Part shown: piece by piece, positions 1 to 64,000 of the stretch
Layout of the letters: each line of letters begins with the position of its first letter
Numbering within the stretch: position 1 is the stretch's first letter
Origin: JAZDEY01 sp043808325 [NCBI: Candidatus Eiseniibacteriota bacterium]
GTDB taxonomy: Bacteria; Arandabacterota; Arandabacteria; Arandabacterales
Assembly (NCBI GenBank): GCA_043808325.1
Contig: JAZDEY010000034.1
Span: 1-64,000, forward strand
Length of the DNA: 64,000 bases
Direction: 5' to 3'
Notes under the pieces: model-generated
Seen by the model: the letters and a program-made list of their open reading frames with translations, nothing else
Databases searched by the model: none
Told to the model about the DNA's origin: nothing
Program-made: the position numbers and the translations under genes

Positions 1-141
1 CCTGACGACCCAAGAAACCCTGGAGGATGTGGCTCATGCGGCTGTCTCCTAACCCGCCCCGATCGGAATCATTTCAAATACATTTATTTGTGAGGCAACG
101 AATACCCGTTCAGATACTTTTTTACTTGAGGCAACAGGGGC

Positions 142-163
142 GGCGAGGTCTGGTGACCTCACC
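142..163 (-). terminator. Hairpin just after the phosphoesterase stop
   Basis: GGCGAGGTC (142-150) and GACCTCACC (155-163) form a 9-bp stem with one mismatch and a 4-nt loop directly after the stop codon of the minus-strand gene. No T-run follows on the minus strand, so it is at best a weak or Rho-assisted terminator. Confidence 0.3.
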
Positions 164-1582
164 TTACGGGACGAAAACGAACTTCTGCGTGCGTACCGCT
201 CCCCTCAAGGAGGCTCGGATGAAGTATATCCCCGCGGGCAAGTCCCGAAGCCTTGCCATGCTGCCGGTGAGATCGGCCTCCACTTCGGGCCCGTCCTTCC
301 AGACGCTCGCTCGGTCGAGTTTCCTGCCCAGCACATCATGAAGCGAGAAATCGACGGGGCCGATCAGACCGGACGATACGACTGCGCGCAAGCGGCCCGC
401 CTGATCGCGCCTGAGAGCGAGCGCAAGCAGCCCGGATTCGAGCGGAGGTGGTGTGGTCGTGGCCGGTGGCGCCGCGGCGAGCGATACCAAGGGGATCGTG
501 AACTGCTTATCGGATACCTGGCCGTCAACGAAAGCGCACACCTCGCTGGGGCTAAAGCAACAACAGCATTGATCGCAGAGGTCGGTCACGTGATCGAACA
601 GATCCGGGTCGGAGATATAGGCATAGGTGACCTCGATCTTATCGGGGAACACGTAGAAGTATCTGATCGAAGGCGGGCCGACCAGGGTGGCCGCGATATC
701 CACGTAGTAGATGCCGTTGTGCTGTTCGACCCGGTTGGCGTGGACGTGACCGTTTATCACGGCAACCACATTGCCGGCGTCTTCAAGGATCTGCCTCAGC
801 TCGGGCATGCCCCGGTATTCCGCGTAGTGCAGAGTGGTATCGAACATCGCATTCCAGGGGCGCTCCCACATGTTGAAATGAGAGAAGACGATCGTGGGCT
901 TATCGCTATTGGCCGCAAGATTCTGGGCGACCCAGGTTCTCAGGACGTTGTTGCAGTCTACGTAGGGAGGCGAATACGGGTTCAGGGTGCAGTCAATCAC
1001 AATGAAATGGAAGCCTCGGTAGTCGAAGTCGTAGGTGGCCGAGTCGCGCCCGGCATAGCTCTTCCAGGCCCGCTTGCCGTCGCTTTGGAAGTTGTCGTGG
1101 TTTCCCAGCACCGAATAGAGAGGACACCTGAGGCTGTCGGTGATCTGCTTGGCCGCCGCGAACTCCTCGGGCTTGCCGAGGTCGGTCAGGTCGCCGAGGT
1201 TTACGGCAAAGTCAACGGGAGCGGGGTGAGCATTTATGTCCCCGACGTAGTTGGCCAGGATCTCCTGGCACTTGTCCATCGCCTTGATGTATCTCGCGTC
1301 CGACGAGCCCGGGACCCGTATATGAGGATCGCCGATCGCCGCAAATACGAAATAGAAGAGCTGATCCCCGAATTGCTTCTCGACTGGTGGCTGGTGCGGC
1401 CCCTGTGGCGCGGGTCGAAATCGTTCCGTTGATGAATCAGTGAGAGGCGCAACCAGGGTGGTATCCATACCGGAGCGATTCTCCCCGGGAGTCAGCGCCG
1501 AGGCGCGAGAAAGACCGACCGCGAGCGTCATGATCACGCCGACAGCAGTCCGAACATAGAGACTCGCAAGGATTCGCTTCAT
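164..1582 (-). CDS. Secreted calcineurin-like metallophosphoesterase with C-terminal sorting-type domain
   Basis: This 472-residue protein begins with a signal peptide (about residues 1-29, ending SRASA). It carries the metallophosphoesterase motif series in order: GDPH, GDLTD, GNHDN, SHFN and GHVH, which bind two metal ions and hydrolyse a phosphoester. The substrate cannot be told from sequence. The last 80 residues (LHDVLGRKL to AGIYFIRASL to KFVFVP) look like the FlgD/Ig-like, T9SS-CTD-like domain found at the ends of secreted proteins in FCB-group bacteria, so export to the surface is likely. The ATG start has TAGGAG nine bases upstream. A second, differently built phosphoesterase lies at 25459-27606. 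Confidence 0.88.
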   Translation of the reverse strand: MKRILASLYVRTAVGVIMTLAVGLSRASALTPGENRSGMDTTLVAPLTDSSTERFRPAPQGPHQPPVEKQFGDQLFYFVFAAIGDPHIRVPGSSDARYIKAMDKCQEILANYVGDINAHPAPVDFAVNLGDLTDLGKPEEFAAAKQITDSLRCPLYSVLGNHDNFQSDGKRAWKSYAGRDSATYDFDYRGFHFIVIDCTLNPYSPPYVDCNNVLRTWVAQNLAANSDKPTIVFSHFNMWERPWNAMFDTTLHYAEYRGMPELRQILEDAGNVVAVINGHVHANRVEQHNGIYYVDIAATLVGPPSIRYFYVFPDKIEVTYAYISDPDLFDHVTDLCDQCCCCFSPSEVCAFVDGQVSDKQFTIPLVSLAAAPPATTTPPPLESGLLALALRRDQAGRLRAVVSSGLIGPVDFSLHDVLGRKLDRASVWKDGPEVEADLTGSMARLRDLPAGIYFIRASLRGAVRTQKFVFVP

Positions 1583-1677
1583 GCCGACCGCTCCTATCTC
1601 TATAAAGCTTAATCCAGTTGGTGGACCGAGTCAAGACGCCAGGGCGCGGGCCAGTAGATTCTGCTTCGTTTTGAACA

Positions 1678-1705
1678 TGGGGCCCCTGAAATTCCAGGGG
1701 CCCCA
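1678..1705. repeat. 11-bp perfect inverted repeat
   Basis: TGGGGCCCCTG (1678-1688) and CAGGGGCCCCA (1695-1705) pair perfectly around a 6-nt loop. There is no poly-T tail on either strand and no gene reads towards it, so a palindromic interspersed element is as likely as a terminator. Confidence 0.5.
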
Positions 1706-1852
1706 GTTCTTTGTGCCAGCGCCCCACCACAGCTAACCGCCATAGTACCAATGTATTAGCCCGCGTGACACGCCGGCTTCCCGCCGGCGGGGATCCAACG
1801 GGCACCACTCCCGCCCCGGCCGTTCAGGGGGCCCCAAAACCGAATATTCCTC

Positions 1853-1878
1853 TTGACAAGGAACAGGTTTGGTATTAA
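1853..1878 (+). promoter_or_regulatory. Possible sigma70-type promoter
   Basis: TTGACA (1853-1858) is a perfect -35 box. The -10 is weak: TATTAA at 1873 gives a short spacer, and TTAATT at 1875 gives a 16-bp spacer. It lies about 70 bp before the chosen start of the zinc-protein gene. A TTG inside this -35 box could be mistaken for a start codon. Confidence 0.35.
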
Positions 1879-1948
1879 TTGGGGACTTGGAAAAAGCCCG
1901 AAAAGACAAGACGAGGCTGAATCTCTCGATCAGGAGGGGGTGGGTCGC

Positions 1949-2197
1949 TTGAAGTGCCACTATCATCCTCGTGCCGGTGCAACGGCTGAGTGCTCGGTGT
2001 GTGGGGTGGGTCTATGCAAGAGATGCGCCATAGAGGATCGGGGCACCGTGTATTGTGATGGCTGCTACGCGTCGAGCGAGAGCGAAGAGGAACCGAAAAC
2101 CCTTGGGCAAGATCGGGAAGAGATCGACCACGAAGACTACATCGATCTTGAGCTTATGGACTTGCTTGATACCGAGGACGACGAAGGCTTGCTCTGA
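1949..2197 (+). CDS. Small B-box-like zinc-binding protein
   Basis: The predicted protein has 82 residues. Its N-terminal half is a treble-clef or B-box-like zinc motif: KCHYHP, then CSVC, CKRC and CDGC pairs. The C-terminal half is very acidic (HEDYIDLELMDLLDTEDDE). Proteins starting with this M-K-C-x-x-H-P pattern are common in bacteria, often before a membrane domain; here there is none. The reading frame is open further upstream, but the TTG at 1949 is chosen because AGGAGG (1932-1937) precedes it and because the conserved motif begins right there. The function is unknown; a protein-protein adaptor role is a guess. Confidence 0.7.
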   Translation: MKCHYHPRAGATAECSVCGVGLCKRCAIEDRGTVYCDGCYASSESEEEPKTLGQDREEIDHEDYIDLELMDLLDTEDDEGLL

Positions 2198-2271
2198 GTA
2201 GCGGGCCCCGATTACCCTCATCTGCCGGGCCCGTATCAACAGATCGCTCCCAGTTGTGACGTACGGCCCTG

Positions 2272-2301
2272 TTGACTTAGCATTTGAAGCCCACTTATAT
2301 T
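2272..2301 (+). promoter_or_regulatory. Predicted promoter of the DUF4159 operon
   Basis: TTGACT (2272-2277), an 18-bp spacer and TATATT (2296-2301) precede the first gene of the 2336-10446 operon by about 35 bp. No other good promoter was seen between the genes of that operon. Confidence 0.5.
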
Positions 2302-2335
2302 GAAATAGATTGCTGTGCCATAGAGAAAGCCTGCG

Positions 2336-3028
2336 ATGAGAAGATGGCCAAGACTCAGACGACCCCTGGTTTCGGCGGCGACCGTGGTTTTCCTGGCGGT
2401 CCTGCTCGCCGTATGTAATCTGTCCGCTTTTTCGGAAGAATTCACAATCGCCCGGCTCAGGTATCGGGGTGGCGGTGACTGGTATACGGATCCGACCTCG
2501 CTTTCCAATCTTCTCCGGGAAGTGGAGAAGGCGCTAGGTACCAAGACCGCGAAGGAAGAGGTGCGGATCTCCATAATGGACGAGGCCCTGTTCACTTATC
2601 CCTTCCTCTATATGACCGGACATGGCGCCGTCGAGTTCTCCGAGGAGGAGGCCGCCAAGTTGCGGCTCTATCTCACCTCGGGAGGCTTTCTCTGGGCCGA
2701 CGATTGCTATGGTATGGATCAGTCATTCCGCAAGGAGATACGGAAAGTCTTTCCCGACGAGGAGCTTGTGGAGATCCCCTTCAGCCACGAGATCTATCGG
2801 GTGGTCTATGGTTTCCCCCAGGGGCTGCCCAAGATACATGAACACGCCGGGGGACCTCCTCACGGCTACGCTATCTTCCACGAGGGTAGGCTGGTCGTTT
2901 TCTATAGCTTCAATACCGATATCGGCGATGGGCTCGAGGACGCGGACGTCCATCGCGACCCTCCCGAGAAGCGAGAAGCGGCCCTCAAGATGGGCGTGAA
3001 TATCGTCGGCTACGCCCTTACGCATTAG
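2336..3028 (+). CDS. DUF4159 domain-containing exported protein
   Basis: The 230-residue protein has an N-terminal signal or anchor segment (about residues 10-34) followed by a DUF4159 domain. Recognisable blocks are FTIARLRYRGGGDWY, the YPFLYMTGHG strand, GGFLWADDCYG and a C-terminal amphipathic helix. DUF4159 has a predicted class I glutamine-amidotransferase-like alpha/beta fold but no known activity. In many FCB and related genomes it neighbours DUF58/MoxR and large coiled-coil membrane proteins. Here it is the first gene of a five-gene operon, 11 bp before the giant coiled-coil protein. The family assignment is confident and the function is unknown. Confidence 0.85.
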   Translation: MRRWPRLRRPLVSAATVVFLAVLLAVCNLSAFSEEFTIARLRYRGGGDWYTDPTSLSNLLREVEKALGTKTAKEEVRISIMDEALFTYPFLYMTGHGAVEFSEEEAAKLRLYLTSGGFLWADDCYGMDQSFRKEIRKVFPDEELVEIPFSHEIYRVVYGFPQGLPKIHEHAGGPPHGYAIFHEGRLVVFYSFNTDIGDGLEDADVHRDPPEKREAALKMGVNIVGYALTH

Positions 3029-3039
3029 GAGCTGTCAGC

Positions 3040-6000
3040 TTGGCAATTGCAAACACCAAGGCAAGCGATGTAATAGCGAGGCTCGCCCGGGTAAGACGGT
3101 CAACTCTGGCCGTTGGGGTCCTGACGGCGGGGGTCCAGGCTGCGGTCGTCGTCGGTGTGGCCTGGCTTGTTCTCTCGTTGCTTGACATGGGATTCGGTAT
3201 GGTAGGACTCGTCTTGAGGATCATTGCAGTGTCGTTAGGGATCCTCGCTTTGGCCGCTCTGGGCTACAACCTCTTCCGGGTCTTCAGGGTCTCACATTCC
3301 ATAAGGAGCTACGCTGCGCGGGTCGGCCGGGAGCTTAAGGAGATCGGGCTTGATTTGGTGACCATCCTGGATCTCGCCGAGATCGATAACAGCAAGTTCG
3401 GCTACTCCGAAACGCTGATCGCGAGGGCAATCGATCAAATCTCGGAACGCGTGAAGCACTTTGACCTCGCAGCCAGCGTGAGGAAGAGATATCTGGTCCT
3501 ATATTCCATCCCGCTTGCGGGCATGCTTGTGGCGGGTCTCATGTGGTGGCAGCTTGACGGCGGCAGTTTCGCATATTCGCTGGCGAGACTCCAATACTTC
3601 ATGGGTCTCTCGGGCCGGAGCGGAATCCTTATCTCGATTGAGCCCGGCGACGGCGAGATCCTTGCGGGTTCGGGCCTAGACGTGGGCGCCGAGATAAGAG
3701 CCTTTGCAAGGCAGGTTCCCAATCTCCACGTCATTATAGATGGCGAAGAGCGGGTGTACGGCATGGAGCGTGCCGACTCCGGCGCCGCGCGGGGACACGC
3801 TCGTTTCATGAGCACACTGGCCAAGGTCGACAGGGACTTGACCTATTTCGTGACCCTCGCCGACGAGCAGACGCGCCTCTTCCGGGTCTCCGTCAAAGAG
3901 GAACCCAGAATAACCACCGGCAAGATAACCCTGGTCTATCCCACCTACACAGCGCTTGGCTCCGAGACACTCCCCCAGGGCAACTGGGACTTGAGTGCGC
4001 CCTTCGGTACCGAGGCCAGCTTTCAGCTTACTGCAAACTGCGTTCCCGAAAGCGCCTGGATATCCCTAATCGGCGAAGGAGGTAAGACCTGGGGCCGGCC
4101 CCTGCGCGCGCTCGGCGACTCGATGGCCGCGACCCTAAGGCTCACGCAGGACTTGGGTCGGGACTTCGGTTACACCTTGGAGTTCATAGCCCGGGGAGGG
4201 CTCCGCGCCAGGTCACATGGGCCGCACACCGCCACGGTTGTCGCCGATAAGCCCCCGTTTGTGCGGATCGAAAGCCCGGGCAGAGAGATCATGCTCGAAG
4301 CCGACATGCTGCTGCCGCTCTCGGTAGTGGCCCTGGATGACTACGGCATCTCCATGATGAAGCTCTACTATGAGTTCAAGGGTGGGAAGGGTGAGGTGCC
4401 GCTTGAATACCACGGCAAAGCCCAGGCGAGATGCGACTATACCTGGGACTTGACCCAGGTGGATGTTTTTCCCGGGGACGCGGTGTCCTACTATGTCGTT
4501 GTCGCCGATAACGATGCCCTGACCGGTCCCAAGCATGCGAGGACCGATGTCTATACGGCGCGGGTTCCGACCATCTACGATGTCTATGAGGAAGTCGAGA
4601 AACAGCAGAATGAGGGTGTCCAGGATCTTGAGGAGGTCGCCGACAAGGCCGAGCAGCTCAAGAAGGACCTCGAACAGGTCGCGGAGGACATGAAGAAGCA
4701 GACCCAGAAGGGGAGCGAGCTGGGATGGGAGCAGGAGCAGACGATCAAGCAAAATCTGGCCCAGCAGGAAGATGTTGCCAAACGGTTGGATGAGATCTCC
4801 TCTTCACTGGACGAGACCCTTGACCTGATGAATCAATCGAGTCTCGTCAACTTCGACATCATCGATAAGATGGAAGAGATCCGGCAGCTGCTTTCTGAGG
4901 TCGCAAACGAGGACATGAGGAAAGCCATCGATAAGATGCGAGAAGCGATGTCCAAACTCTCGCCTGAAGAAATCCGGGCCGCCATGGAGAACATGAACCT
5001 CACCCAGGAGGACCTCTTAAGGAAGCTGGACCAGACGATCGCGCTCCTGAAGCGCATGCAGGCCCAGCAGAAAATGGAGGCGGTCCTCAATCTGGCCAAT
5101 ACGATCGCCGAGGGGCAGAAGGATGCCAATGACCTCTTGCGCGACGGCAAGAACCAGGAAGCCCAGGCTAAGGAGCAAGGCTTGGCCGGGGACACTGCAA
5201 CCCTCAAGGACATGATGAAGCAACTCGAGGAGTTGCTTAAGGCGCAGGGCAATCCTGTCGCGGATCAGGTTGAGCAGGCGAGCCAGTTCATGGACGCAAG
5301 CAAGATTCAGGAATCCATGGCCTCGATGCTCTCCCAGATGGCCGGCGGGAAGATGTCATCGGCGGCCCAGGAGGGGGAGAAGACGGAAGCGAACCTTTCC
5401 CAGCTTGCCAGCATGCTCAAGGCCGCAAGCGAGAGCCTCTCGAGCGATGAGCGCCGGCAGATCCTTGAGGCCTTGAAAAGCACGATGAACGGGCTGAGGG
5501 ATATCTCCGAGCGGCAGGAGGGCGTGCTTGCGGCGCTCCAAGATTCACGGGCCGACGTCTCGATCGCCGAGCTCGCCAGGCAGGAGATGGTCTACAAGGA
5601 GGCCCTCGATAGGATTGCGGAGGACATGTTCGAGCTCTCTCAGAAGAGCCTCTTCGTAAGCCCCACGCTTGGCCGGGCGATCTTGAGGATCGGGGAGGAG
5701 ATCGAAGGCGCCTCCGAAGAGCTTACCCGGGGAGCAGGCAGGGACGCCAAGGGCAGTATCAAGACCTCTATGGGCCAGCTGAACCAGATGGTCGCGGGGC
5801 TGATGGATGCGATGGATAAGGCATCGTCCTGCTCGTCTCCCAGCGGCCTCGCGGAGGCCTTCGACAGTCTCGAGAACATGTGCTCGATGCAGCTTGGGAT
5901 AAATCAGGGAACGCAGCAGATGATGAACGGCGGCGAGCAGGGGCTGAGCATGGAAGCGCGGGCCCAGATGTCAAGGCTTGCGGCGCAGCAACAGATGGTC

Positions 6001-6390
6001 CAGCGGGGAATTGAGGATCTCTCCGGCCAGTACGGCGACCGGGCCGAGATTCTCGGACGGCTTGATGATCTCGTGGAAGAGGCCAAGCGAGTCATTGAGG
6101 ATCTCGAGCGGGGAAGCGTCAACGAGGAAACCCTGAAGCGGCAGGAACAGATCCTAACGAGGATGCTGGATGCTCAGAAATCCCTGCGACGGCGCGAGTA
6201 CTCTCAGCGGCGCAAGTCCACCCCAGGGGAGATCTACCAGGCTCCGTCTCCGCCTCCGCTCTCGCTCGAAGAGCGCGAGCAGATCGTGCGCGACCTGCTC
6301 TATCGCGGTCGCGGCTACTATCCGCCCGAATATGAAGATCTGATAAGAGCTTATTTCAAGGCCATAGCTCTGGAGAAAGCCAAGCAATGA
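3040..6390 (+). CDS. Giant DUF4175-like membrane coiled-coil protein
   Basis: This 1116-residue protein starts at TTG. It has two adjacent transmembrane segments (about residues 22-50 and 54-80) and a third near residue 150-170. A beta-rich, probably periplasmic region of about 300 residues follows. From about residue 510 to the end there is a long Glu/Gln/Met-rich coiled coil (runs such as EEVEKQQNEGVQDLEEVADK). The architecture and length match the large DUF4175-type proteins of Bacteroidetes and relatives. A structural or scaffold role at the envelope is likely but unproven. It is 11 bp after the DUF4159 gene, and its stop overlaps the start of the TPR gene (ATGA), so the three are probably translated together. 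Confidence 0.75.
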   Translation: MAIANTKASDVIARLARVRRSTLAVGVLTAGVQAAVVVGVAWLVLSLLDMGFGMVGLVLRIIAVSLGILALAALGYNLFRVFRVSHSIRSYAARVGRELKEIGLDLVTILDLAEIDNSKFGYSETLIARAIDQISERVKHFDLAASVRKRYLVLYSIPLAGMLVAGLMWWQLDGGSFAYSLARLQYFMGLSGRSGILISIEPGDGEILAGSGLDVGAEIRAFARQVPNLHVIIDGEERVYGMERADSGAARGHARFMSTLAKVDRDLTYFVTLADEQTRLFRVSVKEEPRITTGKITLVYPTYTALGSETLPQGNWDLSAPFGTEASFQLTANCVPESAWISLIGEGGKTWGRPLRALGDSMAATLRLTQDLGRDFGYTLEFIARGGLRARSHGPHTATVVADKPPFVRIESPGREIMLEADMLLPLSVVALDDYGISMMKLYYEFKGGKGEVPLEYHGKAQARCDYTWDLTQVDVFPGDAVSYYVVVADNDALTGPKHARTDVYTARVPTIYDVYEEVEKQQNEGVQDLEEVADKAEQLKKDLEQVAEDMKKQTQKGSELGWEQEQTIKQNLAQQEDVAKRLDEISSSLDETLDLMNQSSLVNFDIIDKMEEIRQLLSEVANEDMRKAIDKMREAMSKLSPEEIRAAMENMNLTQEDLLRKLDQTIALLKRMQAQQKMEAVLNLANTIAEGQKDANDLLRDGKNQEAQAKEQGLAGDTATLKDMMKQLEELLKAQGNPVADQVEQASQFMDASKIQESMASMLSQMAGGKMSSAAQEGEKTEANLSQLASMLKAASESLSSDERRQILEALKSTMNGLRDISERQEGVLAALQDSRADVSIAELARQEMVYKEALDRIAEDMFELSQKSLFVSPTLGRAILRIGEEIEGASEELTRGAGRDAKGSIKTSMGQLNQMVAGLMDAMDKASSCSSPSGLAEAFDSLENMCSMQLGINQGTQQMMNGGEQGLSMEARAQMSRLAAQQQMVQRGIEDLSGQYGDRAEILGRLDDLVEEAKRVIEDLERGSVNEETLKRQEQILTRMLDAQKSLRRREYSQRRKSTPGEIYQAPSPPPLSLEEREQIVRDLLYRGRGYYPPEYEDLIRAYFKAIALEKAKQ

Positions 6391-8219
6391 GAACTGCGAT
6401 TGCAGGCATCGCGATCGCTGCGGCGCTTGTCCTATCGGTGGCGGCCGGCACAGCATGGTCGCAGCCGCCCCCCGATAGCTCGAGGGACAAAGCCCTGCGC
6501 GAAGCGCGCTCTCTCGCCCGCTCCGGCAATTTCGATGCTGCCACGCGAATGCTCGAGCCGCTTTATGCCGCTAACCCCGATGATGCCACAGTGGTGACTG
6601 CGCTTTTCCAGGTGCTGGTCGAGGTCAAGAACTACGACAGGGCCGAAGCGGTGATGAAGAAATATCTCGAGGCGAAGCCGCAGGATCCCAAGGGCGTTAC
6701 GGACCTTGCCTCGCTCTACCTGACGACCGGGAAAAAACAGGCGGCCATAGATCTTGTGGATAAGATGATCGCAAGCGCGCCGGAAGAACCCTGGGCCTAC
6801 CAGACCGGCTATGGGATCCTCTGGCGGGGTGGCGCCCCGGATGAAGCGATCGACGTAATCCTCAAGGGGCGCAAAGCCACCGGAGATTCGGCGCTGTTCG
6901 CGCTCGAGGCCGCACAGATCTACAAGGGCGCCTCGAGGTATGATGCGGCGACCCTGGAGTATCTGTTTGCCGGGGCCCAGGCGCGCGACCCGGAGGTGGC
7001 GGTCGAGGGTATCGTTGCAATGGCCGACAGCACCGAAGCCCGTATGGCTATTTTGGCGACCCTCAACGGCGCCTTGACGAGACCAGACGTTGAGCAGATC
7101 GCCCGGACTTGTCTCTGGCAGATCCACCTGATGGAAGGCGATTGTGCGCGAGCCTTCGAACAGGTCTCGAGCCTTGCCCAAAGCGGAAAGCTCACGCCAC
7201 AGGTTCTCACGGTCTTCGCAGCAAGAACCCGGGACAGGGCCTGCTACGCCGAGTGCAGCCGAGCCTACGATCTTGCTCTGGAGCTTCCTGCGAACCGGGC
7301 CCAGTTCCCGATGCTGATGCTCAACAAGGCCGGCTGTGAACTCAGGGGAGGGCTGCCGGACCTGGCGATCGCTACCTATGGCCAGGTGGCCAAGCAATAT
7401 TCCGATACCAAGTGGGCGTGCGATGCCGAGATGGCCATGGGGCGAATCTATCGCGATGAGGGCAGCTACGACGCGGCGATTGCCGAAGCCGCCAAAGTGA
7501 TCGACTCCCGGGCAGCCGGCGACACCAAGTATGACGGGATCCTCTTCAAGGCCGATTGCCTGGTGGGCGCCGGAAATCTGGAGGAGGCCTTCACCACCTA
7601 CGATCTGGTTGGAACCGACTGGAAACCCAATTATGCCCAGGAAGCCTTCTATAATCTGGGGGAGATCAAGTTCTATCAGGGGAGCCTCGAGGATGCGATG
7701 TCCTACTACAATGTAACCTTGAGACAATACCCGGATGAACCCCGGGCCAATGATGCCATCGAGAGACTGTTGCTGATAAAGGCCGTCAAAGGCGATCTGG
7801 GCACGATGTGGCTCAAGCAATTCGCCCAGGCAATGCTGCTCGGCCGTCAGAGGAAGTTCGACGAGGCGGTCGCGATCCTCTTGCCGCTTGCCGGCGAAGA
7901 GGGCCAGGGGGCCATCAAGACCGAGAGCATCCGGGCCCTGTCGGCCATCGCTCTCGACCGCGGTGACCTGGATGGCGCAATCAAAATGTACAAACTGGCG
8001 GGCGAGTCGCTCGACACCTACTTCTCCCCGTCGGCGCTGGAGGCCGTGGGCGATGTCTATCTTAAACAGGGGAAGATCCCCGAGGCCGTTGCGGCCTATG
8101 AGGAAGTAATCCTCAAGTTCCCGGAGAGCGTCTCGGCAGGAGACGCAAGGAGAAAGCTTGATATTGCAAAGCGTCAGAAAGCGGCGAGGGCTACGGAGAG
8201 CGCTCCGAGCAAACCCTAG
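6387..8219 (+). CDS. Exported TPR-repeat protein
   Basis: The 610-residue protein has a signal peptide (LVLSVAAGTAWS, about residues 1-27) and then tetratricopeptide repeats over most of its length. Clear units include EAFYNLGEIKFYQGSLEDAMSYY and ALEAVGDVYLKQGKIPEAVAAY. Such proteins scaffold other proteins in the periplasm, and the likely partner is the coiled-coil protein encoded just upstream with an ATGA overlap. The C-terminal tail is basic and low in complexity. The partner assignment is inference from operon position only. Confidence 0.82.
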   Translation: MRTAIAGIAIAAALVLSVAAGTAWSQPPPDSSRDKALREARSLARSGNFDAATRMLEPLYAANPDDATVVTALFQVLVEVKNYDRAEAVMKKYLEAKPQDPKGVTDLASLYLTTGKKQAAIDLVDKMIASAPEEPWAYQTGYGILWRGGAPDEAIDVILKGRKATGDSALFALEAAQIYKGASRYDAATLEYLFAGAQARDPEVAVEGIVAMADSTEARMAILATLNGALTRPDVEQIARTCLWQIHLMEGDCARAFEQVSSLAQSGKLTPQVLTVFAARTRDRACYAECSRAYDLALELPANRAQFPMLMLNKAGCELRGGLPDLAIATYGQVAKQYSDTKWACDAEMAMGRIYRDEGSYDAAIAEAAKVIDSRAAGDTKYDGILFKADCLVGAGNLEEAFTTYDLVGTDWKPNYAQEAFYNLGEIKFYQGSLEDAMSYYNVTLRQYPDEPRANDAIERLLLIKAVKGDLGTMWLKQFAQAMLLGRQRKFDEAVAILLPLAGEEGQGAIKTESIRALSAIALDRGDLDGAIKMYKLAGESLDTYFSPSALEAVGDVYLKQGKIPEAVAAYEEVILKFPESVSAGDARRKLDIAKRQKAARATESAPSKP

Positions 8220-9549
8220 CCTGGCGCAATCACTCAAGCCCCAGCCGGCACCCCGGGGGACTAGCCATAGTCTGCCGGGCCACTGCCTCGTAATCTTGGC
8301 GCTGGCACTGGTGCTGGTCGCGCCTCTTACCGTTCCGGGCACCGCATCCGCGGACAAGATCCTGGTCTACATGGACCTCGCGCAGACCGATCATCTCAAA
8401 GCCTACGGGCTTGCCTACTGGGCGTTGGAGCAGGGCTTCAGGGTCGAGTGGCTCCTGAACTACAGGGGCGGGTCCTTCATGGTAGATGCGGCGGACTTGA
8501 TCGCCCGGAAGGCCCGGCTTATGGGTGTCGCGATCGATGTGGCGCCGGCCGGGGCCGTAGCGGACGTGTATTCGACGATCGAAGGCGAGAACATGGAAGT
8601 GGTGCTCCTGGAGAAGGCGCCTGCAATTGCGGTCTATGCTCCGCCGGACAAGGAGCCCTGGGACGATGCCGTGATGCTTGCCCTCGACTACGCCGAGATT
8701 CCTTATACGGCCGTCTACGACGAGGATGTTTTGGGCGGAGCCCTAGACAATTACGACTGGCTTCATCTCCATCACGAGGACTTCACGGGGCAGTACGGCA
8801 AGTTCTACTCGAGCTACCGTAACGCCGACTGGTACAAGAAACAGGTTGAGACCTCCGAGGCCCTCGCCAAGAAACTGGGTTTTGCCAAGGTCTCGCAGCT
8901 CAAGGGAGCGGTGGCGCGCAAGATCAAGGAGTATGTTGCCCGGGGCGGATTCCTCTTCTCGATGTGCTCCGGCACCGACTCCTACGACATCGCCCTTGCC
9001 GCCGAGGGCGACGACATCGTCGCCGCGGTTTTTGACGGTGATCCCACCGATCCGCTTTACCAGCAGAAACTCGATTACTCCAAATGCTTGGCCTTCACCA
9101 ACTTCAAGGTCGATCCCAATCCGGTGGTCTACGAGTACTCCGACATCGATACCACACCCAAGGCCAGCCGCCGCGGCCAGGCCAACGATTACTTCACCCT
9201 CTTTGAATTTTCGGCCAAGCAGGATCCGATCCCTACGATGCTCACCCAGAATCATGTGGCCGTGATCAACGGTTTCATGGGCCAGACCACAGGGTTCGAG
9301 AAAGGCCTTGTGAAAAAGAGTGTGACCGTTCTTGCCGAGACTGAGGGCCAGGACGACGTGAGATACTTGCACGGGGCCTTTGGCCGCGGGACCTTTACTT
9401 TCTATGGCGGGCATGACCCGGAAGATTATCAGCACATGGTAGGAGATCCGCCAACCGATCTTGCGCTTCATAAGGACTCGCCAGGTTACCGGCTGATCCT
9501 CAATAACGTTCTCTTTCCGGCTGCACGCAAGAAGGAACAGAAGACCTGA
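8158..9549 (+). CDS. Secreted protein of the family often labelled 'asparagine synthetase B', function unknown
   Basis: The ORF encodes 463 residues, with a hydrophobic signal segment at about residues 44-65 ending GTASA, then a globular domain. Diagnostic blocks are KILVYMDLAQTDHLKAYGLAYWALEQG, EWLLNYRGGSF, GGFLFSMCSGTDSYDIALAAEG and FYGGHDPED. I recall this family being annotated 'asparagine synthetase B' in Bacteroidetes and Chlorobi genomes, but nothing here resembles the AsnB Ntn-hydrolase or synthetase domains. The GGFLF-x-MCS turn resembles a class I amidotransferase-like fold. The TTG at 8158 is preferred because AAGGAG lies five bases upstream; it overlaps the TPR gene by 62 bp in another frame. 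The next downstream in-frame starts would shorten only the leader. Confidence 0.65.
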   Translation: MILQSVRKRRGLRRALRANPSLAQSLKPQPAPRGTSHSLPGHCLVILALALVLVAPLTVPGTASADKILVYMDLAQTDHLKAYGLAYWALEQGFRVEWLLNYRGGSFMVDAADLIARKARLMGVAIDVAPAGAVADVYSTIEGENMEVVLLEKAPAIAVYAPPDKEPWDDAVMLALDYAEIPYTAVYDEDVLGGALDNYDWLHLHHEDFTGQYGKFYSSYRNADWYKKQVETSEALAKKLGFAKVSQLKGAVARKIKEYVARGGFLFSMCSGTDSYDIALAAEGDDIVAAVFDGDPTDPLYQQKLDYSKCLAFTNFKVDPNPVVYEYSDIDTTPKASRRGQANDYFTLFEFSAKQDPIPTMLTQNHVAVINGFMGQTTGFEKGLVKKSVTVLAETEGQDDVRYLHGAFGRGTFTFYGGHDPEDYQHMVGDPPTDLALHKDSPGYRLILNNVLFPAARKKEQKT

Positions 9550-9579
9550 CGGGCCACGGGCCGTGAAAGCGAGGACACA

Positions 9580-10446
9580 TTGCAGTCATCTCCTGAATGC
9601 TTCCCGTGCTCGATAAACCAGGCCCTGAGGACGGCGATAATGGCAGGGCTCAGCGAGGAGGTCCAGAATGCGGTGGTGCTGGAAGCCGAGCGAGCCCTGG
9701 TCGGGACCGATCATCGTGTGCCGCCCGCAGTGATTGCCACTGCTGCGATCAAGGCGGCCGAGGAACTCTATGGCGGAGTCGATCCCTTCCTTGAGATGAA
9801 GGTGAGGACCACCGAAGAGGCGCTCTCGCTCTACCGGGCAATGGTGCCGGATGTCGCGACGAGGCTTGCCACGATGACGCCGGTTGAGCGGATCCGTTAT
9901 TGCGGCAAACTTGCGGCGGTCGGCAACATCATAGACTTTGGTGTCGGGCTCGAATTCGATCTTGAGAGAACGCTTGCCGAGACGATGGCGACACGGCTCG
10001 CGATCGACGATTCCGAACGGTTCTATGAAGCGACGATGGCGGGTGAGAGTCTGCTCGTCATCTCCGACAATGCCGGGGAAATCGTGTTTGACAGGTTCCT
10101 GATGGATGAGGTCGTGGGCTTAGGGAAGCAAGTCTACCTGAGCGTCAAGTCCGGCCCGATCCTCAATGATGCCACGCTTGATGATGCCCGGCGGGCGGGC
10201 ATCGGCGAGCCCGTTCGGGTGATCGAGACAGGCTCCTCAAGCCTGGGGGTCATTTTCGAGGAGTGTAGTGAGGAGTTCCGAGACCTCTTCCGGAGTGCGG
10301 GGGTTGTGCTCTCCAAGGGGCAGGCAAACTACGAAACCTTGGATGAAACTTCGCGGGACGTCTTCTTCATCCTGCGCGCCAAGTGCCCGATTGTCGCCCG
10401 GCATCTGAGCGTACCCACCGGCTCCTCAGTCCTCAGATTTAAATAG
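9580..10446 (+). CDS. DUF89 / ARMT1-like damage-control phosphatase
   Basis: The 288-residue protein belongs to the DUF89 metal-dependent phosphatases. It shows the bacterial/archaeal subtype's N-terminal CFPC motif (residues 8-11), the metal-binding block SDNAGEIVFDRFL, the VKSGPILNDAT segment and the GQANYETL motif near the end. DUF89 enzymes hydrolyse phosphate from damaged sugar phosphates or related metabolites; the substrate here is unknown. The start is TTG with an AGGA site upstream. It is the last gene of the operon beginning at 2336. Its stop codon (10444-10446) lies inside a palindromic repeat, so the last codons may derive from a repeat insertion. Confidence 0.85.
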   Translation: MQSSPECFPCSINQALRTAIMAGLSEEVQNAVVLEAERALVGTDHRVPPAVIATAAIKAAEELYGGVDPFLEMKVRTTEEALSLYRAMVPDVATRLATMTPVERIRYCGKLAAVGNIIDFGVGLEFDLERTLAETMATRLAIDDSERFYEATMAGESLLVISDNAGEIVFDRFLMDEVVGLGKQVYLSVKSGPILNDATLDDARRAGIGEPVRVIETGSSSLGVIFEECSEEFRDLFRSAGVVLSKGQANYETLDETSRDVFFILRAKCPIVARHLSVPTGSSVLRFK

Positions 10447-10463
10447 GGACACACCCCATTTTC
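10441..10463 (+). repeat. Dispersed repeat, copy 1 (AGGGACACACCCC family)
   Basis: Contains AGGGACACACCCCATTTTC preceded by AAAT. The same sequence recurs at 12258-12340 (as an inverted pair), partly at 14431-14450 and at 41846-41885. Here it lies between two convergent genes and its TAG is the stop codon of the DUF89 gene. Confidence 0.85.
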
Positions 10464-10482
10464 TGCTGCATTCGCGTGGGGG

Positions 10483-10836
10483 CTAGAAGTACTCCTCGGT
10501 TGGCAGGCCCACTTTTCCCTCGACCTTTGTGAGCCGATCGTGCAATCGCCTCAAGCGTGCATCTGTGAGGACGCCGACTTCCTGCTTCACGTCTTCTATG
10601 TCCTTCACTACCCTGGCCAATATGGTCTGCATCCAGTCTTTGAAAGCGGCGAACTCAGACCGATATGATGCGAAGTCATCCCTTAGGAACTTCAGATCTA
10701 CGCGAAGAAAGTCCACATCATTCTTGGCTGCAAGGCCCTTCACGTCTGCCTTGGTAGCGAAGTTCTTCAGGTCTGCCCTGGTAGCAAGGTGCTTAAGATC
10801 TGCTATGGTGACGGGTCTGCTTTTCCTAAGTGCCAT
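10483..10836 (-). CDS. Small coiled-coil protein of unknown function
   Basis: This 117-residue protein has short repeats (ADLKHLATRADLKNFATKADVKGL) followed by a long predicted coiled coil (VDFLRVDLKFLRDDF to RLRRLHDRLTKVEGKVG). It has no signal peptide or catalytic motif. Proteins of this look are common as small stand-alone genes, sometimes beside toxin-antitoxin or mobile genes. The ATG at 10836 (MALRKS) is preferred over an earlier in-frame ATG because a GGAGGAGGG stretch precedes it. It ends 20 bp from a palindromic repeat. Confidence 0.55.
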   Translation of the reverse strand: MALRKSRPVTIADLKHLATRADLKNFATKADVKGLAAKNDVDFLRVDLKFLRDDFASYRSEFAAFKDWMQTILARVVKDIEDVKQEVGVLTDARLRRLHDRLTKVEGKVGLPTEEYF

Positions 10837-10990
10837 CGATTTCCTGCCCTCCTCCTCCCACACCCAAGTCCCACCTACCACACAATGCTTCATCGCAAAA
10901 CATCCACCCTAAAATGGTAACATACCAGGGGCCTTTGTCAACTAATGCAGTGGGTCCTGATAGGGTAGCATGACCGGTCGATGGTTCGGC

Positions 10991-11020
10991 TTGACGGCCA
11001 ATCAAAAGTCGTGATACAAT
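10991..11020 (+). promoter_or_regulatory. Predicted promoter of the beta-helix gene
   Basis: TTGACG (10991-10996), an 18-bp spacer and TACAAT (11015-11020) lie 58 bp before the ATG. AGGAGG (11064-11069) is the ribosome-binding site. Confidence 0.5.
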
Positions 11021-11077
11021 ACGATTGTTCGCTACAGATATGGCTGGTACCTAGCCTTCTGCTAGGAGGCACTTCAA

Positions 11078-12247
11078 ATGCGCATCCTAATCATGCTAAT
11101 GGGAGTCGTGGTGGTGCTGTATGCCGGAATAGCCTTGGGCCATACGATCTGCATCAGACCCGACGGAACCGGTGATGTGACCACAATCCGCGCGGGGATG
11201 GATTCCGCTGGGGTCGGAGACACGCTGCTCCTGGCCAGCGGCACTTTTACGGGGGCAGGTAATCATGATCTCATAGTTCCTGGGAAGTCACTTGTGATCA
11301 GATCCGAGGCGGGCAATTCCGCCGATTGCACGATCGACTGCGAGGGGCAGTATGGCTTCCAGTTCTGGACGGACCGGACGGTCGTTGATGGTCTGACGAT
11401 CTCCAATGCCGGATCAAGCGCCGTGCGCATCCACTATGACCGGTATCGCGAGCCGGCGCCGCCGCACACTCCCGATGTCACTTTCACCAATTGCGTCTTC
11501 GCGTCGAACTCCGGGTTCCAGGGTGGGGCAGTCAAGATTGATTGCTCGGTTGGCCTAGTCCTTATCAAGAACTGCGAGTTTGTCTCTAATTACGCTGAGT
11601 ACGAGGGCGGGGCCGTGTACGTGTATGGAATCGGCGGATCGCTTGATCTCACCATCAAGAATTGCATATTCCGCGACAACAGCACGCAGAACTGGGGCGG
11701 GGCCATAAGCTGCTCTCGGCACGAAGTCTGGGTAGCCATCGTCAGCTCGATCTTCTATCATAATTCCGCCGGGTCGGGTGGAGGCCTTTCGGCTGGGATC
11801 GTTTACGGAGGAGTCCAGAGTTGTACCTTTATCGCGAATTACGCCGCCGAGGGCAGTGGGATTGCTGCCGGAGAGAACATGCGCTACTTCAATTGCATAA
11901 TGGCTTACGGCACCGGTGGCTACAGCGTTTCCTACCAACCGTCCGAGTATTACCCTTACCCGGACATACGATGTACCGACATTTATGGTAACGAGGGCGG
12001 TGACTGGGTGGGACCAATAGCTGACCTACTCGGCCAGGATGGCAACTTCTCGGAGTGCCCCGGGTTCTGCAATTCTGAAATGGAGCCCTACGATCTCCGC
12101 CTGTGCAGTACTTCGCCCTGTCTTCCGGGAAACAACCCTACGGGGTACAACTGTCCACTCGTCGGGGCTCTCGGGGAAGGCTGTGTCTGCGGTCCGAGTG
12201 AGACGCACGCTACAACCTGGGGCGCCATCAAGGCGATGTACAAGTAG
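11078..12247 (+). CDS. Secreted right-handed beta-helix (pectate-lyase-like) protein
   Basis: The 389-residue protein has a signal peptide (residues 1-21) and then degenerate parallel beta-helix repeats typical of Pmp-like or pectate-lyase-fold surface proteins: repeated N-C-x-F-x-x-N-x-A/S and GGA units (FTNCVFASNSGFQGGAV, IKNCEFVSNYAEYEGGAV, IKNCIFRDNSTQNWGGAI). Many cysteines near the C terminus may form disulfides. It ends WGAIKAMYK, a short tail I recall on beta-helix proteins of related candidate phyla; its role is unknown. No catalytic residues can be named. It has its own promoter and a strong AGGAGG site. Confidence 0.78.
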   Translation: MRILIMLMGVVVVLYAGIALGHTICIRPDGTGDVTTIRAGMDSAGVGDTLLLASGTFTGAGNHDLIVPGKSLVIRSEAGNSADCTIDCEGQYGFQFWTDRTVVDGLTISNAGSSAVRIHYDRYREPAPPHTPDVTFTNCVFASNSGFQGGAVKIDCSVGLVLIKNCEFVSNYAEYEGGAVYVYGIGGSLDLTIKNCIFRDNSTQNWGGAISCSRHEVWVAIVSSIFYHNSAGSGGGLSAGIVYGGVQSCTFIANYAAEGSGIAAGENMRYFNCIMAYGTGGYSVSYQPSEYYPYPDIRCTDIYGNEGGDWVGPIADLLGQDGNFSECPGFCNSEMEPYDLRLCSTSPCLPGNNPTGYNCPLVGALGEGCVCGPSETHATTWGAIKAMYK

Positions 12248-12257
12248 CAAAAATCAG

Positions 12258-12340
12258 AAATAGGGACACACCCCATTTTCCTATAATGCGTTTAGGGGCC
12301 AAGGTGCGCCGCCCCGAAAATGGGGTGTGTCCCTGTTTTC
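12258..12340. repeat. Inverted pair of the AGGGACACACCCC repeat (copies 2 and 3)
   Basis: AGGGACACACCCCATTTTC at 12262-12280 and its exact reverse complement at 12316-12334 form a 19-bp perfect stem around a 35-nt loop. The unit fills the gap between the convergent beta-helix and M6 peptidase genes, like a BIME, and could act as a two-way transcription stop. Confidence 0.88.
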
Positions 12341-12351
12341 TCTGTTTTCTA

Positions 12352-14364
12352 CTACCTGGTGATTGTGAGTCGCGCGGTTGCCGCCTTCGCTCCAGACGTA
12401 ACTCGCACGAAGTAGACGCCGGGGGAGGCCGCCTTACCGCCGCTCGTCTTGCCGTCCCAGTAGGCCTCGAAGGCGCCGGCCGCGTTCTCGACCCGCGTGG
12501 GCTCGAGCGTCCGCAGTAGCCTTCCCGTTACATCGTACACTCCGGCCGCCGCATTGCGGGATGGGGCCGAGAAGACGATCCGTGCGCGATCGGTCGCCGG
12601 GTTCGGGTTGACCGAAACGATTCGGAATTCAACCGGCCCTGTGCCTGCCACGCCGGCGAGATCATAGATCTCGAAGTCGGCGTCCGACAGGTCGTAGGCT
12701 GAATAACCCGAGGGATCATAGGCCACAACCTTTATCTTGCATTGGGCGGATGGCGCCTGGGTGATGTCCCACGCAAGGCTCCCCGTGTTGGCTAGACCAT
12801 GTCCCAGCACGTACGGGAAAGTAGCGCCCCCATCCAGGGAAAGCAGGACGCTCACCGAGTCCACCGCGAGATCATCAAAGGCCGACCATCTCACGGTATC
12901 CTGAGTACCGATCTCAAAGGACTCGCCGCCATTGGGCCCCGTGACCGCGACCGTCGGTGGAATCAGGTTCACGGCCACGCTCACATACCCGTCGGCACCA
13001 TCCAAGTGGATGTTGTAGATCGAAACCCCGGTCGCAACATCGTCGTAATCCCGGGTATTGGGAGTGGACAGGAGGTTAAAGGCGTAGTTGGGATTGTTGG
13101 TGCCGCCGCTTCCCGGCCAGGGATCGCCGGCATCTCCCCTATTGTTGTAATACTCAAGATCGCACTCCCCATCGGCTTGCTCCATGCCAACCAGGTAGTG
13201 AGGATACCCGCTTCCGCACATCTGGTTATCGTTGTTCCACATATTCTCATCGACGTGGTAGATGACTATCCCGCTGCTGGGAGCATAGGAATCGAACATG
13301 GTCTGCCTGCGGTGCTCGAGCATGAAGAACTCGGCGCCCGGGGAGCCGTTGGTCCATATCTTATATGCCACGGCATTGTCCTCTACCTGGGGAACCAGGA
13401 CATCGAAGAGGCTGCCGGTGGGGACAACCGGGGTCAGGAAGCCAAGCAGGGCTTTGTCCCAAGCGTCTATGTGCACGGGCGTGATGCCGCCGTTGCCCCA
13501 GCTTCCGGAGGCCATCAGCGACCAGTAGCCGAGCCCGCGCGAATCGTAGCCGTAATCATAAAGGTCGGGGCATCCCAGGACGTGACCGAACTCGTGGCAG
13601 AAGACCCCGATCTTTCCATCTTCGGGCTCGGTGGAGTAAGACGACGCATATACGCCGTCCACCGAAACGTTGTAGTAGGTGGACCAGGCGTGGGAATGGA
13701 TGTCGTTGGGGTTACCGGTCTGTTCGTAGCCGCGCCCCGCATGAACCACAAAGAGGGCATCGACGTAGCCATCGTCGTCACCCGAGTCAGGAATGCCGTC
13801 CGGGCCGTCATTATCATACTGAGAAAAATCGACGTAAGGATCGGCGGCAACGACCGCGTCTTCCACCATCTTCTGGCAGTTGTGTGGGTAGTCGCCGTAG
13901 ATGCCCCGCTGCCCGTCAACGTAGTAGGCATAGGTCTGCGGCATCCGCAGCCAGTTGGTGACCTGGCCGGTCACCGTGAAGTTGCCGTATGAATTCTCGA
14001 GGTAGTAATCACGCATGCTCCCCGTTGGATAGGTGCCAACGGAGAAAAGCAGATCGGTGTAATGAGACGGCGGGTAGGTGGTTTGGTTGGCCACGTTGTC
14101 GGAGAAATCGACCAGGATCACGATCGCCTGCCGCGCCGTTACGAGCATCGGCGCTCCCGGCGCAAGATGATACACCTGGTTCTCGCCGAGGTTGTTGACT
14201 CCGAGGCTGCGAGCAGCCTGCTCGAGGGCCTGCTCCTCGGCGAGCTTGCCCTCGGCCCTCAGGAGATCAACGAGCCCGGGCTCAAGCGGCATTGCGGAAG
14301 CGAGACTCGCCCCGATCACAATCACGGCCAGGAAGACTGCTACCCCGACACATCTAAACATCAT
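12352..14364 (-). CDS. Secreted M6-family metallopeptidase (immune inhibitor A-like)
   Basis: The 670-residue protein has a signal peptide (residues 1-24) and an M6 peptidase domain with the zinc site HEFGHVLGCPDLYD (HExxHxxGxxD) and the downstream WSLMASGSW Met-turn. An Ig-like domain follows (PPTVAVTGPNGGESFEIG), then a FlgD-like/T9SS-CTD-like C terminus (FSAPSRNAAAGVYDVTGR to SPGVYFVRVTSG). It is a likely cell-surface or released protease. The adjacent gene at 14443-16449 is a close paralogue with the same domain order, so the pair arose by tandem duplication. An AGGAGG site precedes two adjacent ATG codons (14364 and 14361); the second has better spacing. Confidence 0.92.
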   Translation of the reverse strand: MMFRCVGVAVFLAVIVIGASLASAMPLEPGLVDLLRAEGKLAEEQALEQAARSLGVNNLGENQVYHLAPGAPMLVTARQAIVILVDFSDNVANQTTYPPSHYTDLLFSVGTYPTGSMRDYYLENSYGNFTVTGQVTNWLRMPQTYAYYVDGQRGIYGDYPHNCQKMVEDAVVAADPYVDFSQYDNDGPDGIPDSGDDDGYVDALFVVHAGRGYEQTGNPNDIHSHAWSTYYNVSVDGVYASSYSTEPEDGKIGVFCHEFGHVLGCPDLYDYGYDSRGLGYWSLMASGSWGNGGITPVHIDAWDKALLGFLTPVVPTGSLFDVLVPQVEDNAVAYKIWTNGSPGAEFFMLEHRRQTMFDSYAPSSGIVIYHVDENMWNNDNQMCGSGYPHYLVGMEQADGECDLEYYNNRGDAGDPWPGSGGTNNPNYAFNLLSTPNTRDYDDVATGVSIYNIHLDGADGYVSVAVNLIPPTVAVTGPNGGESFEIGTQDTVRWSAFDDLAVDSVSVLLSLDGGATFPYVLGHGLANTGSLAWDITQAPSAQCKIKVVAYDPSGYSAYDLSDADFEIYDLAGVAGTGPVEFRIVSVNPNPATDRARIVFSAPSRNAAAGVYDVTGRLLRTLEPTRVENAAGAFEAYWDGKTSGGKAASPGVYFVRVTSGAKAATARLTITR

Positions 14365-14430
14365 ACCCTCCTCTGTTCACACTCATCAGATGCACATCTT
14401 CGCGGACACTCAACTCGCGCGGTCTCGCCG

Positions 14431-14450
14431 CACCCCATTTTTCTATTTTG
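14431..14450. repeat. Partial copy of the AGGGACACACCCC repeat
   Basis: CACCCCATTTTTC matches one half of the dispersed repeat. It abuts, and on the minus strand contains, the stop codon of the upstream M6 paralogue. The 5' half (AGGGACA) is absent. Confidence 0.45.
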
Positions 14451-16449
14451 TAAGGGTGACTCGGGCGGTTTCGGCGCTGCCCCCGGAGGTCACGCGCACG
14501 AAATAGACTCCCGGTGACATCGCGGCACCCCGCGCGTTAGCCCCATCCCAATATGCCTCGAAGGCACCGCCACCGGTCGGGCTCGCGCTTACGGGAAGCG
14601 CTTTCACAAGCCGGCCCGTGATGTCGTAGACATTGGCGCCGACGCCGCGATGAGGCGACGAGAAGACGACAGTTGTCGCGCCGCTTGACGGATTCGGATT
14701 GATGGAAACGATCTTGAACTCCTGGGGCTGCGTCGCCGGGACTCCCGCGGGATCGAATATCTCGAAGTCGGCGTCGGAGCCGTCGTAAGCGGAGTAGCCC
14801 GAGCGGTCGTAGGCGACCACTCTTATCCGGCATTGGGTCGACATCGGTCCGGCGACATTCCACACGAATGAGGAATCGTTGGCCTCACCGTGGGCAAGCA
14901 CGGTGGGGAAGGTCGCCCCGCCATCGGTCGAAAGTAGAATGCTTACCGAATCGACCTCGATGTCATCGAACGCAATCCATCGGATGGTATCCGGATCACC
15001 CATCTCAAAGAGTTCGCCGCCGTTTGGGGTCGACAAGGTCACCGTAGGTGGAACCAGGCCCACCGCCACACTGATATAGCCCACGCCCTCAGTGAAATGG
15101 ATGTTGTAGATTGATACTCCGGTGGCGGCGTTGGCATAAGACTTGGAATCGGGTGTTGAGATCAGGTTCAATCGGGTATTGGGATTGTAGGTTCCGCCCG
15201 AGCCGGGGTAGGGATCGCCGGCGTCGCCCTGGTTCACGTTGCTCTCAAGGTCACACTCGCCGTCGGCCTGTTCGACCGCCACCCGATAGTGCGGACTGCC
15301 GCTGCCACAAAGTTGGCTGTTGTTGTTGGACGTGTTCTCATCGACGTGGTAAATCACCAGACCCTTGCTGGGCAAATTGAAATCGAATTTGACTTTTCGG
15401 CGGTGCTCGACGACGAAATACTCCTTGTTGGGGGCGCCGTTGGTCCAGACCTTGTAGGCAACCGGATAATCTTCAACCCGCTCGATTGGCACGTCGATCA
15501 GGTTGCCTGTGGGAACAACCGGAGTAATGTAGCCCAACTTTATCTTGCCCATGGCATCGATATGGCAAGGGGTTATGCCCGCGCCGCACCAGCTTCCGGA
15601 TGCCATAAGCGACCACTTGCCGACGCCTTCCGAGTCATAGCCGTAATCGTAAAGATCCGGCAGGCCCAGCACGTGCCCGAACTCGTGGGCAAACACGCCG
15701 CACTTGCCGTCCTCCGGTTCCATTGAGTATCGGTTGATGTAGACCCCGTCAACCGCGATCGGAGTTCTTGTGTAACCGGCATGGGAGTGGATGTCGTTGA
15801 CGTTGCCCGACGTCTCATAGCCCGTTCCGGAGTGGATCACAAAGAGGGCATCGACGTAGCCGTCATCGTCGGCCGAGTGTGGTATGCCATCGGGGCCGTT
15901 GTTGTCGTACTGCGAAAAGTCCACATAGGGATCTGCGGCTGCGACCGCGTCTTCCACCATCTTCTTGGCGTTGCGTGGATATGTGCCGAAGCCCTTCTGG
16001 CCGTCAACATAGTAGGCGTAGGTCTGGGGCATCCGGTACCAGCTCGAGACCTCACCGGGCACGTCGAAATTGCCGTAAGAGTTCTCAAGGTAATAATCCC
16101 GCATACTGCCGGTCGTGAAGGTGCCAACCGAGAAAAGTAGCGAATTGAAGTAAGGCGCCGGGTGAGCCACGGTATCGGCCAGGTGGTCGGAGAAGTCAAC
16201 GATGATGACAACCGCGGCCCGCGTGGTCATTACCAAGGCCTTTCCCCCTTCAAGCTCGTAGACGTTATTCTCCCCGAACTGCTCGAAGCCGCGGGCGATC
16301 GCCTGCTCCATAAAGGCTCCCTCCTCGGCGAGCTTGCCCTCAGCCCGGAGTTTTTCGATTAGGTCGGGATGCAACGGCATGGTGACCACAGGCTTGGCTA
16401 CCGACAGGGCTACAAGCACGACCACTGCGACGGCTAAAGCTCTCGACAT
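14443..16449 (-). CDS. Secreted M6-family metallopeptidase, tandem paralogue
   Basis: This 668-residue protein is collinear with the product of 12352-14364. It has a signal peptide ending about residue 23, the active-site motif HEFGHVLGLPDLYD, WSLMASGSW, an Ig-like module and a FlgD-like C-terminal domain (MSPGVYFVRVTSGGSAETARVTLTK). It keeps the canonical Gly-Leu-Pro-Asp after the HExxH, where the paralogue has Gly-Cys-Pro-Asp. The start has GAAGGGGG upstream. The two genes point the same way with a 78-bp gap and may be co-transcribed. Confidence 0.92.
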   Translation of the reverse strand: MSRALAVAVVVLVALSVAKPVVTMPLHPDLIEKLRAEGKLAEEGAFMEQAIARGFEQFGENNVYELEGGKALVMTTRAAVVIIVDFSDHLADTVAHPAPYFNSLLFSVGTFTTGSMRDYYLENSYGNFDVPGEVSSWYRMPQTYAYYVDGQKGFGTYPRNAKKMVEDAVAAADPYVDFSQYDNNGPDGIPHSADDDGYVDALFVIHSGTGYETSGNVNDIHSHAGYTRTPIAVDGVYINRYSMEPEDGKCGVFAHEFGHVLGLPDLYDYGYDSEGVGKWSLMASGSWCGAGITPCHIDAMGKIKLGYITPVVPTGNLIDVPIERVEDYPVAYKVWTNGAPNKEYFVVEHRRKVKFDFNLPSKGLVIYHVDENTSNNNSQLCGSGSPHYRVAVEQADGECDLESNVNQGDAGDPYPGSGGTYNPNTRLNLISTPDSKSYANAATGVSIYNIHFTEGVGYISVAVGLVPPTVTLSTPNGGELFEMGDPDTIRWIAFDDIEVDSVSILLSTDGGATFPTVLAHGEANDSSFVWNVAGPMSTQCRIRVVAYDRSGYSAYDGSDADFEIFDPAGVPATQPQEFKIVSINPNPSSGATTVVFSSPHRGVGANVYDITGRLVKALPVSASPTGGGAFEAYWDGANARGAAMSPGVYFVRVTSGGSAETARVTLTK

Positions 16450-16654
16450 GACAAACCCCCTTCATGCGCTCGGATCAACGCCTGAGCGCGGCTCCATAAC
16501 ACCCCTTTAGACATAATCTTCTACATAAAGGATACCACAAAATGCCCGGAAAATAAAGCTTCATCAGGCCGCAGGCCGCCTAGGAGAGATCGAGGATGAA
16601 GTCGCAGAAGGGAATCCTGCAATCCTGCCGCGCATGGGCAGCAACAGCCTGGGG

Positions 16655-18028
16655 TTAATCCAGATAGCCGAGGCTCTTCAGGATCTTCCAGCGGCCGCTC
16701 TCGGTGGCAGATGGGATTGGGGCAGGATGGAGCCCTCCCGGGGCGATCCAGTTGGAGAGCAGCGTGTCGAGCCCGGCAGCCCCCTCGGGGTTCGATGGAT
16801 GAAGATTCCGGGTCTCACCGGGGTCGGCCTTGAGGTCATAGAATTCCTTGGTCAGCGTAGCCGGCGGGTCCTCTCGCCAAACCAGCTTGGCGCTCCCCGT
16901 CCTTATGGCGTGGCGCGGCAGGCACTTCTCGGGAAAGGGGAAGGTCTCCGAAAACGCATAATCGGTGGTCGCCTCAGCCGTACCCCGGACCAGCGGAATC
17001 AGGCTCTTACCTTCGACCTCAGGCGGGCACGCTATCCCCAGCGCCTCGAGGATGGTCGGGAAGATGTCGATGCTCTGGACCAGGCCCGCTACGCGGCGCC
17101 GCGCGGCGTCAATTGACGGGATACGCAGCACCAGCGGGATCAAAATGCATTCCTCGTAGAGCGCAATATCATGCCCGAAGTAGTATTCGTGCTCGTAGAG
17201 AATCTCGCCGTGATCCGAGGTAATGACCACGATCGTATTCTTGAGAAGGTCCAGGGCCGCAAGCTCATCCAGGACCCTGCCCACCTGGACGTCGGTAAAC
17301 GCGATCTCCCCGGCATAGAGCCCTCGAACGTAGTTCAAGTCTGCGTCGGCGAGCGCTATCTTCTCTCGCCAAACCTTCATGGGGAATTCCTCCTGATCGG
17401 TTGCAGGGCCCGTGTAGGCCGTCGAGAATTCCCGGCGATAGCGAGGGGGTGGGTTGTAGGGGCGGTGAGGATGAAACCAATGGATCCACAGGAAGAACCT
17501 GGAATCGCGGTTATCCCTGAGCCAGGTCAGGGCTTCGTCAGTTGTGGGATCTTGCTCGCGCTCGTTCATCTCGCGCCGCACGCGATCGGAGAATGCCAGG
17601 TGGATCGCACGATAACTCTGAAAGCCCTGGTCAAGCCCGTATTTGGCATCAAGCACGTGGCTGCTCAGCATCGCACCGGTAGTGTAGCCGCGGCCTTCCA
17701 AGACCTCGGCGAGGGTGGCGAGCCTGGCATCGACCCGGCTCTCATGGCTTATCGCCTTATGGGTCCTTGGATACATTCCCGTGAATATGGACGTGTGCGA
17801 TGGTAAGGTCTCGGGTGACTGGCAGACAGCCTGCTCAAAGACGACGGCATCCTTGGCGAAGGCATCTATCCTCGGGCTTGTCGGTCTCTGGAACCCGTAG
17901 CAGCCGAGGTAGTCAGCTCGCAGGGTATCTATAGTTATGACAATCACGTTGAGACCGGGCTTCTTGCCGCAGCCGGCGACGAGCAGAGCGGCCAGTGCGC
18001 CCAGCGCGACGTACTTTCTAAACTTCAA
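16655..18028 (-). CDS. Sulfatase-like lipoprotein (alkaline phosphatase superfamily)
   Basis: The 457-residue protein starts at TTG with GAGGAGG upstream. It carries a lipoprotein signal (LVAGC, Cys20) and then a sulfatase/phosphodiesterase domain: VIVITIDTLRADYLGCYG (metal site), SPETLPSHTSIFTGMYP (nucleophile region), VVITSDHGEILYEH (metal site) and a C terminus ending KSLGYLD. At the position where sulfatases have the Cys or Ser that becomes formylglycine (CxPSR) this protein has Thr (TLPSH). It therefore may be a phosphatase or phosphotransferase rather than a true sulfatase. It is one of four paralogues in the window. Confidence 0.85.
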   Translation of the reverse strand: MKFRKYVALGALAALLVAGCGKKPGLNVIVITIDTLRADYLGCYGFQRPTSPRIDAFAKDAVVFEQAVCQSPETLPSHTSIFTGMYPRTHKAISHESRVDARLATLAEVLEGRGYTTGAMLSSHVLDAKYGLDQGFQSYRAIHLAFSDRVRREMNEREQDPTTDEALTWLRDNRDSRFFLWIHWFHPHRPYNPPPRYRREFSTAYTGPATDQEEFPMKVWREKIALADADLNYVRGLYAGEIAFTDVQVGRVLDELAALDLLKNTIVVITSDHGEILYEHEYYFGHDIALYEECILIPLVLRIPSIDAARRRVAGLVQSIDIFPTILEALGIACPPEVEGKSLIPLVRGTAEATTDYAFSETFPFPEKCLPRHAIRTGSAKLVWREDPPATLTKEFYDLKADPGETRNLHPSNPEGAAGLDTLLSNWIAPGGLHPAPIPSATESGRWKILKSLGYLD

Positions 18029-18229
18029 CGGGCCTCCTCAAGAACGACATCAAGCCTGTCAGACCGAGACACCATGGTGAGTGCCTCAGATGCAGATAAT
18101 CTACCAAACACGGGCCCCCTCAGTCAATCCGATGGTGGCGGCGTGCGCTCATCTGATCGGTGTGGTGGCCGGGGATCAGTGCTATACTTACGGGAGAGGA
18201 GTTGCATCCAGGCAAAGGGGTTATTGGGT

Positions 18230-20083
18230 ATGAGATCCGCCAGGGTTGGGAGACACGCTGAGGGAGAGCCCGTCGCCGAGGGTCAGGGTGGGGTGCCTCG
18301 CAGAAGGAGAATGGCTTTTATCTTTCCTCTTTCCGCCTTGTGCATTCTGGCCTTAGCGGGCTTCCTTCTATTCTGGAAGCTCGGTGCCACCAGTTTCCAT
18401 GATGGCGATGAGGCCACCTATGCTCAGTGCGCGAAGGAGATGATGGCGCGCGGAGACTACCTGAACGTTCACTTCCGTGGGGAGCCCTTCCTCGAAAAAC
18501 CCCCGGTGAAAATATGGTTGATCACTTTGGGCTACCGTCTCTTCGGCATCGGAGAGCTGGGTGCAAGATTGAGCTCCGCGCTCTTTGCGCTCAGCACGGT
18601 CGCGATCACCATACTTCTTGGTAGGCGTCTGTTCGGGGCCTCCCTGGGGCTGCTCGCCGGTTTGATCCTCATCTCTTCGACCCAGTTCGTCCACGAACAC
18701 TGCGGCCGGGCAGCGGAAATGGAGCCCGAGACGGTCTTTCTCTACGTCGCTTCGATGGCTTGTCTATGGTTCGCGCGAAGGGACGATCGCTGGTTCTATG
18801 CCTTTGCCGCATTGGTGGGAACGCTGGCGATGACCAAAGGGCCGCTATTTGCCCCCATCCTTGTCATTGCCGCTCTGTTCCTGGCGACTGATCGGCCGCG
18901 CGTTCACATTGCGCGACGGACCGCGTTCCTGAGCACCCTGGTCTTCCTCGTCATCGCCCTGCCCTGGCACATCCATCAATTGCTCGTACACGGTACCCTC
19001 TTCCTGAGGCTTTACCTAGGCGAGCAGATCATTAACCGGTTCTTGGGAATCAAGCACAGTGTGGTGCCCGGTGCCATCGTCGGAATTACCCGCCAACCCG
19101 CAATTAGGCTCTATGGCTCCGTCGTCTTCCACTCTCTGTTTCCTTGGGGTGTGCTCCTCCTGCCGGCCTTGGCCTACCAGGTCCGAGAAGTGCTGAGAAA
19201 GCGTTCGGGCGCAACTCGGCTCCTGCTTATCTGGATCATCGTATTCGCTCTTACCATCGGTTTCTCGAAGGGCAAACTGCCCTGGTACGCGATTCCAATG
19301 CTGCCCGCTCTGGCCCTTTCGATCGCGTGCTTCTGCAGAAAGATGGTCGCGTTTCAGCCCCGATGGCTATACTTCGCTCTTATGGCTGCGGCTTTCGGCT
19401 TGTCACTGCTGTTCTTGCCATCGCACCAGTATGATCCATACTCAAGGCGGGCGATGGCCTGGCCCAGCGAAAATCCTGACGTCGTCACCGCGTGGACGAT
19501 GAAGCCGTGGGTGCCACTCGGTTTGGTTCCGGGTTTCTTGACCCTGCTTCTGATCTGCATTGCGGTCTGGGTCGGGGTGGGGTACCGCCGGGCTCCGGCA
19601 CAGGGCCGACTGCGTACGGCCCTCTGGATTGCGCTGCTATGTTCGTTTGCCTTTTCGTCAATCTATCGGACTGTCCTTCCCCTGAGAGGCATGGAGCACC
19701 GGATCCCGATCGCGAAGTGCCAGGATGCGGTCCGGAAGGCAGGGTTGCATCCCAAGCGCGCAATCCTTCTGGGGCACGGGCCGGAAGAGTCTCAGTCTCG
19801 TGCCACTGACTATTTCTATCTGGACAATCTCTCCGGGGGAAATATCTTGGCCCCGGAGCGGACCGGAGATCTTGGAGCGGACTCGGTACTGCAGAGCGGC
19901 GGATCGGTCGTCCTGGCGGACTCGCAATTCGGCGCCGCTCTTGCCGAGGCTGGCCTGGGGACGCCACTGTTGAGCGAAGAGGGTCTCACCGCGTTCTATT
20001 TCGAGGGCCAGCCGGGAATCAACACGATTAGAAAGGTCCTGGCCCAGGAAAAGGCCAAGGCAACTAGATTTCGCCCTATGTAG
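18230..20083 (+). CDS. ArnT-like GT-C glycosyltransferase
   Basis: The 617-residue integral membrane protein of the ArnT/PMT type transfers sugars from polyprenyl phosphate on the outer face of the inner membrane. The first loop has the catalytic Asp-Glu (HDGDEATYAQCAKEMM) and the following EPFLEKPPVKIWL, which is close to ArnT/GT83. About ten transmembrane segments follow, then a soluble periplasmic tail of about 120 residues. The frame is open from 18074, but ATG 18230 is preferred because AAAGGGG lies upstream and the hydrophobic domain begins soon after; ATG 18311 is a further option. The acceptor is unknown. Sulfatase-like genes lie on both sides. Confidence 0.82.
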   Translation: MRSARVGRHAEGEPVAEGQGGVPRRRRMAFIFPLSALCILALAGFLLFWKLGATSFHDGDEATYAQCAKEMMARGDYLNVHFRGEPFLEKPPVKIWLITLGYRLFGIGELGARLSSALFALSTVAITILLGRRLFGASLGLLAGLILISSTQFVHEHCGRAAEMEPETVFLYVASMACLWFARRDDRWFYAFAALVGTLAMTKGPLFAPILVIAALFLATDRPRVHIARRTAFLSTLVFLVIALPWHIHQLLVHGTLFLRLYLGEQIINRFLGIKHSVVPGAIVGITRQPAIRLYGSVVFHSLFPWGVLLLPALAYQVREVLRKRSGATRLLLIWIIVFALTIGFSKGKLPWYAIPMLPALALSIACFCRKMVAFQPRWLYFALMAAAFGLSLLFLPSHQYDPYSRRAMAWPSENPDVVTAWTMKPWVPLGLVPGFLTLLLICIAVWVGVGYRRAPAQGRLRTALWIALLCSFAFSSIYRTVLPLRGMEHRIPIAKCQDAVRKAGLHPKRAILLGHGPEESQSRATDYFYLDNLSGGNILAPERTGDLGADSVLQSGGSVVLADSQFGAALAEAGLGTPLLSEEGLTAFYFEGQPGINTIRKVLAQEKAKATRFRPM

Positions 20084-20202
20084 GGTGGACCGGCGAGAAT
20101 CTCACGCTGTGGTTTCACATAGGGCAACCTCGGCATCCTGGGAATCGGCCCGGTGTCTCGACGTGACCTGTCAGCGATGATACCACGTTAGGCTTGTGCT
20201 CC

Positions 20203-20228
20203 AGGACAAGGATGGGTATGCTTGTCCT
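20203..20228 (+). promoter_or_regulatory. 8-bp hairpin touching the GTG start of the next gene
   Basis: AGGACAAG (20203-20210) and CTTGTCCT (20221-20228) pair perfectly around a 10-nt loop, and the GTG start at 20229 follows at once. In mRNA this would bury any ribosome-binding site, so it may control initiation, or the true start may be elsewhere. Confidence 0.4.
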
Positions 20229-22046
20229 GTGAAAATCTCATTTGATTTCAGAGTTATCGAGGCTGGCACAAGGAGGGGGTCTGGCCGGGGCCGGAGGGTA
20301 TTCGCCATCGCCGCGCTCCTGGCGGCGGGGTTGTTGACATTCTGCGCTTCATGCTCCAAGCCCCCAGCGAAACCCAATGTGGTCCTAATTGTTATGGATG
20401 CGCTGCGCCCCGACTATCTCGGTTGCTACGGCTGTGACCGGCCGACGTCCCCACACATAGATGATCTCGCCCGCCAAGGCATCCTCTTTGAGAACGCCTT
20501 CACCCATGCGTCGTGGACCAAGCCTTCGTTCGCGAGCTTGCTGACCTCGCTCTACCCCTTCCAGCACGGCGTGGTGGATTGGGAATCGGTAATGCCTGAT
20601 ACCATATCCACCCTGCCCGAGGTTCTGCGGCAGAACGGGTACAGTACATCGGGCGTCATCAATATGCTCGGCATCACCGGTGAGTTCAAAGTCACCAAGG
20701 GGATAGACAAGCTGAGTGAAGCCCCCAAGGGCGAGCTGAACGCCACCCGGATCACCGATACCGCTCTCGCCCTGATCAAGAACTCATCCACTCCCTTCTT
20801 TATTCTGATCCACTATTACGATACCCATTGGCCGTATAAGCCTCCGCCCGAGTACCTCGAATTGGTCCGCAGAACGGATGATCCCAATCCATTTGCCTCG
20901 AGAGCAGCCGCGCGCGCGGAGCGCAACGAGAGGCCGTCCCAGGAATACATAGACCGCCAGAGTCTGCTTTATGCCGCTTGCGTGAAGTACGTCGATGACG
21001 AGATCGGGAGGTTGGTGGAGTCTCTGGATAGGATCAGCCCGCGCTCGGAGACCGTCGTCATTATCACTGCCGACCACGGGGAAGCCTTCTGGGAGCACGG
21101 GGCACGCGCTCACGGCACAGACCTCTACGACGAAGCGATACGGGTTCCTCTCATAATCCATTATCCTGCTCGGTTTCACAAGACACGCAGAATTGAATCA
21201 CTGGTGCGGCACATCGATCTAATGCCTACCATCCTCGAGCTCACGGGGGCAACCGACAGCGGTCACCGCGAAGGCCTGAGTCTGGTCGGGCTTATTGAGA
21301 ACGCCAAGCGAACCGGAGGGGGCGGTAAGTTTCTTCCTGCGAGTTGCGCCTTGAGCGAACTCAACCTCAGGAGGGTGCCCGACCTTAAGTCGATACGCAC
21401 GGCTAATAGGAAGATCATAGTGGAGCCGGCAACCTCGGTGGTTCAACTCTACGATGTGATAGGCGATCCCGGCGAGACCACCAACCTGTGGCCAGGGCTC
21501 TTCGGGCCCCGTGATTCCCTCTTCGAGATGGTGAGCAAGATTCCCGGCGCAAGCCTGAACGGCTGGCGAGTCGGTCTCACGGGGTTGGACACAACCAGCG
21601 CCGTTGCCGTGCGAGTGAGCGTCCTGGATGGGGGGCGGCTGCTCCTGGCCCGGAAAGTGACCGCCCCCGGGGACGTCAGCCTGGAGGTCGATGCTGACAG
21701 CTCCACACTCAATGTGAAAGCAAGACCGGCCGGTCTCCAAATCCTGCTCTTCGATTGCGTTCCGCAGGATGCCCGAATCACCGTCGAGATCACTGCTCGC
21801 GGCACCCCGCTTCCCGCGGCGATCTACACCGGCATGCAGGGGCGAGGTACGCCTGGCGCAACGATTAGGCTCGATCCCGAGAGCAGCCGCGGACTGCCCG
21901 GGACTTTCCAGCAATTCCGCGCGTCCTCACAGCCGGGTGCATTTGTCTGGTGGTCGCCTGGTGAAGCAATCGGCAAGCCCGGCAAGGAAGTGACGCTTAC
22001 GCCGGAGGAGACCAAACGGCTCCGGGCACTCGGATACATCCAGTGA
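20229..22046 (+). CDS. Sulfatase-like exported protein with C-terminal beta domain
   Basis: This protein of about 605 residues has an N-terminal hydrophobic segment ending in a Cys pair (a possible but non-ideal lipobox, FCASC). The alkaline-phosphatase-superfamily domain shows VVLIVMDALRPDYLGCYG, HASWTKPSFASLLTSLYPFQHGVV and VIITADHGEAFWEHG. Thr replaces the formylglycine Cys (TKPSF), and Phe replaces the Arg of CxPSR. A C-terminal domain of about 190 residues with low-identity beta structure ends in TKRLRALGYIQ. It is closely related to the broken gene at 22092-23861 and to 46577-48370. GTG 20229 is chosen as start because the signal sequence then begins with a normal positively charged stretch; GTG 20196 is also possible. 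Confidence 0.8.
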   Translation: MKISFDFRVIEAGTRRGSGRGRRVFAIAALLAAGLLTFCASCSKPPAKPNVVLIVMDALRPDYLGCYGCDRPTSPHIDDLARQGILFENAFTHASWTKPSFASLLTSLYPFQHGVVDWESVMPDTISTLPEVLRQNGYSTSGVINMLGITGEFKVTKGIDKLSEAPKGELNATRITDTALALIKNSSTPFFILIHYYDTHWPYKPPPEYLELVRRTDDPNPFASRAAARAERNERPSQEYIDRQSLLYAACVKYVDDEIGRLVESLDRISPRSETVVIITADHGEAFWEHGARAHGTDLYDEAIRVPLIIHYPARFHKTRRIESLVRHIDLMPTILELTGATDSGHREGLSLVGLIENAKRTGGGGKFLPASCALSELNLRRVPDLKSIRTANRKIIVEPATSVVQLYDVIGDPGETTNLWPGLFGPRDSLFEMVSKIPGASLNGWRVGLTGLDTTSAVAVRVSVLDGGRLLLARKVTAPGDVSLEVDADSSTLNVKARPAGLQILLFDCVPQDARITVEITARGTPLPAAIYTGMQGRGTPGATIRLDPESSRGLPGTFQQFRASSQPGAFVWWSPGEAIGKPGKEVTLTPEETKRLRALGYIQ

Positions 22047-22091
22047 ACACAGCCGGGTCAGGTCTGATCGATTGCCCGCAACGCAGCCGGT

Positions 22092-23861
22092 CTACTGAAG
22101 ATAGCCCAAGGACCTGAGGAGTTGCTTCTCTTCGGAAGTGAGCGGCACCCGCTTGCCACGGCGGCGCATCTCCTCGCCCGGTAGCCACCAGATGAACATC
22201 CTGGGGGCGTCCGACTGCAGCTGTTCCTGGTAGGCATCAGGTAGCCCGCGGGCCTCGGTCAGGCTCACAGGAAACGCTTCGCCGACGGTGTTCTGTCCGC
22301 TCTTGCCGACATAGATTGTGCCGGGCTCTGGCCTGCCTTCTGCAAGCACCTTGAAGATTACCGCCGCGCCCTTCGGCTCAGTATCGAAGAAAACTGTGCC
22401 GGGGCTCTTCGGGGCTATCGTGATCTTGACGGAGGTACTGTCCTGGGAGGCCGCGGCGACCATTCCTGGATAACCTGCCAGCTTGCCTAGCGTGCTCACC
22501 TGCCCACCGTCCACGCGGGCCTCTACCTCGACCTTGAGGTCAGGGACTCTTCCCGCTAAACTCACCCTCCATCCCCCCAGAGTACTGCCGGCGACCTTTG
22601 CCATCAAGCCAGATAGCGAATCTCCAAATGCAATCCCTTCACCCCAATGATTGACACTCTCGTCCGGATCTTCCCGAAGATTGTACAAACTGACCAGTGC
22701 CGTTGCCGGCTCCACGATCAGTTTCCAGCCGGCAGTACGCAGCGACTTGGTGTCCAGGTTCTTCCTTTGCATCACGTCGCTTTCAGAGAGAGCCACGTCT
22801 TGAGGAAACAGGCTTCCGGGGGTCGCGACTCGCTTCCGCTTCTCGATCAGCGGAACCAGGCTTGCTCCCTCGCGATGCTGGTTGTCACGGGCCCCGACCA
22901 GTTCAACCACGGTCGGCAAGAGGTCAACCAGCCTCACCTGCTGATCGATTCTCGCGGGGCCACGATACTTGGCGGGATAACGGATTATCAGCGGGACCCG
23001 CAGGACCTCGTCAAAGAGGTTGGTCCTGTGCGTGCCCTTGCCATGCTCTCAGAGAGCCTCGCCATGGTCGGCGGTCAGGATAAGCACCGTGCTGCGCTCG
23101 AGTCCGGCTTTACGCAGAAAGGCGACCAGCCTGCCGATGTTGTCGTCGACGTACCTTATCGAAGCGCTGTAAAGCAGTCTTTGCCGCTCTGCTAACATCT
23201 GGGACGGCGCCGACCCTTCCTCGTCGTACGATTCCGCGGACGAGCCGATCGGGCTCGTCTCGCCCGGCTTGAGGACAAGGTCGACATACTTAGCCGGCGC
23301 CGGGTAGGGCCAATGGGTATTGAAATAGTGGATCATAATGAAAAACGGCTTGGAGGATTTCCCAATGAGATCTATAGCATCATCAGTCATCAAGGCGGCA
23401 TCGCGGAGATACTTGGGGTATTCCTTCCTCTCGTCTATGCCCTGGGTCACGTTGAACGACCCCGCAATTCCGAACATGGTGATCAGGCTCATCGTATGGT
23501 AACCGTGGCTTCGGAGTATCTCGGGCAGCGTAACAATCGTATCGGACATCACGGCTTCCCAGTCCACTACGCCGTGCTGAAACGGATACAGCGAGGTCAG
23601 GAAGCTTGCAAATGAAGGCTTGGTCCAGGAGGCATGCGTTATGGCCGTCTCGAAAAGGGCACTTTCGCCGGCCAGGCTGTCGATGTTAGGCGACGTGGGA
23701 CGATCGAACCCGTAGCAGCCCAGAAAATCAGGCCGGAGGGCATCAACGACAATGAGCACTACGTTGGGGTTGCGCGGTTGCCTGGAGCAGGAGACCAGGA
23801 GCAGGCAGGCTGCCACCGAGATGAGAAACCCGACACAGCCGGGAAAGCGAGGACCTCTCAT
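22092..23861 (-). pseudogene. Sulfatase-like gene interrupted by one in-frame TGA
   Basis: Two pieces in the same reading frame (23861 to 23049, and the continuation to 22092) together give a 590-codon protein collinear with the 20229 and 46577 paralogues. The break is a single TGA at 23049-23051 between GEAL and EHGKGTHRTNLFDEVLRVPL. The paralogue reads GEAFWEHG there, so the lost codon is Trp (TGG to TGA). Everything else is intact: signal peptide with LLVSC, WTKPSFASFLTSLYPFQHGVV, and the C-terminal EEKQLLRSLGYLQ. UGA is an ordinary stop in neighbouring genes, so recoding genome-wide is excluded. A recent nonsense mutation, strain variation or a sequencing error are the options. Confidence 0.85.
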
Positions 23862-23956
23862 ACTCCCTTCTTCCCTTAGGTTGAGATCATCCGAGATAGT
23901 CCCTTCGGCTCAGCCGACGGCCGTACCGATCATTATATCGGAGCGCTGCACGGTAG

Positions 23957-25462
23957 TCAACGGGTGCGCGGTACCCAGTGATACAGGTGCACGCTCGCCG
24001 GATAGAGGTCCCAGGTCTTGACGTGCTCCGCCCGCCCTTGGAGGGCCGGGAATCGCAGCTCGGCGGGGCTGCCGGACTGTAGGAGCCACACGTCGCTGCC
24101 GCTCGCGAACGGCTCGAAGCGCCGCTCGCCGGCGCCGGCCGGCAGTATGATCAGAGGATGGTGTCCGAAGAAATCCGCTCTCATATAGTAGATGAACATG
24201 GCGTGGATCTTGGAGTCACCCGAGAAGTGAATCCTGTCGCCTTCCTTCATGTATCGTTCGGTCTCGGCAACGACATCTCGCCAGTCCGCTTGGTGGAACG
24301 CATAAGCCGGATGCTGACCGGGGAGGAGGGGGCTCGCTGAGACCGCGAGCACCAGAACCAGGTAGGTCAAGTTCGATCCCATTCCTCGCGCAGTCAGAAA
24401 TCGGGTTGCTGCCCCAAGCCCGCCAGCGACCAGCGCGACCGTAATGGGGTAGGCGAAGAGGAAGTACTTGGGATCGATGAAGTGCGCCGGCCTCCAGAGC
24501 AAGAGCATCAGGAAGGGTACGGTCCAGACCGTGGCGAAGACCAGCGCCGCACCCCGAAGCTTCCGATCCACGAAACCCCAGAGGACGAGAACCCCTTGGA
24601 GACAACAAGGGACGATTCCCCATCCCAGAGATCTATAAACGGTCTTTCTCACGAGATCCAGGGTGACTCCCCGGCCGATGCGCTTGCCGATCCCCACCAC
24701 TTTGCCCTCGAACACGGACTCGGTGATGATGCGCCGCATGGCACCGGCCCAGGGCGCATAGGCTATCGCTACCAACCCTAGCGCCAGCAGACCTAATATG
24801 AACTGGCGGTTCCGATAGCCCGGTGCCCAGGCCCCGCTTACCGAGTTCCTCAGCACGGTGATGAGGAAGACCAGAATCTGAACCGCCACAAGGAACACGG
24901 CGAAGTAGTGAGTATACAAATTGAGCGCCGATAGAACGGCGACGATCAGAAAATACCTGCGCTCGCCGGTCTTTAGCAGGCGGAGAAATGCCCAGGTCGA
25001 GAAGGCCGAGAATGCCAGGAACATCGCGTAAGGGCGCAGCTCGGTCGAGAAAAGCCAATGGTATGGAGAAAGCGCACCTACGAGAAAAGCTGCGATCCCT
25101 GCCCTGCGGCCGGCGATCGAACGAGCAACAAGGAAGATCCCCACCAAGGAAGCGATTCCAAAGATGAGGGAAAAGACCCGCAGGGAGAATTCGGTCGACG
25201 GCAGGACCATCCGCCAGGCAGCTACGAGGATGAAATAGAGTGGCGGGTGCACATCCTTGACGCAGAAGGCGATTGCCTGGGAAACGGAGGTGGTGTTCAT
25301 CATGGTGAACCGCTCGTCGAACCAAATCGCTCGGTGGGCGATCATAAGCCGCGGCACAAGCGCGGCGACCAAAAGGGCCAAAGCAATGAGGAGATGTGAC
25401 CGATCGATTCGTGGTCGGCTCACGCTACCGGGCACACTGGCGATCAAGGCTGCGGGCCTCAC
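23957..25462 (-). CDS. GT39/PMT-like GT-C glycosyltransferase
   Basis: The 501-residue polytopic membrane protein has the catalytic Asp-Glu in the first periplasmic loop (WFDERFTM), followed by VHPPLYFILVAAW, which is typical of PMT_2-type (family 39-like) glycosyltransferases using polyprenyl-phosphate sugars. Roughly ten transmembrane helices are followed by a short soluble tail. Its GTG start overlaps the TGA of the upstream phosphoesterase gene (GTGA at 25459-25462), so the two are translationally coupled. The sugar and acceptor are unknown. Confidence 0.85.
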   Translation of the reverse strand: MRPAALIASVPGSVSRPRIDRSHLLIALALLVAALVPRLMIAHRAIWFDERFTMMNTTSVSQAIAFCVKDVHPPLYFILVAAWRMVLPSTEFSLRVFSLIFGIASLVGIFLVARSIAGRRAGIAAFLVGALSPYHWLFSTELRPYAMFLAFSAFSTWAFLRLLKTGERRYFLIVAVLSALNLYTHYFAVFLVAVQILVFLITVLRNSVSGAWAPGYRNRQFILGLLALGLVAIAYAPWAGAMRRIITESVFEGKVVGIGKRIGRGVTLDLVRKTVYRSLGWGIVPCCLQGVLVLWGFVDRKLRGAALVFATVWTVPFLMLLLWRPAHFIDPKYFLFAYPITVALVAGGLGAATRFLTARGMGSNLTYLVLVLAVSASPLLPGQHPAYAFHQADWRDVVAETERYMKEGDRIHFSGDSKIHAMFIYYMRADFFGHHPLIILPAGAGERRFEPFASGSDVWLLQSGSPAELRFPALQGRAEHVKTWDLYPASVHLYHWVPRTR

Positions 25463-27606
25463 TTCCTTAGGGTATAAGAGTAGGAGACATCCCCGTTACG
25501 GATGTTGCCGCTGCGCTCCTTGAGGGGCTCGTCCTCAGGCAGCACCGACCGAACGTAATCCACCCTGACGGAATCGGTAGCCACGACGACGCGAAGATGG
25601 CCGGCATTGTTCACCTCGATTCCGGTGCTGTAGAGAACCGGATCGAAGTAGCCGCGCGAGTAGTGGTAGTCTGCTGGGTTCGGGCAGGCCTGGTAGACAA
25701 TCCCGTCGAGACTCTCATAGACAAAGACGTGGTCATGTCCGTGAAAGCAAACGTCAACCCCCTCTTCCACCATCATCCGGTGAATCGGACCGTGAGTCCA
25801 GCCCGGCCGCTCGGTCTCGAAGACGTACTTGCCGGTGCTGTCCTCACCGCCCCATTCGAAGGTCGGGCGATGGGCCACGCGGTACTGCGCTCCGTCGATA
25901 CCGCCACGGCCGTATGGGCCTTCTGGTTTCTCCCTGCCGGAGACCCCTCCGGTCAAGTGGTGTACGAAGACAAATTTCCATTTGGCGCTCGACTGATGCA
26001 AAGTTTCGTACAGCCAGTTGTACTGGCGCTCTCCAAGGGTCCAATCCCAGGCATCGAGACTCGGCTCCGATTGACCGCCGACGTTGTGGGGCCGGGTCCC
26101 CGTGTACCAGAAAGGATCGAGCACGACGAAGAGAGCGTCGCCCCACTCCCAGGCGTAATAGTCTTCTCGCAGCCCGCAACACCCCGCGGTGTCGGTGTTG
26201 CCGGAGTAAAAGGCATTCGGATATGGATTGGGGAAGATCTGTTTGCGGGCGAGGATGCCCCAGGTTGCCAGGCTGTCGTCAGTGATGCGATGCCGCCAGC
26301 CCTGTTCGGCTTCGTGATTGCCAAGCACAAAATAGAAGGCCGCCTCCTCTCCGAGCGGGGCGAGCAGGCGTCGCAAGGAAAGGTAGCGCTCGAAGGCATC
26401 ATTGGACGTGGTTGCACTGGCCCGGCCCGCGACCTCGATCCGCGCGAAGTCCCCCAGATCGATGTGGAAATCCGGCTTGTCGGCGAGGGCATTGCCGATC
26501 GTGCGTTGATACAACTTGAAGCGGGCTTCCTTCGGGTCTATCACCTCGGTGCCCATGTGCGCATCGGCCTGGATCGTGAAGGTGAAGTCCGATCCCCTGG
26601 GCCGTTGGGTGTGGAAGCTGCCCTCGGGCCCCGCAAGAAAATCACCGCCACCGGCGGGTCGCGAGCGGAGTCTATAGAAATACTGCGTATCGGGCCGAAG
26701 CCCGGATAGATCCATTTCGATCGGCCGTTCTGCCGGCCGGTCCAATTGGGGCTCGGTACGAAACGTATAATTGGCGGGCGTCTCGCCGTACTCTAAGTAG
26801 GCGTCGATCGCCAGCAGGCTCACAACGCTTATCGTAACCGAGGTATCCGTCGGCCGTCCGGCCAGGGGCTTGCCCACCAGGGCGTCCTCGAACGTAGGAT
26901 AGATCTCGATCATCGCCGGGCTTCTTCGGCGATCATTGGGAGCGTAGTCTTGGATCGCTATGTGGCCCCCGCGGCCACTCCGCGAGGAATCCGGCTCGGC
27001 AATAAGAACAAGAGCCTTGCCCGAGATGCCCCACCCAGGCCGAGCCAGGATCTCGTTCACTATCGGCGCAAGATTGGGGCTCGTTCGATAGATGAAGCGC
27101 GGAGTGTGCCTCCGGTACGGGCGAATCTGCCAGGAAGCCGCCTCAGCGGTCTTGGCAAGCCGGGACGGCAGGCGTGCCTGCGAACACGGTTCGGGGCTAT
27201 CCTCATCAAGCCCGCGCACGATCAAGCTCAGCGGCGACGGGCCTTTCTCTTCCTCGGAGGCAAGCCTCAGGCGTGCGAACGCGACCTTATCGCCCTCGGC
27301 CAGATCGGGCACGGCAAAACGGAAGGCCGCGATCAAGGGCCGGCCATCGCGATCCATCCCGATAAAGTCCAGGCCGGACGAATAGCCATCGGGGTACCAC
27401 GTGTCCTGGAACTCGGTCCCGTCACCGAGGCGATCCGCAATCGGGTAAGTCAGGATCGATGGAGGCATCGATGGAGGCGAGGTTGCCCGCTGCGAGGCGG
27501 CCGGATCGGCCGAACACGCAGGGACGCCCGGCGGCAACCCTCCAAGTACGATCGGAAATAGCGCACCCAAGCAGGCCAGCACCGCGTAAATCAACCCGCC
27601 AGTCAT
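25459..27606 (-). CDS. Purple-acid-phosphatase-like metallophosphoesterase, exported
   Basis: This protein of 715 residues has an N-terminal signal peptide, a region of about 200 residues resembling a DNRLRE or carbohydrate-binding-like beta domain, and a fibronectin-III-like purple acid phosphatase N domain (SGLRPDTQYFYRLRS). The metallophosphoesterase core has motifs QADAHMG, DLGDF, LGNHEAEQG, FVHHLTGG and HGHDHVFVYE. It likely hydrolyses phosphoesters outside the cytoplasm. It is encoded directly upstream of, and coupled to, a GT-C gene, which suggests work on a cell-envelope glycan or its carrier; that link is inference. Confidence 0.85.
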   Translation of the reverse strand: MTGGLIYAVLACLGALFPIVLGGLPPGVPACSADPAASQRATSPPSMPPSILTYPIADRLGDGTEFQDTWYPDGYSSGLDFIGMDRDGRPLIAAFRFAVPDLAEGDKVAFARLRLASEEEKGPSPLSLIVRGLDEDSPEPCSQARLPSRLAKTAEAASWQIRPYRRHTPRFIYRTSPNLAPIVNEILARPGWGISGKALVLIAEPDSSRSGRGGHIAIQDYAPNDRRRSPAMIEIYPTFEDALVGKPLAGRPTDTSVTISVVSLLAIDAYLEYGETPANYTFRTEPQLDRPAERPIEMDLSGLRPDTQYFYRLRSRPAGGGDFLAGPEGSFHTQRPRGSDFTFTIQADAHMGTEVIDPKEARFKLYQRTIGNALADKPDFHIDLGDFARIEVAGRASATTSNDAFERYLSLRRLLAPLGEEAAFYFVLGNHEAEQGWRHRITDDSLATWGILARKQIFPNPYPNAFYSGNTDTAGCCGLREDYYAWEWGDALFVVLDPFWYTGTRPHNVGGQSEPSLDAWDWTLGERQYNWLYETLHQSSAKWKFVFVHHLTGGVSGREKPEGPYGRGGIDGAQYRVAHRPTFEWGGEDSTGKYVFETERPGWTHGPIHRMMVEEGVDVCFHGHDHVFVYESLDGIVYQACPNPADYHYSRGYFDPVLYSTGIEVNNAGHLRVVVATDSVRVDYVRSVLPEDEPLKERSGNIRNGDVSYSYTLRK

Positions 27607-27767
27607 GTTTCGGTTTGCCCCCCCAGGGGAGATCTTCGCACGAATCCGACGCTGACTCCCGATGGCATTATACGGGCAAGCCCGAACGCGGGCAAATCAT
27701 ATCGCGCGCGGGGAGTCGTAGCGGCAATCTAAGAGGCTGCGTCGTGGCATTCCGGTGGATGGACCCG

Positions 27768-29281
27768 TCAGCTCGCTGACCTCGGGGCCTCTCGCCTCCT
27801 GTAAAGGGCGTACTTGTTTCCCTCAAGTTCCAGCACCATGTATTCGTGGTCGTTGTTAGGAAAATAGTTCTTCAGTATGTCTATCGCAGGCATTCGACGC
27901 GGCCCCGTTAGGAACTCCTCCTCGGTGGGAGCGAAGGAACGCAGGAAGATGTACTTGGGTTTCTTGCTGAGGACATACTCCGTGTCGTGCCGGTTGTGAT
28001 CCTTCGGCCCCTTTCCCGGATCAAATCTCGGGTTGTGTGCGATCACGGGGTCGACGATTCCAAGCATATCGACTATCGGGCGGTTGCAGTAGTAGCCGAT
28101 CGCGCCCACCACTGACAGGACCAAAAGGGTCAGTCGCTTCAACGCCGGGCGCGGCTTCATGCGGAGCGTGCGGGCTGAGCGCTCGCCCAGCCAATGTGCG
28201 AAAAGTCCGATTTCATCGAACGAGAAAAGGTACATAAAGGGCAGCATATCGACGAAGAACCGAGGTACCTTGAGGTGGTCCGCTCCCGTGTAGATGATTA
28301 TGCCCACCCACGCGACCAGCAAAGCCAGGAGATAGTAATCGACGATTCCAAGCCGCCGCCCTCTTCTGATGATCTTGCTTGCGATAAATGCCAGGAAGAC
28401 GAAATGCCGCACTCCGCCCCGTGCGAGATACTTCAACCCCACGAGGCTGAGGGCCTTGGAACCTCCGGCGACCTTGGAATAGTAGGTATTGGGGAAGAGA
28501 TAGCCGAAGTATTGATAGCGCCAAACGAAATAGGGCAGGAAGACAACCAGATAAGGCAGCAAGAAGAGCGCGACCGGTTTAAACCGGTCGCGCTTCTCTC
28601 GAAACAAAATGAAGCCAAGGTAACAGACGGGCATTACGTAGGTCTCGGGCCTCGTCATTGTCGCGAGAACCAGCAGCAGAGATGAGAGCAATAGGTTCCG
28701 AAGCCGGCCCCTATCATCCAAGAGGTACTTGGTGAAGAAATAAACCGAACTCAGCAGTATCAAGAGATAGAACGACGTTTCCATCCCGATGAAACTCCAG
28801 AACGCAAACGGGAAGTTGGTGGCCACCAGCATGAGCAAGAAAGGCATGCTGGTCGAAACGAAAGAATTCTTGTTGGGCGTTCTCTCGTAGAGATACGCCG
28901 AAAACCTGTACAGCACGAGAAGGGTCAGCACGCCAAAGCCTATCCCGAGGACTCGCACCAGGAGCGCCATGTCTATCGCGGGTATGGCCTTCTTGATGAC
29001 CCGACAAGGAATATCCACAGGAAGCAGGTATATCCTTCCACCTTCTCCCCGATGTTGAACACAAATCCGTTCCCATCTGCAAAATTACGGGCGTATCTCA
29101 GGGAAATATAGGAATCGTCTATGAGTCCCAAGGGAAACACCAGGCCGATCACAAGGAGGCATGCTATGACCATGGCCAGCTGCAGGGGGCGTCTCGGCAG
29201 GATCTCCATCACGAAGAAGGCCGCCGCTATTGAGAGGCAGACGTAGATCGTTCCGTGGAGCACGGTCGAGCTGAGCGCCAT
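27768..29281 (-). pseudogene. AftB-like GT-C glycosyltransferase, frameshifted
   Basis: An N-terminal piece (29281 to about 29000) carries [21 protein letters not shown] and [13 protein letters not shown]. The rest (about 29015 to 27768) carries [21 protein letters not shown] and the tail YYCNRPIVDMLGIVDPVIAHN. Both belong to one protein of about 504 residues of the arabinofuranosyltransferase AftB-like GT-C type. The frames join at a GGG run at 29000-29002 (minus strand), where one base appears to be missing. Membrane helices and the Asp-Asp motif are otherwise intact, so this is either a fresh pseudogene or a homopolymer sequencing error. A 28-bp palindrome lies within the frame at 28567-28594. 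Confidence 0.75.
28567..28594. repeat. 28-bp perfect palindrome inside a coding frame
   Basis: The half-site AGCGCGACCGGTTT (28567-28580) is followed immediately by its exact reverse complement. In the glycosyltransferase frame it encodes KRDRFKPVAL in a cytoplasmic loop between membrane helices, where a basic loop is tolerated. A perfect 28-bp match is very unlikely by chance. Confidence 0.8.
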
Positions 29282-29405
29282 TATAGGTCAGCCCCCTGGG
29301 GCCGCGGTCGCCATGTTGCAGATTCCTTCTTGCTTACAGAGCGCATTTTCAATCCTTCGACCATCATACGCCCTCTGGGCCGGCGTTGCAACCTCGGCAT
29401 TATCC

Positions 29406-29434
29406 TTGAAGGAGCCCCGGGGTTGGCCTATAAT
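29406..29434 (+). promoter_or_regulatory. Strong predicted sigma70-type promoter
   Basis: TTGAAG (29406-29411), a 17-bp spacer and a perfect TATAAT (29429-29434) lie 25 bp before the chosen ATG at 29460. Confidence 0.65.
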
Positions 29435-29459
29435 CAGATTCTGGCGCTTGAGGTCTTCT

Positions 29460-31091
29460 ATGAACAAGTGGGCAGGTCCGTTGCTTGTAGCCGCCATGCT
29501 GGCGGCGATGTTCCTCGTCGACGCCTTGACCATCCGCGAGGACTCCCTTACCTACGACGAGCCGATTCACTATAAGTACGGGGCCCAAGTCCTCGACGGG
29601 GACTCCAGCAGATTCGTCGACGGCACCATGCCCGTCACCGCGCTCAATGCACTGGTCCGACATCTGGGGAAGGCCTTAGCCCCCGGCCGGATAAGGGACT
29701 ATCTCCTCCAGGTTCCCTCAGGGCGGTGGGTCACGATCCTCTTCTCGCTGCTCCTGGGGTACTTTGTCTTCAGATGGTCCCGTGAGCTTTACGGAACCGG
29801 CGCCGGGCTCTTCTCCCTCTTACTCTACACGTTCTCTCCGAACATCATAGCCCACGGGCGGCTGATAACCACCGACGTGTATGCCGCCGGCATGGTCACG
29901 CTTTCCACCTATTACTTCTGGCGGTTCCTCAGCCGCGGAGGCTGGAAGCTTGCCGTGACGACCGCGGTGTTTCTGGGTCTGAGTCAGCTGGCCAAGTACT
30001 CCTGCATGTTTCTCTATCCGATCTTCCTCTTGATTGTGGTGGTGAGATACTGGCCCGAGCTCGTGAGGCTCTTGAGGGCCCGGGATCTCAAGGGTCTCGG
30101 CGGCCACCTCAAACCCTTCTTCAGGTTTGCGGTGTTGTTCGCCCTGGTGAGCATACTCATCATCAATGCGGGTTTCCTCTTTAACAGATCCTTCGTGCCA
30201 TTCGGCGAGTACCAGCTTCGAAGCGAAGCCCTGAAATCGTTCCAAGCCAGGCACCCCGTACTCGGGAGAGTGCCGGTGCCGCTCCCGTATCCTTATCTTG
30301 ACGGGCTTGACTGGGGCAAGATGCGCGAGGAAACCGGCAAGGGCTTCGGCAGCATGTACCTCTTCGGCCGGCTGCGCGAGACCGGCGGTTTCAAGGGATA
30401 CTACTTCTTCGCGTTTCTCTTCAAGGAGCCGATTGCCTTCCAGGTGCTGATCGGCCTCGCCGCCATATTCTACATCGTAAAACGCCGGCGATACGCGTTC
30501 TTGAGGAACGAGGCTTTTCTCGTCGTGCCCGTGGTCTTTTACTTCATCTATCTCAATTTCTTCTTCAAACTCCAGATCGGGATTCGCCATTTCCTGGTTG
30601 CGGTGCCCCTGATCCAGGTCTTCTGCGGTAGCCTGGTGTCCCAATGGCAGGGGTACGGCCGCAGAATGAAGAGCGCCATAGTGGTGCTGCTCGTCTATCT
30701 GGTGATCTCCGTGATGTCTTATTTCCCCTACTACATACCTTATTTCAACGAGCTTGTCTGGGATCGCAAGCAAGCCTACAAGATCCTGGCTGACTCCAAC
30801 ATCGACTGGGGCCAGGCCTCCAAGCAGGCGAAGGAATTCAAGGCAAAGCACCCGGACACATACCTGGGAGAAGGCCTCTGGCACATGAAGACCTATCGGG
30901 ATAAACACATGGAGGAATATCTGCATCCGGAGTTTCCTGACTCGGGACTCCTGATTGTCAACGTCAACAATTATGTCGGCATCTATCACCCGCATCGGTA
31001 CAAGTGGCTGAGGGACAGCTGCAAGCCGATCGGGCACATCGCTTATGCGTATCTGATATTCAACATCTCGCCGCGGGATACGACCAGGTGA
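29460..31091 (+). CDS. ArnT/PMT-like GT-C glycosyltransferase
   Basis: The 543-residue membrane protein has the catalytic acidic pair in the first external loop (SLTYDEPIHYKYG) and about eleven predicted transmembrane segments (for example FALVSILIINAGFLF and AFLVVPVVFYFIYLNFFF). Its C-terminal soluble region begins LADSNIDWGQASKQ, a stretch common in this subfamily. ATG 29460 is chosen over the longer open frame because TGAGGT precedes it and a perfect -10 box lies upstream at 29429. It is related to the 34300-36033 gene. The polyprenyl-linked donor and the acceptor are unknown. Confidence 0.85.
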   Translation: MNKWAGPLLVAAMLAAMFLVDALTIREDSLTYDEPIHYKYGAQVLDGDSSRFVDGTMPVTALNALVRHLGKALAPGRIRDYLLQVPSGRWVTILFSLLLGYFVFRWSRELYGTGAGLFSLLLYTFSPNIIAHGRLITTDVYAAGMVTLSTYYFWRFLSRGGWKLAVTTAVFLGLSQLAKYSCMFLYPIFLLIVVVRYWPELVRLLRARDLKGLGGHLKPFFRFAVLFALVSILIINAGFLFNRSFVPFGEYQLRSEALKSFQARHPVLGRVPVPLPYPYLDGLDWGKMREETGKGFGSMYLFGRLRETGGFKGYYFFAFLFKEPIAFQVLIGLAAIFYIVKRRRYAFLRNEAFLVVPVVFYFIYLNFFFKLQIGIRHFLVAVPLIQVFCGSLVSQWQGYGRRMKSAIVVLLVYLVISVMSYFPYYIPYFNELVWDRKQAYKILADSNIDWGQASKQAKEFKAKHPDTYLGEGLWHMKTYRDKHMEEYLHPEFPDSGLLIVNVNNYVGIYHPHRYKWLRDSCKPIGHIAYAYLIFNISPRDTTR

Positions 31092-31145
31092 AGGCAAGAT
31101 CGGCGGTCCTGGCTGGCGCCGGATGGGGTAAGGAGCATTGATGCA

Positions 31146-32762
31146 ATGAGCGATAGGACGGGAAGGGCGCTCTACTTGCTTGTTATCGCGCTCACCATTC
31201 TTCACATCGTGCCGGTGTGGGCCTTCAAATACTTTCCTTCCCAGGACGGGCCGAGCCACCTTGAGAACTCTTACGTGCTGGCTCATTACTTCGACCAGGG
31301 CCGGGCCTACGGCGAGTTTTATGATCTCAACCTCAAGCCCGTGCCTAACTGGCTCTCGCACGCGACACTCGCCCTCCTGATGCAGGTGCTGCCGCCGCTT
31401 GCGAGCGAGAAGGTGTTCTTGACGGGCTACATCGTATTTTTCGTAGCATCGATGGTCTACTTGCTCAGGTCGGTGGCCGTGGGCAAGCAGTGGTTGGTGC
31501 TGCTCGCCGTGCCCTTTATCTACAACTATCTCCTGCACAGCGGCTTCTATAACTTCATCATAAGCCTCCCGCTGATGTTCCTGACCCTCGGCTATTGGTG
31601 GCGCCGGCGCAGCCGCCGGATCGGCTGGAGACTGGGCGTCGGGCTTAACCTGCTCCTGGTCGTGATGTACTTCGCGAGCATCTTGTCCCAGATCCTGACC
31701 GTCCTCGCCCTGCTGGTGCTCGCTCTTGTGAGCTCTCGCGGTCGGGTGAGACGGGCCGTCCTTCTCGCGGCGGCGATCGTCCCCGCTGGGCTCTTACCTC
31801 TCTCTTACTTGCTGCTTGAGCGGAGTGAACCCACGGGCAAGTTTGCGGCAGGCCAGCTTTGGAAATATCTCTTCACGATCGGATCGCTTGCTTCCTATGA
31901 CTCACGCGAATACCAAATTGGTGCGGCGCTGGCCGCGGTGATCGGGGTGGCGATCGTCTTCGCGGTGCTCGCCAGGCTTGGCCTCGGCAGCCGCGGCGCG
32001 GGCCCCCGTGACCCTGAAGCTCGTGACCCCGAACCCCATGACTCTTCCGCCGAGCGCTGCGCGGACGCCGCGGACCGCTCGGCCCCCGCGGATGCGGCGG
32101 GGAGGTTCCCGCTCCCCGAGGACGGCTTCTTGATTCTGGCGGTCGCCTTCGGGCTCCTCTACTTCTTTGCGCCCCAGAGGGCGTTCGGGGGCGGCGCGAT
32201 AACCTTCCGGCTCTGCCTCTATCCTTTTCTCGTGATCCTGCCCTGGCTTGGTGGCGGCATGCCGAGAGTGGCAAAATACCTGGCCGGGATGGCTGCGGTC
32301 TGCATCGCGCTCGTGCACTTCGGCATCACCGTCCACTACTATCAGATCTTCAACCGCGGGCTGGAGGAGTTCACCTCGGGGGTACCCCTGATTGAGGAGA
32401 ACGCCACCATTCTCCCCATCAGTTTCGATCACAAGGGTGAGGCGGCGCGGGTCGGTGTCTATCGGCACGCCGCAAGCTATTACTGTCTGTCGGGGGGCGC
32501 CATCGATCTTGCTAACTACGAGGGGGCCAAGACCTACTTCCCCATCAAGTACAAGTCGTCGCTTGATCCCTTTGCCATTATGGGAACAATCGAGAGTCAG
32601 CGTGGCAACATCTGGCCCCAGAAGTACCCTGCCCGGATAGACTATGTGCTCCTCTGGGCTGCCCCGGCCGAATTCCCGAGCCTATCTTGGATCGAAAAGA
32701 ACTACGATCTCATCCACTCCGAAGGCAGGTTGAAGCTATACAGGCGTAACAATAAATCTTGA
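31146..32762 (+). CDS. Polytopic membrane protein, probable GT-C glycosyltransferase
   Basis: The 538-residue protein has an N-terminal transmembrane helix, then the external loop KYFPSQDGPSHLENSYVL with an Asp-x-x-x-His pattern, and roughly ten further helices. A short cytoplasmic stretch rich in Arg, Asp and Pro (about residues 278-318) interrupts the hydrophobic region. The layout resembles GT-C enzymes, but the usual DE pair is not clear, so the assignment is tentative. It follows the ArnT-like gene by 54 bp and is probably co-transcribed with it. Confidence 0.6.
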   Translation: MSDRTGRALYLLVIALTILHIVPVWAFKYFPSQDGPSHLENSYVLAHYFDQGRAYGEFYDLNLKPVPNWLSHATLALLMQVLPPLASEKVFLTGYIVFFVASMVYLLRSVAVGKQWLVLLAVPFIYNYLLHSGFYNFIISLPLMFLTLGYWWRRRSRRIGWRLGVGLNLLLVVMYFASILSQILTVLALLVLALVSSRGRVRRAVLLAAAIVPAGLLPLSYLLLERSEPTGKFAAGQLWKYLFTIGSLASYDSREYQIGAALAAVIGVAIVFAVLARLGLGSRGAGPRDPEARDPEPHDSSAERCADAADRSAPADAAGRFPLPEDGFLILAVAFGLLYFFAPQRAFGGGAITFRLCLYPFLVILPWLGGGMPRVAKYLAGMAAVCIALVHFGITVHYYQIFNRGLEEFTSGVPLIEENATILPISFDHKGEAARVGVYRHAASYYCLSGGAIDLANYEGAKTYFPIKYKSSLDPFAIMGTIESQRGNIWPQKYPARIDYVLLWAAPAEFPSLSWIEKNYDLIHSEGRLKLYRRNNKS

Positions 32763-32787
32763 ACCTGCCGGGGCCTTCTGATAAAAT
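32759..32787 (+). promoter_or_regulatory. Predicted promoter of the matrixin-like gene
   Basis: TTGAAC (32759-32764), a 17-bp spacer and TAAAAT (32782-32787) overlap the stop of the preceding gene. They leave a 5' leader of about 115 nt before the ATG at 32908. Confidence 0.5.
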
Positions 32788-32869
32788 CAAGCCGTAAGCT
32801 GAGAGCCGCGAGCGCGAGAGGAGGTGAGGAAAAGAGGTACAGATAGTCTTCCTGAGCGTTTTGGCTACC

Positions 32870-32888
32870 CGTCAGGCTAGGCCTGACG
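32870..32888 (+). promoter_or_regulatory. 8-bp hairpin before the ribosome-binding site
   Basis: CGTCAGGC (32870-32877), loop TAG and GCCTGACG (32881-32888) form a perfect stem just upstream of GGGGAGG. It could affect translation or mRNA stability, or be another palindromic repeat. Confidence 0.5.
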
Positions 32889-32907
32889 TCCGCGGGGAGG
32901 TAAAACC

Positions 32908-34230
32908 ATGGGAAAGATTGCCCGTCTGGTCATCGTCTTAACACTCCTTACCTTTGTCCTCGCTTCCGCCTCACTGGCTCTTGTCAAAAAGATGGAGATA
33001 AGCGAGCTACGTGATGCCTCAAGTGACATCGTCGTCGGCAGAGTGATGTCGCATGAGTCAGCCTGGGAAGGCAACCTGATTTATACCTACTACGCAGTTA
33101 AGGTGCTCGACAAGGTGAAGGGCACGCCTCCCGAGTACGTGACGGTTCGAGTCCCGGGCGGTGAAGTCGAGGACGTGGCGCTCTACGTTTCCGACACCCC
33201 CTATCTGGAATCCGGCGAGGACGCTTTCCTGTTCCTCAAGCCGAACGGCGATTATCGCGAGGTCACAGGCTGGTTCCAGGGCAAGTACGCCATAAAGAAC
33301 GGCAAGGTCGAGGACACCGGACTGACCGTTCAGGAGTTTAAGGCCAACGTCGGCAAGGGCAAGTTTGCCAAGCCACCCTCCAGCGGGGGCTACAAGCTCT
33401 GCGGTTACGACTGGAAGTACTTGGGCGTGTCCGGCGGCAAGTATCATCTTGAGCCCTGGGAAGTCAATCCATCAAACAATGACGGCATCTCCAGCGGCTC
33501 GGTGAACTCGGCGGTCCAGGCTGCGGCCAACACTTGGGGCGCAGCCGGCGCCTGCTTCAACTTCGGGTCCGGGGGAAGCAGCAATCTCAACGGCGGTGTG
33601 CTTGACGATCACAATGTCGTCTCTTTCGGCAACACCGGCGGGGCCGTGGCCGCTACCTATATCTGGGTTCTGAGGAGCTGCCGCAAGTGCATAGCCGAGC
33701 TCGATCTGGTGTTTGACCACGTTTACTGGAATTTCGCCGTGCCGGCCTGCGGCAGCACCAACAAATTCGATCTCCAGAATGTCGCGACCCACGAGTTCGG
33801 CCACTGGCTGTGCCTCGGCGATCTCTATGGCGCCGGCGACATCAACCAGACAATGTACGGCTACGTCGACTACGGCGAGTGCTATAAGAAGGATCTCTAC
33901 ACCGGTGACATCGCCGGCATAAAGTCGATCTATGGAACCTGCGCTTCTCTGGCCGCGGCCTCACCCGCGCCGGCAGCTACCTCGGATAGGATCGCGGGAA
34001 CCACGCTCAGGTTCGCTGTCCCCAAGTCCGGCCCCGCCACGGTGGCGATCTATAACGTAATGGGCCGGAATGTCCGCACCCTCTCCGACGGCCATCTCGA
34101 TGCCGGTGAGCATTCAATGGCCTGGGACGGAAGGGGCGCCAGCGGCAACAGCGTTGCCTCGGGTGTCTACTTCCTGGTGGTCCGAGGTGCCGATTACTCA
34201 CGCTCCTCCAAGATCATGGTGGTGAAGTAA
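32908..34230 (+). CDS. Secreted matrixin-like zinc metallopeptidase with FlgD-like C terminus
   Basis: The 440-residue protein has a signal peptide (residues 1-25), an N-terminal domain of about 130 residues, a metzincin-like catalytic domain and a C-terminal FlgD-like domain (AIYNVMGRNVRTLSDG to ASGVYFLVVRG to SSKIMVVK). The zinc motif is HEFGHWLCLGD at residues 295-305. The third ligand is Asp, as in M6 and snapalysin, and the usual Gly after the second His is Cys302. A Met-turn-like TMYGYVDYG follows. GGGGAGG precedes the ATG. It is a likely surface or secreted protease; the substrate is unknown. Confidence 0.82.
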   Translation: MGKIARLVIVLTLLTFVLASASLALVKKMEISELRDASSDIVVGRVMSHESAWEGNLIYTYYAVKVLDKVKGTPPEYVTVRVPGGEVEDVALYVSDTPYLESGEDAFLFLKPNGDYREVTGWFQGKYAIKNGKVEDTGLTVQEFKANVGKGKFAKPPSSGGYKLCGYDWKYLGVSGGKYHLEPWEVNPSNNDGISSGSVNSAVQAAANTWGAAGACFNFGSGGSSNLNGGVLDDHNVVSFGNTGGAVAATYIWVLRSCRKCIAELDLVFDHVYWNFAVPACGSTNKFDLQNVATHEFGHWLCLGDLYGAGDINQTMYGYVDYGECYKKDLYTGDIAGIKSIYGTCASLAAASPAPAATSDRIAGTTLRFAVPKSGPATVAIYNVMGRNVRTLSDGHLDAGEHSMAWDGRGASGNSVASGVYFLVVRGADYSRSSKIMVVK

Positions 34231-34250
34231 ATCGAGGTGTTTTGGGTTAG

Positions 34251-34283
34251 GGGGGAGGCTCTGATGCCTCCCCCTTGCGCTTT
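34251..34283 (+). terminator. Probable terminator after the matrixin-like gene
   Basis: GGGGGAGGC (34251-34259) and GCCTCCCCC (34266-34274) pair perfectly around TCTGAT and are followed by the moderately T-rich TTGCGCTTT. It lies between the stop at 34230 and the next start at 34300. Confidence 0.6.
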
Positions 34284-34299
34284 GCCCTGAGAGGTTTTG

Positions 34300-36033
34300 A
34301 TGGCCCGAGTAGCGGAGTTCACAGAAGCGCGCAAGCACATCATCGTTGCCGTCTTCTTCGCAGCGGTGCTTGCAATCGGGCTTGTGGCCTTCAAAGATTA
34401 CGGCATTGCCTGGGACGAGCCGGTCCAGCGGCAGTACGGCAGTGAAGTCTATGGCTATATCCTCCATCACGATCAGCAGCTCTTAGTCGACCGCCACAGG
34501 TACTATGGTCCGGTGTTCGAGCTGCTGCTCTATTCTCTCGAGAAAGCCTTGCTGCTCAGTGACCCCCGCCCCATATACATGATGCGGCATCTGGTGAACT
34601 TCCTGGTGTTCTGGGTTGGGGTGGTCTTCTTCTATCTGCTGTGCAAATACCTTTTTCGGAGCTGGAAGCTCGGTCTGCTCGGGAGCACGTTCCTGGTGCT
34701 CAGCCCGGCGATCTTTGCCCACGGCTTCTATAACACCAAGGATATTCCTTTTCTTTCCCTGTTCATTGCCGGTGTCTATACCCTGGTCCGTTATCTCGAT
34801 CGACCTGTCCTGCGCTGGGCCGCGGTACACGGCGCAGTCTGCGCGCTCCTCGTGGATACTCGAATCGTGGGCATCCTGCTGCCGGCCCTGACGGTGCTCT
34901 TCTTGGGGTACGATGCGGCGAGCCGGCGGAGGCGCGGGAGCGAAGTCAGGAAGGCCGCCTTGAGCCTCTGTGTGTTTGCCGCAGTTTGGGCCGGGGGCAC
35001 GGTGCTTCTCTGGCCGACTCTTTGGCGTGATCCCATCAAAGGTTTCGTCCAAGGGTTCGAAGGCATGCAGAATTTCCCCTGGGAGGCGACGGTCCTCTAC
35101 TTGGGGCGATACGTCTGGGCGACCAATCTGCCCTGGCACTATACCCCTGTCTGGATAGGGGTTTCGACGCCGCTTGCATATGTGATTCTCTTTGCCGTCG
35201 GGCTTGCGGTCGCGGCAAGATCCGTTGCCCGGACGCGATCGATCAGGAGCTCCATCAGGGGAGATGGCGTGCCCAAAAATGCTGCCGCCAATCGCGGCCG
35301 CACAGAGCGGTGCCAAGCACCGATTGACACCCGGCGCACGAGGCTCCTCGTTCTCTTGTGGCTCCTGCTGCCACTCGTCTATTACGTGGTGTCGCGGGCA
35401 GTCCTCTACGATGAATGGCGCCACTCCTTCTTTGTCTATCCGGCGCTCTTGGTTGTCGCGCTGGTGGGCTTGATGTCCCTGTGGGGTTTGGTGAGGGATA
35501 GATTTCACGGCGTCGGCCGCCGCCTCGCCTCGAGTGTCCTCGTCTGGCTGGTGGCGCTCAACCTCGGGACAACCGCTATCTTCATGCTCAGATATCACCC
35601 GTACCAGAGTGTCTACTTCAACTCACTCGTGGGAGGTGTCAAAGGCGCCAGCGGCAAGTTCGAGCTGGACTACTGGGGGCTCTCCTATAGAAAAGGACTG
35701 GAATATATCTTGCGAAGTGACCCTGCCCGCATGATACCGGTCTTGTCCGCCAATCCCCCCGGCAGGTATAACGCCGATATCCTGAAGCCTGCCGATCGGA
35801 AGCGGCTGGTCTTTGTGGAGGACGCGGCCGAGGCCAAATACTACATCACGAATTTCAGATGGGAGAAGAAACGCTTGGCCCCGGAGGCCGAGCGCTACTC
35901 GGTTCAAGTGGGCGGCGCGAAACTGATGGCTGTGTATCAGCTCGGGGGCACCGCAGAGCAGGGGCGGCTGCACCACGGCTCGGCCCGAAGCAGGAGGCAG
36001 GGAGAGGGAGAGGGAGAAGGATTTGGCTCGTAA
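34300..36033 (+). CDS. ArnT/PMT-like GT-C glycosyltransferase
   Basis: The 577-residue membrane protein resembles the 29460 product. It has the catalytic loop GIAWDEPVQRQYGSEVYG and about eleven helices. The soluble tail contains VYFNSLVGGVKGASGKFELDYWG, a C-terminal block common in this group. A polar insert (about residues 310-345, RSIRSSIRGDGVPKNAAANR and onward) sits between two helices. The C terminus is an extra low-complexity Gly/Glu/Arg tail (QGEGEGEGFGS) that overlaps the start of the radical SAM gene. ATG 34300 follows AGAGG; the TTG three bases earlier is less likely. Confidence 0.82.
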   Translation: MARVAEFTEARKHIIVAVFFAAVLAIGLVAFKDYGIAWDEPVQRQYGSEVYGYILHHDQQLLVDRHRYYGPVFELLLYSLEKALLLSDPRPIYMMRHLVNFLVFWVGVVFFYLLCKYLFRSWKLGLLGSTFLVLSPAIFAHGFYNTKDIPFLSLFIAGVYTLVRYLDRPVLRWAAVHGAVCALLVDTRIVGILLPALTVLFLGYDAASRRRRGSEVRKAALSLCVFAAVWAGGTVLLWPTLWRDPIKGFVQGFEGMQNFPWEATVLYLGRYVWATNLPWHYTPVWIGVSTPLAYVILFAVGLAVAARSVARTRSIRSSIRGDGVPKNAAANRGRTERCQAPIDTRRTRLLVLLWLLLPLVYYVVSRAVLYDEWRHSFFVYPALLVVALVGLMSLWGLVRDRFHGVGRRLASSVLVWLVALNLGTTAIFMLRYHPYQSVYFNSLVGGVKGASGKFELDYWGLSYRKGLEYILRSDPARMIPVLSANPPGRYNADILKPADRKRLVFVEDAAEAKYYITNFRWEKKRLAPEAERYSVQVGGAKLMAVYQLGGTAEQGRLHHGSARSRRQGEGEGEGFGS

Positions 36034-37297
36034 GGTCAGTCTCGCGATCGGCAGGGACGTCCGCACCTTCGAGGTGATCGACGAGCCGCATCCACATATC
36101 CTTGTCGCATCCAAGAAGGAGCTCCACGGTTGGTGGAAGGGCAAACGCGAGTGTACCGGCGAGCGCATGCTCGTGAATCCCTACAACGGTTGTTCGGTGG
36201 GCTGCATCTTCTGTTATGCCCGGGCGCTCCCCGCGCCCTACTTCAAGCTCTTCAATGACACCGGCGTGGTGACGGTGTTCCGGGATTTCGATCGCGTGGT
36301 CGCCGACCAGTTGGATTCGATCGACGTTGCCGCCTGCGGCTACCTCTCCCCGGTGTGCGATCCCTTCCAGGCGGTGGAGTCGGTTTACGCGCTTTCCGAG
36401 AAGATCGTTGAGGAGTTCGTGACGCGGGGCCTCCCCATCGAGTTCATCACCAAGTGCGTGGTGCCGACCCAGGTGGTCTCATCGATGCGGCGCCAGCGCC
36501 ATGCCTTCGGCCAGTTCTCGGTCGTGACCGCACGCGAAGATCTTCGGCGCGCACTGATGACGGGAGGCGCAAGCCTCGAGCGTCTCCTCGGCTCGATGAA
36601 AAAGTGCGCAGTTGCGGGTCTCCCGGTGGTGTTGAGGATCGATCCCGTGATCCCTTATCTTACGGATTCCCGGCAGGAGATGAAGCAACTCCTCGATAGG
36701 GGCGTCGATGCCGGCGCCAAGCACGTGGTGGCAAGCGTGCTCGACATCCCCGTGAAGATCGCTAAAGAAGTGTTTGCCAACTTCAAGCCCTTCGGTGTAG
36801 GATTTGTCTACGATCTTAAGCGGCTCTACAGTCAGTCGATAGATGGTTACCTTCATGCAAAGATCGACTATCGCAAGAAGGTATTCGATACTATCCGGAA
36901 CTTGTGCGAAGCGCGGAGGGTTACCTTCGCGCTTTGCATGGAATATGAATTGCGGGAAGGCACCCCCGTCGGACTCAATGCCGAATTCATGAGCTCGGTG
37001 AACTGTGAGGGGATGGATATCCCCGTATATGTAAGACGCGGAGAGGGGTTTGTCCCGGCCGCGGACTGCCGGGGTGCCTGCTTGAGGTGCGCCGAGGCGC
37101 GGTGTGGCATCGACCAGCTCGCCATGGGAAAAGCTGTGGGAAAAGGCGAGGGGCCGGGCGAGGGCTCTTGCGAGGGGCCGGGTGAAGGTGGGGCCGAAGG
37201 CAAACGGGATTTCTCCCTTGCCGACTACAGGAGATGGTCGAGGGACCGGAGAGGGAGACCCGAGAAGGCCGGGCGCTCCGGGCAGGACCGGGGGTAG
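36023..37297 (+). CDS. Spore photoproduct lyase-like radical SAM protein
   Basis: The 424-residue protein has the radical SAM cluster motif CSVGCIFC (Cys57, Cys61, Cys64; CxxxCxxC) preceded by NPYNG, and the SPL-family block IEFITKCVVPTQVVSSMR. These are typical of the SPL/Rv2578c group; the exact reaction is unknown outside true spore photoproduct lyases. A second Cys cluster (CRGACLRCAEARC, about residues 350-362) could bind another Fe-S cluster. Low-complexity Gly/Glu repeats follow, from a repeated GCGAGGGGCCGGG in the DNA. The start is TTG with AGAAGGA upstream and overlaps the preceding gene by 11 bp. An endonuclease V homologue follows. Confidence 0.8.
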   Translation: MARKVSLAIGRDVRTFEVIDEPHPHILVASKKELHGWWKGKRECTGERMLVNPYNGCSVGCIFCYARALPAPYFKLFNDTGVVTVFRDFDRVVADQLDSIDVAACGYLSPVCDPFQAVESVYALSEKIVEEFVTRGLPIEFITKCVVPTQVVSSMRRQRHAFGQFSVVTAREDLRRALMTGGASLERLLGSMKKCAVAGLPVVLRIDPVIPYLTDSRQEMKQLLDRGVDAGAKHVVASVLDIPVKIAKEVFANFKPFGVGFVYDLKRLYSQSIDGYLHAKIDYRKKVFDTIRNLCEARRVTFALCMEYELREGTPVGLNAEFMSSVNCEGMDIPVYVRRGEGFVPAADCRGACLRCAEARCGIDQLAMGKAVGKGEGPGEGSCEGPGEGGAEGKRDFSLADYRRWSRDRRGRPEKAGRSGQDRG

Positions 37298-37333
37298 CCG
37301 GCGGGCAGCGGCTAAGAGATCGGGAGGTAACCG

Positions 37334-37990
37334 ATGGCGGAGCCAAGTTCCCTAAGAGAGCTGAGAAAGCAAGAGCTCACGATCCTCGGAGAGCGAGTGG
37401 CAAAGCGGATCAGGATCAAGCCCTTGACGAAGCGGGTACGCAGGATCGTGGGGGTGGATGTAATGTTCACCCCGAAAGCATCCAAGGTTCATGTCTGCGC
37501 GTGCCTGGTTTCCTTCCCGAAGCTCGAAGTGCTTGAGGAGGCGATCGCCACCGACGAGATGGAGTTTGCCGTGTTCAAGAATCTCGGTAATGTGAGCCTG
37601 GTGCCGCTGGTCTTGAGCGTGCTCAAAATGCTCAAGCGCAATATAGACATCATCGTGGTGAGGGAGCTCGCGCTTGGCGAAGAAATCACACTCGGCAGCT
37701 ACATCGGGGTGATCTCCGGCAGACCCGCTTTCAGCTTGAGCGAACGGTCCGGGAATCTCAAGAGAATCGTCAAGTGGGACGGCGAGCGCAGGGCCGGCCT
37801 CATTAAGATCAGGGGCCGGAAGACCCCGATCGCCGTCGTTGCCGGACACCACATGAGCCTCAAAGACGCCACCACGCTGGCGAGAGCATGTGCCAAGAAT
37901 CTCAGCATGCCCGAACCCATCTGTAGCGCCAGTGCGAGGGTGCGGGCCTGGGAAAGGGAGTGGAGAAGGGTTAATCTTCCGAGGAGGTGA
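37334..37990 (+). CDS. Divergent endonuclease V homologue, active site partly lost
   Basis: The 218-residue protein matches endonuclease V in length and fold landmarks: RRIVGVDVMF (Asp42, the first catalytic Asp), GVISGRPAFSLSE (family pattern GVLLDKPTIGVAK), VAGHHMSL and LSMPEPICSASARV near the end. The second catalytic position, normally the Glu of FRE, reads FKN here (Asn83). The third, normally the Asp of VDGHG, reads VREL. If this alignment is right, the protein may bind deaminated nucleic acid without cleaving it, or use other residues. GGAGGTAACCG precedes the ATG. It follows the radical SAM gene by 36 bp. Confidence 0.7.
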   Translation: MAEPSSLRELRKQELTILGERVAKRIRIKPLTKRVRRIVGVDVMFTPKASKVHVCACLVSFPKLEVLEEAIATDEMEFAVFKNLGNVSLVPLVLSVLKMLKRNIDIIVVRELALGEEITLGSYIGVISGRPAFSLSERSGNLKRIVKWDGERRAGLIKIRGRKTPIAVVAGHHMSLKDATTLARACAKNLSMPEPICSASARVRAWEREWRRVNLPRR

Positions 37991-38057
37991 TGCGAGAAGG
38001 CGATTGCTAAAGAACGATTGATTCACCGGTTTGTACCAAGAGATTCGTACGGGCCGC

Positions 38058-38087
38058 TTGACTATGAGCGAGGACTCGTGCTATATT
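38058..38087 (+). promoter_or_regulatory. Predicted promoter of the zinc-ribbon gene
   Basis: TTGACT (38058-38063), an 18-bp spacer and TATATT (38082-38087) lie about 90 bp before the start. The boxes are the same as those before the DUF4159 operon at 2272-2301. Confidence 0.55.
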
Positions 38088-38175
38088 ACGCAGCAAGGAC
38101 TGGTTGTGGCTTGATCGGTAGTTCTATCGCTGGAGGCAGTTGGCTGTGCATGAGAAGGGATGGGAGGTTACGCTA

Positions 38176-38373
38176 ATGGAAGGCGAAGGTTCATTCCCGA
38201 AATGTAGGAAGTGTCATGATGGTGTCCTTATCCCGCTATCTGACTACGGTCGTGAGGGGGCACCGATTACGTACAAGGCGTGGGTCTGTTCTAATCCTGA
38301 GTGCGGCTTCAATCTCAGGATAGACAATGGCGAGATTAGCGTGGGTAGGACGATCGGCCAGTCCTTGAAGTAG
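38176..38373 (+). CDS. Small zinc-ribbon protein
   Basis: The 65-residue protein has a likely zinc ribbon: CRKC near the N terminus and CSNPEC about 25 residues later, separated by LIPLSDYGREGAPITYKAWV. It has no other domain. ATG 38176 is preferred over an in-frame start at 38140 because GGGAGG lies seven bases upstream. The gene stands alone between its own promoter and a strong terminator, so it is probably expressed independently. The function is unknown. Confidence 0.65.
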   Translation: MEGEGSFPKCRKCHDGVLIPLSDYGREGAPITYKAWVCSNPECGFNLRIDNGEISVGRTIGQSLK

Positions 38374-38473
38374 GGATCTTATTAAAATACAAGCAGTTGC
38401 GCAATCAAGATCCTGTCTAATCGATACTGATTGCCGGCACTTGAAGGCTGTAGGAAACTGTAGAGAGACAGGG

Positions 38474-38512
38474 GCGGGCTGAGAATACCCAGGCTCAGCC
38501 CGCTTGTTTTTT
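38474..38512 (+). terminator. Rho-independent terminator
   Basis: GCGGGCTGAG (38474-38483) and CTCAGCCCGC (38494-38503) form a perfect 10-bp stem followed by TTGTTTTTT (38504-38512). It ends the zinc-ribbon transcript about 100 bp after the stop. Confidence 0.88.
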
Positions 38513-38641
38513 GGGGCCCGCCTGAATATCCTTGTTGCAACCTTTTCCCACCTTGAATATGATACGCTGAAACTTGGCGTCCCGTAACCGCGAGCGCGGG
38601 CCGGTGCCGCGCCGCGCTCAATACGCCTGACGGAGCGGGCT

Positions 38642-39043
38642 GTGACTGACCTCTCGAGAGTACGCGCAGGCATAGATATCGTCTCGGTGGGGAGAATCGA
38701 AGATATGCTCACCAGATGGGGCGAGAGATTCCTCAAACGGATCTATACCGACGGCGAGATCGCTTACTGCATGAACCGGGCATTTCCAGCGCGCTCGCTG
38801 GCCGCCAGGTTCGCGGCGAAAGAGGCCTTCATCAAGGCCGTGTCGCCCTGGCCCGCGGACGGGATCGATCCCAGAAGCATCGAAGTCGTTGTCGACTCAA
38901 GTGGAATCCCGGCAATCGAGCCCCACGGGAACGCCCGGAAAGCGCTCAGGGGGCAGATGGCATCGGTGAGTGTCTCCCACGAACAGGAGTTTGCCGTGGC
39001 GATGGTGGTTACCTCGGGTCCAAGCCAGGAGGTCAAGCCTTGA
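38642..39043 (+). CDS. acpS: Holo-[acyl-carrier-protein] synthase
   Basis: The 133-residue protein transfers 4'-phosphopantetheine from CoA to acyl carrier protein. It has the AcpS signature GIDIVSVGRI with the metal-binding Asp, ARFAAKEAFIKA with the catalytic Glu/Lys, and VSVSHEQEFAVAMV near the end. Length is normal. The start is GTG. Its TGA overlaps the TTG start of nnr (39040-39043), the familiar acpS-nnr gene pair. Confidence 0.93.
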   Translation: MTDLSRVRAGIDIVSVGRIEDMLTRWGERFLKRIYTDGEIAYCMNRAFPARSLAARFAAKEAFIKAVSPWPADGIDPRSIEVVVDSSGIPAIEPHGNARKALRGQMASVSVSHEQEFAVAMVVTSGPSQEVKP

Positions 39044-40593
39044 TACCTGTGGCTACGGCCCGCGAAATGCGGGCGATCGATGAGGAGACGATTCGGCACC
39101 ACGTGCCGGGCCTTACGCTGATGGAGCGAGCCGGCGAGGGTGTCAGGGATGAGATCGTTGCCCGTTGGGATAAGAAGACCGGCCGCCGGGTGGTCGTTGT
39201 CTGCGGTAAGGGCAACAATGGTGGCGACGGCTTTGTCATCTCGCGGCTGCTCAAGCGCGACGGCTATCAGGTGAGAGTCCATCTCGTGGGCAAGGCCGGC
39301 GACGTCAAGGGTGACGCCCTGGCAATGCTCAAACGCTGCCGCAATGCAGGCATAGGCATTAAGGAAGTGACGCTGGAGAGGCTTACGGCTCTGGCTGAGG
39401 ACCTCGCGGCCGCCGATGTGGTCGTGGATGCCCTCTTCGGAACCGGCTTTGAGGGTGAGCCTGAGGGGATCGCCGCGAATGTCATAACGTTGATCAATCA
39501 GACCCAGGCCTCGACGATTGCCGTTGATATCCCGTCGGGGGTGGATGCCACGACCGGGGAGGCCACCCTTGCCGTGAGTGCGGATGTGACCGTCGCCATG
39601 GGGTTGCCCAAGAGGGGACATCTGTTCTTCCCCGGGAAGGCCCTCGCCGGGGAATTGGTGGTCGCAGATATTGGAATTCCCTACGAAGTGGTTCGCCGCG
39701 CGGGTATCAAGGTGTTTCTGCTCACAAGGCAGGACGTGAAGGCGGCTTTGCCGCGGCGGCCCGGCGATGCTCACAAGTGGTCGTGCGGCCACGTGGTGTG
39801 CGTCTGCGGTTCGACGGGTCTCACGGGGGCGGCCGCGCTCTCGGCCCATTCTGCCCTGAGGGCGGGCGCGGGTCTTGTGACCCTTGCCATACCCCGGAGC
39901 CTCAATGCCATTATGGAGGCGAAGCTGACCGAAGTTATGACCCTGCCGGTCGATGAGACCCCGCAGGGCAGTTTCTCGCTCAAGGCTCTCGACACGCTCC
40001 GCGAGTTGGCCAAGCGTGCCAATTGCGTCGTGGTGGGCCCCGGGCTCTCTCAACATGAAGAGACCGTGGGCCTGGTGCGGGCGCTCTTGCCGACCCTCGG
40101 CTGCCCCTGCGTGCTCGATGCCGACGGCATCAATGCGTTTGCAGGCCGGGCCGACGAGCTCAAGTCGGCCAAGGGTCCTCTGGTCATCACGCCCCATATA
40201 GGTGAGGCATCGCGCCTCTTTGGAGTCGATAAGGCGGAAATCGCGCCGCGCCTGGTCGAGTTTGCGGCAGAGAAGGCCCGCCACCTCGGGGCGGTGCTGG
40301 TGCTGAAGGGCGCTCCCACGGTGGTCGCCGGACCTCGGGGGGAGGTCTTCATCAATCCGACCGGCAACCAAGGCCTTGCCACGGCGGGATCGGGTGATGT
40401 CTTGACGGGCATCATTGCGGGGCTTGTGGCTCAGGGCGTGCCGCCGCTTAAGGCCGCCTTCTGTGGAGCCTTTATCCACGGTGTCTGTGGTGACCTGCTG
40501 CTCACGGACCAGGGGTACTACGGTTTCCTGGCCGGTGAGATTGCCGACGCGATTCCCACGGCGATGTGGAGTGTGCTGAGCGAGATGGAATGA
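39040..40593 (+). CDS. nnr: Bifunctional NAD(P)HX epimerase / dehydratase
   Basis: This protein of about 517 residues repairs hydrated NAD(P)H. The N-terminal NnrE epimerase domain (about 1-215) shows VVCGKGNNGGDGFVISRLL and DIPSGVDATTG. The C-terminal NnrD ADP/ATP-dependent dehydratase domain (about 230-510) shows GSTGLTGAAALSAHSALRAGAGLV, DADGINAFAG, TPHIGEASRLF and GSGDVLTGIIAGLVAQG. The frame is open further upstream inside acpS, but TTG 39040 has AGGAGGT six bases before it and begins the conserved domain. Its stop overlaps the ATG of the amidohydrolase. Confidence 0.93.
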   Translation: MIPVATAREMRAIDEETIRHHVPGLTLMERAGEGVRDEIVARWDKKTGRRVVVVCGKGNNGGDGFVISRLLKRDGYQVRVHLVGKAGDVKGDALAMLKRCRNAGIGIKEVTLERLTALAEDLAAADVVVDALFGTGFEGEPEGIAANVITLINQTQASTIAVDIPSGVDATTGEATLAVSADVTVAMGLPKRGHLFFPGKALAGELVVADIGIPYEVVRRAGIKVFLLTRQDVKAALPRRPGDAHKWSCGHVVCVCGSTGLTGAAALSAHSALRAGAGLVTLAIPRSLNAIMEAKLTEVMTLPVDETPQGSFSLKALDTLRELAKRANCVVVGPGLSQHEETVGLVRALLPTLGCPCVLDADGINAFAGRADELKSAKGPLVITPHIGEASRLFGVDKAEIAPRLVEFAAEKARHLGAVLVLKGAPTVVAGPRGEVFINPTGNQGLATAGSGDVLTGIIAGLVAQGVPPLKAAFCGAFIHGVCGDLLLTDQGYYGFLAGEIADAIPTAMWSVLSEME

Positions 40594-41915
40594 AAGCGAA
40601 AACTGACTTGAAACATAGTGCTATGCAGAATATTGCCGGTTTGTGCCGGAAAGTCGAGCAAGACGTGATCACGATGAGACGCGCCTTGCACCAAATACCG
40701 GAAGCTTCCTTCCATGAAGAGAAGACCCGGGCGGCGGTCTCGTCCTATCTTAAGAAGGCTGGGATAAGATTTGAATCGGGTGTTGGCGGATCGGGTGTGG
40801 TGGGCTTGATCCAGGGTGGGGGTGCCCAAGGCGGCGCGAAGGGATCGCGCTCGGCGGCGCGCCATAGATCCTCGCAAGCTCGGACGGTCGCCCTCAGGAC
40901 CGATATGGATGCTCTTAATCTGGTCGAGCAGACCGGCCTCCCATTTGCCTCCCGGCACCGAGGCTTCATGCATGCCTGCGGCCATGATGCACATATGGCA
41001 ATGGTATTGGGCGCCGGCATGGTGCTCAAGGGCCTTGGGAAAGATCTCCCAGGCAACGTCAAGTTGATCTTTCAGCCCGCCGAAGAGACACCACCCGGCG
41101 GCGCCCTCGGAATGATAAAGGCTGGAGTGCTCACCTCTCCGCCGGTCGATGCCATAATCGGGGTGCATGTCGATCCCGTGGTCCCATCCGGCAAGGTTGC
41201 CGTGAATGCGGGCGTCATATCGGCGGCGGCCGACGACTTCAACATTAGGATCACGGGCAGGGGCGGACACGGCTCGAGCCCCCACGTCACGGTCGATGCC
41301 ATTGTGGTCGCGGCCCATTTCATCACCGCGCTTCAGACCATTGTCTCAAGACGAGTGAGTGCTCTCGATAACGTGGTCGTCACGGTCGGCAAGATTGCCG
41401 GTGGCGAGAGGCACAATATCATCGCCGGCACGGTGGAGCTCGAGGGCACGATTCGCACCAAGAAGGAAAGCACCCGGCGCAAAGTGACCGCGATGGTCAA
41501 ACAGGTGCTCGATGCTACCTGCGCCGCCTTCGGCGCCCGCGGCGAGTTCGAGTACGTCAAGGGCTATCCCGGGGTTCATTGCGATGAGCATTTCTCCAAA
41601 GAGGTCCGCGCGGCGTGCTCCGAGATCCTGGGGCGGGGCCGGGCGGTGCGGAGCACAGGCTTCGAGATGGGTGGCGAGGACTTTGCCTACTACGCCGAGA
41701 AGGTGCCGGGCACGATCGTCATTGTGGGGGTCGGAAGCAAGAAGCAGGGCAAGATCCATCGCTTGCATCACCCGAAGTTTGACATCGACGAAGCCGCTTT
41801 GAGGGTCGGCGTGTGCGCCCTCGCTTACTCCGCCTACCACCACCTAAATAGGGACACACCCCATTTAAAAACGGGGATGGATCCCATTGATAGGAGCCCA
41901 GATGAAGTTGGATGA
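40590..41915 (+). CDS. M20D-family amidohydrolase (IAA-amino acid hydrolase/hippuricase-like)
   Basis: The 441-residue metal-dependent amidohydrolase has HQIPEASFHEEKT, RTDMDALNL, HACGHDAHMAMVLGAG, FQPAEETPPGGA, the dimerisation-domain motif GRGGHGSSPH and GGEDFAYYAE. This family cleaves N-acyl amino acids. Two oddities stand out. An insert of about 25 residues rich in Gly, Ala, Ser and Arg interrupts the first strand pair before RTVALRTDMD. The last 20 or so residues (RDTPHLKTGMDP onward) are translated from a palindromic repeat at 41846-41885, so the native stop was lost. ATG 40590 overlaps the nnr stop (ATGA); the end overlaps the thiL start by 14 bp. Confidence 0.88.
   Translation: MKAKTDLKHSAMQNIAGLCRKVEQDVITMRRALHQIPEASFHEEKTRAAVSSYLKKAGIRFESGVGGSGVVGLIQGGGAQGGAKGSRSAARHRSSQARTVALRTDMDALNLVEQTGLPFASRHRGFMHACGHDAHMAMVLGAGMVLKGLGKDLPGNVKLIFQPAEETPPGGALGMIKAGVLTSPPVDAIIGVHVDPVVPSGKVAVNAGVISAAADDFNIRITGRGGHGSSPHVTVDAIVVAAHFITALQTIVSRRVSALDNVVVTVGKIAGGERHNIIAGTVELEGTIRTKKESTRRKVTAMVKQVLDATCAAFGARGEFEYVKGYPGVHCDEHFSKEVRAACSEILGRGRAVRSTGFEMGGEDFAYYAEKVPGTIVIVGVGSKKQGKIHRLHHPKFDIDEAALRVGVCALAYSAYHHLNRDTPHLKTGMDPIDRSPDEVG
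41846..41885 (+). repeat. AGGGACACACCCC repeat with degenerate inverted arm (copy 4)
   Basis: AAATAGGGACACACCCCATTT (41846-41866) is followed directly by the degenerate inverted arm AAAACGGGGATGGATCCC (41868-41885). The arms pair imperfectly (GGGA/TCCC, CCCC/GGGG, TTT/AAA). The amidohydrolase frame runs through it without a stop. Confidence 0.75.
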
Positions 41916-42915
41916 AATCGGTGAATTCGGCCTGATCGAGAGGATAAAGGCAAGAAAGACCGCCTACGACGGCGATGTGGTGATCGGTATCGGTGATGAT
42001 TGCGCGATCTTGAGACGCGGAATGGTGCTCGAGGTCCTGACGACCGACTGTCTGGTCAAGGGCACGCATTACGAGGACCAGTGGCTCGATATGAAGGATG
42101 TGGGCTGGAAGGCCCTCGCCGTCAACGTCAGTGACATCGCTGCGGTCGGCGGAACACCCAAGCACGCGCTCGTCACCCTGTTTCTGCCTGAGGAGTTGAC
42201 AACGGGGGACATCGATGATCTATATGACGGTCTGGATGAGTGCGGCTCGGCCTACGGTGTGAGCATCGTCGGCGGGGACATCGTCAAGATCCGGGGGCCC
42301 TTCGCGATCTCGATCACGCTCTCCGGTACCTGTGAGCGGGATGAGGTGGTCTTGCGGTCGGGGGCGCGGCAGGATGACATCATCGTTGTCACGGGCTCGC
42401 TCGGGGAAGCCTCACTCGGACTCAGGTGCCTGAAGGAACAGGTGATGTGCGTCGAGCGGGGCTCGCTCGCCGACTGTGTGAAGAAGTTCCAGCGGCCCGT
42501 GCCGAGACTCAAGGAGTCGCGGGCGATCGTTCAGGAACTTCGGACGTCTTCGATGATTGATATAAGTGACGGACTGCTTTCCGATATGTGGCACATTCTC
42601 GAGGCAAGCAAGGTCGGCGCCATGCTCGATGCCGACGCCATTCCCGTGGGCCAGGGTGTGGTCGATTTCTTCAGCGGGGAAAAGGAGGAAGCGCTCTCCT
42701 GGGCGATAACGGGAGGAGAGGAGTACGAGCTGCTCTTCACGATGGCAAGCCGCCTCGAGAGCAAACTGCCCGAGCTTTCAGATAAGCTCGGTATCAAACT
42801 CACTCGCATCGGCAAGATTACGTCGAAAGCCGCCGGGGTCAAACTTGCGGGCCCGGCGGGTGAGAAGGACATCAAGCGGGGCGGGTTTGATCATTTCAAG
42901 TCCGGTGCGGTCTGA
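41902..42915 (+). CDS. thiL: Thiamine-monophosphate kinase
   Basis: The 337-residue enzyme phosphorylates thiamine monophosphate to the diphosphate cofactor. It has the PurM-like ATP-grasp architecture: GEFGLIERI, VVIGIGDDCAIL, LTTDCLVKGTHY, WKALAVNVSDIAAVGG, GGDIVKI, VVTGSLGEASLGL and GGEEYELLFT. Length is normal. ATG 41902 is chosen because TAGGAG precedes it at the right distance; an upstream TTG at 41887 lies in the repeat. It is followed after 16 bp by ispG. Confidence 0.95.
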   Translation: MKLDEIGEFGLIERIKARKTAYDGDVVIGIGDDCAILRRGMVLEVLTTDCLVKGTHYEDQWLDMKDVGWKALAVNVSDIAAVGGTPKHALVTLFLPEELTTGDIDDLYDGLDECGSAYGVSIVGGDIVKIRGPFAISITLSGTCERDEVVLRSGARQDDIIVVTGSLGEASLGLRCLKEQVMCVERGSLADCVKKFQRPVPRLKESRAIVQELRTSSMIDISDGLLSDMWHILEASKVGAMLDADAIPVGQGVVDFFSGEKEEALSWAITGGEEYELLFTMASRLESKLPELSDKLGIKLTRIGKITSKAAGVKLAGPAGEKDIKRGGFDHFKSGAV

Positions 42916-42931
42916 ATAAGGAGGGGCCAAG

Positions 42932-44029
42932 TTGCACGTAAGAGAGTCCTATGTGCGCAGGATCACCAAGATGGTCTACGTGGGCGAGGTGCCGGTTGGC
43001 GGCGGCTCACCCGTCGTGATCGAGTCGATGACCAAGACCGACACCCGTGACGTCAAGGCGACCGTGAAGCAGATTAAGAGCCTCGAGGAAGCGGGCTGTG
43101 AAATGGTGAGAATAGCGGTCCCCGACTATGAGGCTGCCGAAGCCCTTGCCGGAATCAGGCAGAAATCCAAGATACCGATCATCGCCGACATCCATTTCAA
43201 TTATAAGCTTGCCCTGATGGCGCTCGAGGCCGGCGCCGATTGCGTGAGGATAAACCCCGGTAACATCGGCGGCCGCGAGAACGTGATCCGAACCGCTGAG
43301 GCCGCGCGGCGGCAGAATGCGCCCCTGAGGATTGGGGTGAATGCCGGGTCGCTTGATAAGTCACTGCTTCAGAAGTACGGGGCTCCGATTCCCGAGGCAC
43401 TGGTTGAGAGCATCTCGAAGACCGTCTCGCTGCTTGAGGACATTGGCTTCACCGAGATCGTGATCTCCGCCAAGGCATCGCGTGTGCCGGTCACGATCGA
43501 GACCTATCGAATGATCGCCAACCGCTTCCGCTATCCCCTGCACGTCGGCGTGACTGAGGCGGGATCTCCGCCTGTGGGGATCATCCGCTCCGCGGTCGGG
43601 ATTGGAACGCTCCTGGCTGAAGGGATCGGCGATACCATAAGAGTGAGTCTCACTGCGCCGCCCGAGGAGGAGATCAAAGTTGCCGAGGAGATCTTGAAAG
43701 CCCTCTTCCTGAGGGAGAAGGGCCCGGTGATCATCTCGTGCCCCACCTGCGGGAGATGCGAAGTCGATCTCATGAAAATCGTGAAACAGGTTGAGAAGAA
43801 GCTCGTCAATATGAAGGAGCCCACGGTGGTGGCCATCATGGGCTGCGTCGTCAATGGCCCCGGGGAGGCCCGCGAGGCCGATGTCGGGATCGCGGCCGGC
43901 AAGGGCTCGGCGCTGATCTTCAGGAAGGGCGAAATCATAAAGAAGGTGGCGCCCTCACAGGCCGTGGGAGCTCTCCTGCGGGAGATGAAGCAGGTTGTCA
44001 AACGGCGGGGCAAGCCGAGGAGAAGGTAG
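42932..44029 (+). CDS. ispG: (E)-4-hydroxy-3-methylbut-2-enyl-diphosphate synthase
   Basis: The 365-residue GcpE/IspG catalyses the penultimate step of the non-mevalonate isoprenoid pathway, using a [4Fe-4S] cluster. It shows the N-terminal TIM-barrel block VVIESMTKTDTRDVKATVKQI, ADIHFNYKLAL, VRINPGNIGG, and the C-terminal cluster ligands CPTCGRCEVD and GCVVNGPGEA. It is the short bacterial form without the extra insert domain. The start is TTG with AAGGAGG upstream. The pathway supplies polyprenyl carriers, which the GT-C enzymes nearby would use. Confidence 0.96.
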   Translation: MHVRESYVRRITKMVYVGEVPVGGGSPVVIESMTKTDTRDVKATVKQIKSLEEAGCEMVRIAVPDYEAAEALAGIRQKSKIPIIADIHFNYKLALMALEAGADCVRINPGNIGGRENVIRTAEAARRQNAPLRIGVNAGSLDKSLLQKYGAPIPEALVESISKTVSLLEDIGFTEIVISAKASRVPVTIETYRMIANRFRYPLHVGVTEAGSPPVGIIRSAVGIGTLLAEGIGDTIRVSLTAPPEEEIKVAEEILKALFLREKGPVIISCPTCGRCEVDLMKIVKQVEKKLVNMKEPTVVAIMGCVVNGPGEAREADVGIAAGKGSALIFRKGEIIKKVAPSQAVGALLREMKQVVKRRGKPRRR

Positions 44030-44045
44030 GATCGGGGTAGGATCG

Positions 44046-44804
44046 ATGCTTACAGGTTTTGAGGGACGGGTAATCGGCGTTTGCGGTCTCAAGGATACCG
44101 GCAAGACCGCCGTCGTCGAGGGCCTCGTCAAGTTCTTAAAGGAGAAAGACTTTACGGTCGGGACCGTGAAGCACGCGCATAGCGAGATCGCGCTTGACTC
44201 GGAAGGAAAGGATTCGATACGCCATCTGGGGGCCGGCGCCGATTGCGTCGTGACTATCGGAGAGCGATTGGTGCAGGTGATGGTTCGCCCCGATGGTGTG
44301 GGTGCCTCCGATTCCGGCGGGAAGATCGGTGGCGGGGGGATCGGCGAAGGAGACCTTGGCGTCTCCGACCTTGAGGCTGCGCTTGCCCGGTATCTTGCGT
44401 CTTGCGATTACGTAGTTGTTGAGGGCTTCAAGGGCCTTGATATCCCCAAGATCGTAGTCCTGGGTGCCGACAGCGCGATGTCGGGGGGGCTTAAGAATAT
44501 CGTCGCTCTCGCTTATCGGGGAAACCCCTGCGAGTGCCGATCCGGAGATCTTCCCGGTCAGTTTCAGGGACTCCCGCTTCTTGCTATCGATGAGGTTGAG
44601 AAGATAGGGGGGATGCTCTTCGACAGGGGCATCCTGCAAGCCCCTGGTGCCCGTGCCCATCTCCTGGTAAACGGCAAGCCCATCCCCATGAATGAATTTG
44701 TGCGGAGCGCCCTCGCCGGCGTCCTGGAAGGTTTCGTCGGCAGCCTCCGCGACGTCGAGGCTCCCGCGAAGATAGAAATCAGTGTCAAACATCCGAAGGC
44801 GTGA
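44046..44804 (+). CDS. mobB: MobB-like molybdopterin-guanine dinucleotide biosynthesis GTPase with in-frame palindrome
   Basis: The 252-residue protein has the P-loop GLKDTGKTAVVE, followed by TVKHAHSEIALDSEGKDSIRHLGAGAD and YVVVEGFKGLDIPKI, the MobB pattern. After this core, residues 167-178 (SGDLPGQFQGLP, between NIVALAY and LLAIDEVEKIGGM) are encoded by a palindromic repeat also found at 51715-51747. A C-terminal extension of about 60 residues (HLLVNGKPIPMNEFVRSALAGVLEGFVGSL) resembles a ubiquitin-fold-like or MoaE-like accessory segment, though I am not sure of this. ATG 44046 has GTAGGAT upstream. It probably supports molybdenum-cofactor attachment. Confidence 0.8.
   Translation: MLTGFEGRVIGVCGLKDTGKTAVVEGLVKFLKEKDFTVGTVKHAHSEIALDSEGKDSIRHLGAGADCVVTIGERLVQVMVRPDGVGASDSGGKIGGGGIGEGDLGVSDLEAALARYLASCDYVVVEGFKGLDIPKIVVLGADSAMSGGLKNIVALAYRGNPCECRSGDLPGQFQGLPLLAIDEVEKIGGMLFDRGILQAPGARAHLLVNGKPIPMNEFVRSALAGVLEGFVGSLRDVEAPAKIEISVKHPKA
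44544..44577 (+). repeat. Nested palindromic element inside mobB, copy 1
   Basis: The 34-bp stretch is identical to 51716-51749 (core GATCTTCCCGGTCAG ... TTTCAGGGACTCCC). It can fold as GGAG/CTCC with an ATCT bulge and an inner TCCC/GGGA stem. It is translated in frame within mobB. Confidence 0.8.
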
Positions 44805-44807
44805 CCG

Positions 44808-46577
44808 ATGAGCCTCGCCAGCCAGCCACATGCCACCGCACCGGCCGATATCCCCCGGAGACGTCTTGATTGGCCGGCGATCGGGATGCTGGCGTTGGCC
44901 GCCGCATATTCGCTGTTCCTGGGGTGGAACTTCGCCCCTGCGGTTGCGGCGTTCGATGAACACGGGTACTACGCCCAGGGCAGTCTCCTTGCGGCGACCG
45001 GGAAGCTCTACTTCGTGCCCGAGTCACCGACTCAGTACATCGGGCAACACTGGTTCAGCACACTTGACGGCCGCTACTACAGCCGCCATTCGCCGGGGCT
45101 TGCGGTTGTGGTTGCGCTGATCTTCCGCACGCTAGGTCCTGATGCCAGCTTCGCGGTCAACCCCCTGCTGGCGGTGCTCGGTCTTGTGGGCATTTTCCTC
45201 CTGGTGCGCAGCCAACTGGCAGGTGGGTGGGGTCTCGGTGCGGCCCTGCTCCTTGCGGCCAACCCGACCTACAATGCCCATGCCATCGCCGGGGATGCGC
45301 ATATGTCAGTCACCGTCCTAATGCTATGGGGCACTTATCTTCTCTTTCGATGGCGCCAAGGTGGTGAGATCGGACAAGTACTTGTGGCCGGGCTGCTGCT
45401 CGGCTGCGTGCCTGCGCTGCGCCCCCCAGATGCACTCTACGGCCTCGGTATCGCTCTTTTCCTCTTGATGTCCCTGCGAGCCCATCCGCATATCTTACGC
45501 CACTACGCGGCTGCCGGGGCTGCGGTGATGATTCCCATCATCCCGTTCCTGGCATACAACCATATGTCTTTTGGCGCATTCTGGAAGACGGCCTACGGCC
45601 TTACCAATGAACAGACCGCCTTCTCATTCCAATATCTGCAGCAGCACCTTCCGCAATATCTGGGAAACCTGTTGCGGAACGATGGCGCGGGGTTGTTCTT
45701 TCCGCTTGGCTGCGTCGGCATGGTCGTGATGGCAGCTCGCAAGCGGACACGTGCGCTCGGCTGGAGCATGCTGGCTCTGATCGTGCCGGTCAGCCTGCTC
45801 TACATGGCCTACTACTGGGCGCCGCGCGTGCCGGCTTCTCTCACTATGCGGTTTCTGCTGCCCACGATTCCCCTGTACATCTTGGCGGGTCTCTGGCTGA
45901 TCTGCTTGGTGACGCGTTCGCTGGGGAAAAAGCGACGCCTGGCGATTGCGGCGACACTTGTCGCCCTGCATCTGGCTTGGGGTGTCCCGAAGAGCTTCAC
46001 GCAGTCTCGATCCGAGTACTACCACAAATCCTTGATGAGAGCGGCTTCGGTGGGGTTGGAGGCCAGCGTGGCCGATGGCAGTGTGATCATTGCAAACCCG
46101 GGAGTGCTTCAGCACCTGGACTTCTTGCGGCACTGGCGCCTGGCTGACCCGATGCTTGTGGCGGGCGCTCGGGGCTCAGCCGGCAGGAAGTCAGCTCAGG
46201 ACCAGCCTCAAAGGACACAGAGCGGGGCGCGCCAGACCTACTCCAGCGTGGATCCGGGCGAGCGTGGCAAAGTTTTCATGGATGATCTGTGGACGTGGGC
46301 GAACGCAAGCCCTGTTTGCCTTGTGGTTTCTGAGTCGCAGATCTCCGGTATGCTTGATCTCTTGGGATACGCTGGCGGCTTCAAGATAATCGGCCGCATT
46401 CCGATGCCAGAGCCCCCGCCTGCCCGGCTGGCGGAGGCGATCGGCTCCCTTAGGGGATCGAAGCAGCATACTGCGCCCGGGCCAGGTTCCCGGCAGGGAC
46501 CCTCCGATCGGGCCGACGCCGCCGAGCTGTCCCGAGGGCCGGAGCCCCTGGTCGTCGCGGAACTGGAGCGTCCCTGA
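44808..46577 (+). CDS. GT-C family glycosyltransferase
   Basis: The 589-residue polytopic protein has the catalytic loop AAFDEHGYYAQGSLLA and the membrane-proximal YYSRHSPGLAVVVAL, typical of PMT/ArnT-like enzymes. About ten helices are followed by a periplasmic domain of about 180 residues, with a low-complexity segment near its end (GSKQHTAPGPGSRQGPSD). It starts 4 bp after mobB, and its TGA overlaps the ATG of the next sulfatase-like gene (TGATG), so the GT and sulfatase-like proteins are co-translated and may act on the same envelope glycan. Confidence 0.82.
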   Translation: MSLASQPHATAPADIPRRRLDWPAIGMLALAAAYSLFLGWNFAPAVAAFDEHGYYAQGSLLAATGKLYFVPESPTQYIGQHWFSTLDGRYYSRHSPGLAVVVALIFRTLGPDASFAVNPLLAVLGLVGIFLLVRSQLAGGWGLGAALLLAANPTYNAHAIAGDAHMSVTVLMLWGTYLLFRWRQGGEIGQVLVAGLLLGCVPALRPPDALYGLGIALFLLMSLRAHPHILRHYAAAGAAVMIPIIPFLAYNHMSFGAFWKTAYGLTNEQTAFSFQYLQQHLPQYLGNLLRNDGAGLFFPLGCVGMVVMAARKRTRALGWSMLALIVPVSLLYMAYYWAPRVPASLTMRFLLPTIPLYILAGLWLICLVTRSLGKKRRLAIAATLVALHLAWGVPKSFTQSRSEYYHKSLMRAASVGLEASVADGSVIIANPGVLQHLDFLRHWRLADPMLVAGARGSAGRKSAQDQPQRTQSGARQTYSSVDPGERGKVFMDDLWTWANASPVCLVVSESQISGMLDLLGYAGGFKIIGRIPMPEPPPARLAEAIGSLRGSKQHTAPGPGSRQGPSDRADAAELSRGPEPLVVAELERP

Positions 46578-48370
46578 TGCCAGTGAAGCTACATCTGCGT
46601 TGTTCAGGCGGGAGAAAGCGTGGATTGCCGGGCGAGATGCCTATCCTCTTGGCAGTGTGCTTGGTCGTCTGTGCGCTGGCCTTGGTCACAATCCCGTTCT
46701 TATCGTGTAACCGCCGAGCCGAACGGCCCAATTTTGTCTTGGTGGTTGTTGATGCCCTTCGTCCGGACTTCCTGGGATGTTACGGGTGCCGTATGCCAAC
46801 CTCGCCCAACATCGATCAACTGGCGGCTGGCGGGGTCGTCTTTGAATCCGCGGTATCGCACGCACCCTGGACCAAGTCGGCGTTCTCTAGCATGCTCACG
46901 GCCCTCTATCCGTTTCAGCACGGCGTTGTCAATTGGGAAGCCGCGATGCCCGATACTATTATGACCCTGCCCGAGATTCTCAGCAGCCAGGGCTACAACA
47001 CCATGGCAGTTGTCAACATGCTTGGCCTTACCGGCGAGTCAAAGGTGATGAAGGGAATCGCCGAGATCAGCGAAGGCCACAAGCACGATCGTGATGCTCC
47101 CGCCACTACCGAGGCTGCGATTGAGCTCATCAAGGCTTCTTCCAAGCCCTTCTTCATAATCATTCACTACTTTGACACCCACTGGCCTTATCGTCCCCCC
47201 CAGGAGTACGTGGACATGATCTCGGGCGCAGGAGCGCCCGACTCCACAGATCCAGCATGTGCGCTCCGGTTGCGTTACGGCGGTTGCGTCAGGTTTGTGG
47301 ATCAATCGATCGGAAGGCTGGTGGCCTTCCTGGATGGGGCTGGGATGCGGAACGACACCGTGCTGCTTATCACCGCCGATCATGGCGAGGGTCTAATGGC
47401 ACACGGCGCAGGGTCCCACGGCACCAACCTCTATGATGAGGCAATACGAGTCCCGCTGATAATCACCTACCCTGCGAGGTACGGCAAGGGACTGCGCATA
47501 GCGGACCAGGTCCGGCATATCGATCTCCTCCCCACAATCGTCGACCTTGCAGGAGCGCGGGACGGCCAGCGAAGAGAGGGGACCAGTCTCGACCCGCTGA
47601 TTCGGAAGGGTTCGAGATCGGCCGACCTGCCGGTGGGGAAGGGGAAGGGGTCGCTGCTCCCGGTGGACTGTGCGCTCTGCGAGATCGGCCTCAGGGACGT
47701 TCCCGAGGCCAAATGCATACGCACCAATGACTGGAAGCTGATTATAGAGCCCTCTACGGCGGCCATTCAGCTCTATGACCTGACACAAGATCGCGGCGAG
47801 CTAACCAATCTTTGGGGCAGTGGCCCGACAGCCGGCGACACCCTGCTCCGTGTGATCGGCCGGGTCCCCGGCGTCAGCGTAAAGGGTTGGCGGATAGGGT
47901 TCACGGGATCGATGCGGACCGGAGGCATCCGGGCTGATGTCCAGGTCGGGAGCGAGGGCCGGATCAGGCTGGCCGAGCCCGTGGCCGGCAGCAACCTGCT
48001 GTCATTCAGACTCAGCGAGGACAGCACCGCCATGGAAGTGATTGCCGGCCCACAGGGTTTGCAAATAATGCTCTTCGAAGTCGAGCCTTCCGATCGGCCC
48101 GTGACCTTCAAGTTCACGGCTGACGGGCAGGATGCCCCGCAAGCTGTCTCGGTCGGTGAGACCGGGGAGCGGCCGTTTGGCCAGGCGTTCGTCCTGACCC
48201 TTGATGACGCCATGGGTCTGCCTCGGGCCTTCGGTCAATCCCGCTCGTCCACAGCGTCCGGAGTTTCCCTCTGGTGGCTCCCGGGAGAGCATCTGCAGCG
48301 CGCCCAAAAGGCGGTCATCCTGTCCCCCGAGGAGCAGAATCGGCTGCGGTCGCTTGGCTATATACACTGA
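46577..48370 (+). CDS. Sulfatase-like exported protein with C-terminal beta domain
   Basis: The 597-residue paralogue of 20229-22046 and 22092-23861 has a hydrophobic N-terminal segment ending FLSC (a possible lipoprotein site). The catalytic blocks are FVLVVVDALRPDFLGCYG, HAPWTKSAFSSMLTALYPFQHGVV and LLITADHGEGLMAHG. The nucleophile site reads TKSAF: Thr in place of the formylglycine Cys, with neither Pro nor Arg of CxPSR. The end is EEQNRLRSLGYIH, the same tail type as its paralogues. It is coupled to the upstream GT-C gene by a one-base overlap. Confidence 0.82.
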   Translation: MPVKLHLRCSGGRKRGLPGEMPILLAVCLVVCALALVTIPFLSCNRRAERPNFVLVVVDALRPDFLGCYGCRMPTSPNIDQLAAGGVVFESAVSHAPWTKSAFSSMLTALYPFQHGVVNWEAAMPDTIMTLPEILSSQGYNTMAVVNMLGLTGESKVMKGIAEISEGHKHDRDAPATTEAAIELIKASSKPFFIIIHYFDTHWPYRPPQEYVDMISGAGAPDSTDPACALRLRYGGCVRFVDQSIGRLVAFLDGAGMRNDTVLLITADHGEGLMAHGAGSHGTNLYDEAIRVPLIITYPARYGKGLRIADQVRHIDLLPTIVDLAGARDGQRREGTSLDPLIRKGSRSADLPVGKGKGSLLPVDCALCEIGLRDVPEAKCIRTNDWKLIIEPSTAAIQLYDLTQDRGELTNLWGSGPTAGDTLLRVIGRVPGVSVKGWRIGFTGSMRTGGIRADVQVGSEGRIRLAEPVAGSNLLSFRLSEDSTAMEVIAGPQGLQIMLFEVEPSDRPVTFKFTADGQDAPQAVSVGETGERPFGQAFVLTLDDAMGLPRAFGQSRSSTASGVSLWWLPGEHLQRAQKAVILSPEEQNRLRSLGYIH

Positions 48371-48472
48371 CAAAGACATCATTAGATGCAGGTTGGAAGT
48401 AGTCGAATAGTTCTCTGACTTGTATTCTAAAATGAAATAATGGGAAGGAAACTCCCAGCTCAAGCCACGCCG

Positions 48473-48811
48473 TTAGGGTCCGATGATCTCGTTCAGACCC
48501 TCTACGACTTGGGCTATCTCTTCTGGACTTGCCCTCCCGATTCTCTTGTCGATCCTCTCCACGGCCAATGTCCTGATCTGACTGATCTTCACCCATGACC
48601 GCTTCGGCAAACCCTTTGACTCCAACTCAAGTGTCAAGGGAAACCCTGCCCGCTGAGGCTGACTCGTGATCGCCACTGCTATTACTGTCCCTGAGCGCTC
48701 GTTGAAAACATCCTGACTCAGGATCAGAACCGGCCGCTGCCCTGCCTGCTCGCTTCCCCGAACTGGGTTCAGATCGGCCCAGCGAATCTCACCTCTCAGT
48801 ATTCTGGCCAT
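48473..48811 (-). CDS. mazF: MazF/PemK-family toxin
   Basis: The 112-residue protein has the MazF fold: [29 protein letters not shown] at the N terminus, [10 protein letters not shown] and [20 protein letters not shown]. MazF toxins cleave mRNA at short sequences; the conserved Arg of GQRPV and the Thr/Ser of AITSQ are present. It starts inside the antitoxin gene (16-bp overlap), the usual arrangement for translational coupling. Confidence 0.92.
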
Positions 48812-49038
48812 CGCCCCAACTCCTCCGAAAGCCCCTCCTCGGCCAACGCCTTCTCAAAGCCAGGATCAAGTTTGCTGCACTCGCGAGCCAGGCGACTCTG
48901 GTCAACACGCTCCAGTTTCTCCTTGACTGCTATCTGGATAGCCTGACTCCGATTTCGGAAGACTGCCCTCTTCACCAGCCGGTCCAGCCTTGCTAGGAGT
49001 TTCTCATCGATGGTTATGGCAACCTTTGATCTACTCAT
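48796..49038 (-). CDS. Ribbon-helix-helix antitoxin of the MazF pair
   Basis: The 80-residue protein has an N-terminal ribbon-helix-helix DNA-binding motif ([38 protein letters not shown]) and a C-terminal acidic tail ([14 protein letters not shown]) expected to wrap the toxin. ATG 49038 has AGGGGG upstream; the frame is open 24 codons further but without a good site and across the promoter. It probably represses its own operon through the palindrome at 49057-49068. Confidence 0.88.
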
Positions 49039-49056
49039 ATCGCACCCCCTAGTATG

Positions 49057-49085
49057 ATGATATATCATACCAACAGGAATGTCAA
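49057..49085 (-). promoter_or_regulatory. Promoter and probable operator of the MazF operon
   Basis: On the minus strand TTGACA (49085-49080), a 17-bp spacer and TATCAT (49062-49057) form a near-consensus promoter. The -10 is half of a perfect 12-bp palindrome, ATGATATATCAT (49057-49068), a good site for the ribbon-helix-helix antitoxin. Confidence 0.68.
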
Positions 49086-49174
49086 GCACATTCTGTCCTA
49101 CGGACCCCAACTACGGCTTATACTGCGGCAATCGGGCTGCGCCAGCACCTTGCCTCCCGCCCATCAAGATCCGG

Positions 49175-50527
49175 CTACAGGGGCTTGAGGCCCTTCATTG
49201 CCTCAGCAAGTGCAGCGTCCGGCAACTCATAGTCGGTAAGCTCGCCCCTCAAATAGGAGTCGTAAGCTGCCAGGTCAAAGTGGCCGTGCCCGCTAAAGTT
49301 GAAGAGGATCACCCTCTCCTCGCCCGCGCTCTTCGCCTGAAGCGCCTCGTCAATGACTGCCTTTATGGCGTGGGCCGTCTCGGGAGCCGGCAGGATTCCC
49401 TCGGTCCTCGCAAAGGTGAGCGCCGCCTCAAAGACCTCGATCTGGTTATAGGCCCTCGCTTCAATCAGACCTCGCCTTACGAGCTCGCATAGCAGGGGAC
49501 TGTCACCATGGTACCTGAGCCCGCCCGCATGGATCTTCGCCGGCATGAACTTGTGGCCCAGCGTGAACATGGGCAGCAGGGGCGTGAGCTCCGCGGTGTC
49601 GCCGAAGTCATAGGCGAATATGCCCTTGGTGAGCGTGGGACAGGCGGTCGGTTCAACGGCCACCGCGCGCAAAGCTCTTCCCTCAAGCTTGTCCTTGATG
49701 AAAGGCATGGCGATCCCACCGAAGTTTGAGCCGCCCCCCACACAACCTATCACGACGTCCGGATAGTCACCGGCTTTGTCCATCTGCTTCTTGGCCTCAA
49801 GCCCGATTACGGTCTGGTGGAGCAGCACGTGGTTGAGGACACTCCCGAGCGCATACTTGGTGTCGGCGTCGGAGACTGCATCGTTGACGGCCTCGCTTAT
49901 GGCGATGCCGAGACTCCCGGGAGATTCGGGGTCCTGCTCGAGCATGAGCCTTCCGGCCTGCGTGTCCCGGCTTGGGCTCGGCACCACCTTTGCTCCCCAG
50001 ACCTCCATCATTATCCTTCTATAGGGTTTCTGCTCGTAGCTCACCCGCACCATATAGACCTTGCACTCCAGGCCGAAGATATTGCAGGCGAAACTGAGCG
50101 CGCATCCCCACTGGCCGGCGCCGGTCTCCGTCGTCAGGCGCTTCACGCCCGCCTGCTTGTTGTAGTAGGCCTGCGCGACCGCGGTGTTGGGCTTGTGGCT
50201 TCCGGTGGGACTGACGCCCTCGTACTTGTAGTAGATCCTGGCCGGCGTCTTGAGGGCGACCTCGAGCCTGCGGGCCCGATAGAGGGGAGTCGGCCTCCAG
50301 AGCGTGTAAGCGTCAAGCACCTCCTCGGGTATCTCGATGTATCTCTGGGTGGAGACCTCTTGCTCGATCAGAGCCATCGGGAAGAGGGGCGCAAGATCAT
50401 CGGGACCAATGGGCTTGCCGGTTCCCGGATGGAGCACTGGCCGCATGCCGCCCTCGAGATCGGCAAGTATGTTGTACCACTGCCTTGGAATTTCCTTCTC
50501 CTCAAGCGTGAACTTCGTCGGCTGCAT
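49175..50527 (-). CDS. trpB2: Tryptophan synthase beta chain, TrpB2 type
   Basis: The 450-residue PLP enzyme has the TrpB2 hallmarks: an extended N terminus ([23 protein letters not shown]), [12 protein letters not shown], the PLP lysine in [19 protein letters not shown] and the phosphate loop [10 protein letters not shown]. TrpB2 differs from TrpB1 in lacking features for binding TrpA, and published TrpB2 enzymes use O-phospho-L-serine with indole. No trpA or other trp gene is in the window. ATG 50527 has AAAGGGGGA upstream; a longer open frame is rejected. It follows the serine-kinase-like gene by 26 bp and shares its attenuated transcript. Confidence 0.93.
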
Positions 50528-50553
50528 TTCAATTCCCCCTTTCTGTGGAGCCT

Positions 50554-51420
50554 TCAATCGTCGAAATGGAAAGTCGGCTCCTGGTAGAACCTGATCTTCC
50601 TTTCCCGGATCTTTCTCCTTAACACGCGCTCGAGCGCAGTCTTCTTGGCAGCGAGGCTTCTCGAGTCCTTGAGGAAGGCAAGCGGCACCGAAAGCGAGAC
50701 GGCTCGCTTGGGCACGCCGAAGCGTGTTATCCCACTCGGACACTTCTTGCCGCTCAGCGCAAACTCGAGGATGTCGCGCTTGGTGAAGCCTCGGTAGCAG
50801 ATCAACGCCGAGAAGCGCGGGTAGTTTCGGCGAAGGTCATCGAGATTGGTGTAGCTTACCCGATCCACGTTGCGAGCGTCCTTGAGGGCGTCGGTGACGG
50901 CTCTTGCGGCGTCCAGCCGGTCGGTGGCTGATAGGCCGGTCCGGATGACGAAGGCGGCGCCTGTGGGGAGGAGGATCGAGCATGCCGCGTCCCCTGTGAA
51001 GGTCGGGATGAAATCGTGTTGCCGGGTGAGGCGCGCCCGGATTGGAGAGACCTTCGATACCCTGGATGCCCGTCGGAGGCGCTTGGCTATGGCGGCGCCG
51101 CTTAGCCCCTCAACGGCGTGATGCCATGTGGAGAGAACGAGGCCCTCATCGTCAAGGTCGACATCCTGGATGACGACGCATCTCGCTCCGAGGGCGCGCA
51201 GGGCTTCCAACCTGTTGGCCCCATCGAGGAGAAGGTGAGTGGCCGTGCCATGGTCTCGCGCCGCGATGAGAGGGTTCCTGAGACAGCCGTCGGCGGCGAT
51301 CCTCTCGGCGAGGGGCCCTGACCGCGTTGGATCGGGGTCCTCGTGGAGCAGGAGGGAGTTCATAGCAATTACCTGGATGGATGGGAGCTTGCCTATCTCA
51401 AGGTGCGGTTCTCGGTTCAA
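50554..51420 (-). CDS. SbnI/SerK-like free-serine kinase homologue (ParB/Srx fold)
   Basis: The 288-residue protein resembles SbnI of Staphylococcus and archaeal SerK, which phosphorylate free L-serine to O-phospho-L-serine. Matching blocks are [10 protein letters not shown] (the catalytic Glu lies in the same LHE position in SbnI), [23 protein letters not shown] (ParB-like DGxxR), LSTWHHAV and the C-terminal [25 protein letters not shown]. ParB-fold annotation as a transcription regulator would be the main alternative. The start is TTG with AGGAGAGG upstream. It is the first structural gene after the trp attenuator and is followed by trpB2, which would use its product. The family assignment is from remembered sequences, not a search. 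Confidence 0.75.
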
Positions 51421-51464
51421 GTCCGTCTCACCTCTCCTTCCGGTCTCGTTACCGTGGTCGCGTC

Positions 51465-51497
51465 AAATTAAAAAGGCCCGTGGCGTTTCCACGAGCC
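51465..51497 (-). terminator. Second terminator of the trp leader
   Basis: On the minus strand GGCTCGTGG (51497-51489), loop AAACG and CCACGGGCC (51483-51475) form a 9-bp stem with one G-U pair, followed by TTTTTAATTT. It lies after the main attenuator and before the TTG of the kinase-like gene. Confidence 0.78.
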
Positions 51498-51506
51498 TGG
51501 ATATGG

Positions 51507-51538
51507 AAAAAGGCGGGAAACGCCTTGGCGTCCCCGCC
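51507..51538 (-). terminator. Attenuator terminator (stem 3:4)
   Basis: On the minus strand GGCGGGGACGCC (51538-51527) pairs with GGCGTTTCCCGCC (51524-51512), with a small internal mismatch, and is followed by TTTTT (51511-51507). Its 5' arm is the strand that the 2:3 antiterminator would take up. Confidence 0.85.
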
Positions 51539-51568
51539 TCGGGAAGATCTAGCCTAAAGCGGGCACAC

Positions 51569-51628
51569 CTACAATGAGGTGCGCCACCAGTTCAATGTGA
51601 GTGCCAGGCTGAGTGCTTTCGTTTTCAT
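51569..51628 (-). CDS. trpL: trp leader peptide with tandem Trp codons
   Basis: The 19-residue ORF MKTKALSLALTLNWWRTSL has two adjacent Trp codons (51589-51584) five codons before its TAG. E. coli TrpL ends GWWRTS, and the resemblance (WWRTS) extends to the RNA because the same bases begin the 1:2 stem. It is positioned exactly as an attenuation leader: after a promoter and before alternative hairpins, a terminator and the trpB2 operon. No Shine-Dalgarno site is visible, and the predicted transcription start is at or one base before the ATG, so it may be translated leaderless. Confidence 0.85.
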   Translation of the reverse strand: MKTKALSLALTLNWWRTSL

Positions 51629-51635
51629 CAGTGCT

Positions 51636-51664
51636 AGTGTATCACGGGGCCTCTGCGAGTTCAA
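51636..51664 (-). promoter_or_regulatory. Predicted promoter of the trpL-kinase-trpB2 operon
   Basis: On the minus strand TTGAAC (51664-51659), a 17-bp spacer and TACACT (51641-51636) place the start of transcription about at the trpL ATG (51628). No clear TrpR-type palindrome overlaps it. Confidence 0.6.
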
Positions 51665-51714
51665 GCCCAAAGTGGCGGCCGCCCGGGAATGGCCGTGCGC
51701 GTGGTATGCCGATT

Positions 51715-51749
51715 GGGAGATCTTCCCGGTCAGTTTCAGGGACTCCCGC
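51715..51749 (-). repeat. Nested palindromic element, copy 2
   Basis: Identical over 34 bp to the element inside mobB (44544-44577). Here the outer stem is complete: GGGAG/CTCCC, ATCT bulge, inner TCCC/GGGA. It sits between the FkbM gene end and the trp operon promoter. Confidence 0.8.
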
Positions 51750-51757
51750 ACTTGCTG

Positions 51758-52552
51758 TCACCAGCCGTCATCAAACAATTCAGAACGAACGACAAGCAAA
51801 TCCGCCTGCAGAAGTTCTTTGTGCTCATTGAAGTGAAACTGCACAACATCGTAGAGGCGAAATCCGGCAGCTTGTCCAAACGCCAGGACTTCGGGAAGCA
51901 ACGGAGCCCCTTCGTTGTATTTCTGCACATTGCACTCAATCTGCAGGGCGCGCGCATGTGCGAGGCACCGCGGCGCTCCACGCAAAATGTCGAGCTCAGA
52001 CCCCTGCGTGTCAATCTTGATAAAGTCCGGCATGGGCCAGCCGCGCTCTTCAACCAAACTGTCTAAGCGACGTGTCGTACGGCGGCTGGAAAGCAGGGCA
52101 CCTGATGCATAGAACGCAGTCCGTTCCAGATAAAGGGAATCTCCAGTTCCCGGAGCGTAGGCGCTGGTTTCGTAGAAGGTCTTCTCCACTCCATCGTGCT
52201 CGTCCAATATGGCAATTGCGTATGGCTCCTTACTACGGATTAGGGCGGGTTCATGCTTCGCCATCGCTTCAAACAGAAAGAAGTCAGTGTGCGGCATAAG
52301 AGGCTTGTACACCGTTTGCTGCCCGTCCGGGGAAAATGGATCATTGGCACCAATGTCGTAAAACACCTTCGGGACAAAGCACTGAGTCAGAAACAGCCGC
52401 CAGCGGATCATGCTGTAGAGGCGGGGGTCCTGCAGAAAGGTCAGTATCTGATCGTCATTTCCAAATGTGTTTACGGGGAAGCGCCCTTTCAGCTTGGCAA
52501 TCCCGCGGGAGATGAGTGACATGGATTTGTTGATGGGTGTCTTAGACGGCAT
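51758..52552 (-). CDS. FkbM-family methyltransferase
   Basis: The 264-residue SAM-dependent methyltransferase-like protein has FYDIGANDPFSPDG (SAM-binding region), TTRRLDSLVEERGWPMPDFIKIDTQGSELDILRGA (the FkbM signature) and ALQIECNVQKYNEGAPLLPEVLAFGQAAGFRLYDV. FkbM-type enzymes methylate sugars or hydroxyl groups of polysaccharides and natural products; the substrate here is unknown. It stands alone on the minus strand beside a broken GGDEF gene, and this stretch (51.7-53.0 kb) looks like accessory DNA. The start is ATG without a strong ribosome-binding site. Confidence 0.85.
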   Translation of the reverse strand: MPSKTPINKSMSLISRGIAKLKGRFPVNTFGNDDQILTFLQDPRLYSMIRWRLFLTQCFVPKVFYDIGANDPFSPDGQQTVYKPLMPHTDFFLFEAMAKHEPALIRSKEPYAIAILDEHDGVEKTFYETSAYAPGTGDSLYLERTAFYASGALLSSRRTTRRLDSLVEERGWPMPDFIKIDTQGSELDILRGAPRCLAHARALQIECNVQKYNEGAPLLPEVLAFGQAAGFRLYDVVQFHFNEHKELLQADLLVVRSELFDDGW

Positions 52553-52613
52553 GATTGTGCGCTCTAACGGCAGGGCTCAATTAGACTTGAACTCCTTCAA
52601 GTCATCCCTCCGT

Positions 52614-52802
52614 TTATATATCGAGAGATGCATCCCAGACGCGCGTACAGTTTCGCCCCGAACACTTTGCAGCATATAATGCCTTATCAGCCCGCTCAAC
52701 CGCCTGCTCGACAGAGATGTCTGGATCAAGAAGCGTAAGCCCAAAGGATGAAGTAACGCGGATTTCCTTGCCTTCGTAACGGATGGGATTATCAGCACTC
52801 AT
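52614..52802 (-). pseudogene. Remnant of a GGDEF (diguanylate cyclase) gene, C-terminal end
   Basis: About 62 codons match the end of a GGDEF domain: PIRYEGKEIRVTSSFGLTLLDPD and AVERADKALYAAKCSGRNCTRV. The GGDEF signature and everything before it are missing; an in-frame TAG lies a few codons upstream of the ATG. It cannot make cyclic di-GMP and is best read as a decayed gene end. An 8-bp hairpin GACTTGAA/TTCAAGTC (52584-52603) follows it. Confidence 0.75.
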
Positions 52803-52979
52803 CTGCTCCTGAACGAACTATAGCACAGATTGGCATTGGGGCAATTCCATTGTCAATATTATTCGGGGTCGGAAACAGACATCGTGACCCCTGGGTAGTT
52901 CCTGGTATCTGGTCCGTCCATGGAGGGATCTATGGGCGCAGTCGGGGCGCCAATCTTGGCATTCGCCGTGCAATTGCAC

Positions 52980-54695
52980 TCAGATTGTCGGGGGTTCCTG
53001 GGGTGGTGCCGGCGTGACGAAGACCACCTTTTCGCGAAGCATGACGCACAGGCCCGGGGCGCCCCTCCGCACTTTCTTGACGTAGCGCTTCTCGGTGTAG
53101 GATACGGGAACGTGTTTCGAATTCTTGGCCTTGCTATAGTATGCCGCGATCCGCGCGGTATCGACGATCGCCTGCTTGGAAGGCTCGGTCTTCTTCTTAT
53201 CTCTCCTCAGAACGACGTGTGAGCCGTGGGCCTGTCTTGCGTGAAACCAGAGGTCGCTCGGGTTGGCGTACTTGTGAGTGAGAAGATCATTCTCCGCGGC
53301 CGATCGCCCAACCAATACCGTCCAGCCTTCGCTCACTACGAATCTCCTCGGCTTGATCCCAAGAGTGGACGCCTTCTCATCGACTCGTTCTTCTTTCTCC
53401 TTCGGGGTGACGATGGCGCGGCCAAGTTGTTCATCGAGCTGCTTGAGCTCTACGTAGGTGGTCGCCTCCGCCTCGGCCTCCGCGCGAAGCGCCTCAAGTT
53501 CCTTGAGCCGCCGCTTGGCGCCGCGGACGGCCTCAACGGCCGACCGCGCGCTTCGCTCGGCCCGGCGCGCCCGCTTGAAATAGGCATCCGCATTGGCGTG
53601 CGCGCTGAGGCGCGACTCGAGCGGGACCGCGATCTCTCCCGGTTCCTCGGAATAGATGTCCGGCAGATCAGCCTCGGCTGCCCCTTTCCCGATCTTCCCG
53701 GGGTTCGCCAGGATCAATTCGCCGAACCTTCGGTATTGCACCGCGAGTTCTTTTTCCTTGATGGCCCGATCGGCATCATGCTGGATCGCACGGCACCGCG
53801 CGATCTCCTTGGAGATCGCCTTAAGGACGGCTGCCCTCCGCCTGTCGAGCGCCGTGGTGCGGAGAAAGGTGCGGGCGGCGGAGGCCCCCGCTGCATTGAT
53901 CGAAGGCATGGCGCGCAAGTCGTGAACCCCGTCCATGGTCGGCTTATACCAGGCGACGCCGATCTCGGGTGGTTGCTTGCTCAAGGTAGGGCTTACGCCG
54001 AAGACGCACGGGGTCACATTGCTGTGGCGGTAGGCATCAATGGTCTCGCCAAAGGCCTTCGTGAGCGATCCGTGCCGTCTGGCGCGCCAGCATATCTCCT
54101 TTGATAGAAATGGACTAACGCCCAGGACCGCTTTGCTCAGGGCCTCATCATCTTTCTGCCAGGGGAGGGATACGAGCTCGTCCGCGGTTACATCGAATGG
54201 GCTGATCTTGCTCTGGGATGCCGGTGGGAGATAGGGCTCTCCCTGTCTGAGCGTCCGCCTGCGAGTTTGCGTACCGGCCCGCAGGAGTATCGCCAGCAGG
54301 CGGCCCTCGCCGTCGGCGAGAAAGGCATTCGGGAAGGGCGGAGTGAGTTCGAAGTAGAGGTGAAATGTGCGGCTGTCCTGTCCCATCACCGTGAGTTTTA
54401 TAACTCGCTCGAGGTCGGCCTGCGCAACTGCCGAGACGGTGCCTCCGCCAAGCGGCTCTTCAAACCGCGGGCTCGGCAGGAGCGGCGACTTCCCGAGGGC
54501 GTGTTCGGTCATACACAGAATTGGGAAGCTCGGGTCATAAAGGAACCGGAGTTGTCCCTGCTTCTTGTTGACCAGACTGACGACCAGGACCCGATCGTCG
54601 CCGATCGCTATGCTCTCGATTTCCTGGTCGCGAAGCATCTTGTCGAGCTCCCGCGCCAGGAAGGTGATCGTGAATGAGTCAAGTGGAACCGGCAT
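52980..54695 (-). CDS. NFACT-family protein (RqcH/Rqc2 homologue)
   Basis: The 571-residue protein has the NFACT architecture: an N-terminal NFACT-N domain (SFTITFLARELDKML and onward), a middle helical coiled coil (AERSARSAVEAVRGAKRRLKELEALRAEAEAEA), and the C-terminal NFACT-R domain (YANPSDLWFHARQAHGSHVVLRRD, HVPVSYTEKRYVKKVRRGAPGLCVM). Bacterial RqcH binds stalled 50S subunits with peptidyl-tRNA and adds C-terminal alanine tails for degradation. The older label 'fibronectin-binding protein A' refers to the same family. Length is normal. The ATG has GAGGA upstream. Confidence 0.9.
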   Translation of the reverse strand: MPVPLDSFTITFLARELDKMLRDQEIESIAIGDDRVLVVSLVNKKQGQLRFLYDPSFPILCMTEHALGKSPLLPSPRFEEPLGGGTVSAVAQADLERVIKLTVMGQDSRTFHLYFELTPPFPNAFLADGEGRLLAILLRAGTQTRRRTLRQGEPYLPPASQSKISPFDVTADELVSLPWQKDDEALSKAVLGVSPFLSKEICWRARRHGSLTKAFGETIDAYRHSNVTPCVFGVSPTLSKQPPEIGVAWYKPTMDGVHDLRAMPSINAAGASAARTFLRTTALDRRRAAVLKAISKEIARCRAIQHDADRAIKEKELAVQYRRFGELILANPGKIGKGAAEADLPDIYSEEPGEIAVPLESRLSAHANADAYFKRARRAERSARSAVEAVRGAKRRLKELEALRAEAEAEATTYVELKQLDEQLGRAIVTPKEKEERVDEKASTLGIKPRRFVVSEGWTVLVGRSAAENDLLTHKYANPSDLWFHARQAHGSHVVLRRDKKKTEPSKQAIVDTARIAAYYSKAKNSKHVPVSYTEKRYVKKVRRGAPGLCVMLREKVVFVTPAPPQEPPTI

Positions 54696-54736
54696 GTCGT
54701 GTCCTCGCGACGACGGCTAACACCCAGTGGCAGCAC

Positions 54737-54970
54737 CTACAGGACGCCATCCGGCAAATCGAATCGTCTCTTGATAGCGGCGATCGTCCCCTTGCCGTAT
54801 TCCGGGATCTTCCCGTGGAAGGTCAGGGCGTAGGATCTTTCCTGACCACTGATATCGGGATGGTAGAGCATCCGGTGGCTTCCCTTGCCTCTCTCAACAA
54901 AGACGCGGAAGCGTGGATCGTAGTTCCTCAGTCGCCTGATGAGCTCGGTGAATCTGTAGGCCTTAGGCAT
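54737..54970 (-). CDS. hicA: HicA-like toxin
   Basis: The 77-residue double-stranded-RNA-binding-like fold protein has the HicA pattern: an N-terminal helix (FTELIRRLRNY), then ERGKGSHRMLYHPD with the catalytic His of GSH, and TFHGKIPEYGKGTIAAIKRRFDL. HicA toxins cleave mRNA. Its ATG lies within the end of the upstream hicB-like gene (8-bp overlap), so the order is antitoxin first, the reverse of the most common hicAB order. Confidence 0.85.
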   Translation of the reverse strand: MPKAYRFTELIRRLRNYDPRFRVFVERGKGSHRMLYHPDISGQERSYALTFHGKIPEYGKGTIAAIKRRFDLPDGVL

Positions 54971-55337
54971 TGGCTAGTGCGAAGTGCGGTGCCTTGCCCT
55001 TTGGGGGACGCAAGGGCAGATTCGCAATGGCATGGGATCGGTTGGCAATCGGCTTTGGAAACGCGGACAGCGTCTCCCGATAGAGGCGATCAAACTGCAG
55101 AAAATACTCCGGCGGCGCAGGATGATATAGAAGGGCCGCATTATTCCTGTAAACAGCGAAACCGATCTGCATCTCTATGAGTTCCTTGAGATGCTCACAA
55201 GCCTTCCGGAAAGTCGGGCCCTCGCCAACCAGATCGAGCTCGAGACAGTGGGCAACCCAATTCCTGCCGTCTTTATACCCAAGCACGCGCGTAACTATCT
55301 CGGTCGGGGGCCAATCGCTGCAGGTTTTCACGTCCAT
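54963..55337 (-). CDS. hicB: HicB-like antitoxin
   Basis: The protein of about 124 residues has the HicB partial RNase H-like fold: VLGYKDGRNWVAHCLELDLVGEGPTFRKACEHLKELIEMQI. A C-terminal tail of about 60 residues shows no obvious DNA-binding helix-turn-helix, unlike many HicB proteins. The start is ATG 55337, although a GTG at 55328 has better spacing to GAGGTG. It is transcribed from the near-perfect promoter at 55403-55431 together with hicA. Confidence 0.8.
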   Translation of the reverse strand: MDVKTCSDWPPTEIVTRVLGYKDGRNWVAHCLELDLVGEGPTFRKACEHLKELIEMQIGFAVYRNNAALLYHPAPPEYFLQFDRLYRETLSAFPKPIANRSHAIANLPLRPPKGKAPHFALANA

Positions 55338-55402
55338 CACCTCATGGGCTCTTCAGGAGACCATACAACTCCACGGAAGACCTTTGCTCCTAGGGTTACT
55401 TG

Positions 55403-55431
55403 ATTATACGCAATCACAGCACAACGTTCAA
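55403..55431 (-). promoter_or_regulatory. Promoter of the hicBA pair
   Basis: On the minus strand TTGAAC (55431-55426), a 17-bp spacer and a perfect TATAAT (55408-55403) lie about 65 bp before the hicB start. Confidence 0.7.
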
Positions 55432-55587
55432 TCGATTTATACCTCCCTCTGGGTTATCGTCTGATCGAGCGGGAATCTTTACCCGCCAGGGAACTGATCA
55501 CAAACATCAAGAAAGTCGCCTCAGACTCGTCCTCGGGGGTTGACCACGGCCACATTCAATGCCATAATCCCTCAGAGGTGACAAGCG

Positions 55588-56502
55588 ATGCTCAAGCGGT
55601 TCAACGTTGTGGATCAGAAGATGACCGAAGTCACGACGGATCCCTGTCTCGTCTCCCTCTATGTCAATCCCGATGAGGCCGAGAAGCGCTACCTCATAGA
55701 CACGCTCAAGATTGACGAGCACACTCTCAACTCCGCCCTGGACCCCGACGAGCTCTCGCGCTTGGAGTTTGAGCCCGAGCACATGGCGATCATTTTCAAG
55801 CGTCCCAAGAGCTACTCCTATAAAGACCAGTTCGTCTTCCGGTCCGCCTCCACGGGGCTCTTCCTTTTCAAGGACCGTTTGATCATAGTGATTTCCGAGG
55901 ACGTGCCGGTCTTCGACGGCACCCATCTGATGCGCTCCAACACGCCGGCTTACGTCATGCTCCGCACCATCTATCGTTCCATCTTCCATTTCCTGGAGCA
56001 CCTCAGGGTGATAAGCTCGATCTCCGATCAGCTGCAGGACAAGATCAATCGCGCGATGGAGAACCGCTACCTGATCAACCTCTTCACCCTCGAGAAAAGC
56101 CTTGTTTACTACCTCAATTCCATAAACTCCAATAGCGGTCTCCTGGAGAAGATCCGGCTCAACGCTCCCAAGTTCGGCTTCACGATTGAAGAATCGGAGC
56201 TCCTCGAAGACACCCTGATCGAGAACAGCCAATGCTATCGGCAATCCGAAATGTACTCCAACATTCTGGCGAGCCTTATGGATGCGCGGGCCTCGATTGT
56301 GAGCAACAACATCAACGTGCTCGTTAAGACCCTCAACATCATCACCATCTGCATCATGGTGCCGACCCTGGTGGTGAGCGCCTTTTCGATGAACGTATCG
56401 ATCCCCTTCCAGAAGCACCCCTACGCCTTCTGGATAATCCTCTCGTTTGCCACGGTCTCGGTGCTCACGGTGGTCTATATCTGGTGGCGGAGGAAGTGGT
56501 AG
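55588..56502 (+). CDS. CorA-family divalent cation transporter-like protein
   Basis: The 304-residue protein has a soluble N-terminal alpha/beta domain, a long helix bundle (about residues 120-240) and two C-terminal transmembrane helices (TLNIITICIMVPTLVVSAFSM and AFWIILSFATVSVLTVVYIWW) ending in a basic tail. This is the CorA/MIT layout. The signature at the pore, YGMN in CorA, reads FSMN here: Met-Asn are kept but Gly is Ser, so ion selectivity may differ from the magnesium channel. AGAGGTG precedes the ATG. It is probably a single-gene transcript. Confidence 0.83.
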   Translation: MLKRFNVVDQKMTEVTTDPCLVSLYVNPDEAEKRYLIDTLKIDEHTLNSALDPDELSRLEFEPEHMAIIFKRPKSYSYKDQFVFRSASTGLFLFKDRLIIVISEDVPVFDGTHLMRSNTPAYVMLRTIYRSIFHFLEHLRVISSISDQLQDKINRAMENRYLINLFTLEKSLVYYLNSINSNSGLLEKIRLNAPKFGFTIEESELLEDTLIENSQCYRQSEMYSNILASLMDARASIVSNNINVLVKTLNIITICIMVPTLVVSAFSMNVSIPFQKHPYAFWIILSFATVSVLTVVYIWWRRKW

Positions 56503-56519
56503 TACCTCTCCTTATTGGA

Positions 56520-56548
56520 TTGACATAGGCCCATCTGAGTTTTATCCT
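56520..56548 (+). promoter_or_regulatory. Predicted promoter of the yicC-remA-gmk operon
   Basis: TTGACA (56520-56525), a 17-bp spacer and TATCCT (56543-56548) give a leader of about 155 nt before yicC. No riboswitch fold was recognised in this leader. Confidence 0.5.
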
Positions 56549-56710
56549 CTTGGCATTGGTGTGGGATGGGCGGAGCTGTGCCTGTCCTTCCATTAGCGGC
56601 AAGGAACGCTCAAGAGCAGGGAACGATAAGTAACGAAAAGTAAGCAGCGCTTAACAACGGTGTCTTTGGAAATAGCGAAGCGGTCTTAAGGCCGGTGCGA
56701 GGTTGGGAAG

Positions 56711-57589
56711 TTGATCCGGAGCATGACGGGGTATGGCAGGGGCGAGATCGAAGAGAAGGGGGTGAGAGTAACAGCCGAATTGAGATCGCTCAACAACCGC
56801 TTTTTTGAGTTGGTTGCCAAACTCCCCAGGTTCTTAAGCCCGCTTGAAGACGAAATCAAGAAGTTGGTTCAATCACGAATTTCCCGCGGCAGGATTCTCC
56901 TGACACTGGGTTGGGAAGAGCCGGGCGGCCTCTCGGAGACCATCGTCCTCGACAAACAAGTTGCCGACGTCTACTACAATCTCCTCAAAACCCTCAAGGA
57001 GACTTACAATCTTTCCGGAGAAGTGGACGTCGCCACTTTCGCGGCACTCCCGGATCTCGTCAAGAAGGCAGTCAAGGAGTGGGAACCCTCGCAGGCCTTC
57101 CTGCTTGCCAAGGAAGCCCTTGTGATCGCTCTTGATGATCTCGTCGAAATGAAAGAGAGGGAAGGTGCGGCGATCGGACGGGATCTCGACGCGCGGCTGG
57201 CGCTCACGCTGGATTGTGTGGGGGAGATCGAGGAGCGCGCGCCCGAGCGTACCGAGGAGCTGAGGAAACGCCTCAAGGCCAGACTTGCCGAGCTCGACGA
57301 TCACGGCGAATACAACGAGGGCATCATAGCCCAGGAAGTTGTGATCTTTGCCGAGCGGTCCGACTGCACTGAGGAATGCGTTCGCTATCGGGTCCACTGC
57401 AAGAACTTCAAGGATTACCTCGGTGAAGGCGGCGCGGTCGGCAGAAAGCTCAATTTTTTGCTTCAGGAGATGGCGCGGGAAGCAAACACCATGGGATCTA
57501 AAGCCACCGATGCCCAGATATCTCAAAATGTGGTCCTGATTAAGGAAGAACTCGAAAAGGTACGCGAGCAAGTCCAGAACATTGAGTGA
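56711..57589 (+). CDS. yicC: YicC-family endoribonuclease
   Basis: The 292-residue protein has the YicC N-terminal block MTGYGRGEIEEKGVRVTAELRSLNNRFFEL and the C-terminal DUF1732 block GRKLNFLLQEMAREANTMGSKATDAQISQNVVLIKEELEKVREQVQNIE. YicC proteins are RNases implicated in small-RNA turnover. Length is normal. The start is TTG with GCGAGG upstream. It heads the conserved yicC-remA-gmk-rpoZ-coaBC order. Confidence 0.93.
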   Translation: MIRSMTGYGRGEIEEKGVRVTAELRSLNNRFFELVAKLPRFLSPLEDEIKKLVQSRISRGRILLTLGWEEPGGLSETIVLDKQVADVYYNLLKTLKETYNLSGEVDVATFAALPDLVKKAVKEWEPSQAFLLAKEALVIALDDLVEMKEREGAAIGRDLDARLALTLDCVGEIEERAPERTEELRKRLKARLAELDDHGEYNEGIIAQEVVIFAERSDCTEECVRYRVHCKNFKDYLGEGGAVGRKLNFLLQEMAREANTMGSKATDAQISQNVVLIKEELEKVREQVQNIE

Positions 57590-57648
57590 AACATCGAATA
57601 GGACATCGAATCACGCGCAGTTGACGGCAGAATTGCGGAGGTAATGAT

Positions 57649-57909
57649 TTGAGTGGACATCTCATTAACATAGGTTTCGGAAATGTCGTTGCGAGCGACA
57701 AGATTGTTGCAGTGATCACACCGGGTTCATCCCCGATCAGAAGACTCAAAGATCAGGCAAGACAGAAGGGCAAGCTGGTGGATGCTACTGAGGGAAGGCG
57801 CACGCGATCGATAATCGTCATGGACAGCGACCACGTGGTGCTCTCGGCAATCGCCTGCGAGACCATAACCCAGCGCCTGGAGAAATCCGACGGGAATCTC
57901 GATGGGTAA
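57649..57909 (+). CDS. remA: RemA/DUF370-family regulator
   Basis: The 86-residue protein has the DUF370 pattern: LINIGFGNVVASDKIVAVITPGSSPIRRLKDQARQKGKLVDATEGRRTRSIIVMDSDHVVLSAI. In Bacillus, RemA is a DNA-binding activator of matrix and osmoprotection genes; in other phyla the gene sits between yicC and gmk as here and its targets are unknown. The start is TTG with GGAGG upstream. It overlaps gmk by 8 bp. Confidence 0.93.
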   Translation: MSGHLINIGFGNVVASDKIVAVITPGSSPIRRLKDQARQKGKLVDATEGRRTRSIIVMDSDHVVLSAIACETITQRLEKSDGNLDG

Positions 57910-58558
57910 GCCCGGCAAGAGGATCGCGTTTCCGGTGGTGGTCTCGGGCCCCTCAGGTGTTGGAAAGACGACTCTCTGTCACGGGCTCATGGAACGTGAT
58001 CCGGGAGTCGCATTTTCGGTGTCGGCAACCACAAGGAAGGCAAGGGCCACCGAGGAGCACGGCAAGGATTACTTCTTCATCTCGAGGCAGGAATTCGAGA
58101 AGATGCAGGAACGGGCCGAGTTCGCGGAATGGGCCCTGGTCCATGGAGAGATTTACGGCACCCCGAGGAAGTACCTGGACGGCAAGATCGCCGAGGGCCT
58201 GAGCGTCCTTCTGGATATCGACGTTCAGGGTGGAGTCCAGGTGATGGAGCGTTACCCGATGGCGGTATCGATTTTCGTGATTCCGCCGTCCTTCAAGGTG
58301 CTCGAGGAGCGGCTGCGCAACCGCAAGAGCGAGACCGAAGATGCGCTCCGCCGGCGGCTCACCAATGCGATCGGGGAAATGGAATACTTATCCCAGTACA
58401 CCTATATTGTGGTGAACGACACAGTCGACGCGGCTGTCTCAAAGATGACATCGATCGTCGGAGCCGAAAGGCTCAAGCGCGAGAGAATACTTGCTGGTAC
58501 GTCGTGGAGACATCTGGTCGGCCTGGAGACCGCGGGACTTGATCCCAAGGGGGTATGA
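57902..58558 (+). CDS. gmk: Guanylate kinase
   Basis: The 218-residue enzyme converts GMP to GDP with ATP. It has the P-loop VSGPSGVGKTTL, the GMP-binding block SVSATTRKARATEEHGKDYFFIS, EWALVHGEIYGTP, and DIDVQGGVQV. Length is normal. It overlaps remA at its start and rpoZ at its end (4 bp), in keeping with translational coupling. Confidence 0.96.
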   Translation: MGKPGKRIAFPVVVSGPSGVGKTTLCHGLMERDPGVAFSVSATTRKARATEEHGKDYFFISRQEFEKMQERAEFAEWALVHGEIYGTPRKYLDGKIAEGLSVLLDIDVQGGVQVMERYPMAVSIFVIPPSFKVLEERLRNRKSETEDALRRRLTNAIGEMEYLSQYTYIVVNDTVDAAVSKMTSIVGAERLKRERILAGTSWRHLVGLETAGLDPKGV

Positions 58559-58848
58559 GGTTGGGAAAGAATCGTAAGACCCTGGTGACGCGAGAAGACG
58601 TTCTCAAGAGATCCTCAAGTGAGTACGAGGCCTTGGTCGCGATTGCCAAGGAGGCAAGACGGCTGAACGCCGTTCCTGGGCTCCATCTTAAGGACGGCGA
58701 GCAGGCGATTCCAGAGGCGGTAAAGCATTTCGTCGAAGGCAAGATGCAGTACGAGGTAGATGGCGAGCCGGCGGGCGAGCGGGCTCCGGCCAAGAAGCCG
58801 GCCGCGAAGAAGCCGCGCAAGAAGGTTCGGAAGGCAAAGGCAAAGTAG
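58555..58848 (+). CDS. rpoZ: RNA polymerase omega subunit
   Basis: The 97-residue protein follows gmk directly, the common bacterial order. The omega core is seen in LVTREDVLKRSSSEYEALVAIAKEARRLN, followed by EQAIPEAVKHFVEGKMQYE. The last 25 residues are a Lys/Ala/Pro-rich basic tail (AKKPAAKKPRKKVRKAKAK), an extension beyond the usual omega. Omega helps assemble the polymerase and, in some phyla, binds ppGpp. Confidence 0.85.
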   Translation: MRLGKNRKTLVTREDVLKRSSSEYEALVAIAKEARRLNAVPGLHLKDGEQAIPEAVKHFVEGKMQYEVDGEPAGERAPAKKPAAKKPRKKVRKAKAK

Positions 58849-58914
58849 GGGTCAGGGCGAAGGCTCAATGGAAGCCACGGGGTCAATGAGGGTCAGAATA
58901 AGGGTCATGTCACA

Positions 58915-60102
58915 ATGAGAGTCTTGCTCGCAGTCACATCATCGATCGCAGCCTACAAAGCGGCTGAGGTTGTGAGCCGGCTTGTTAAGTCCGGGGCCCA
59001 GGTCTCGGTGGTGATGACCCGTAACGCGACCAACCTGGTCGGGCCCGCGACCTTCCGGGCACTCTCGGGTAACGAGGTCCGGGTTGATCTCTGGGAGAGT
59101 GGAACCAAGAAACCGATTCACCTCGATCTTGCCCAGGACCAGGACGTGGTGGCGATAGTTCCGGCCACGGCCAATATCATCGGCAAGATCGCCTGCGGCA
59201 TTTGTGACGACCTGGTCTCGACGGTGGTGCTCTCCACCACCGCGCCCGTGGTCGTCGCGCCCGCGATGAATGAAGCCATGTATCTCAATCCGGTGGTGCA
59301 GGCGAATATCGCGGTCCTCAAAGAGCGCGGCTTCATTTTTGTGGAGCCCGAGACCGGGTGGCTCGCCTGCGGTAAAGAAGGCAAAGGGCGGCTTGCCGCC
59401 ATCGAGACTATCGTGGTGGCAATAATGGACGCCGCCGGCCTGCGGGGTGACCTCGCGGGTAAGAAGGTAATCGTGACCGGCGGGCCTACGCGGGAGCCGA
59501 TCGATGCGGTGAGATTCATCTCCAACAGGTCCAGCGGCAAGATGGCTGTTGCGCTCGCACGGGTAGCTCGGCGGCGAGGTGCAGACACGGTCCTCATAAC
59601 CGGTCCGGTCGAGGTGGAGCCCCCGGCCGGGGTCAGGGTGATCGAGATCGAAACTACGGCCGAGCTTCGCGATTCCTTGGGGCGAGAGTGGCAGGGCGCG
59701 GACTGTTTGGTGATGGCCGCGGCGGTCTGCGATTTCAAACCCGAAGCCGCGGGCCCGGGGAAGATTCACAGGCAGGGAAAACTCTCCCTGGAACTTGTCG
59801 CTACCGAGGACATATTGAAGGAGTTTTCCCGCAAGAAGGATGGTAGAATAGTCGTCGGATTTGCGCTTGAGACTGAAGACGAGATCGAAGGGGGAAAGCG
59901 GAAACTTGCCGATAAGAACCTGGATCTCGTTGTTGTCAATAATCCTCTACGAGAAGGCACGGCGTTCGGCAGCGAAATGAATAGCGGCTACTTAATCGGC
60001 CGGGGCGGCACGGTCGAGGAGCTCCCCCTGGCGACCAAGACCGACTTCTCCGAGAGGATCTTTGACGCAGTCGCAAGCCTCCTTAAGAAGCCCCGTACGT
60101 AA
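58915..60102 (+). CDS. coaBC: Bifunctional phosphopantothenoylcysteine decarboxylase / synthetase
   Basis: The 395-residue protein catalyses two steps of coenzyme A synthesis. The N-terminal flavin-dependent decarboxylase CoaC (about 1-180) has VTSSIAAYKAAEV, the catalytic-His-region block LDLAQDQDVVAIVPATANIIGKIACGICDDL and APAMNEAMY. The C-terminal synthetase CoaB has VTGGPTREPIDAVRFISNRSSGKMAVALA and AAAVCDFKPE. Length is normal. It is 66 bp after rpoZ. Confidence 0.96.
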   Translation: MRVLLAVTSSIAAYKAAEVVSRLVKSGAQVSVVMTRNATNLVGPATFRALSGNEVRVDLWESGTKKPIHLDLAQDQDVVAIVPATANIIGKIACGICDDLVSTVVLSTTAPVVVAPAMNEAMYLNPVVQANIAVLKERGFIFVEPETGWLACGKEGKGRLAAIETIVVAIMDAAGLRGDLAGKKVIVTGGPTREPIDAVRFISNRSSGKMAVALARVARRRGADTVLITGPVEVEPPAGVRVIEIETTAELRDSLGREWQGADCLVMAAAVCDFKPEAAGPGKIHRQGKLSLELVATEDILKEFSRKKDGRIVVGFALETEDEIEGGKRKLADKNLDLVVVNNPLREGTAFGSEMNSGYLIGRGGTVEELPLATKTDFSERIFDAVASLLKKPRT

Positions 60103-60116
60103 CGAAGGATAGGCAC

Positions 60117-60944
60117 ATGGCGGACGGATTGGTGTCCGAGATCGGGCGCGAGGATCTTCGCGAGCAACTCTGCAATTGGCTGAGGCTGCTTGAGCTCTCG
60201 GGAATGAAAGAGATGGTGATGCCAGCTGGCTCGGGTGACGGCTGTACTGAAGCCGGCGCGGTGGGCTCCGGTGAGGTTGGTCCCAGCGGCTCAGGCTCCG
60301 GTGCGACGGGCGAAGGCGCGGCGGCGACCAGACCTGCGGACGCGGGCGGGCTGGAGGCCCTACGGCGGGAGACCCTCGCCTGCAAAGCGTGCTTCCTCGC
60401 CAAAGGTAGAACCAAAGTCGTTTTCGGTGAGGGCGACCCGTCGGCGGCGCTCGTGTTTATAGGTGAGGGCCCGGGCGCAGACGAAGACCGCCAGGGCGAA
60501 CCCTTTGTCGGCCGCGCCGGAATGCTGCTCACCAAGATCATCGAAGCGATGGGACTCACCCGGCAAGAGGTCTACATTGCCAATGTGGTCAAGTGCCGAC
60601 CCCCCGGAAACCGTGCGCCCGAGCCCGACGAGATCGCAGCGTGCCTGCCTTATCTTGAGAAGCAGATCGACCTCATCAAGCCAAAGATCATCTGCACGCT
60701 CGGCAATGTGGCGACCCAGACCGTGACCGGCGTACGTAGCCCCATATCGACGATGCGCGGTAGGCCCTATGACTACCGGGGCGTCACTGTGATTCCGACG
60801 TTTCATCCTGCCGCATGCCTCAGGAATCCTGAAATCAAGAAAGACGTCTGGGAAGATGTCAAAAAGGTAATGAAGGCAATTGATTTGCCCATCCGAGGGG
60901 TAAGAGGTGTGAGTACAAATGGCCCAGGTAAGACTAGGGATTGA
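60117..60944 (+). CDS. udg: Uracil-DNA glycosylase, family 4 (Fe-S type)
   Basis: The 275-residue repair enzyme removes uracil from DNA. It has VFIGEGPGADEDRQGEPFVGRAG (catalytic loop), VKCRPPGNRAPEPDEIAACLPYL and PTFHPAACLRNP. All four cluster cysteines expected of family 4 are visible: CKAC, the Cys of VKCRPP and the Cys of AACLPY. A Gly/Ser/Ala-rich linker of about 40 residues (SGDGCTEAGAVGSGEVG and onward) separates a short N-terminal helix region from the catalytic domain, a common feature in longer family members. It overlaps dnaB by 26 bp. Confidence 0.93.
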   Translation: MADGLVSEIGREDLREQLCNWLRLLELSGMKEMVMPAGSGDGCTEAGAVGSGEVGPSGSGSGATGEGAAATRPADAGGLEALRRETLACKACFLAKGRTKVVFGEGDPSAALVFIGEGPGADEDRQGEPFVGRAGMLLTKIIEAMGLTRQEVYIANVVKCRPPGNRAPEPDEIAACLPYLEKQIDLIKPKIICTLGNVATQTVTGVRSPISTMRGRPYDYRGVTVIPTFHPAACLRNPEIKKDVWEDVKKVMKAIDLPIRGVRGVSTNGPGKTRD

Positions 60945-62310
60945 GCACATTCCGCCTCAAGCGCTTGAGGCGGAGATGGCAGTCCTGGGAGCGATCCTCC
61001 TGGACCGGGATGCCATTGCGAGAGCTCTGGAGATCATCGACGACAAGTGCTTCTATTCGAGCCAGCACTGCAAGATCTTTAACGCCGTGATCTCGCTTTA
61101 TGACCGGAACGAAGCTGTCGACCTGATAACGCTGACCGAAGAACTGAGGAAGTCCAACGATCTCGACGCGGTTGGCGGGATCACCTATCTTGAGAGCGTT
61201 TTGAGCAGTGTGGCCACCTCCGCCAACATCGAACATCACGCCAAGATCGTGCTCGAGAAGTCCACGCTGCGGCGGTTGATAGAGGCCTCGACCCAGATCA
61301 TCAATGAATCCTACAACGGCCAGATCGAAGTTGCCGAACTCATAGATCGCGCCGAGCGGCGGATCTTTGAGATCTCCGGCTCGAAGCTCCGCAAAGGTTT
61401 CGTAGCGATGCAGGACATCATCAAGGATAGTTTCGAGCTCGTGGAGCAGCTCTACCAGCAGAAGCGCTACGTCACCGGACTTGAGTCCGGCTTCAAGGAT
61501 CTCGATACCATGACCGCCGGTTTTCACGCCGGCGATTTCGTAGTGGTCGCCGGGCGGCCGTCGATGGGAAAGACCAGTTTCGCCCTCAATATCGCCCAAC
61601 ACGTCGCGATCAAGCACAAGATCCCGGTCGCGGTCTTTAGTCTCGAGATGACCAAGGAGCAGCTTATGCTCCGGGTGCTGTGCTCCGAGGCGCGGGTCAA
61701 GGCGCACAGCGTGAGGACCGGCTTCGTCGGAAAGAATGAGTGGGGGAAGCTGACGCGCGCGGCAGGCGCGCTCCACGATGCCCCGATCTACATTGACGAC
61801 AGCGCCGACCTCAACGTCTTGGAAATGAGGGCGAAGGCGCGGCGGCTCAAGTCCGAGGTCGATCTGGGACTGGTGATCGTGGATTACCTTCAGCTGATAC
61901 GAGGCCACCAGCGTGCGGAAAATCGGCAGCAGGAGATATCGCACATCTCAAGATCGCTCAAGGCGCTCGCCAAGGAACTGAGCATCCCGGTGATGGCCCT
62001 GTCGCAGCTGTCGCGAGCGGTCGAGCAACGGGAGCGTAAGGAGAAGCGTCCGATTCTCTCGGACCTAAGGGAGTCGGGTGCGATCGAGCAGGATGCCGAC
62101 GTGGTGATCTTCATCTATCGGCCCTTCGTGTATAAGCAGAGCGGAGATGCGGCCGAAAGCGGGGATGCCGCCATGGCCGAGGACCGCAGGAAGGCCGAGA
62201 TCATAGTCGGCAAACAGCGCAACGGCCCGACCGGTCACGTCGACCTCATCTTCTTCGACGAATACACGCGCTTTGAAGACAAGGCGCGGGTCGAGACCGA
62301 GCGAGAGTGA
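60919..62310 (+). CDS. dnaB: Replicative DNA helicase DnaB
   Basis: The 463-residue hexameric helicase has the N-terminal domain PPQALEAEMAVLGAILLDRDAI, Walker A VVAGRPSMGKTSFALN, VFSLEMTKEQLMLR, Walker B LGLVIVDYLQLI, and the C-terminal LSQLSRAVEQRERKEKRPILSDLRESGAIEQDADVV. Length is normal, and there is no intein or split. A short extra stretch (YKQSGDAAESGDAAMAED, about 410-427) lies before the last strand. Confidence 0.96.
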   Translation: MAQVRLGIEHIPPQALEAEMAVLGAILLDRDAIARALEIIDDKCFYSSQHCKIFNAVISLYDRNEAVDLITLTEELRKSNDLDAVGGITYLESVLSSVATSANIEHHAKIVLEKSTLRRLIEASTQIINESYNGQIEVAELIDRAERRIFEISGSKLRKGFVAMQDIIKDSFELVEQLYQQKRYVTGLESGFKDLDTMTAGFHAGDFVVVAGRPSMGKTSFALNIAQHVAIKHKIPVAVFSLEMTKEQLMLRVLCSEARVKAHSVRTGFVGKNEWGKLTRAAGALHDAPIYIDDSADLNVLEMRAKARRLKSEVDLGLVIVDYLQLIRGHQRAENRQQEISHISRSLKALAKELSIPVMALSQLSRAVEQRERKEKRPILSDLRESGAIEQDADVVIFIYRPFVYKQSGDAAESGDAAMAEDRRKAEIIVGKQRNGPTGHVDLIFFDEYTRFEDKARVETERE

Positions 62311-62320
62311 ACTGGTAGAT

Positions 62321-63118
62321 ATGGATGCTGTTCAATACATCGGGAAGAACATCGGGCAGAGCCTCGTCTCATCGCTCGGCGATGTCGGCGCCGCCTTCCT
62401 GCTCTTTGCGAGTGCCGTGAAGGCCGTCCCCGCGGCCATAAAAGAGAAGCATCTCTGGTTTGACCAGATGGTCCGGGTCGGCATAGGTTCGATCCCGCTC
62501 GTGCTTGTCACTTCGATCTTCACCGGTGGCGTGGCGGCCGTCCAGGCAGCCTACCAGTTTCAGGATTACGTCCCGATGCGCTATCTCGGCACGGTGATCG
62601 GCAAATCGGTGGTGATCGAGCTGGGGCCCGTGCTTACGGCGCTTGTGGTTGGCGGCAGAGTCGGAGCCTCGATCGCGGCAGAGCTCGGCACCATGAAGGT
62701 CACGGAGCAGATCGATGCCCTGGAGACCCTTGCGATAAATCCCATCAGGTATCTTGTCGCGCCGCGCCTCCTGGCGGCCGTCATCATGCTTCCGGTGATC
62801 ACGATCTTCGCCGATTTTTTGGCGCTCATGGGCGGATGGATCGTCGCCCTTGTCGGACTCAAAGTGAGCACCCACACTTTCTTCTCGGGCCTCAGGCTCT
62901 TCTTTCATCCCAGTGACATCTATAGCGGTCTCATAAAGGCGGTCTTTTTCGGAGCGATAATCGCCACGATGGGCTGTTTTCATGGTATGCGGACCGAAGG
63001 GGGCGCCGAAGGTGTCGGGATCGCTACGATGCGGGCGGTGGTTTCATCCTGTCTGCTGATCTTGATTACCGACTACGTCCTTGCTTCTTTGCTTTTCAGA
63101 ACCGTGCTTATGCGTTAA
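62321..63118 (+). CDS. mlaE: MlaE-family lipid ABC transporter permease
   Basis: The 265-residue membrane protein has the MlaE/YrbE pattern: SIFTGGVAAVQAAYQF, LGPVLTALVVGGRVGASIAAELGTMKVTEQIDALETLAINPIRYLVAPRLLA, and five to six helices. With MlaF and an MCE protein it moves phospholipids between membranes, which implies a diderm envelope. ATG 62321 is chosen because it starts the conserved region; the longer frame overlaps dnaB. Confidence 0.93.
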   Translation: MDAVQYIGKNIGQSLVSSLGDVGAAFLLFASAVKAVPAAIKEKHLWFDQMVRVGIGSIPLVLVTSIFTGGVAAVQAAYQFQDYVPMRYLGTVIGKSVVIELGPVLTALVVGGRVGASIAAELGTMKVTEQIDALETLAINPIRYLVAPRLLAAVIMLPVITIFADFLALMGGWIVALVGLKVSTHTFFSGLRLFFHPSDIYSGLIKAVFFGAIIATMGCFHGMRTEGGAEGVGIATMRAVVSSCLLILITDYVLASLLFRTVLMR

Positions 63119-63132
63119 GTTGGGGAAGGCCG

Positions 63133-63879
63133 ATGATAGAGATAGTCGATCTTTGCAGGAGATTCGGAGGTAATGAGGTCCTCAAGGACGTCAACCTCAA
63201 GGTCAGGAAGGGCGAGACGGTCGTTGTGATAGGGAGAAGCGGCTGCGGCAAGAGCGTTCTCCTCAAACACATAATAGGCCTGATGAAGCCCGATCGTGGA
63301 AGCATTCTCGTCGGCGGCGTGGATGTCACGACGCTCAAGGGCAACCAGCTCTACGAGTTCCGAAGGAAATTCGGGATGCTCTTCCAGGGAGCCGCTCTCT
63401 TCGATTCGCTCTCGGTGTGGCAAAATGTGGGGCTGGGTTTGATCGAGCACACCGATCTCTCGGAGAGGGAGATACGAGAGCGTGCCAGGGAGAAGCTTGC
63501 GCTTGTCGGCCTTACGGGTGTTGAAGACGTGCATCCGGCCGAACTGAGCGGCGGGATGAAGAAACGAGTCGGACTTGCCCGGGCCATAGCGATGGATCCG
63601 GAGGTTGTGCTCTACGACGAACCCACAACCGGGCTCGATCCCATCATGGCAGACGTGATCAACGAACTGATCCGAACGCTTCAAGCGACGCTCAAGATCA
63701 CCTCCGTTGCCGTCACCCACGACATGAAGAGCGCGTACAAGATAGGCGACAAGCTGGCGATGCTCTACGGCGGCAAGATCGTTTTCGAAGGCACCCCGGA
63801 CGAGATCATGCACACCCGCGATGAGGCGATCAGGCAATTCATCGAGGGGAGAGCCGAGGGCCCGATATCGGTGCATTAG
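63133..63879 (+). CDS. mlaF: MlaF-family lipid ABC transporter ATPase
   Basis: The 248-residue ABC ATPase has Walker A GRSGCGKSVLLKHI, the Q-loop LFQGAALFDSL (MlaF type), signature LSGGMKKRVGLARAI, Walker B VVLYDEPTTGLDP and the switch His in VTHDM. It is 14 bp after mlaE. Together with the partial MCE gene that follows it forms an Mla-type system for outer-membrane lipid balance. Confidence 0.96.
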   Translation: MIEIVDLCRRFGGNEVLKDVNLKVRKGETVVVIGRSGCGKSVLLKHIIGLMKPDRGSILVGGVDVTTLKGNQLYEFRRKFGMLFQGAALFDSLSVWQNVGLGLIEHTDLSEREIRERAREKLALVGLTGVEDVHPAELSGGMKKRVGLARAIAMDPEVVLYDEPTTGLDPIMADVINELIRTLQATLKITSVAVTHDMKSAYKIGDKLAMLYGGKIVFEGTPDEIMHTRDEAIRQFIEGRAEGPISVH

Positions 63880-63899
63880 CAGGCCTCGAGGAGTAGGCG

Positions 63900-64000
63900 A
63901 TGAATACGAGATCGACTGACGTCAAGGTGGGCATTGCAGTGATTCTCGCCTTGGTGATCCTGGTTCTTGGTATTGCCTGGATCGGTGAGGTCCGCGTCAA
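63900..64000 (+). CDS. mlaD: MlaD/MCE-family substrate-binding protein, cut by the window end
   Basis: Only the first 33 codons are present: a short polar start (MNTRSTDVKVGIAV) and a transmembrane anchor (ILALVILVLGIAWIGEV), as in MlaD proteins, whose MCE domain would follow outside the window. GAGGAGTAGGCG precedes the ATG. The position directly after mlaE-mlaF supports the call. Confidence 0.8.
   Translation, partial: MNTRSTDVKVGIAVILALVILVLGIAWIGEVRV

What the first reader, a model, noticed from the sequence alone, without database searches (positions are those of the whole stretch)
51465..51664. A complete classical trp attenuator outside the Proteobacteria, in front of trpB2
The minus strand shows in order: a promoter, a 19-codon leader peptide with tandem Trp codons (NWWRTSL, like the WWRTS end of E. 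coli TrpL), a 1:2 stem starting at the second Trp codon, a 2:3 antiterminator pairing at nine of ten positions, a 3:4 terminator with T5, and a second terminator. All the parts of ribosome-mediated attenuation are present and mutually exclusive. It controls a serine-kinase-like gene and trpB2 rather than a trpEDCBA operon. I know of no such leader on a trpB2 operon.
Basis: partly seen in the sequence, partly recalled or inferred. Interest (0 to 1): 0.92.

Follow-up and report, generated by a model that had tools for sequence, protein, structure and literature searches.

The report
Tryptophan attenuator controlling an indole-salvage operon
A short RNA switch that appears to sense tryptophan by stalling ribosomes sits in front of a serine-kinase gene and a tryptophan-synthase gene (trpB2) in a little-known bacterial phylum, and the same pairing recurs in relatives, many of which seem to lack the rest of the tryptophan pathway.

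Summary
On the minus strand, 51628-51569 encodes MKTKALSLALTLNWWRTSL*. Mutually exclusive RNA helices and two terminator hairpins follow, before an SbnI/SerK-like serine-kinase gene (51420-50554) that the finding's title does not name, then trpB2 (50527-49175). Of 16 kinase-TrpB2 gene pairs found (window included), 14 have upstream DNA; 14 of 14 carry an aromatic-codon leader plus hairpin. Eleven leaders have Trp runs. Three, before operons with chorismate mutase and other Phe/Tyr genes, encode Trp, Phe and Tyr (WFWYWYY or WFWCWYY). None of six kinase homologues without TrpB2 seen beside them has leader plus terminator. Of 16 genomes with such an operon (one cut off before TrpB2), 12, one a single 4.1-Mb contig, show no trpA, trpB1, trpC or trpD. 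Most likely this is a ribosome-mediated Trp attenuator of an operon that makes O-phosphoserine and joins it to indole: tryptophan from salvaged indole. Attenuators outside Proteobacteria are known, so the class is not new. The regulated operon, its spread over uncultured phyla, an apparently leaderless leader mRNA and a possible two-terminator relay were not met in my paper searches. All is sequence inference; nothing was measured.

The parts
51659..51664 (-). candidate -35 element TTGAAC
   Evidence: Read by eye; TTGAA(A/C/G), 17-18 nt, then a TA-rich hexamer at the same place in 5 of 5 Krumholzibacteriota-type leaders. The sigma-70 scan found nothing at its threshold.
51636..51641 (-). candidate -10 element TACACT, 7 nt before the leader ATG, so the leader mRNA is probably leaderless
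   Evidence: TACACT/TATTGT/TATAAT 4-8 nt before an in-frame ATG and no Shine-Dalgarno seen in 5 of 5; by eye, no transcript data.
51569..51628 (-). trp leader peptide gene, MKTKALSLALTLNWWRTSL*
   Evidence: WWRTS as in E. coli trpL
51577..51589 (-). segment 1 (both Trp codons and the codons behind them); pairs with segment 2 (pause hairpin)
   Evidence: one pair is C-G, U-G, U-A in window, G001, G020 (by eye on the alignment)
51553..51570 (-). segment 2; pairs with 1 or with 3 (antiterminator)
   Evidence: 2:3 duplex -23.5 kcal/mol, 4 of 1000 shuffles as good; weak in the differently cut test
51527..51540 (-). segment 3; pairs with 2 or with 4
51507..51524 (-). segment 4 and U-run: 3' arm of terminator 1
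   Evidence: (hairpin -22.6 kcal/mol, 0 of 200 shuffles)
51482..51500 (-). segment 5: 5' arm and loop of hairpin 2; its loop region (GGAAACGCC) is complementary to part of segment 4 (GGCGUUUCC)
   Evidence: 4:5 duplex -18.3 kcal/mol, 14 of 1000 shuffles
51470..51483 (-). segment 6 and second U-run: 3' arm of terminator 2
   Evidence: -18.1 kcal/mol, 0 of 200 shuffles
50554..51420 (-). SbnI/SerK-like free L-serine kinase homologue (ParB fold), TTG start; first gene of the operon
   Evidence: PDB 5uje SbnI E 3.9e-14, SerK chains E 0.0013-0.0028; NF033589 E 6e-21, below its cut-off; H-E and DG-x-NR residues invariant in 22 of 22 aligned
49175..50527 (-). TrpB2 (TrpB-like PLP enzyme), second gene of the operon
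   Evidence: TIGR01415 675 bits, cut-off 519; frame intact

Best explanation
It is a ribosome-mediated transcriptional attenuator that reads charged tRNA-Trp. RNA polymerase makes the leader and a ribosome starts on the mini-gene, probably at the very 5' end. With enough Trp the ribosome runs to the stop codon, covers segment 2, 3:4 forms and transcription stops at terminator 1 (terminator 2 is a backstop or second switch). With Trp-tRNA short, the ribosome stalls on the two Trp codons, 2:3 forms first, and polymerase goes on into the operon. The operon makes a serine kinase, which turns serine into O-phosphoserine, and TrpB2, which joins O-phosphoserine to indole to give tryptophan. In 12 of 16 relatives no trpA, trpB1, trpC or trpD was found, so the indole probably comes from outside: tryptophan starvation switches on indole salvage. 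Shown: the sequence parts, their recurrence, covariation, gene families, the missing trp genes in relatives. Inferred: stalling, termination, both enzyme activities, the indole source, and that the window's own host lacks the pathway.
For: Leader and hairpins. 14 of 14 kinase-TrpB2 operons with upstream DNA have an aromatic-codon leader plus hairpin; of 6 kinase homologues without TrpB2 seen beside them, 0 have leader plus terminator. Background 9 of 752. Codon content follows gene content: Trp runs before kinase-TrpB2; Trp, Phe and Tyr before chorismate mutase-kinase-TrpB2-DAHP synthase-prephenate dehydrogenase (G105-107; families searched for G107 only). Trp leaders also stand before trpB2 without the kinase (13 of 21 loci held from two phyla; 4 of 72 TrpB2 loci) and before trpE in G116, G117, G118, G148 (trpE named by family in three). 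Arms covary: inner antiterminator pair 2 G-C/G-U/A-U, pair 4 U-A/C-G/U-G/A-U. 12 of 16 genomes have no trpA, trpB1, trpC or trpD over cut-off; the controls rang over cut-off in 14, 13, 14 and 14 of 14. TrpB2 uses O-phosphoserine (Busch 2014, seen only as cited in PMC11917138 and PMC12727527); SerK makes it (PMC5120207, passages), SbnI too (title in the references of PMC12704722).
Against: No expression, transcript or enzyme data. Whole-leader fold energy is unremarkable (z -1.33). The shuffle test was weak for window (70 of 300), G020 (81), G148 (58), G002 (165) and G001 (44, on a wrong hairpin). In G001 hairpin 1 lacks a T-run and in G080 both T-runs are poor. In G147 and G148 about 516 and 384 nt separate kinase and TrpB2, so TrpB2 may have its own promoter there. 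The kinase scores far below the curated SbnI and SerK cut-offs, so its substrate is not certain. G117, G118 and G148 have the four other trp genes tested, G116 two of them; there salvage is not the only route. 8 of 21 TrpB2 loci without kinase in the two phyla, and 68 of 72, failed the leader test.
Confidence: 0.85

Rival explanations
1. Six-segment relay: as above, but hairpin 2 is a second switch. In plenty 1:2, 3:4 and 5:6 form; in starvation 2:3 forms, which frees segment 4 to pair with segment 5 and so also disarms terminator 2.
For: 4:5 complementarity at the same place in 5 of 5 Krumholzibacteriota-type leaders; 14, 252, 21, 249, 11 of 1000 shuffles as good for window, G001, G020, G080, G081. 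Where segment 4 differs in G081 (GUUCCCGC), segment 5 holds its exact complement (GCGGGAAC), and G081 segment 4 pairs poorly with segment 5 of window, G001 and G020 (-6.1 to -7.9 against -16.0 kcal/mol with its own). In G001 only hairpin 2 has a T-run, so hairpin 1 alone could hardly terminate there.
Against: G001 and G080 are not above shuffles; own pairs are not generally the best (G081 segment 4 pairs as well with G080's segment 5; G001 segment 4 pairs better with the window's segment 5 than with its own); five related sequences only; GC-rich arms pair easily; the KSB1-type leaders looked at show one terminator and no relay.
Confidence: 0.4
2. Two separate terminators: a plain attenuator at hairpin 1, and hairpin 2 a constitutive or back-up terminator with no switching of its own.
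For: Both hairpins are stable with T-runs in the window.
Against: A strong constitutive terminator would always block the operon; the GAAACG core of the loop region is the same in window, G001 and G020 while the stem differs, though not in G080 and G081.
Confidence: 0.4
3. Chance mini-ORF plus an ordinary terminator of the upstream FkbM-type gene.
For: The upstream gene 52552-51758 is on the same strand and ends near here.
Against: 14 of 14 operons against a low background; other upstream genes in other groups (by eye); arms covary.
Confidence: 0.02
4. The SbnI-like protein is a DNA-binding ParB-type regulator of trpB2, not a kinase.
For: One SbnI entry is named bifunctional transcriptional regulator and O-phosphoserine synthase; ParB fold.
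Against: H-E and DG-x-NR residues invariant in 22 of 22; the O-phosphoserine link explains the pairing with TrpB2.
Confidence: 0.1
5. TrpB2 here makes something other than Trp and the leader only reports Trp as a general starvation cue.
For: No enzyme data on these TrpB2 proteins.
Against: In G105-107 the pair sits among Phe/Tyr genes behind a Trp/Phe/Tyr leader; 12 of the 16 genomes have TrpB2 and no TrpB1 over cut-off, G149 showing neither.
Confidence: 0.06

Closest known systems
E. coli trp attenuator (trpL; Rfam RF00513 Trp_leader)
   Same: Tandem Trp codons followed by Arg-Thr-Ser (WWRTS; 11 identical bases TGGTGGCGCAC); 1:2/2:3/3:4 alternatives and a U-run (the E. coli mechanism is recalled)
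   Different: 17.3 bits against a 41-bit cut-off; controls kinase-trpB2, not trpE onward; no Shine-Dalgarno seen; second hairpin
Actinobacterial trp attenuators (Corynebacterium, Streptomyces; PMC1262725, passages)
   Same: Classical candidate attenuators outside Proteobacteria; one precedes a trpB2A operon in C. diphtheriae
   Different: trp operons, that one with trpA; different phylum; no serine kinase mentioned in the passages read
SbnI / SerK free serine kinases
   Same: Sequence relatives by phmmer; shared H-E and DG..R residues in the printed SbnI alignment
   Different: SbnI serves staphyloferrin B, SerK cysteine; here next to TrpB2 behind a Trp leader; below curated cut-offs
TrpB2 of archaea and some bacteria (PMC1854888, PMC11917138, PMC11085991, passages; Hiyama 2014 and Busch 2014 only as cited)
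   Same: Same family (TIGR01415); O-phosphoserine use and, for Thermococcus, indole-to-Trp conversion are reported
   Different: Described there in genomes with trpA and often trpB1; here in most genomes tested the only TrpB over the family cut-offs, with a kinase, behind an attenuator
RF04312 trpB ncRNA motif
   Same: Weak hit with two hairpins (18.8 bits)
   Different: Cut-off of 59 bits not met; no paper on this motif found (listing)

Membership tests
Ribosome-mediated trp attenuator | Short ORF with tandem Trp codons just before genes that make Trp | tested here: met
   (that the genes make Trp is inferred from families)
Ribosome-mediated trp attenuator | Mutually exclusive 1:2, 2:3, 3:4 helices | tested here: met
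   complementarity against shuffles; covariation in KSB1-type and other relatives; weak for the window
Ribosome-mediated trp attenuator | Intrinsic terminator with U-run | tested here: met
Ribosome-mediated trp attenuator | Readthrough rises when charged tRNA-Trp falls | not testable with these tools
   needs expression data
Rfam RF00513 Trp_leader | Covariance-model score over the gathering cut-off | tested here: not met
   17.3 of 41 bits; no gathering hit in the window or in 12 related loci
Rfam RF04312 trpB motif | Score over the gathering cut-off | tested here: not met
   18.8 of 59 bits
T-box leader (considered) | Rfam match | tested here: not met
   no match of any family at gathering threshold
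SbnI/SerK serine kinases | Sequence homology to solved SbnI/SerK | tested here: met
SbnI (NF033589) and SerK (NF053625) | Curated equivalog cut-off | tested here: not met
   74.9 of 350 bits and 37 of 380 bits
SbnI/SerK serine kinases | Catalytic Glu and DG..R residues | tested here: met
   H26-E27 and D66-G67-x-N69-R70 invariant in 22 of 22; that this Glu is catalytic (SbnI E20, SerK E30) is recalled
SbnI/SerK serine kinases | O-phosphoserine formation | not testable with these tools
   needs assay
TrpB2 (TIGR01415, NF009057) | Score over the curated cut-off | tested here: met
   675 of 519 and 756 of 366 bits

The most novel reading that the evidence does not exclude
A leaderless leader mRNA drives a six-segment relay attenuator (1:2, 3:4, 5:6 in plenty; 2:3, 4:5 in starvation) that opens two terminators with a single stalled ribosome. 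It governs a dedicated O-phosphoserine/indole salvage operon that replaces the whole tryptophan pathway in Krumholzibacteriota, with one-terminator cousins, including a Trp/Phe/Tyr-reading form, across a KSB1-type phylum.
Probability: 0.35. Interest if true: 0.75.

Novelty: new variant of a known kind. Interest (0 to 1): 0.62.

Why it matters
It ties an uncharacterised ParB-like gene and TrpB2 to tryptophan supply by the cell's own sensor: the leader's codons say what the operon makes. This predicts, testably, that free serine kinase plus TrpB2 is a tryptophan-from-indole module in bacteria that seem to have lost the pathway, and that such bacteria depend on indole from neighbours. It widens predicted Trp attenuation to several uncultured phyla and offers a possible natural two-terminator design.

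Tried and rejected
No whole genome is held for the window, so its own trp genes could not be counted. TrpB2 as a query in genome contigs (best 80 kept of 566) gave only 2 of 80 loci with the kinase beside it; phylum searches were needed. Elsewhere the kinase query gave 0 of 21 genomes, 1 of 64 (G199, no TrpB2 within the 1.46 kb held downstream) and 0 of 149 (the tool warns that empty answers such as 33 and 37 show nothing). Plasmid hits were 2 distant Bacillaceae ParB-type proteins; viral contigs gave none. The Rfam sobemovirus frameshift, suhB and cobalamin hits are below cut-off and taken as chance. The antiterminator test cut segment 3 short and chose a doubtful stretch in G002 and the second hairpin in G001; redid it for five Krumholzibacteriota-type sequences only. 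Dropped rows: G083, a partial weak hit with a stop inside; L004 from the counts, its register being ambiguous; G149 from the operon count, its contig ending in the kinase. L202 has a visible leader but failed the strict test; L198 passed it on a short overlapping ORF, L175 on its second hairpin. Of the four hits, L004 and L010 carry the same leaders as L181 and L192, so those two counts overlap. G199 has one WW mini-ORF in 500 nt upstream of its kinase but no leader-plus-terminator; of G164 only 90 nt downstream of the kinase are held. The tree kept 28 of 53 proteins tried, the rest lacking the pattern my script used to find the frame.

Full report
WHAT IS THERE. The minus strand of 51664-51465 holds, in order, a possible promoter, a 19-codon ORF MKTKALSLALTLNWWRTSL* (51628-51569), and two hairpins each followed by a T-run. 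Folded alone, hairpin 1 is -22.6 and hairpin 2 -18.1 kcal/mol; 0 of 200 shuffles do as well for either. The two Trp codons and following bases (segment 1, 51589-51577) pair with segment 2 (51570-51553); segment 2 pairs alternatively with segment 3 (51540-51527) over 13 pairs (-23.5 kcal/mol; 4 of 1000 shuffles); segment 3 pairs with segment 4 (51524-51512) as terminator 1. Results the other way: the leader as a whole is not unusually stable (z -1.33; 21 of 200 shuffles), and my first antiterminator test, with segment 3 cut short, showed little for the window (70 of 300), G020 (81 of 300), G148 (58 of 300), G002 (165 of 300) and G001 (44 of 300, on its second hairpin), while G147, G144, G117, G118, G143, G105, G106 and G107 reached 0-1 of 300, G150 8 and G149 16. 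Segment limits were chosen by eye, which flatters the numbers; its short 5:6 duplex was not above shuffles at 5% in four of five (49 to 121 of 1000).

WHAT IT CONTROLS. The first gene downstream (51420-50554) is not named in the finding's title. It has no Pfam hit at E 0.001 but matches SbnI (5uje, E 3.9e-14) and free serine kinase SerK and, far below their curated cut-offs, the NCBIfam models of both. In 22 of 22 homologues aligned, H26-E27 and D66-G67-x-N69-R70 are invariant. That the Glu is the catalytic one is recalled; the SbnI paper is not held. The second gene, 26 nt on, is TrpB2 (TIGR01415 675 bits). SerK makes O-phosphoserine from free serine (PMC5120207, abstract and passages); SbnI likewise (title of the cited paper in PMC12704722, passages; that paper's text has no 'tryptophan' or 'trpb'). 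TrpB2 enzymes use O-phosphoserine (title of Busch 2014 and a statement in PMC11917138, passages; title also in PMC12727527; I did not see the paper itself). So the two genes form a sensible pair: one would make the substrate of the other.

RELATIVES. The kinase was sought in 80 genomes of the phylum of G001 (a Candidatus Krumholzibacteriia MAG), 5 of 80 with a match, and 82 genomes of the phylum of G002 (which also holds the genomes of two loci named candidate division KSB1), 17 of 82. With TrpB2 next to it: G001, G020, G002, G105, G106, G107, G116, G117, G118, G143, G144, G145, G147, G148, G150 and the window, 16 in all; in the 15 relatives the gap, counting the kinase stop codon, is 24-85 nt except 516 in G147 and 384 in G148. 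Two, G116 and G145, are cut off by contig ends inside the leader, showing a hairpin with T-run only. In the other 14, all have a leader with aromatic codons and a hairpin with T-run (in G001 the T-run follows the second hairpin only). Eleven have Trp runs, from WW (window, G001, G020, G147) to WWWWW (G150). G149 has a WWWW leader before the kinase but its contig ends there. Of six kinase homologues without TrpB2 seen beside them (G007, G008, G163, G164, G165, G199), none has a WW leader with terminator; G199 has one WW mini-ORF without a terminator, and of G164 only 90 nt downstream are held.

THE CODONS FOLLOW THE GENES. In G105, G106 and G107 the leader seemed absent at first. It lies further up, before a small gene in front of the kinase. 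For G107 family searches name that gene chorismate mutase (PF01817) and the genes behind TrpB2 DAHP synthase, prephenate dehydrogenase and EPSP synthase; for G105 and G106 the same order, as far as held, is read from sequence by eye. The three leader peptides read ...WFWCWYYHISGGRDLSLT* and ...WFWYWYYHISGGRNLSLT* (twice): Trp, Phe and Tyr together, before genes for all three. This is the strongest single argument that these leaders sense what the operon makes. The three genomes are close kin, so they count as one case.

BACKGROUND RATE AND TRPB2 WITHOUT KINASE. A scan of 601,536 strand-bases of the window and 19 loci found 29 WW-ORF-plus-terminator places, 14 of them at these leaders (13 operons and G149; G105 and G106 through an overlapping ORF; G107 missed). 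In 752 overlapping background 450-nt stretches a slightly looser test rang 9 times. Before trpB2 genes without neighbouring kinase in the two phyla, 13 of 21 loci pass (for the phylum of G002 only the best 30 of 53 listed places were held as loci), among them G080 and G081, whose TrpB2 is 75% and 73% like the window's and whose leaders are of the same classical type (MNGCNSRSYWWCTFT*, MKRANCRINWWCTFP*). Of the 78 TrpB2 loci without kinase, 72 had enough upstream DNA and 4 passed (L004 Caldithrix, L010 KSB1, L012 Neomarinimicrobiota, L021 Armatimonadetes, names as); L004 and L010 show the same leaders as two loci. In G116, G117, G118 and G148 Trp-rich leaders with terminators also stand before trpE (trpE named by family in three of the four). 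So Trp attenuation looks like a common habit of that phylum.

COVARIATION. Across 15 sequences the terminator arms form 90 of 90 standard pairs with changes on both sides; arms were picked for pairing, so the percentage means less than the changes. The inner antiterminator arm (11 sequences) has pair 2 as G-C, G-U or A-U and pair 4 as U-A, C-G, U-G or A-U, all standard; pairs 5 and 6 are standard in 9 and 8 of 11; the outer arm is standard in 11 to 15 of 15 per pair. L012 and L021 are distant and may be analogous rather than homologous.

MISSING PATHWAY. Of the 15 genomes plus G149, trpA and trpB1 over cut-off are in G117, G118 and G148 only; trpC and trpD in those and G116; the other 12 of 16 have none of the four, while 14 control genomes rang over cut-off in 14, 13, 14 and 14. 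G020 is held as one contig of 4,125,935 bases, so there the absence is unlikely to be a gap. The others are of unstated completeness. G080, G081 and the window's host were not tested. The picture is tryptophan from indole taken up from outside.

POSSIBLE RELAY AND LEADERLESS START. In window, G001, G020, G080 and G081 a second hairpin follows. Its loop region is complementary to segment 4: 14, 252, 21, 249 and 11 of 1000 shuffles do as well. G081 has a different segment 4 and a matching different segment 5; but its segment 4 pairs equally with G080's segment 5, and G001's pairs better with the window's segment 5 than with its own. In G001 hairpin 1 has no T-run and hairpin 2 has, which makes sense if hairpin 1 only sets the state of hairpin 2. 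I hold this relay at 0.4. In the same five, a TTGAA-17/18-TA-rich pair ends 4-8 nt before an in-frame ATG and no Shine-Dalgarno is seen (by eye; the promoter scan found nothing at its threshold), so the leader mRNA is probably leaderless; the KSB1-type leaders of G002, G117 and G118 do have one.

AGE. TrpB2 of window, G020, G001, G080 and G081 form one supported group (99/96) in a tree of 28 proteins out of 53 tried. The kinase label needs four changes on that tree, at least two on supported branches, so the kinase has been gained or lost more than once or the tree is uncertain (10 of 25 inner branches open). The window genes concerned have open frames.

WHAT IS KNOWN. Trp attenuators in Actinobacteria are in print, a candidate before C. 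diphtheriae trpB2A among them (PMC1262725, passages; attenuation in Actinobacteria also said in PMC4833913, passages), so 'outside the Proteobacteria' is not new. Rfam models do not reach the window (Trp_leader 17.3 of 41 bits, trpB motif 18.8 of 59) or 12 related loci. Searches of the paper library for TrpB2 with phosphoserine, trp leader peptides with Actinobacteria/Chloroflexi, SbnI with serine kinase, TrpB2 with attenuation or leader peptide, serine kinase with indole salvage, trp attenuators with Bacteroidetes, and Krumholzibacteri/KSB1 with tryptophan (listings only unless said, showing 20 of 39,542 and 12 of 13) showed no report of this operon or its leader; subscription papers are mostly not in that library, and the survey of trp operon regulation by Merino and others (2008, recalled) was not seen.

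Noticed in passing
L108 about 5588-5683; homologous places in L109 and L107: Leader peptide with Trp, Phe and Tyr codons before a chorismate mutase-kinase-TrpB2-DAHP synthase-prephenate dehydrogenase operon (families searched for L107 only).
   Followed up: yes
L169 5060-5191, L170 (minus strand numbering) 5105-5221, L171 5658-5744, L172 413-508: Trp-rich leaders with terminators right before trpE in four genomes of the KSB1-type phylum.
   Followed up: partly
L116 6389-7665; L200: TrpB2 of G143 lies in two overlapping frames and TrpB2 of G119 has an inner TGA. Either sequencing error or decay; described only.
   Followed up: no
L021 about 5700-5995: Trp attenuator-like leader (...LWWWQAHSVCP*) before trpB2 in an Armatimonadetes MAG, with a 9-base antiterminator match CUUCCCAUG/CAUGGGAAG by eye.
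   Followed up: partly
window 48473-49110 (-): Two adjacent small ORFs that look like a MazF-type toxin and a ribbon-helix-helix antitoxin, just beyond trpB2 (by eye, no search).
   Followed up: no
window 51758-52552 (-): FkbM-type methyltransferase gene on the same strand directly upstream of the attenuator (PF05050).
   Followed up: no
window 16655-18028, 20196-23861, 46577-48370: Several related sulfatase-like ORFs (PNVVLIVVDALRPDFLGCYG-type motif) in repeated copies (by eye).
   Followed up: no
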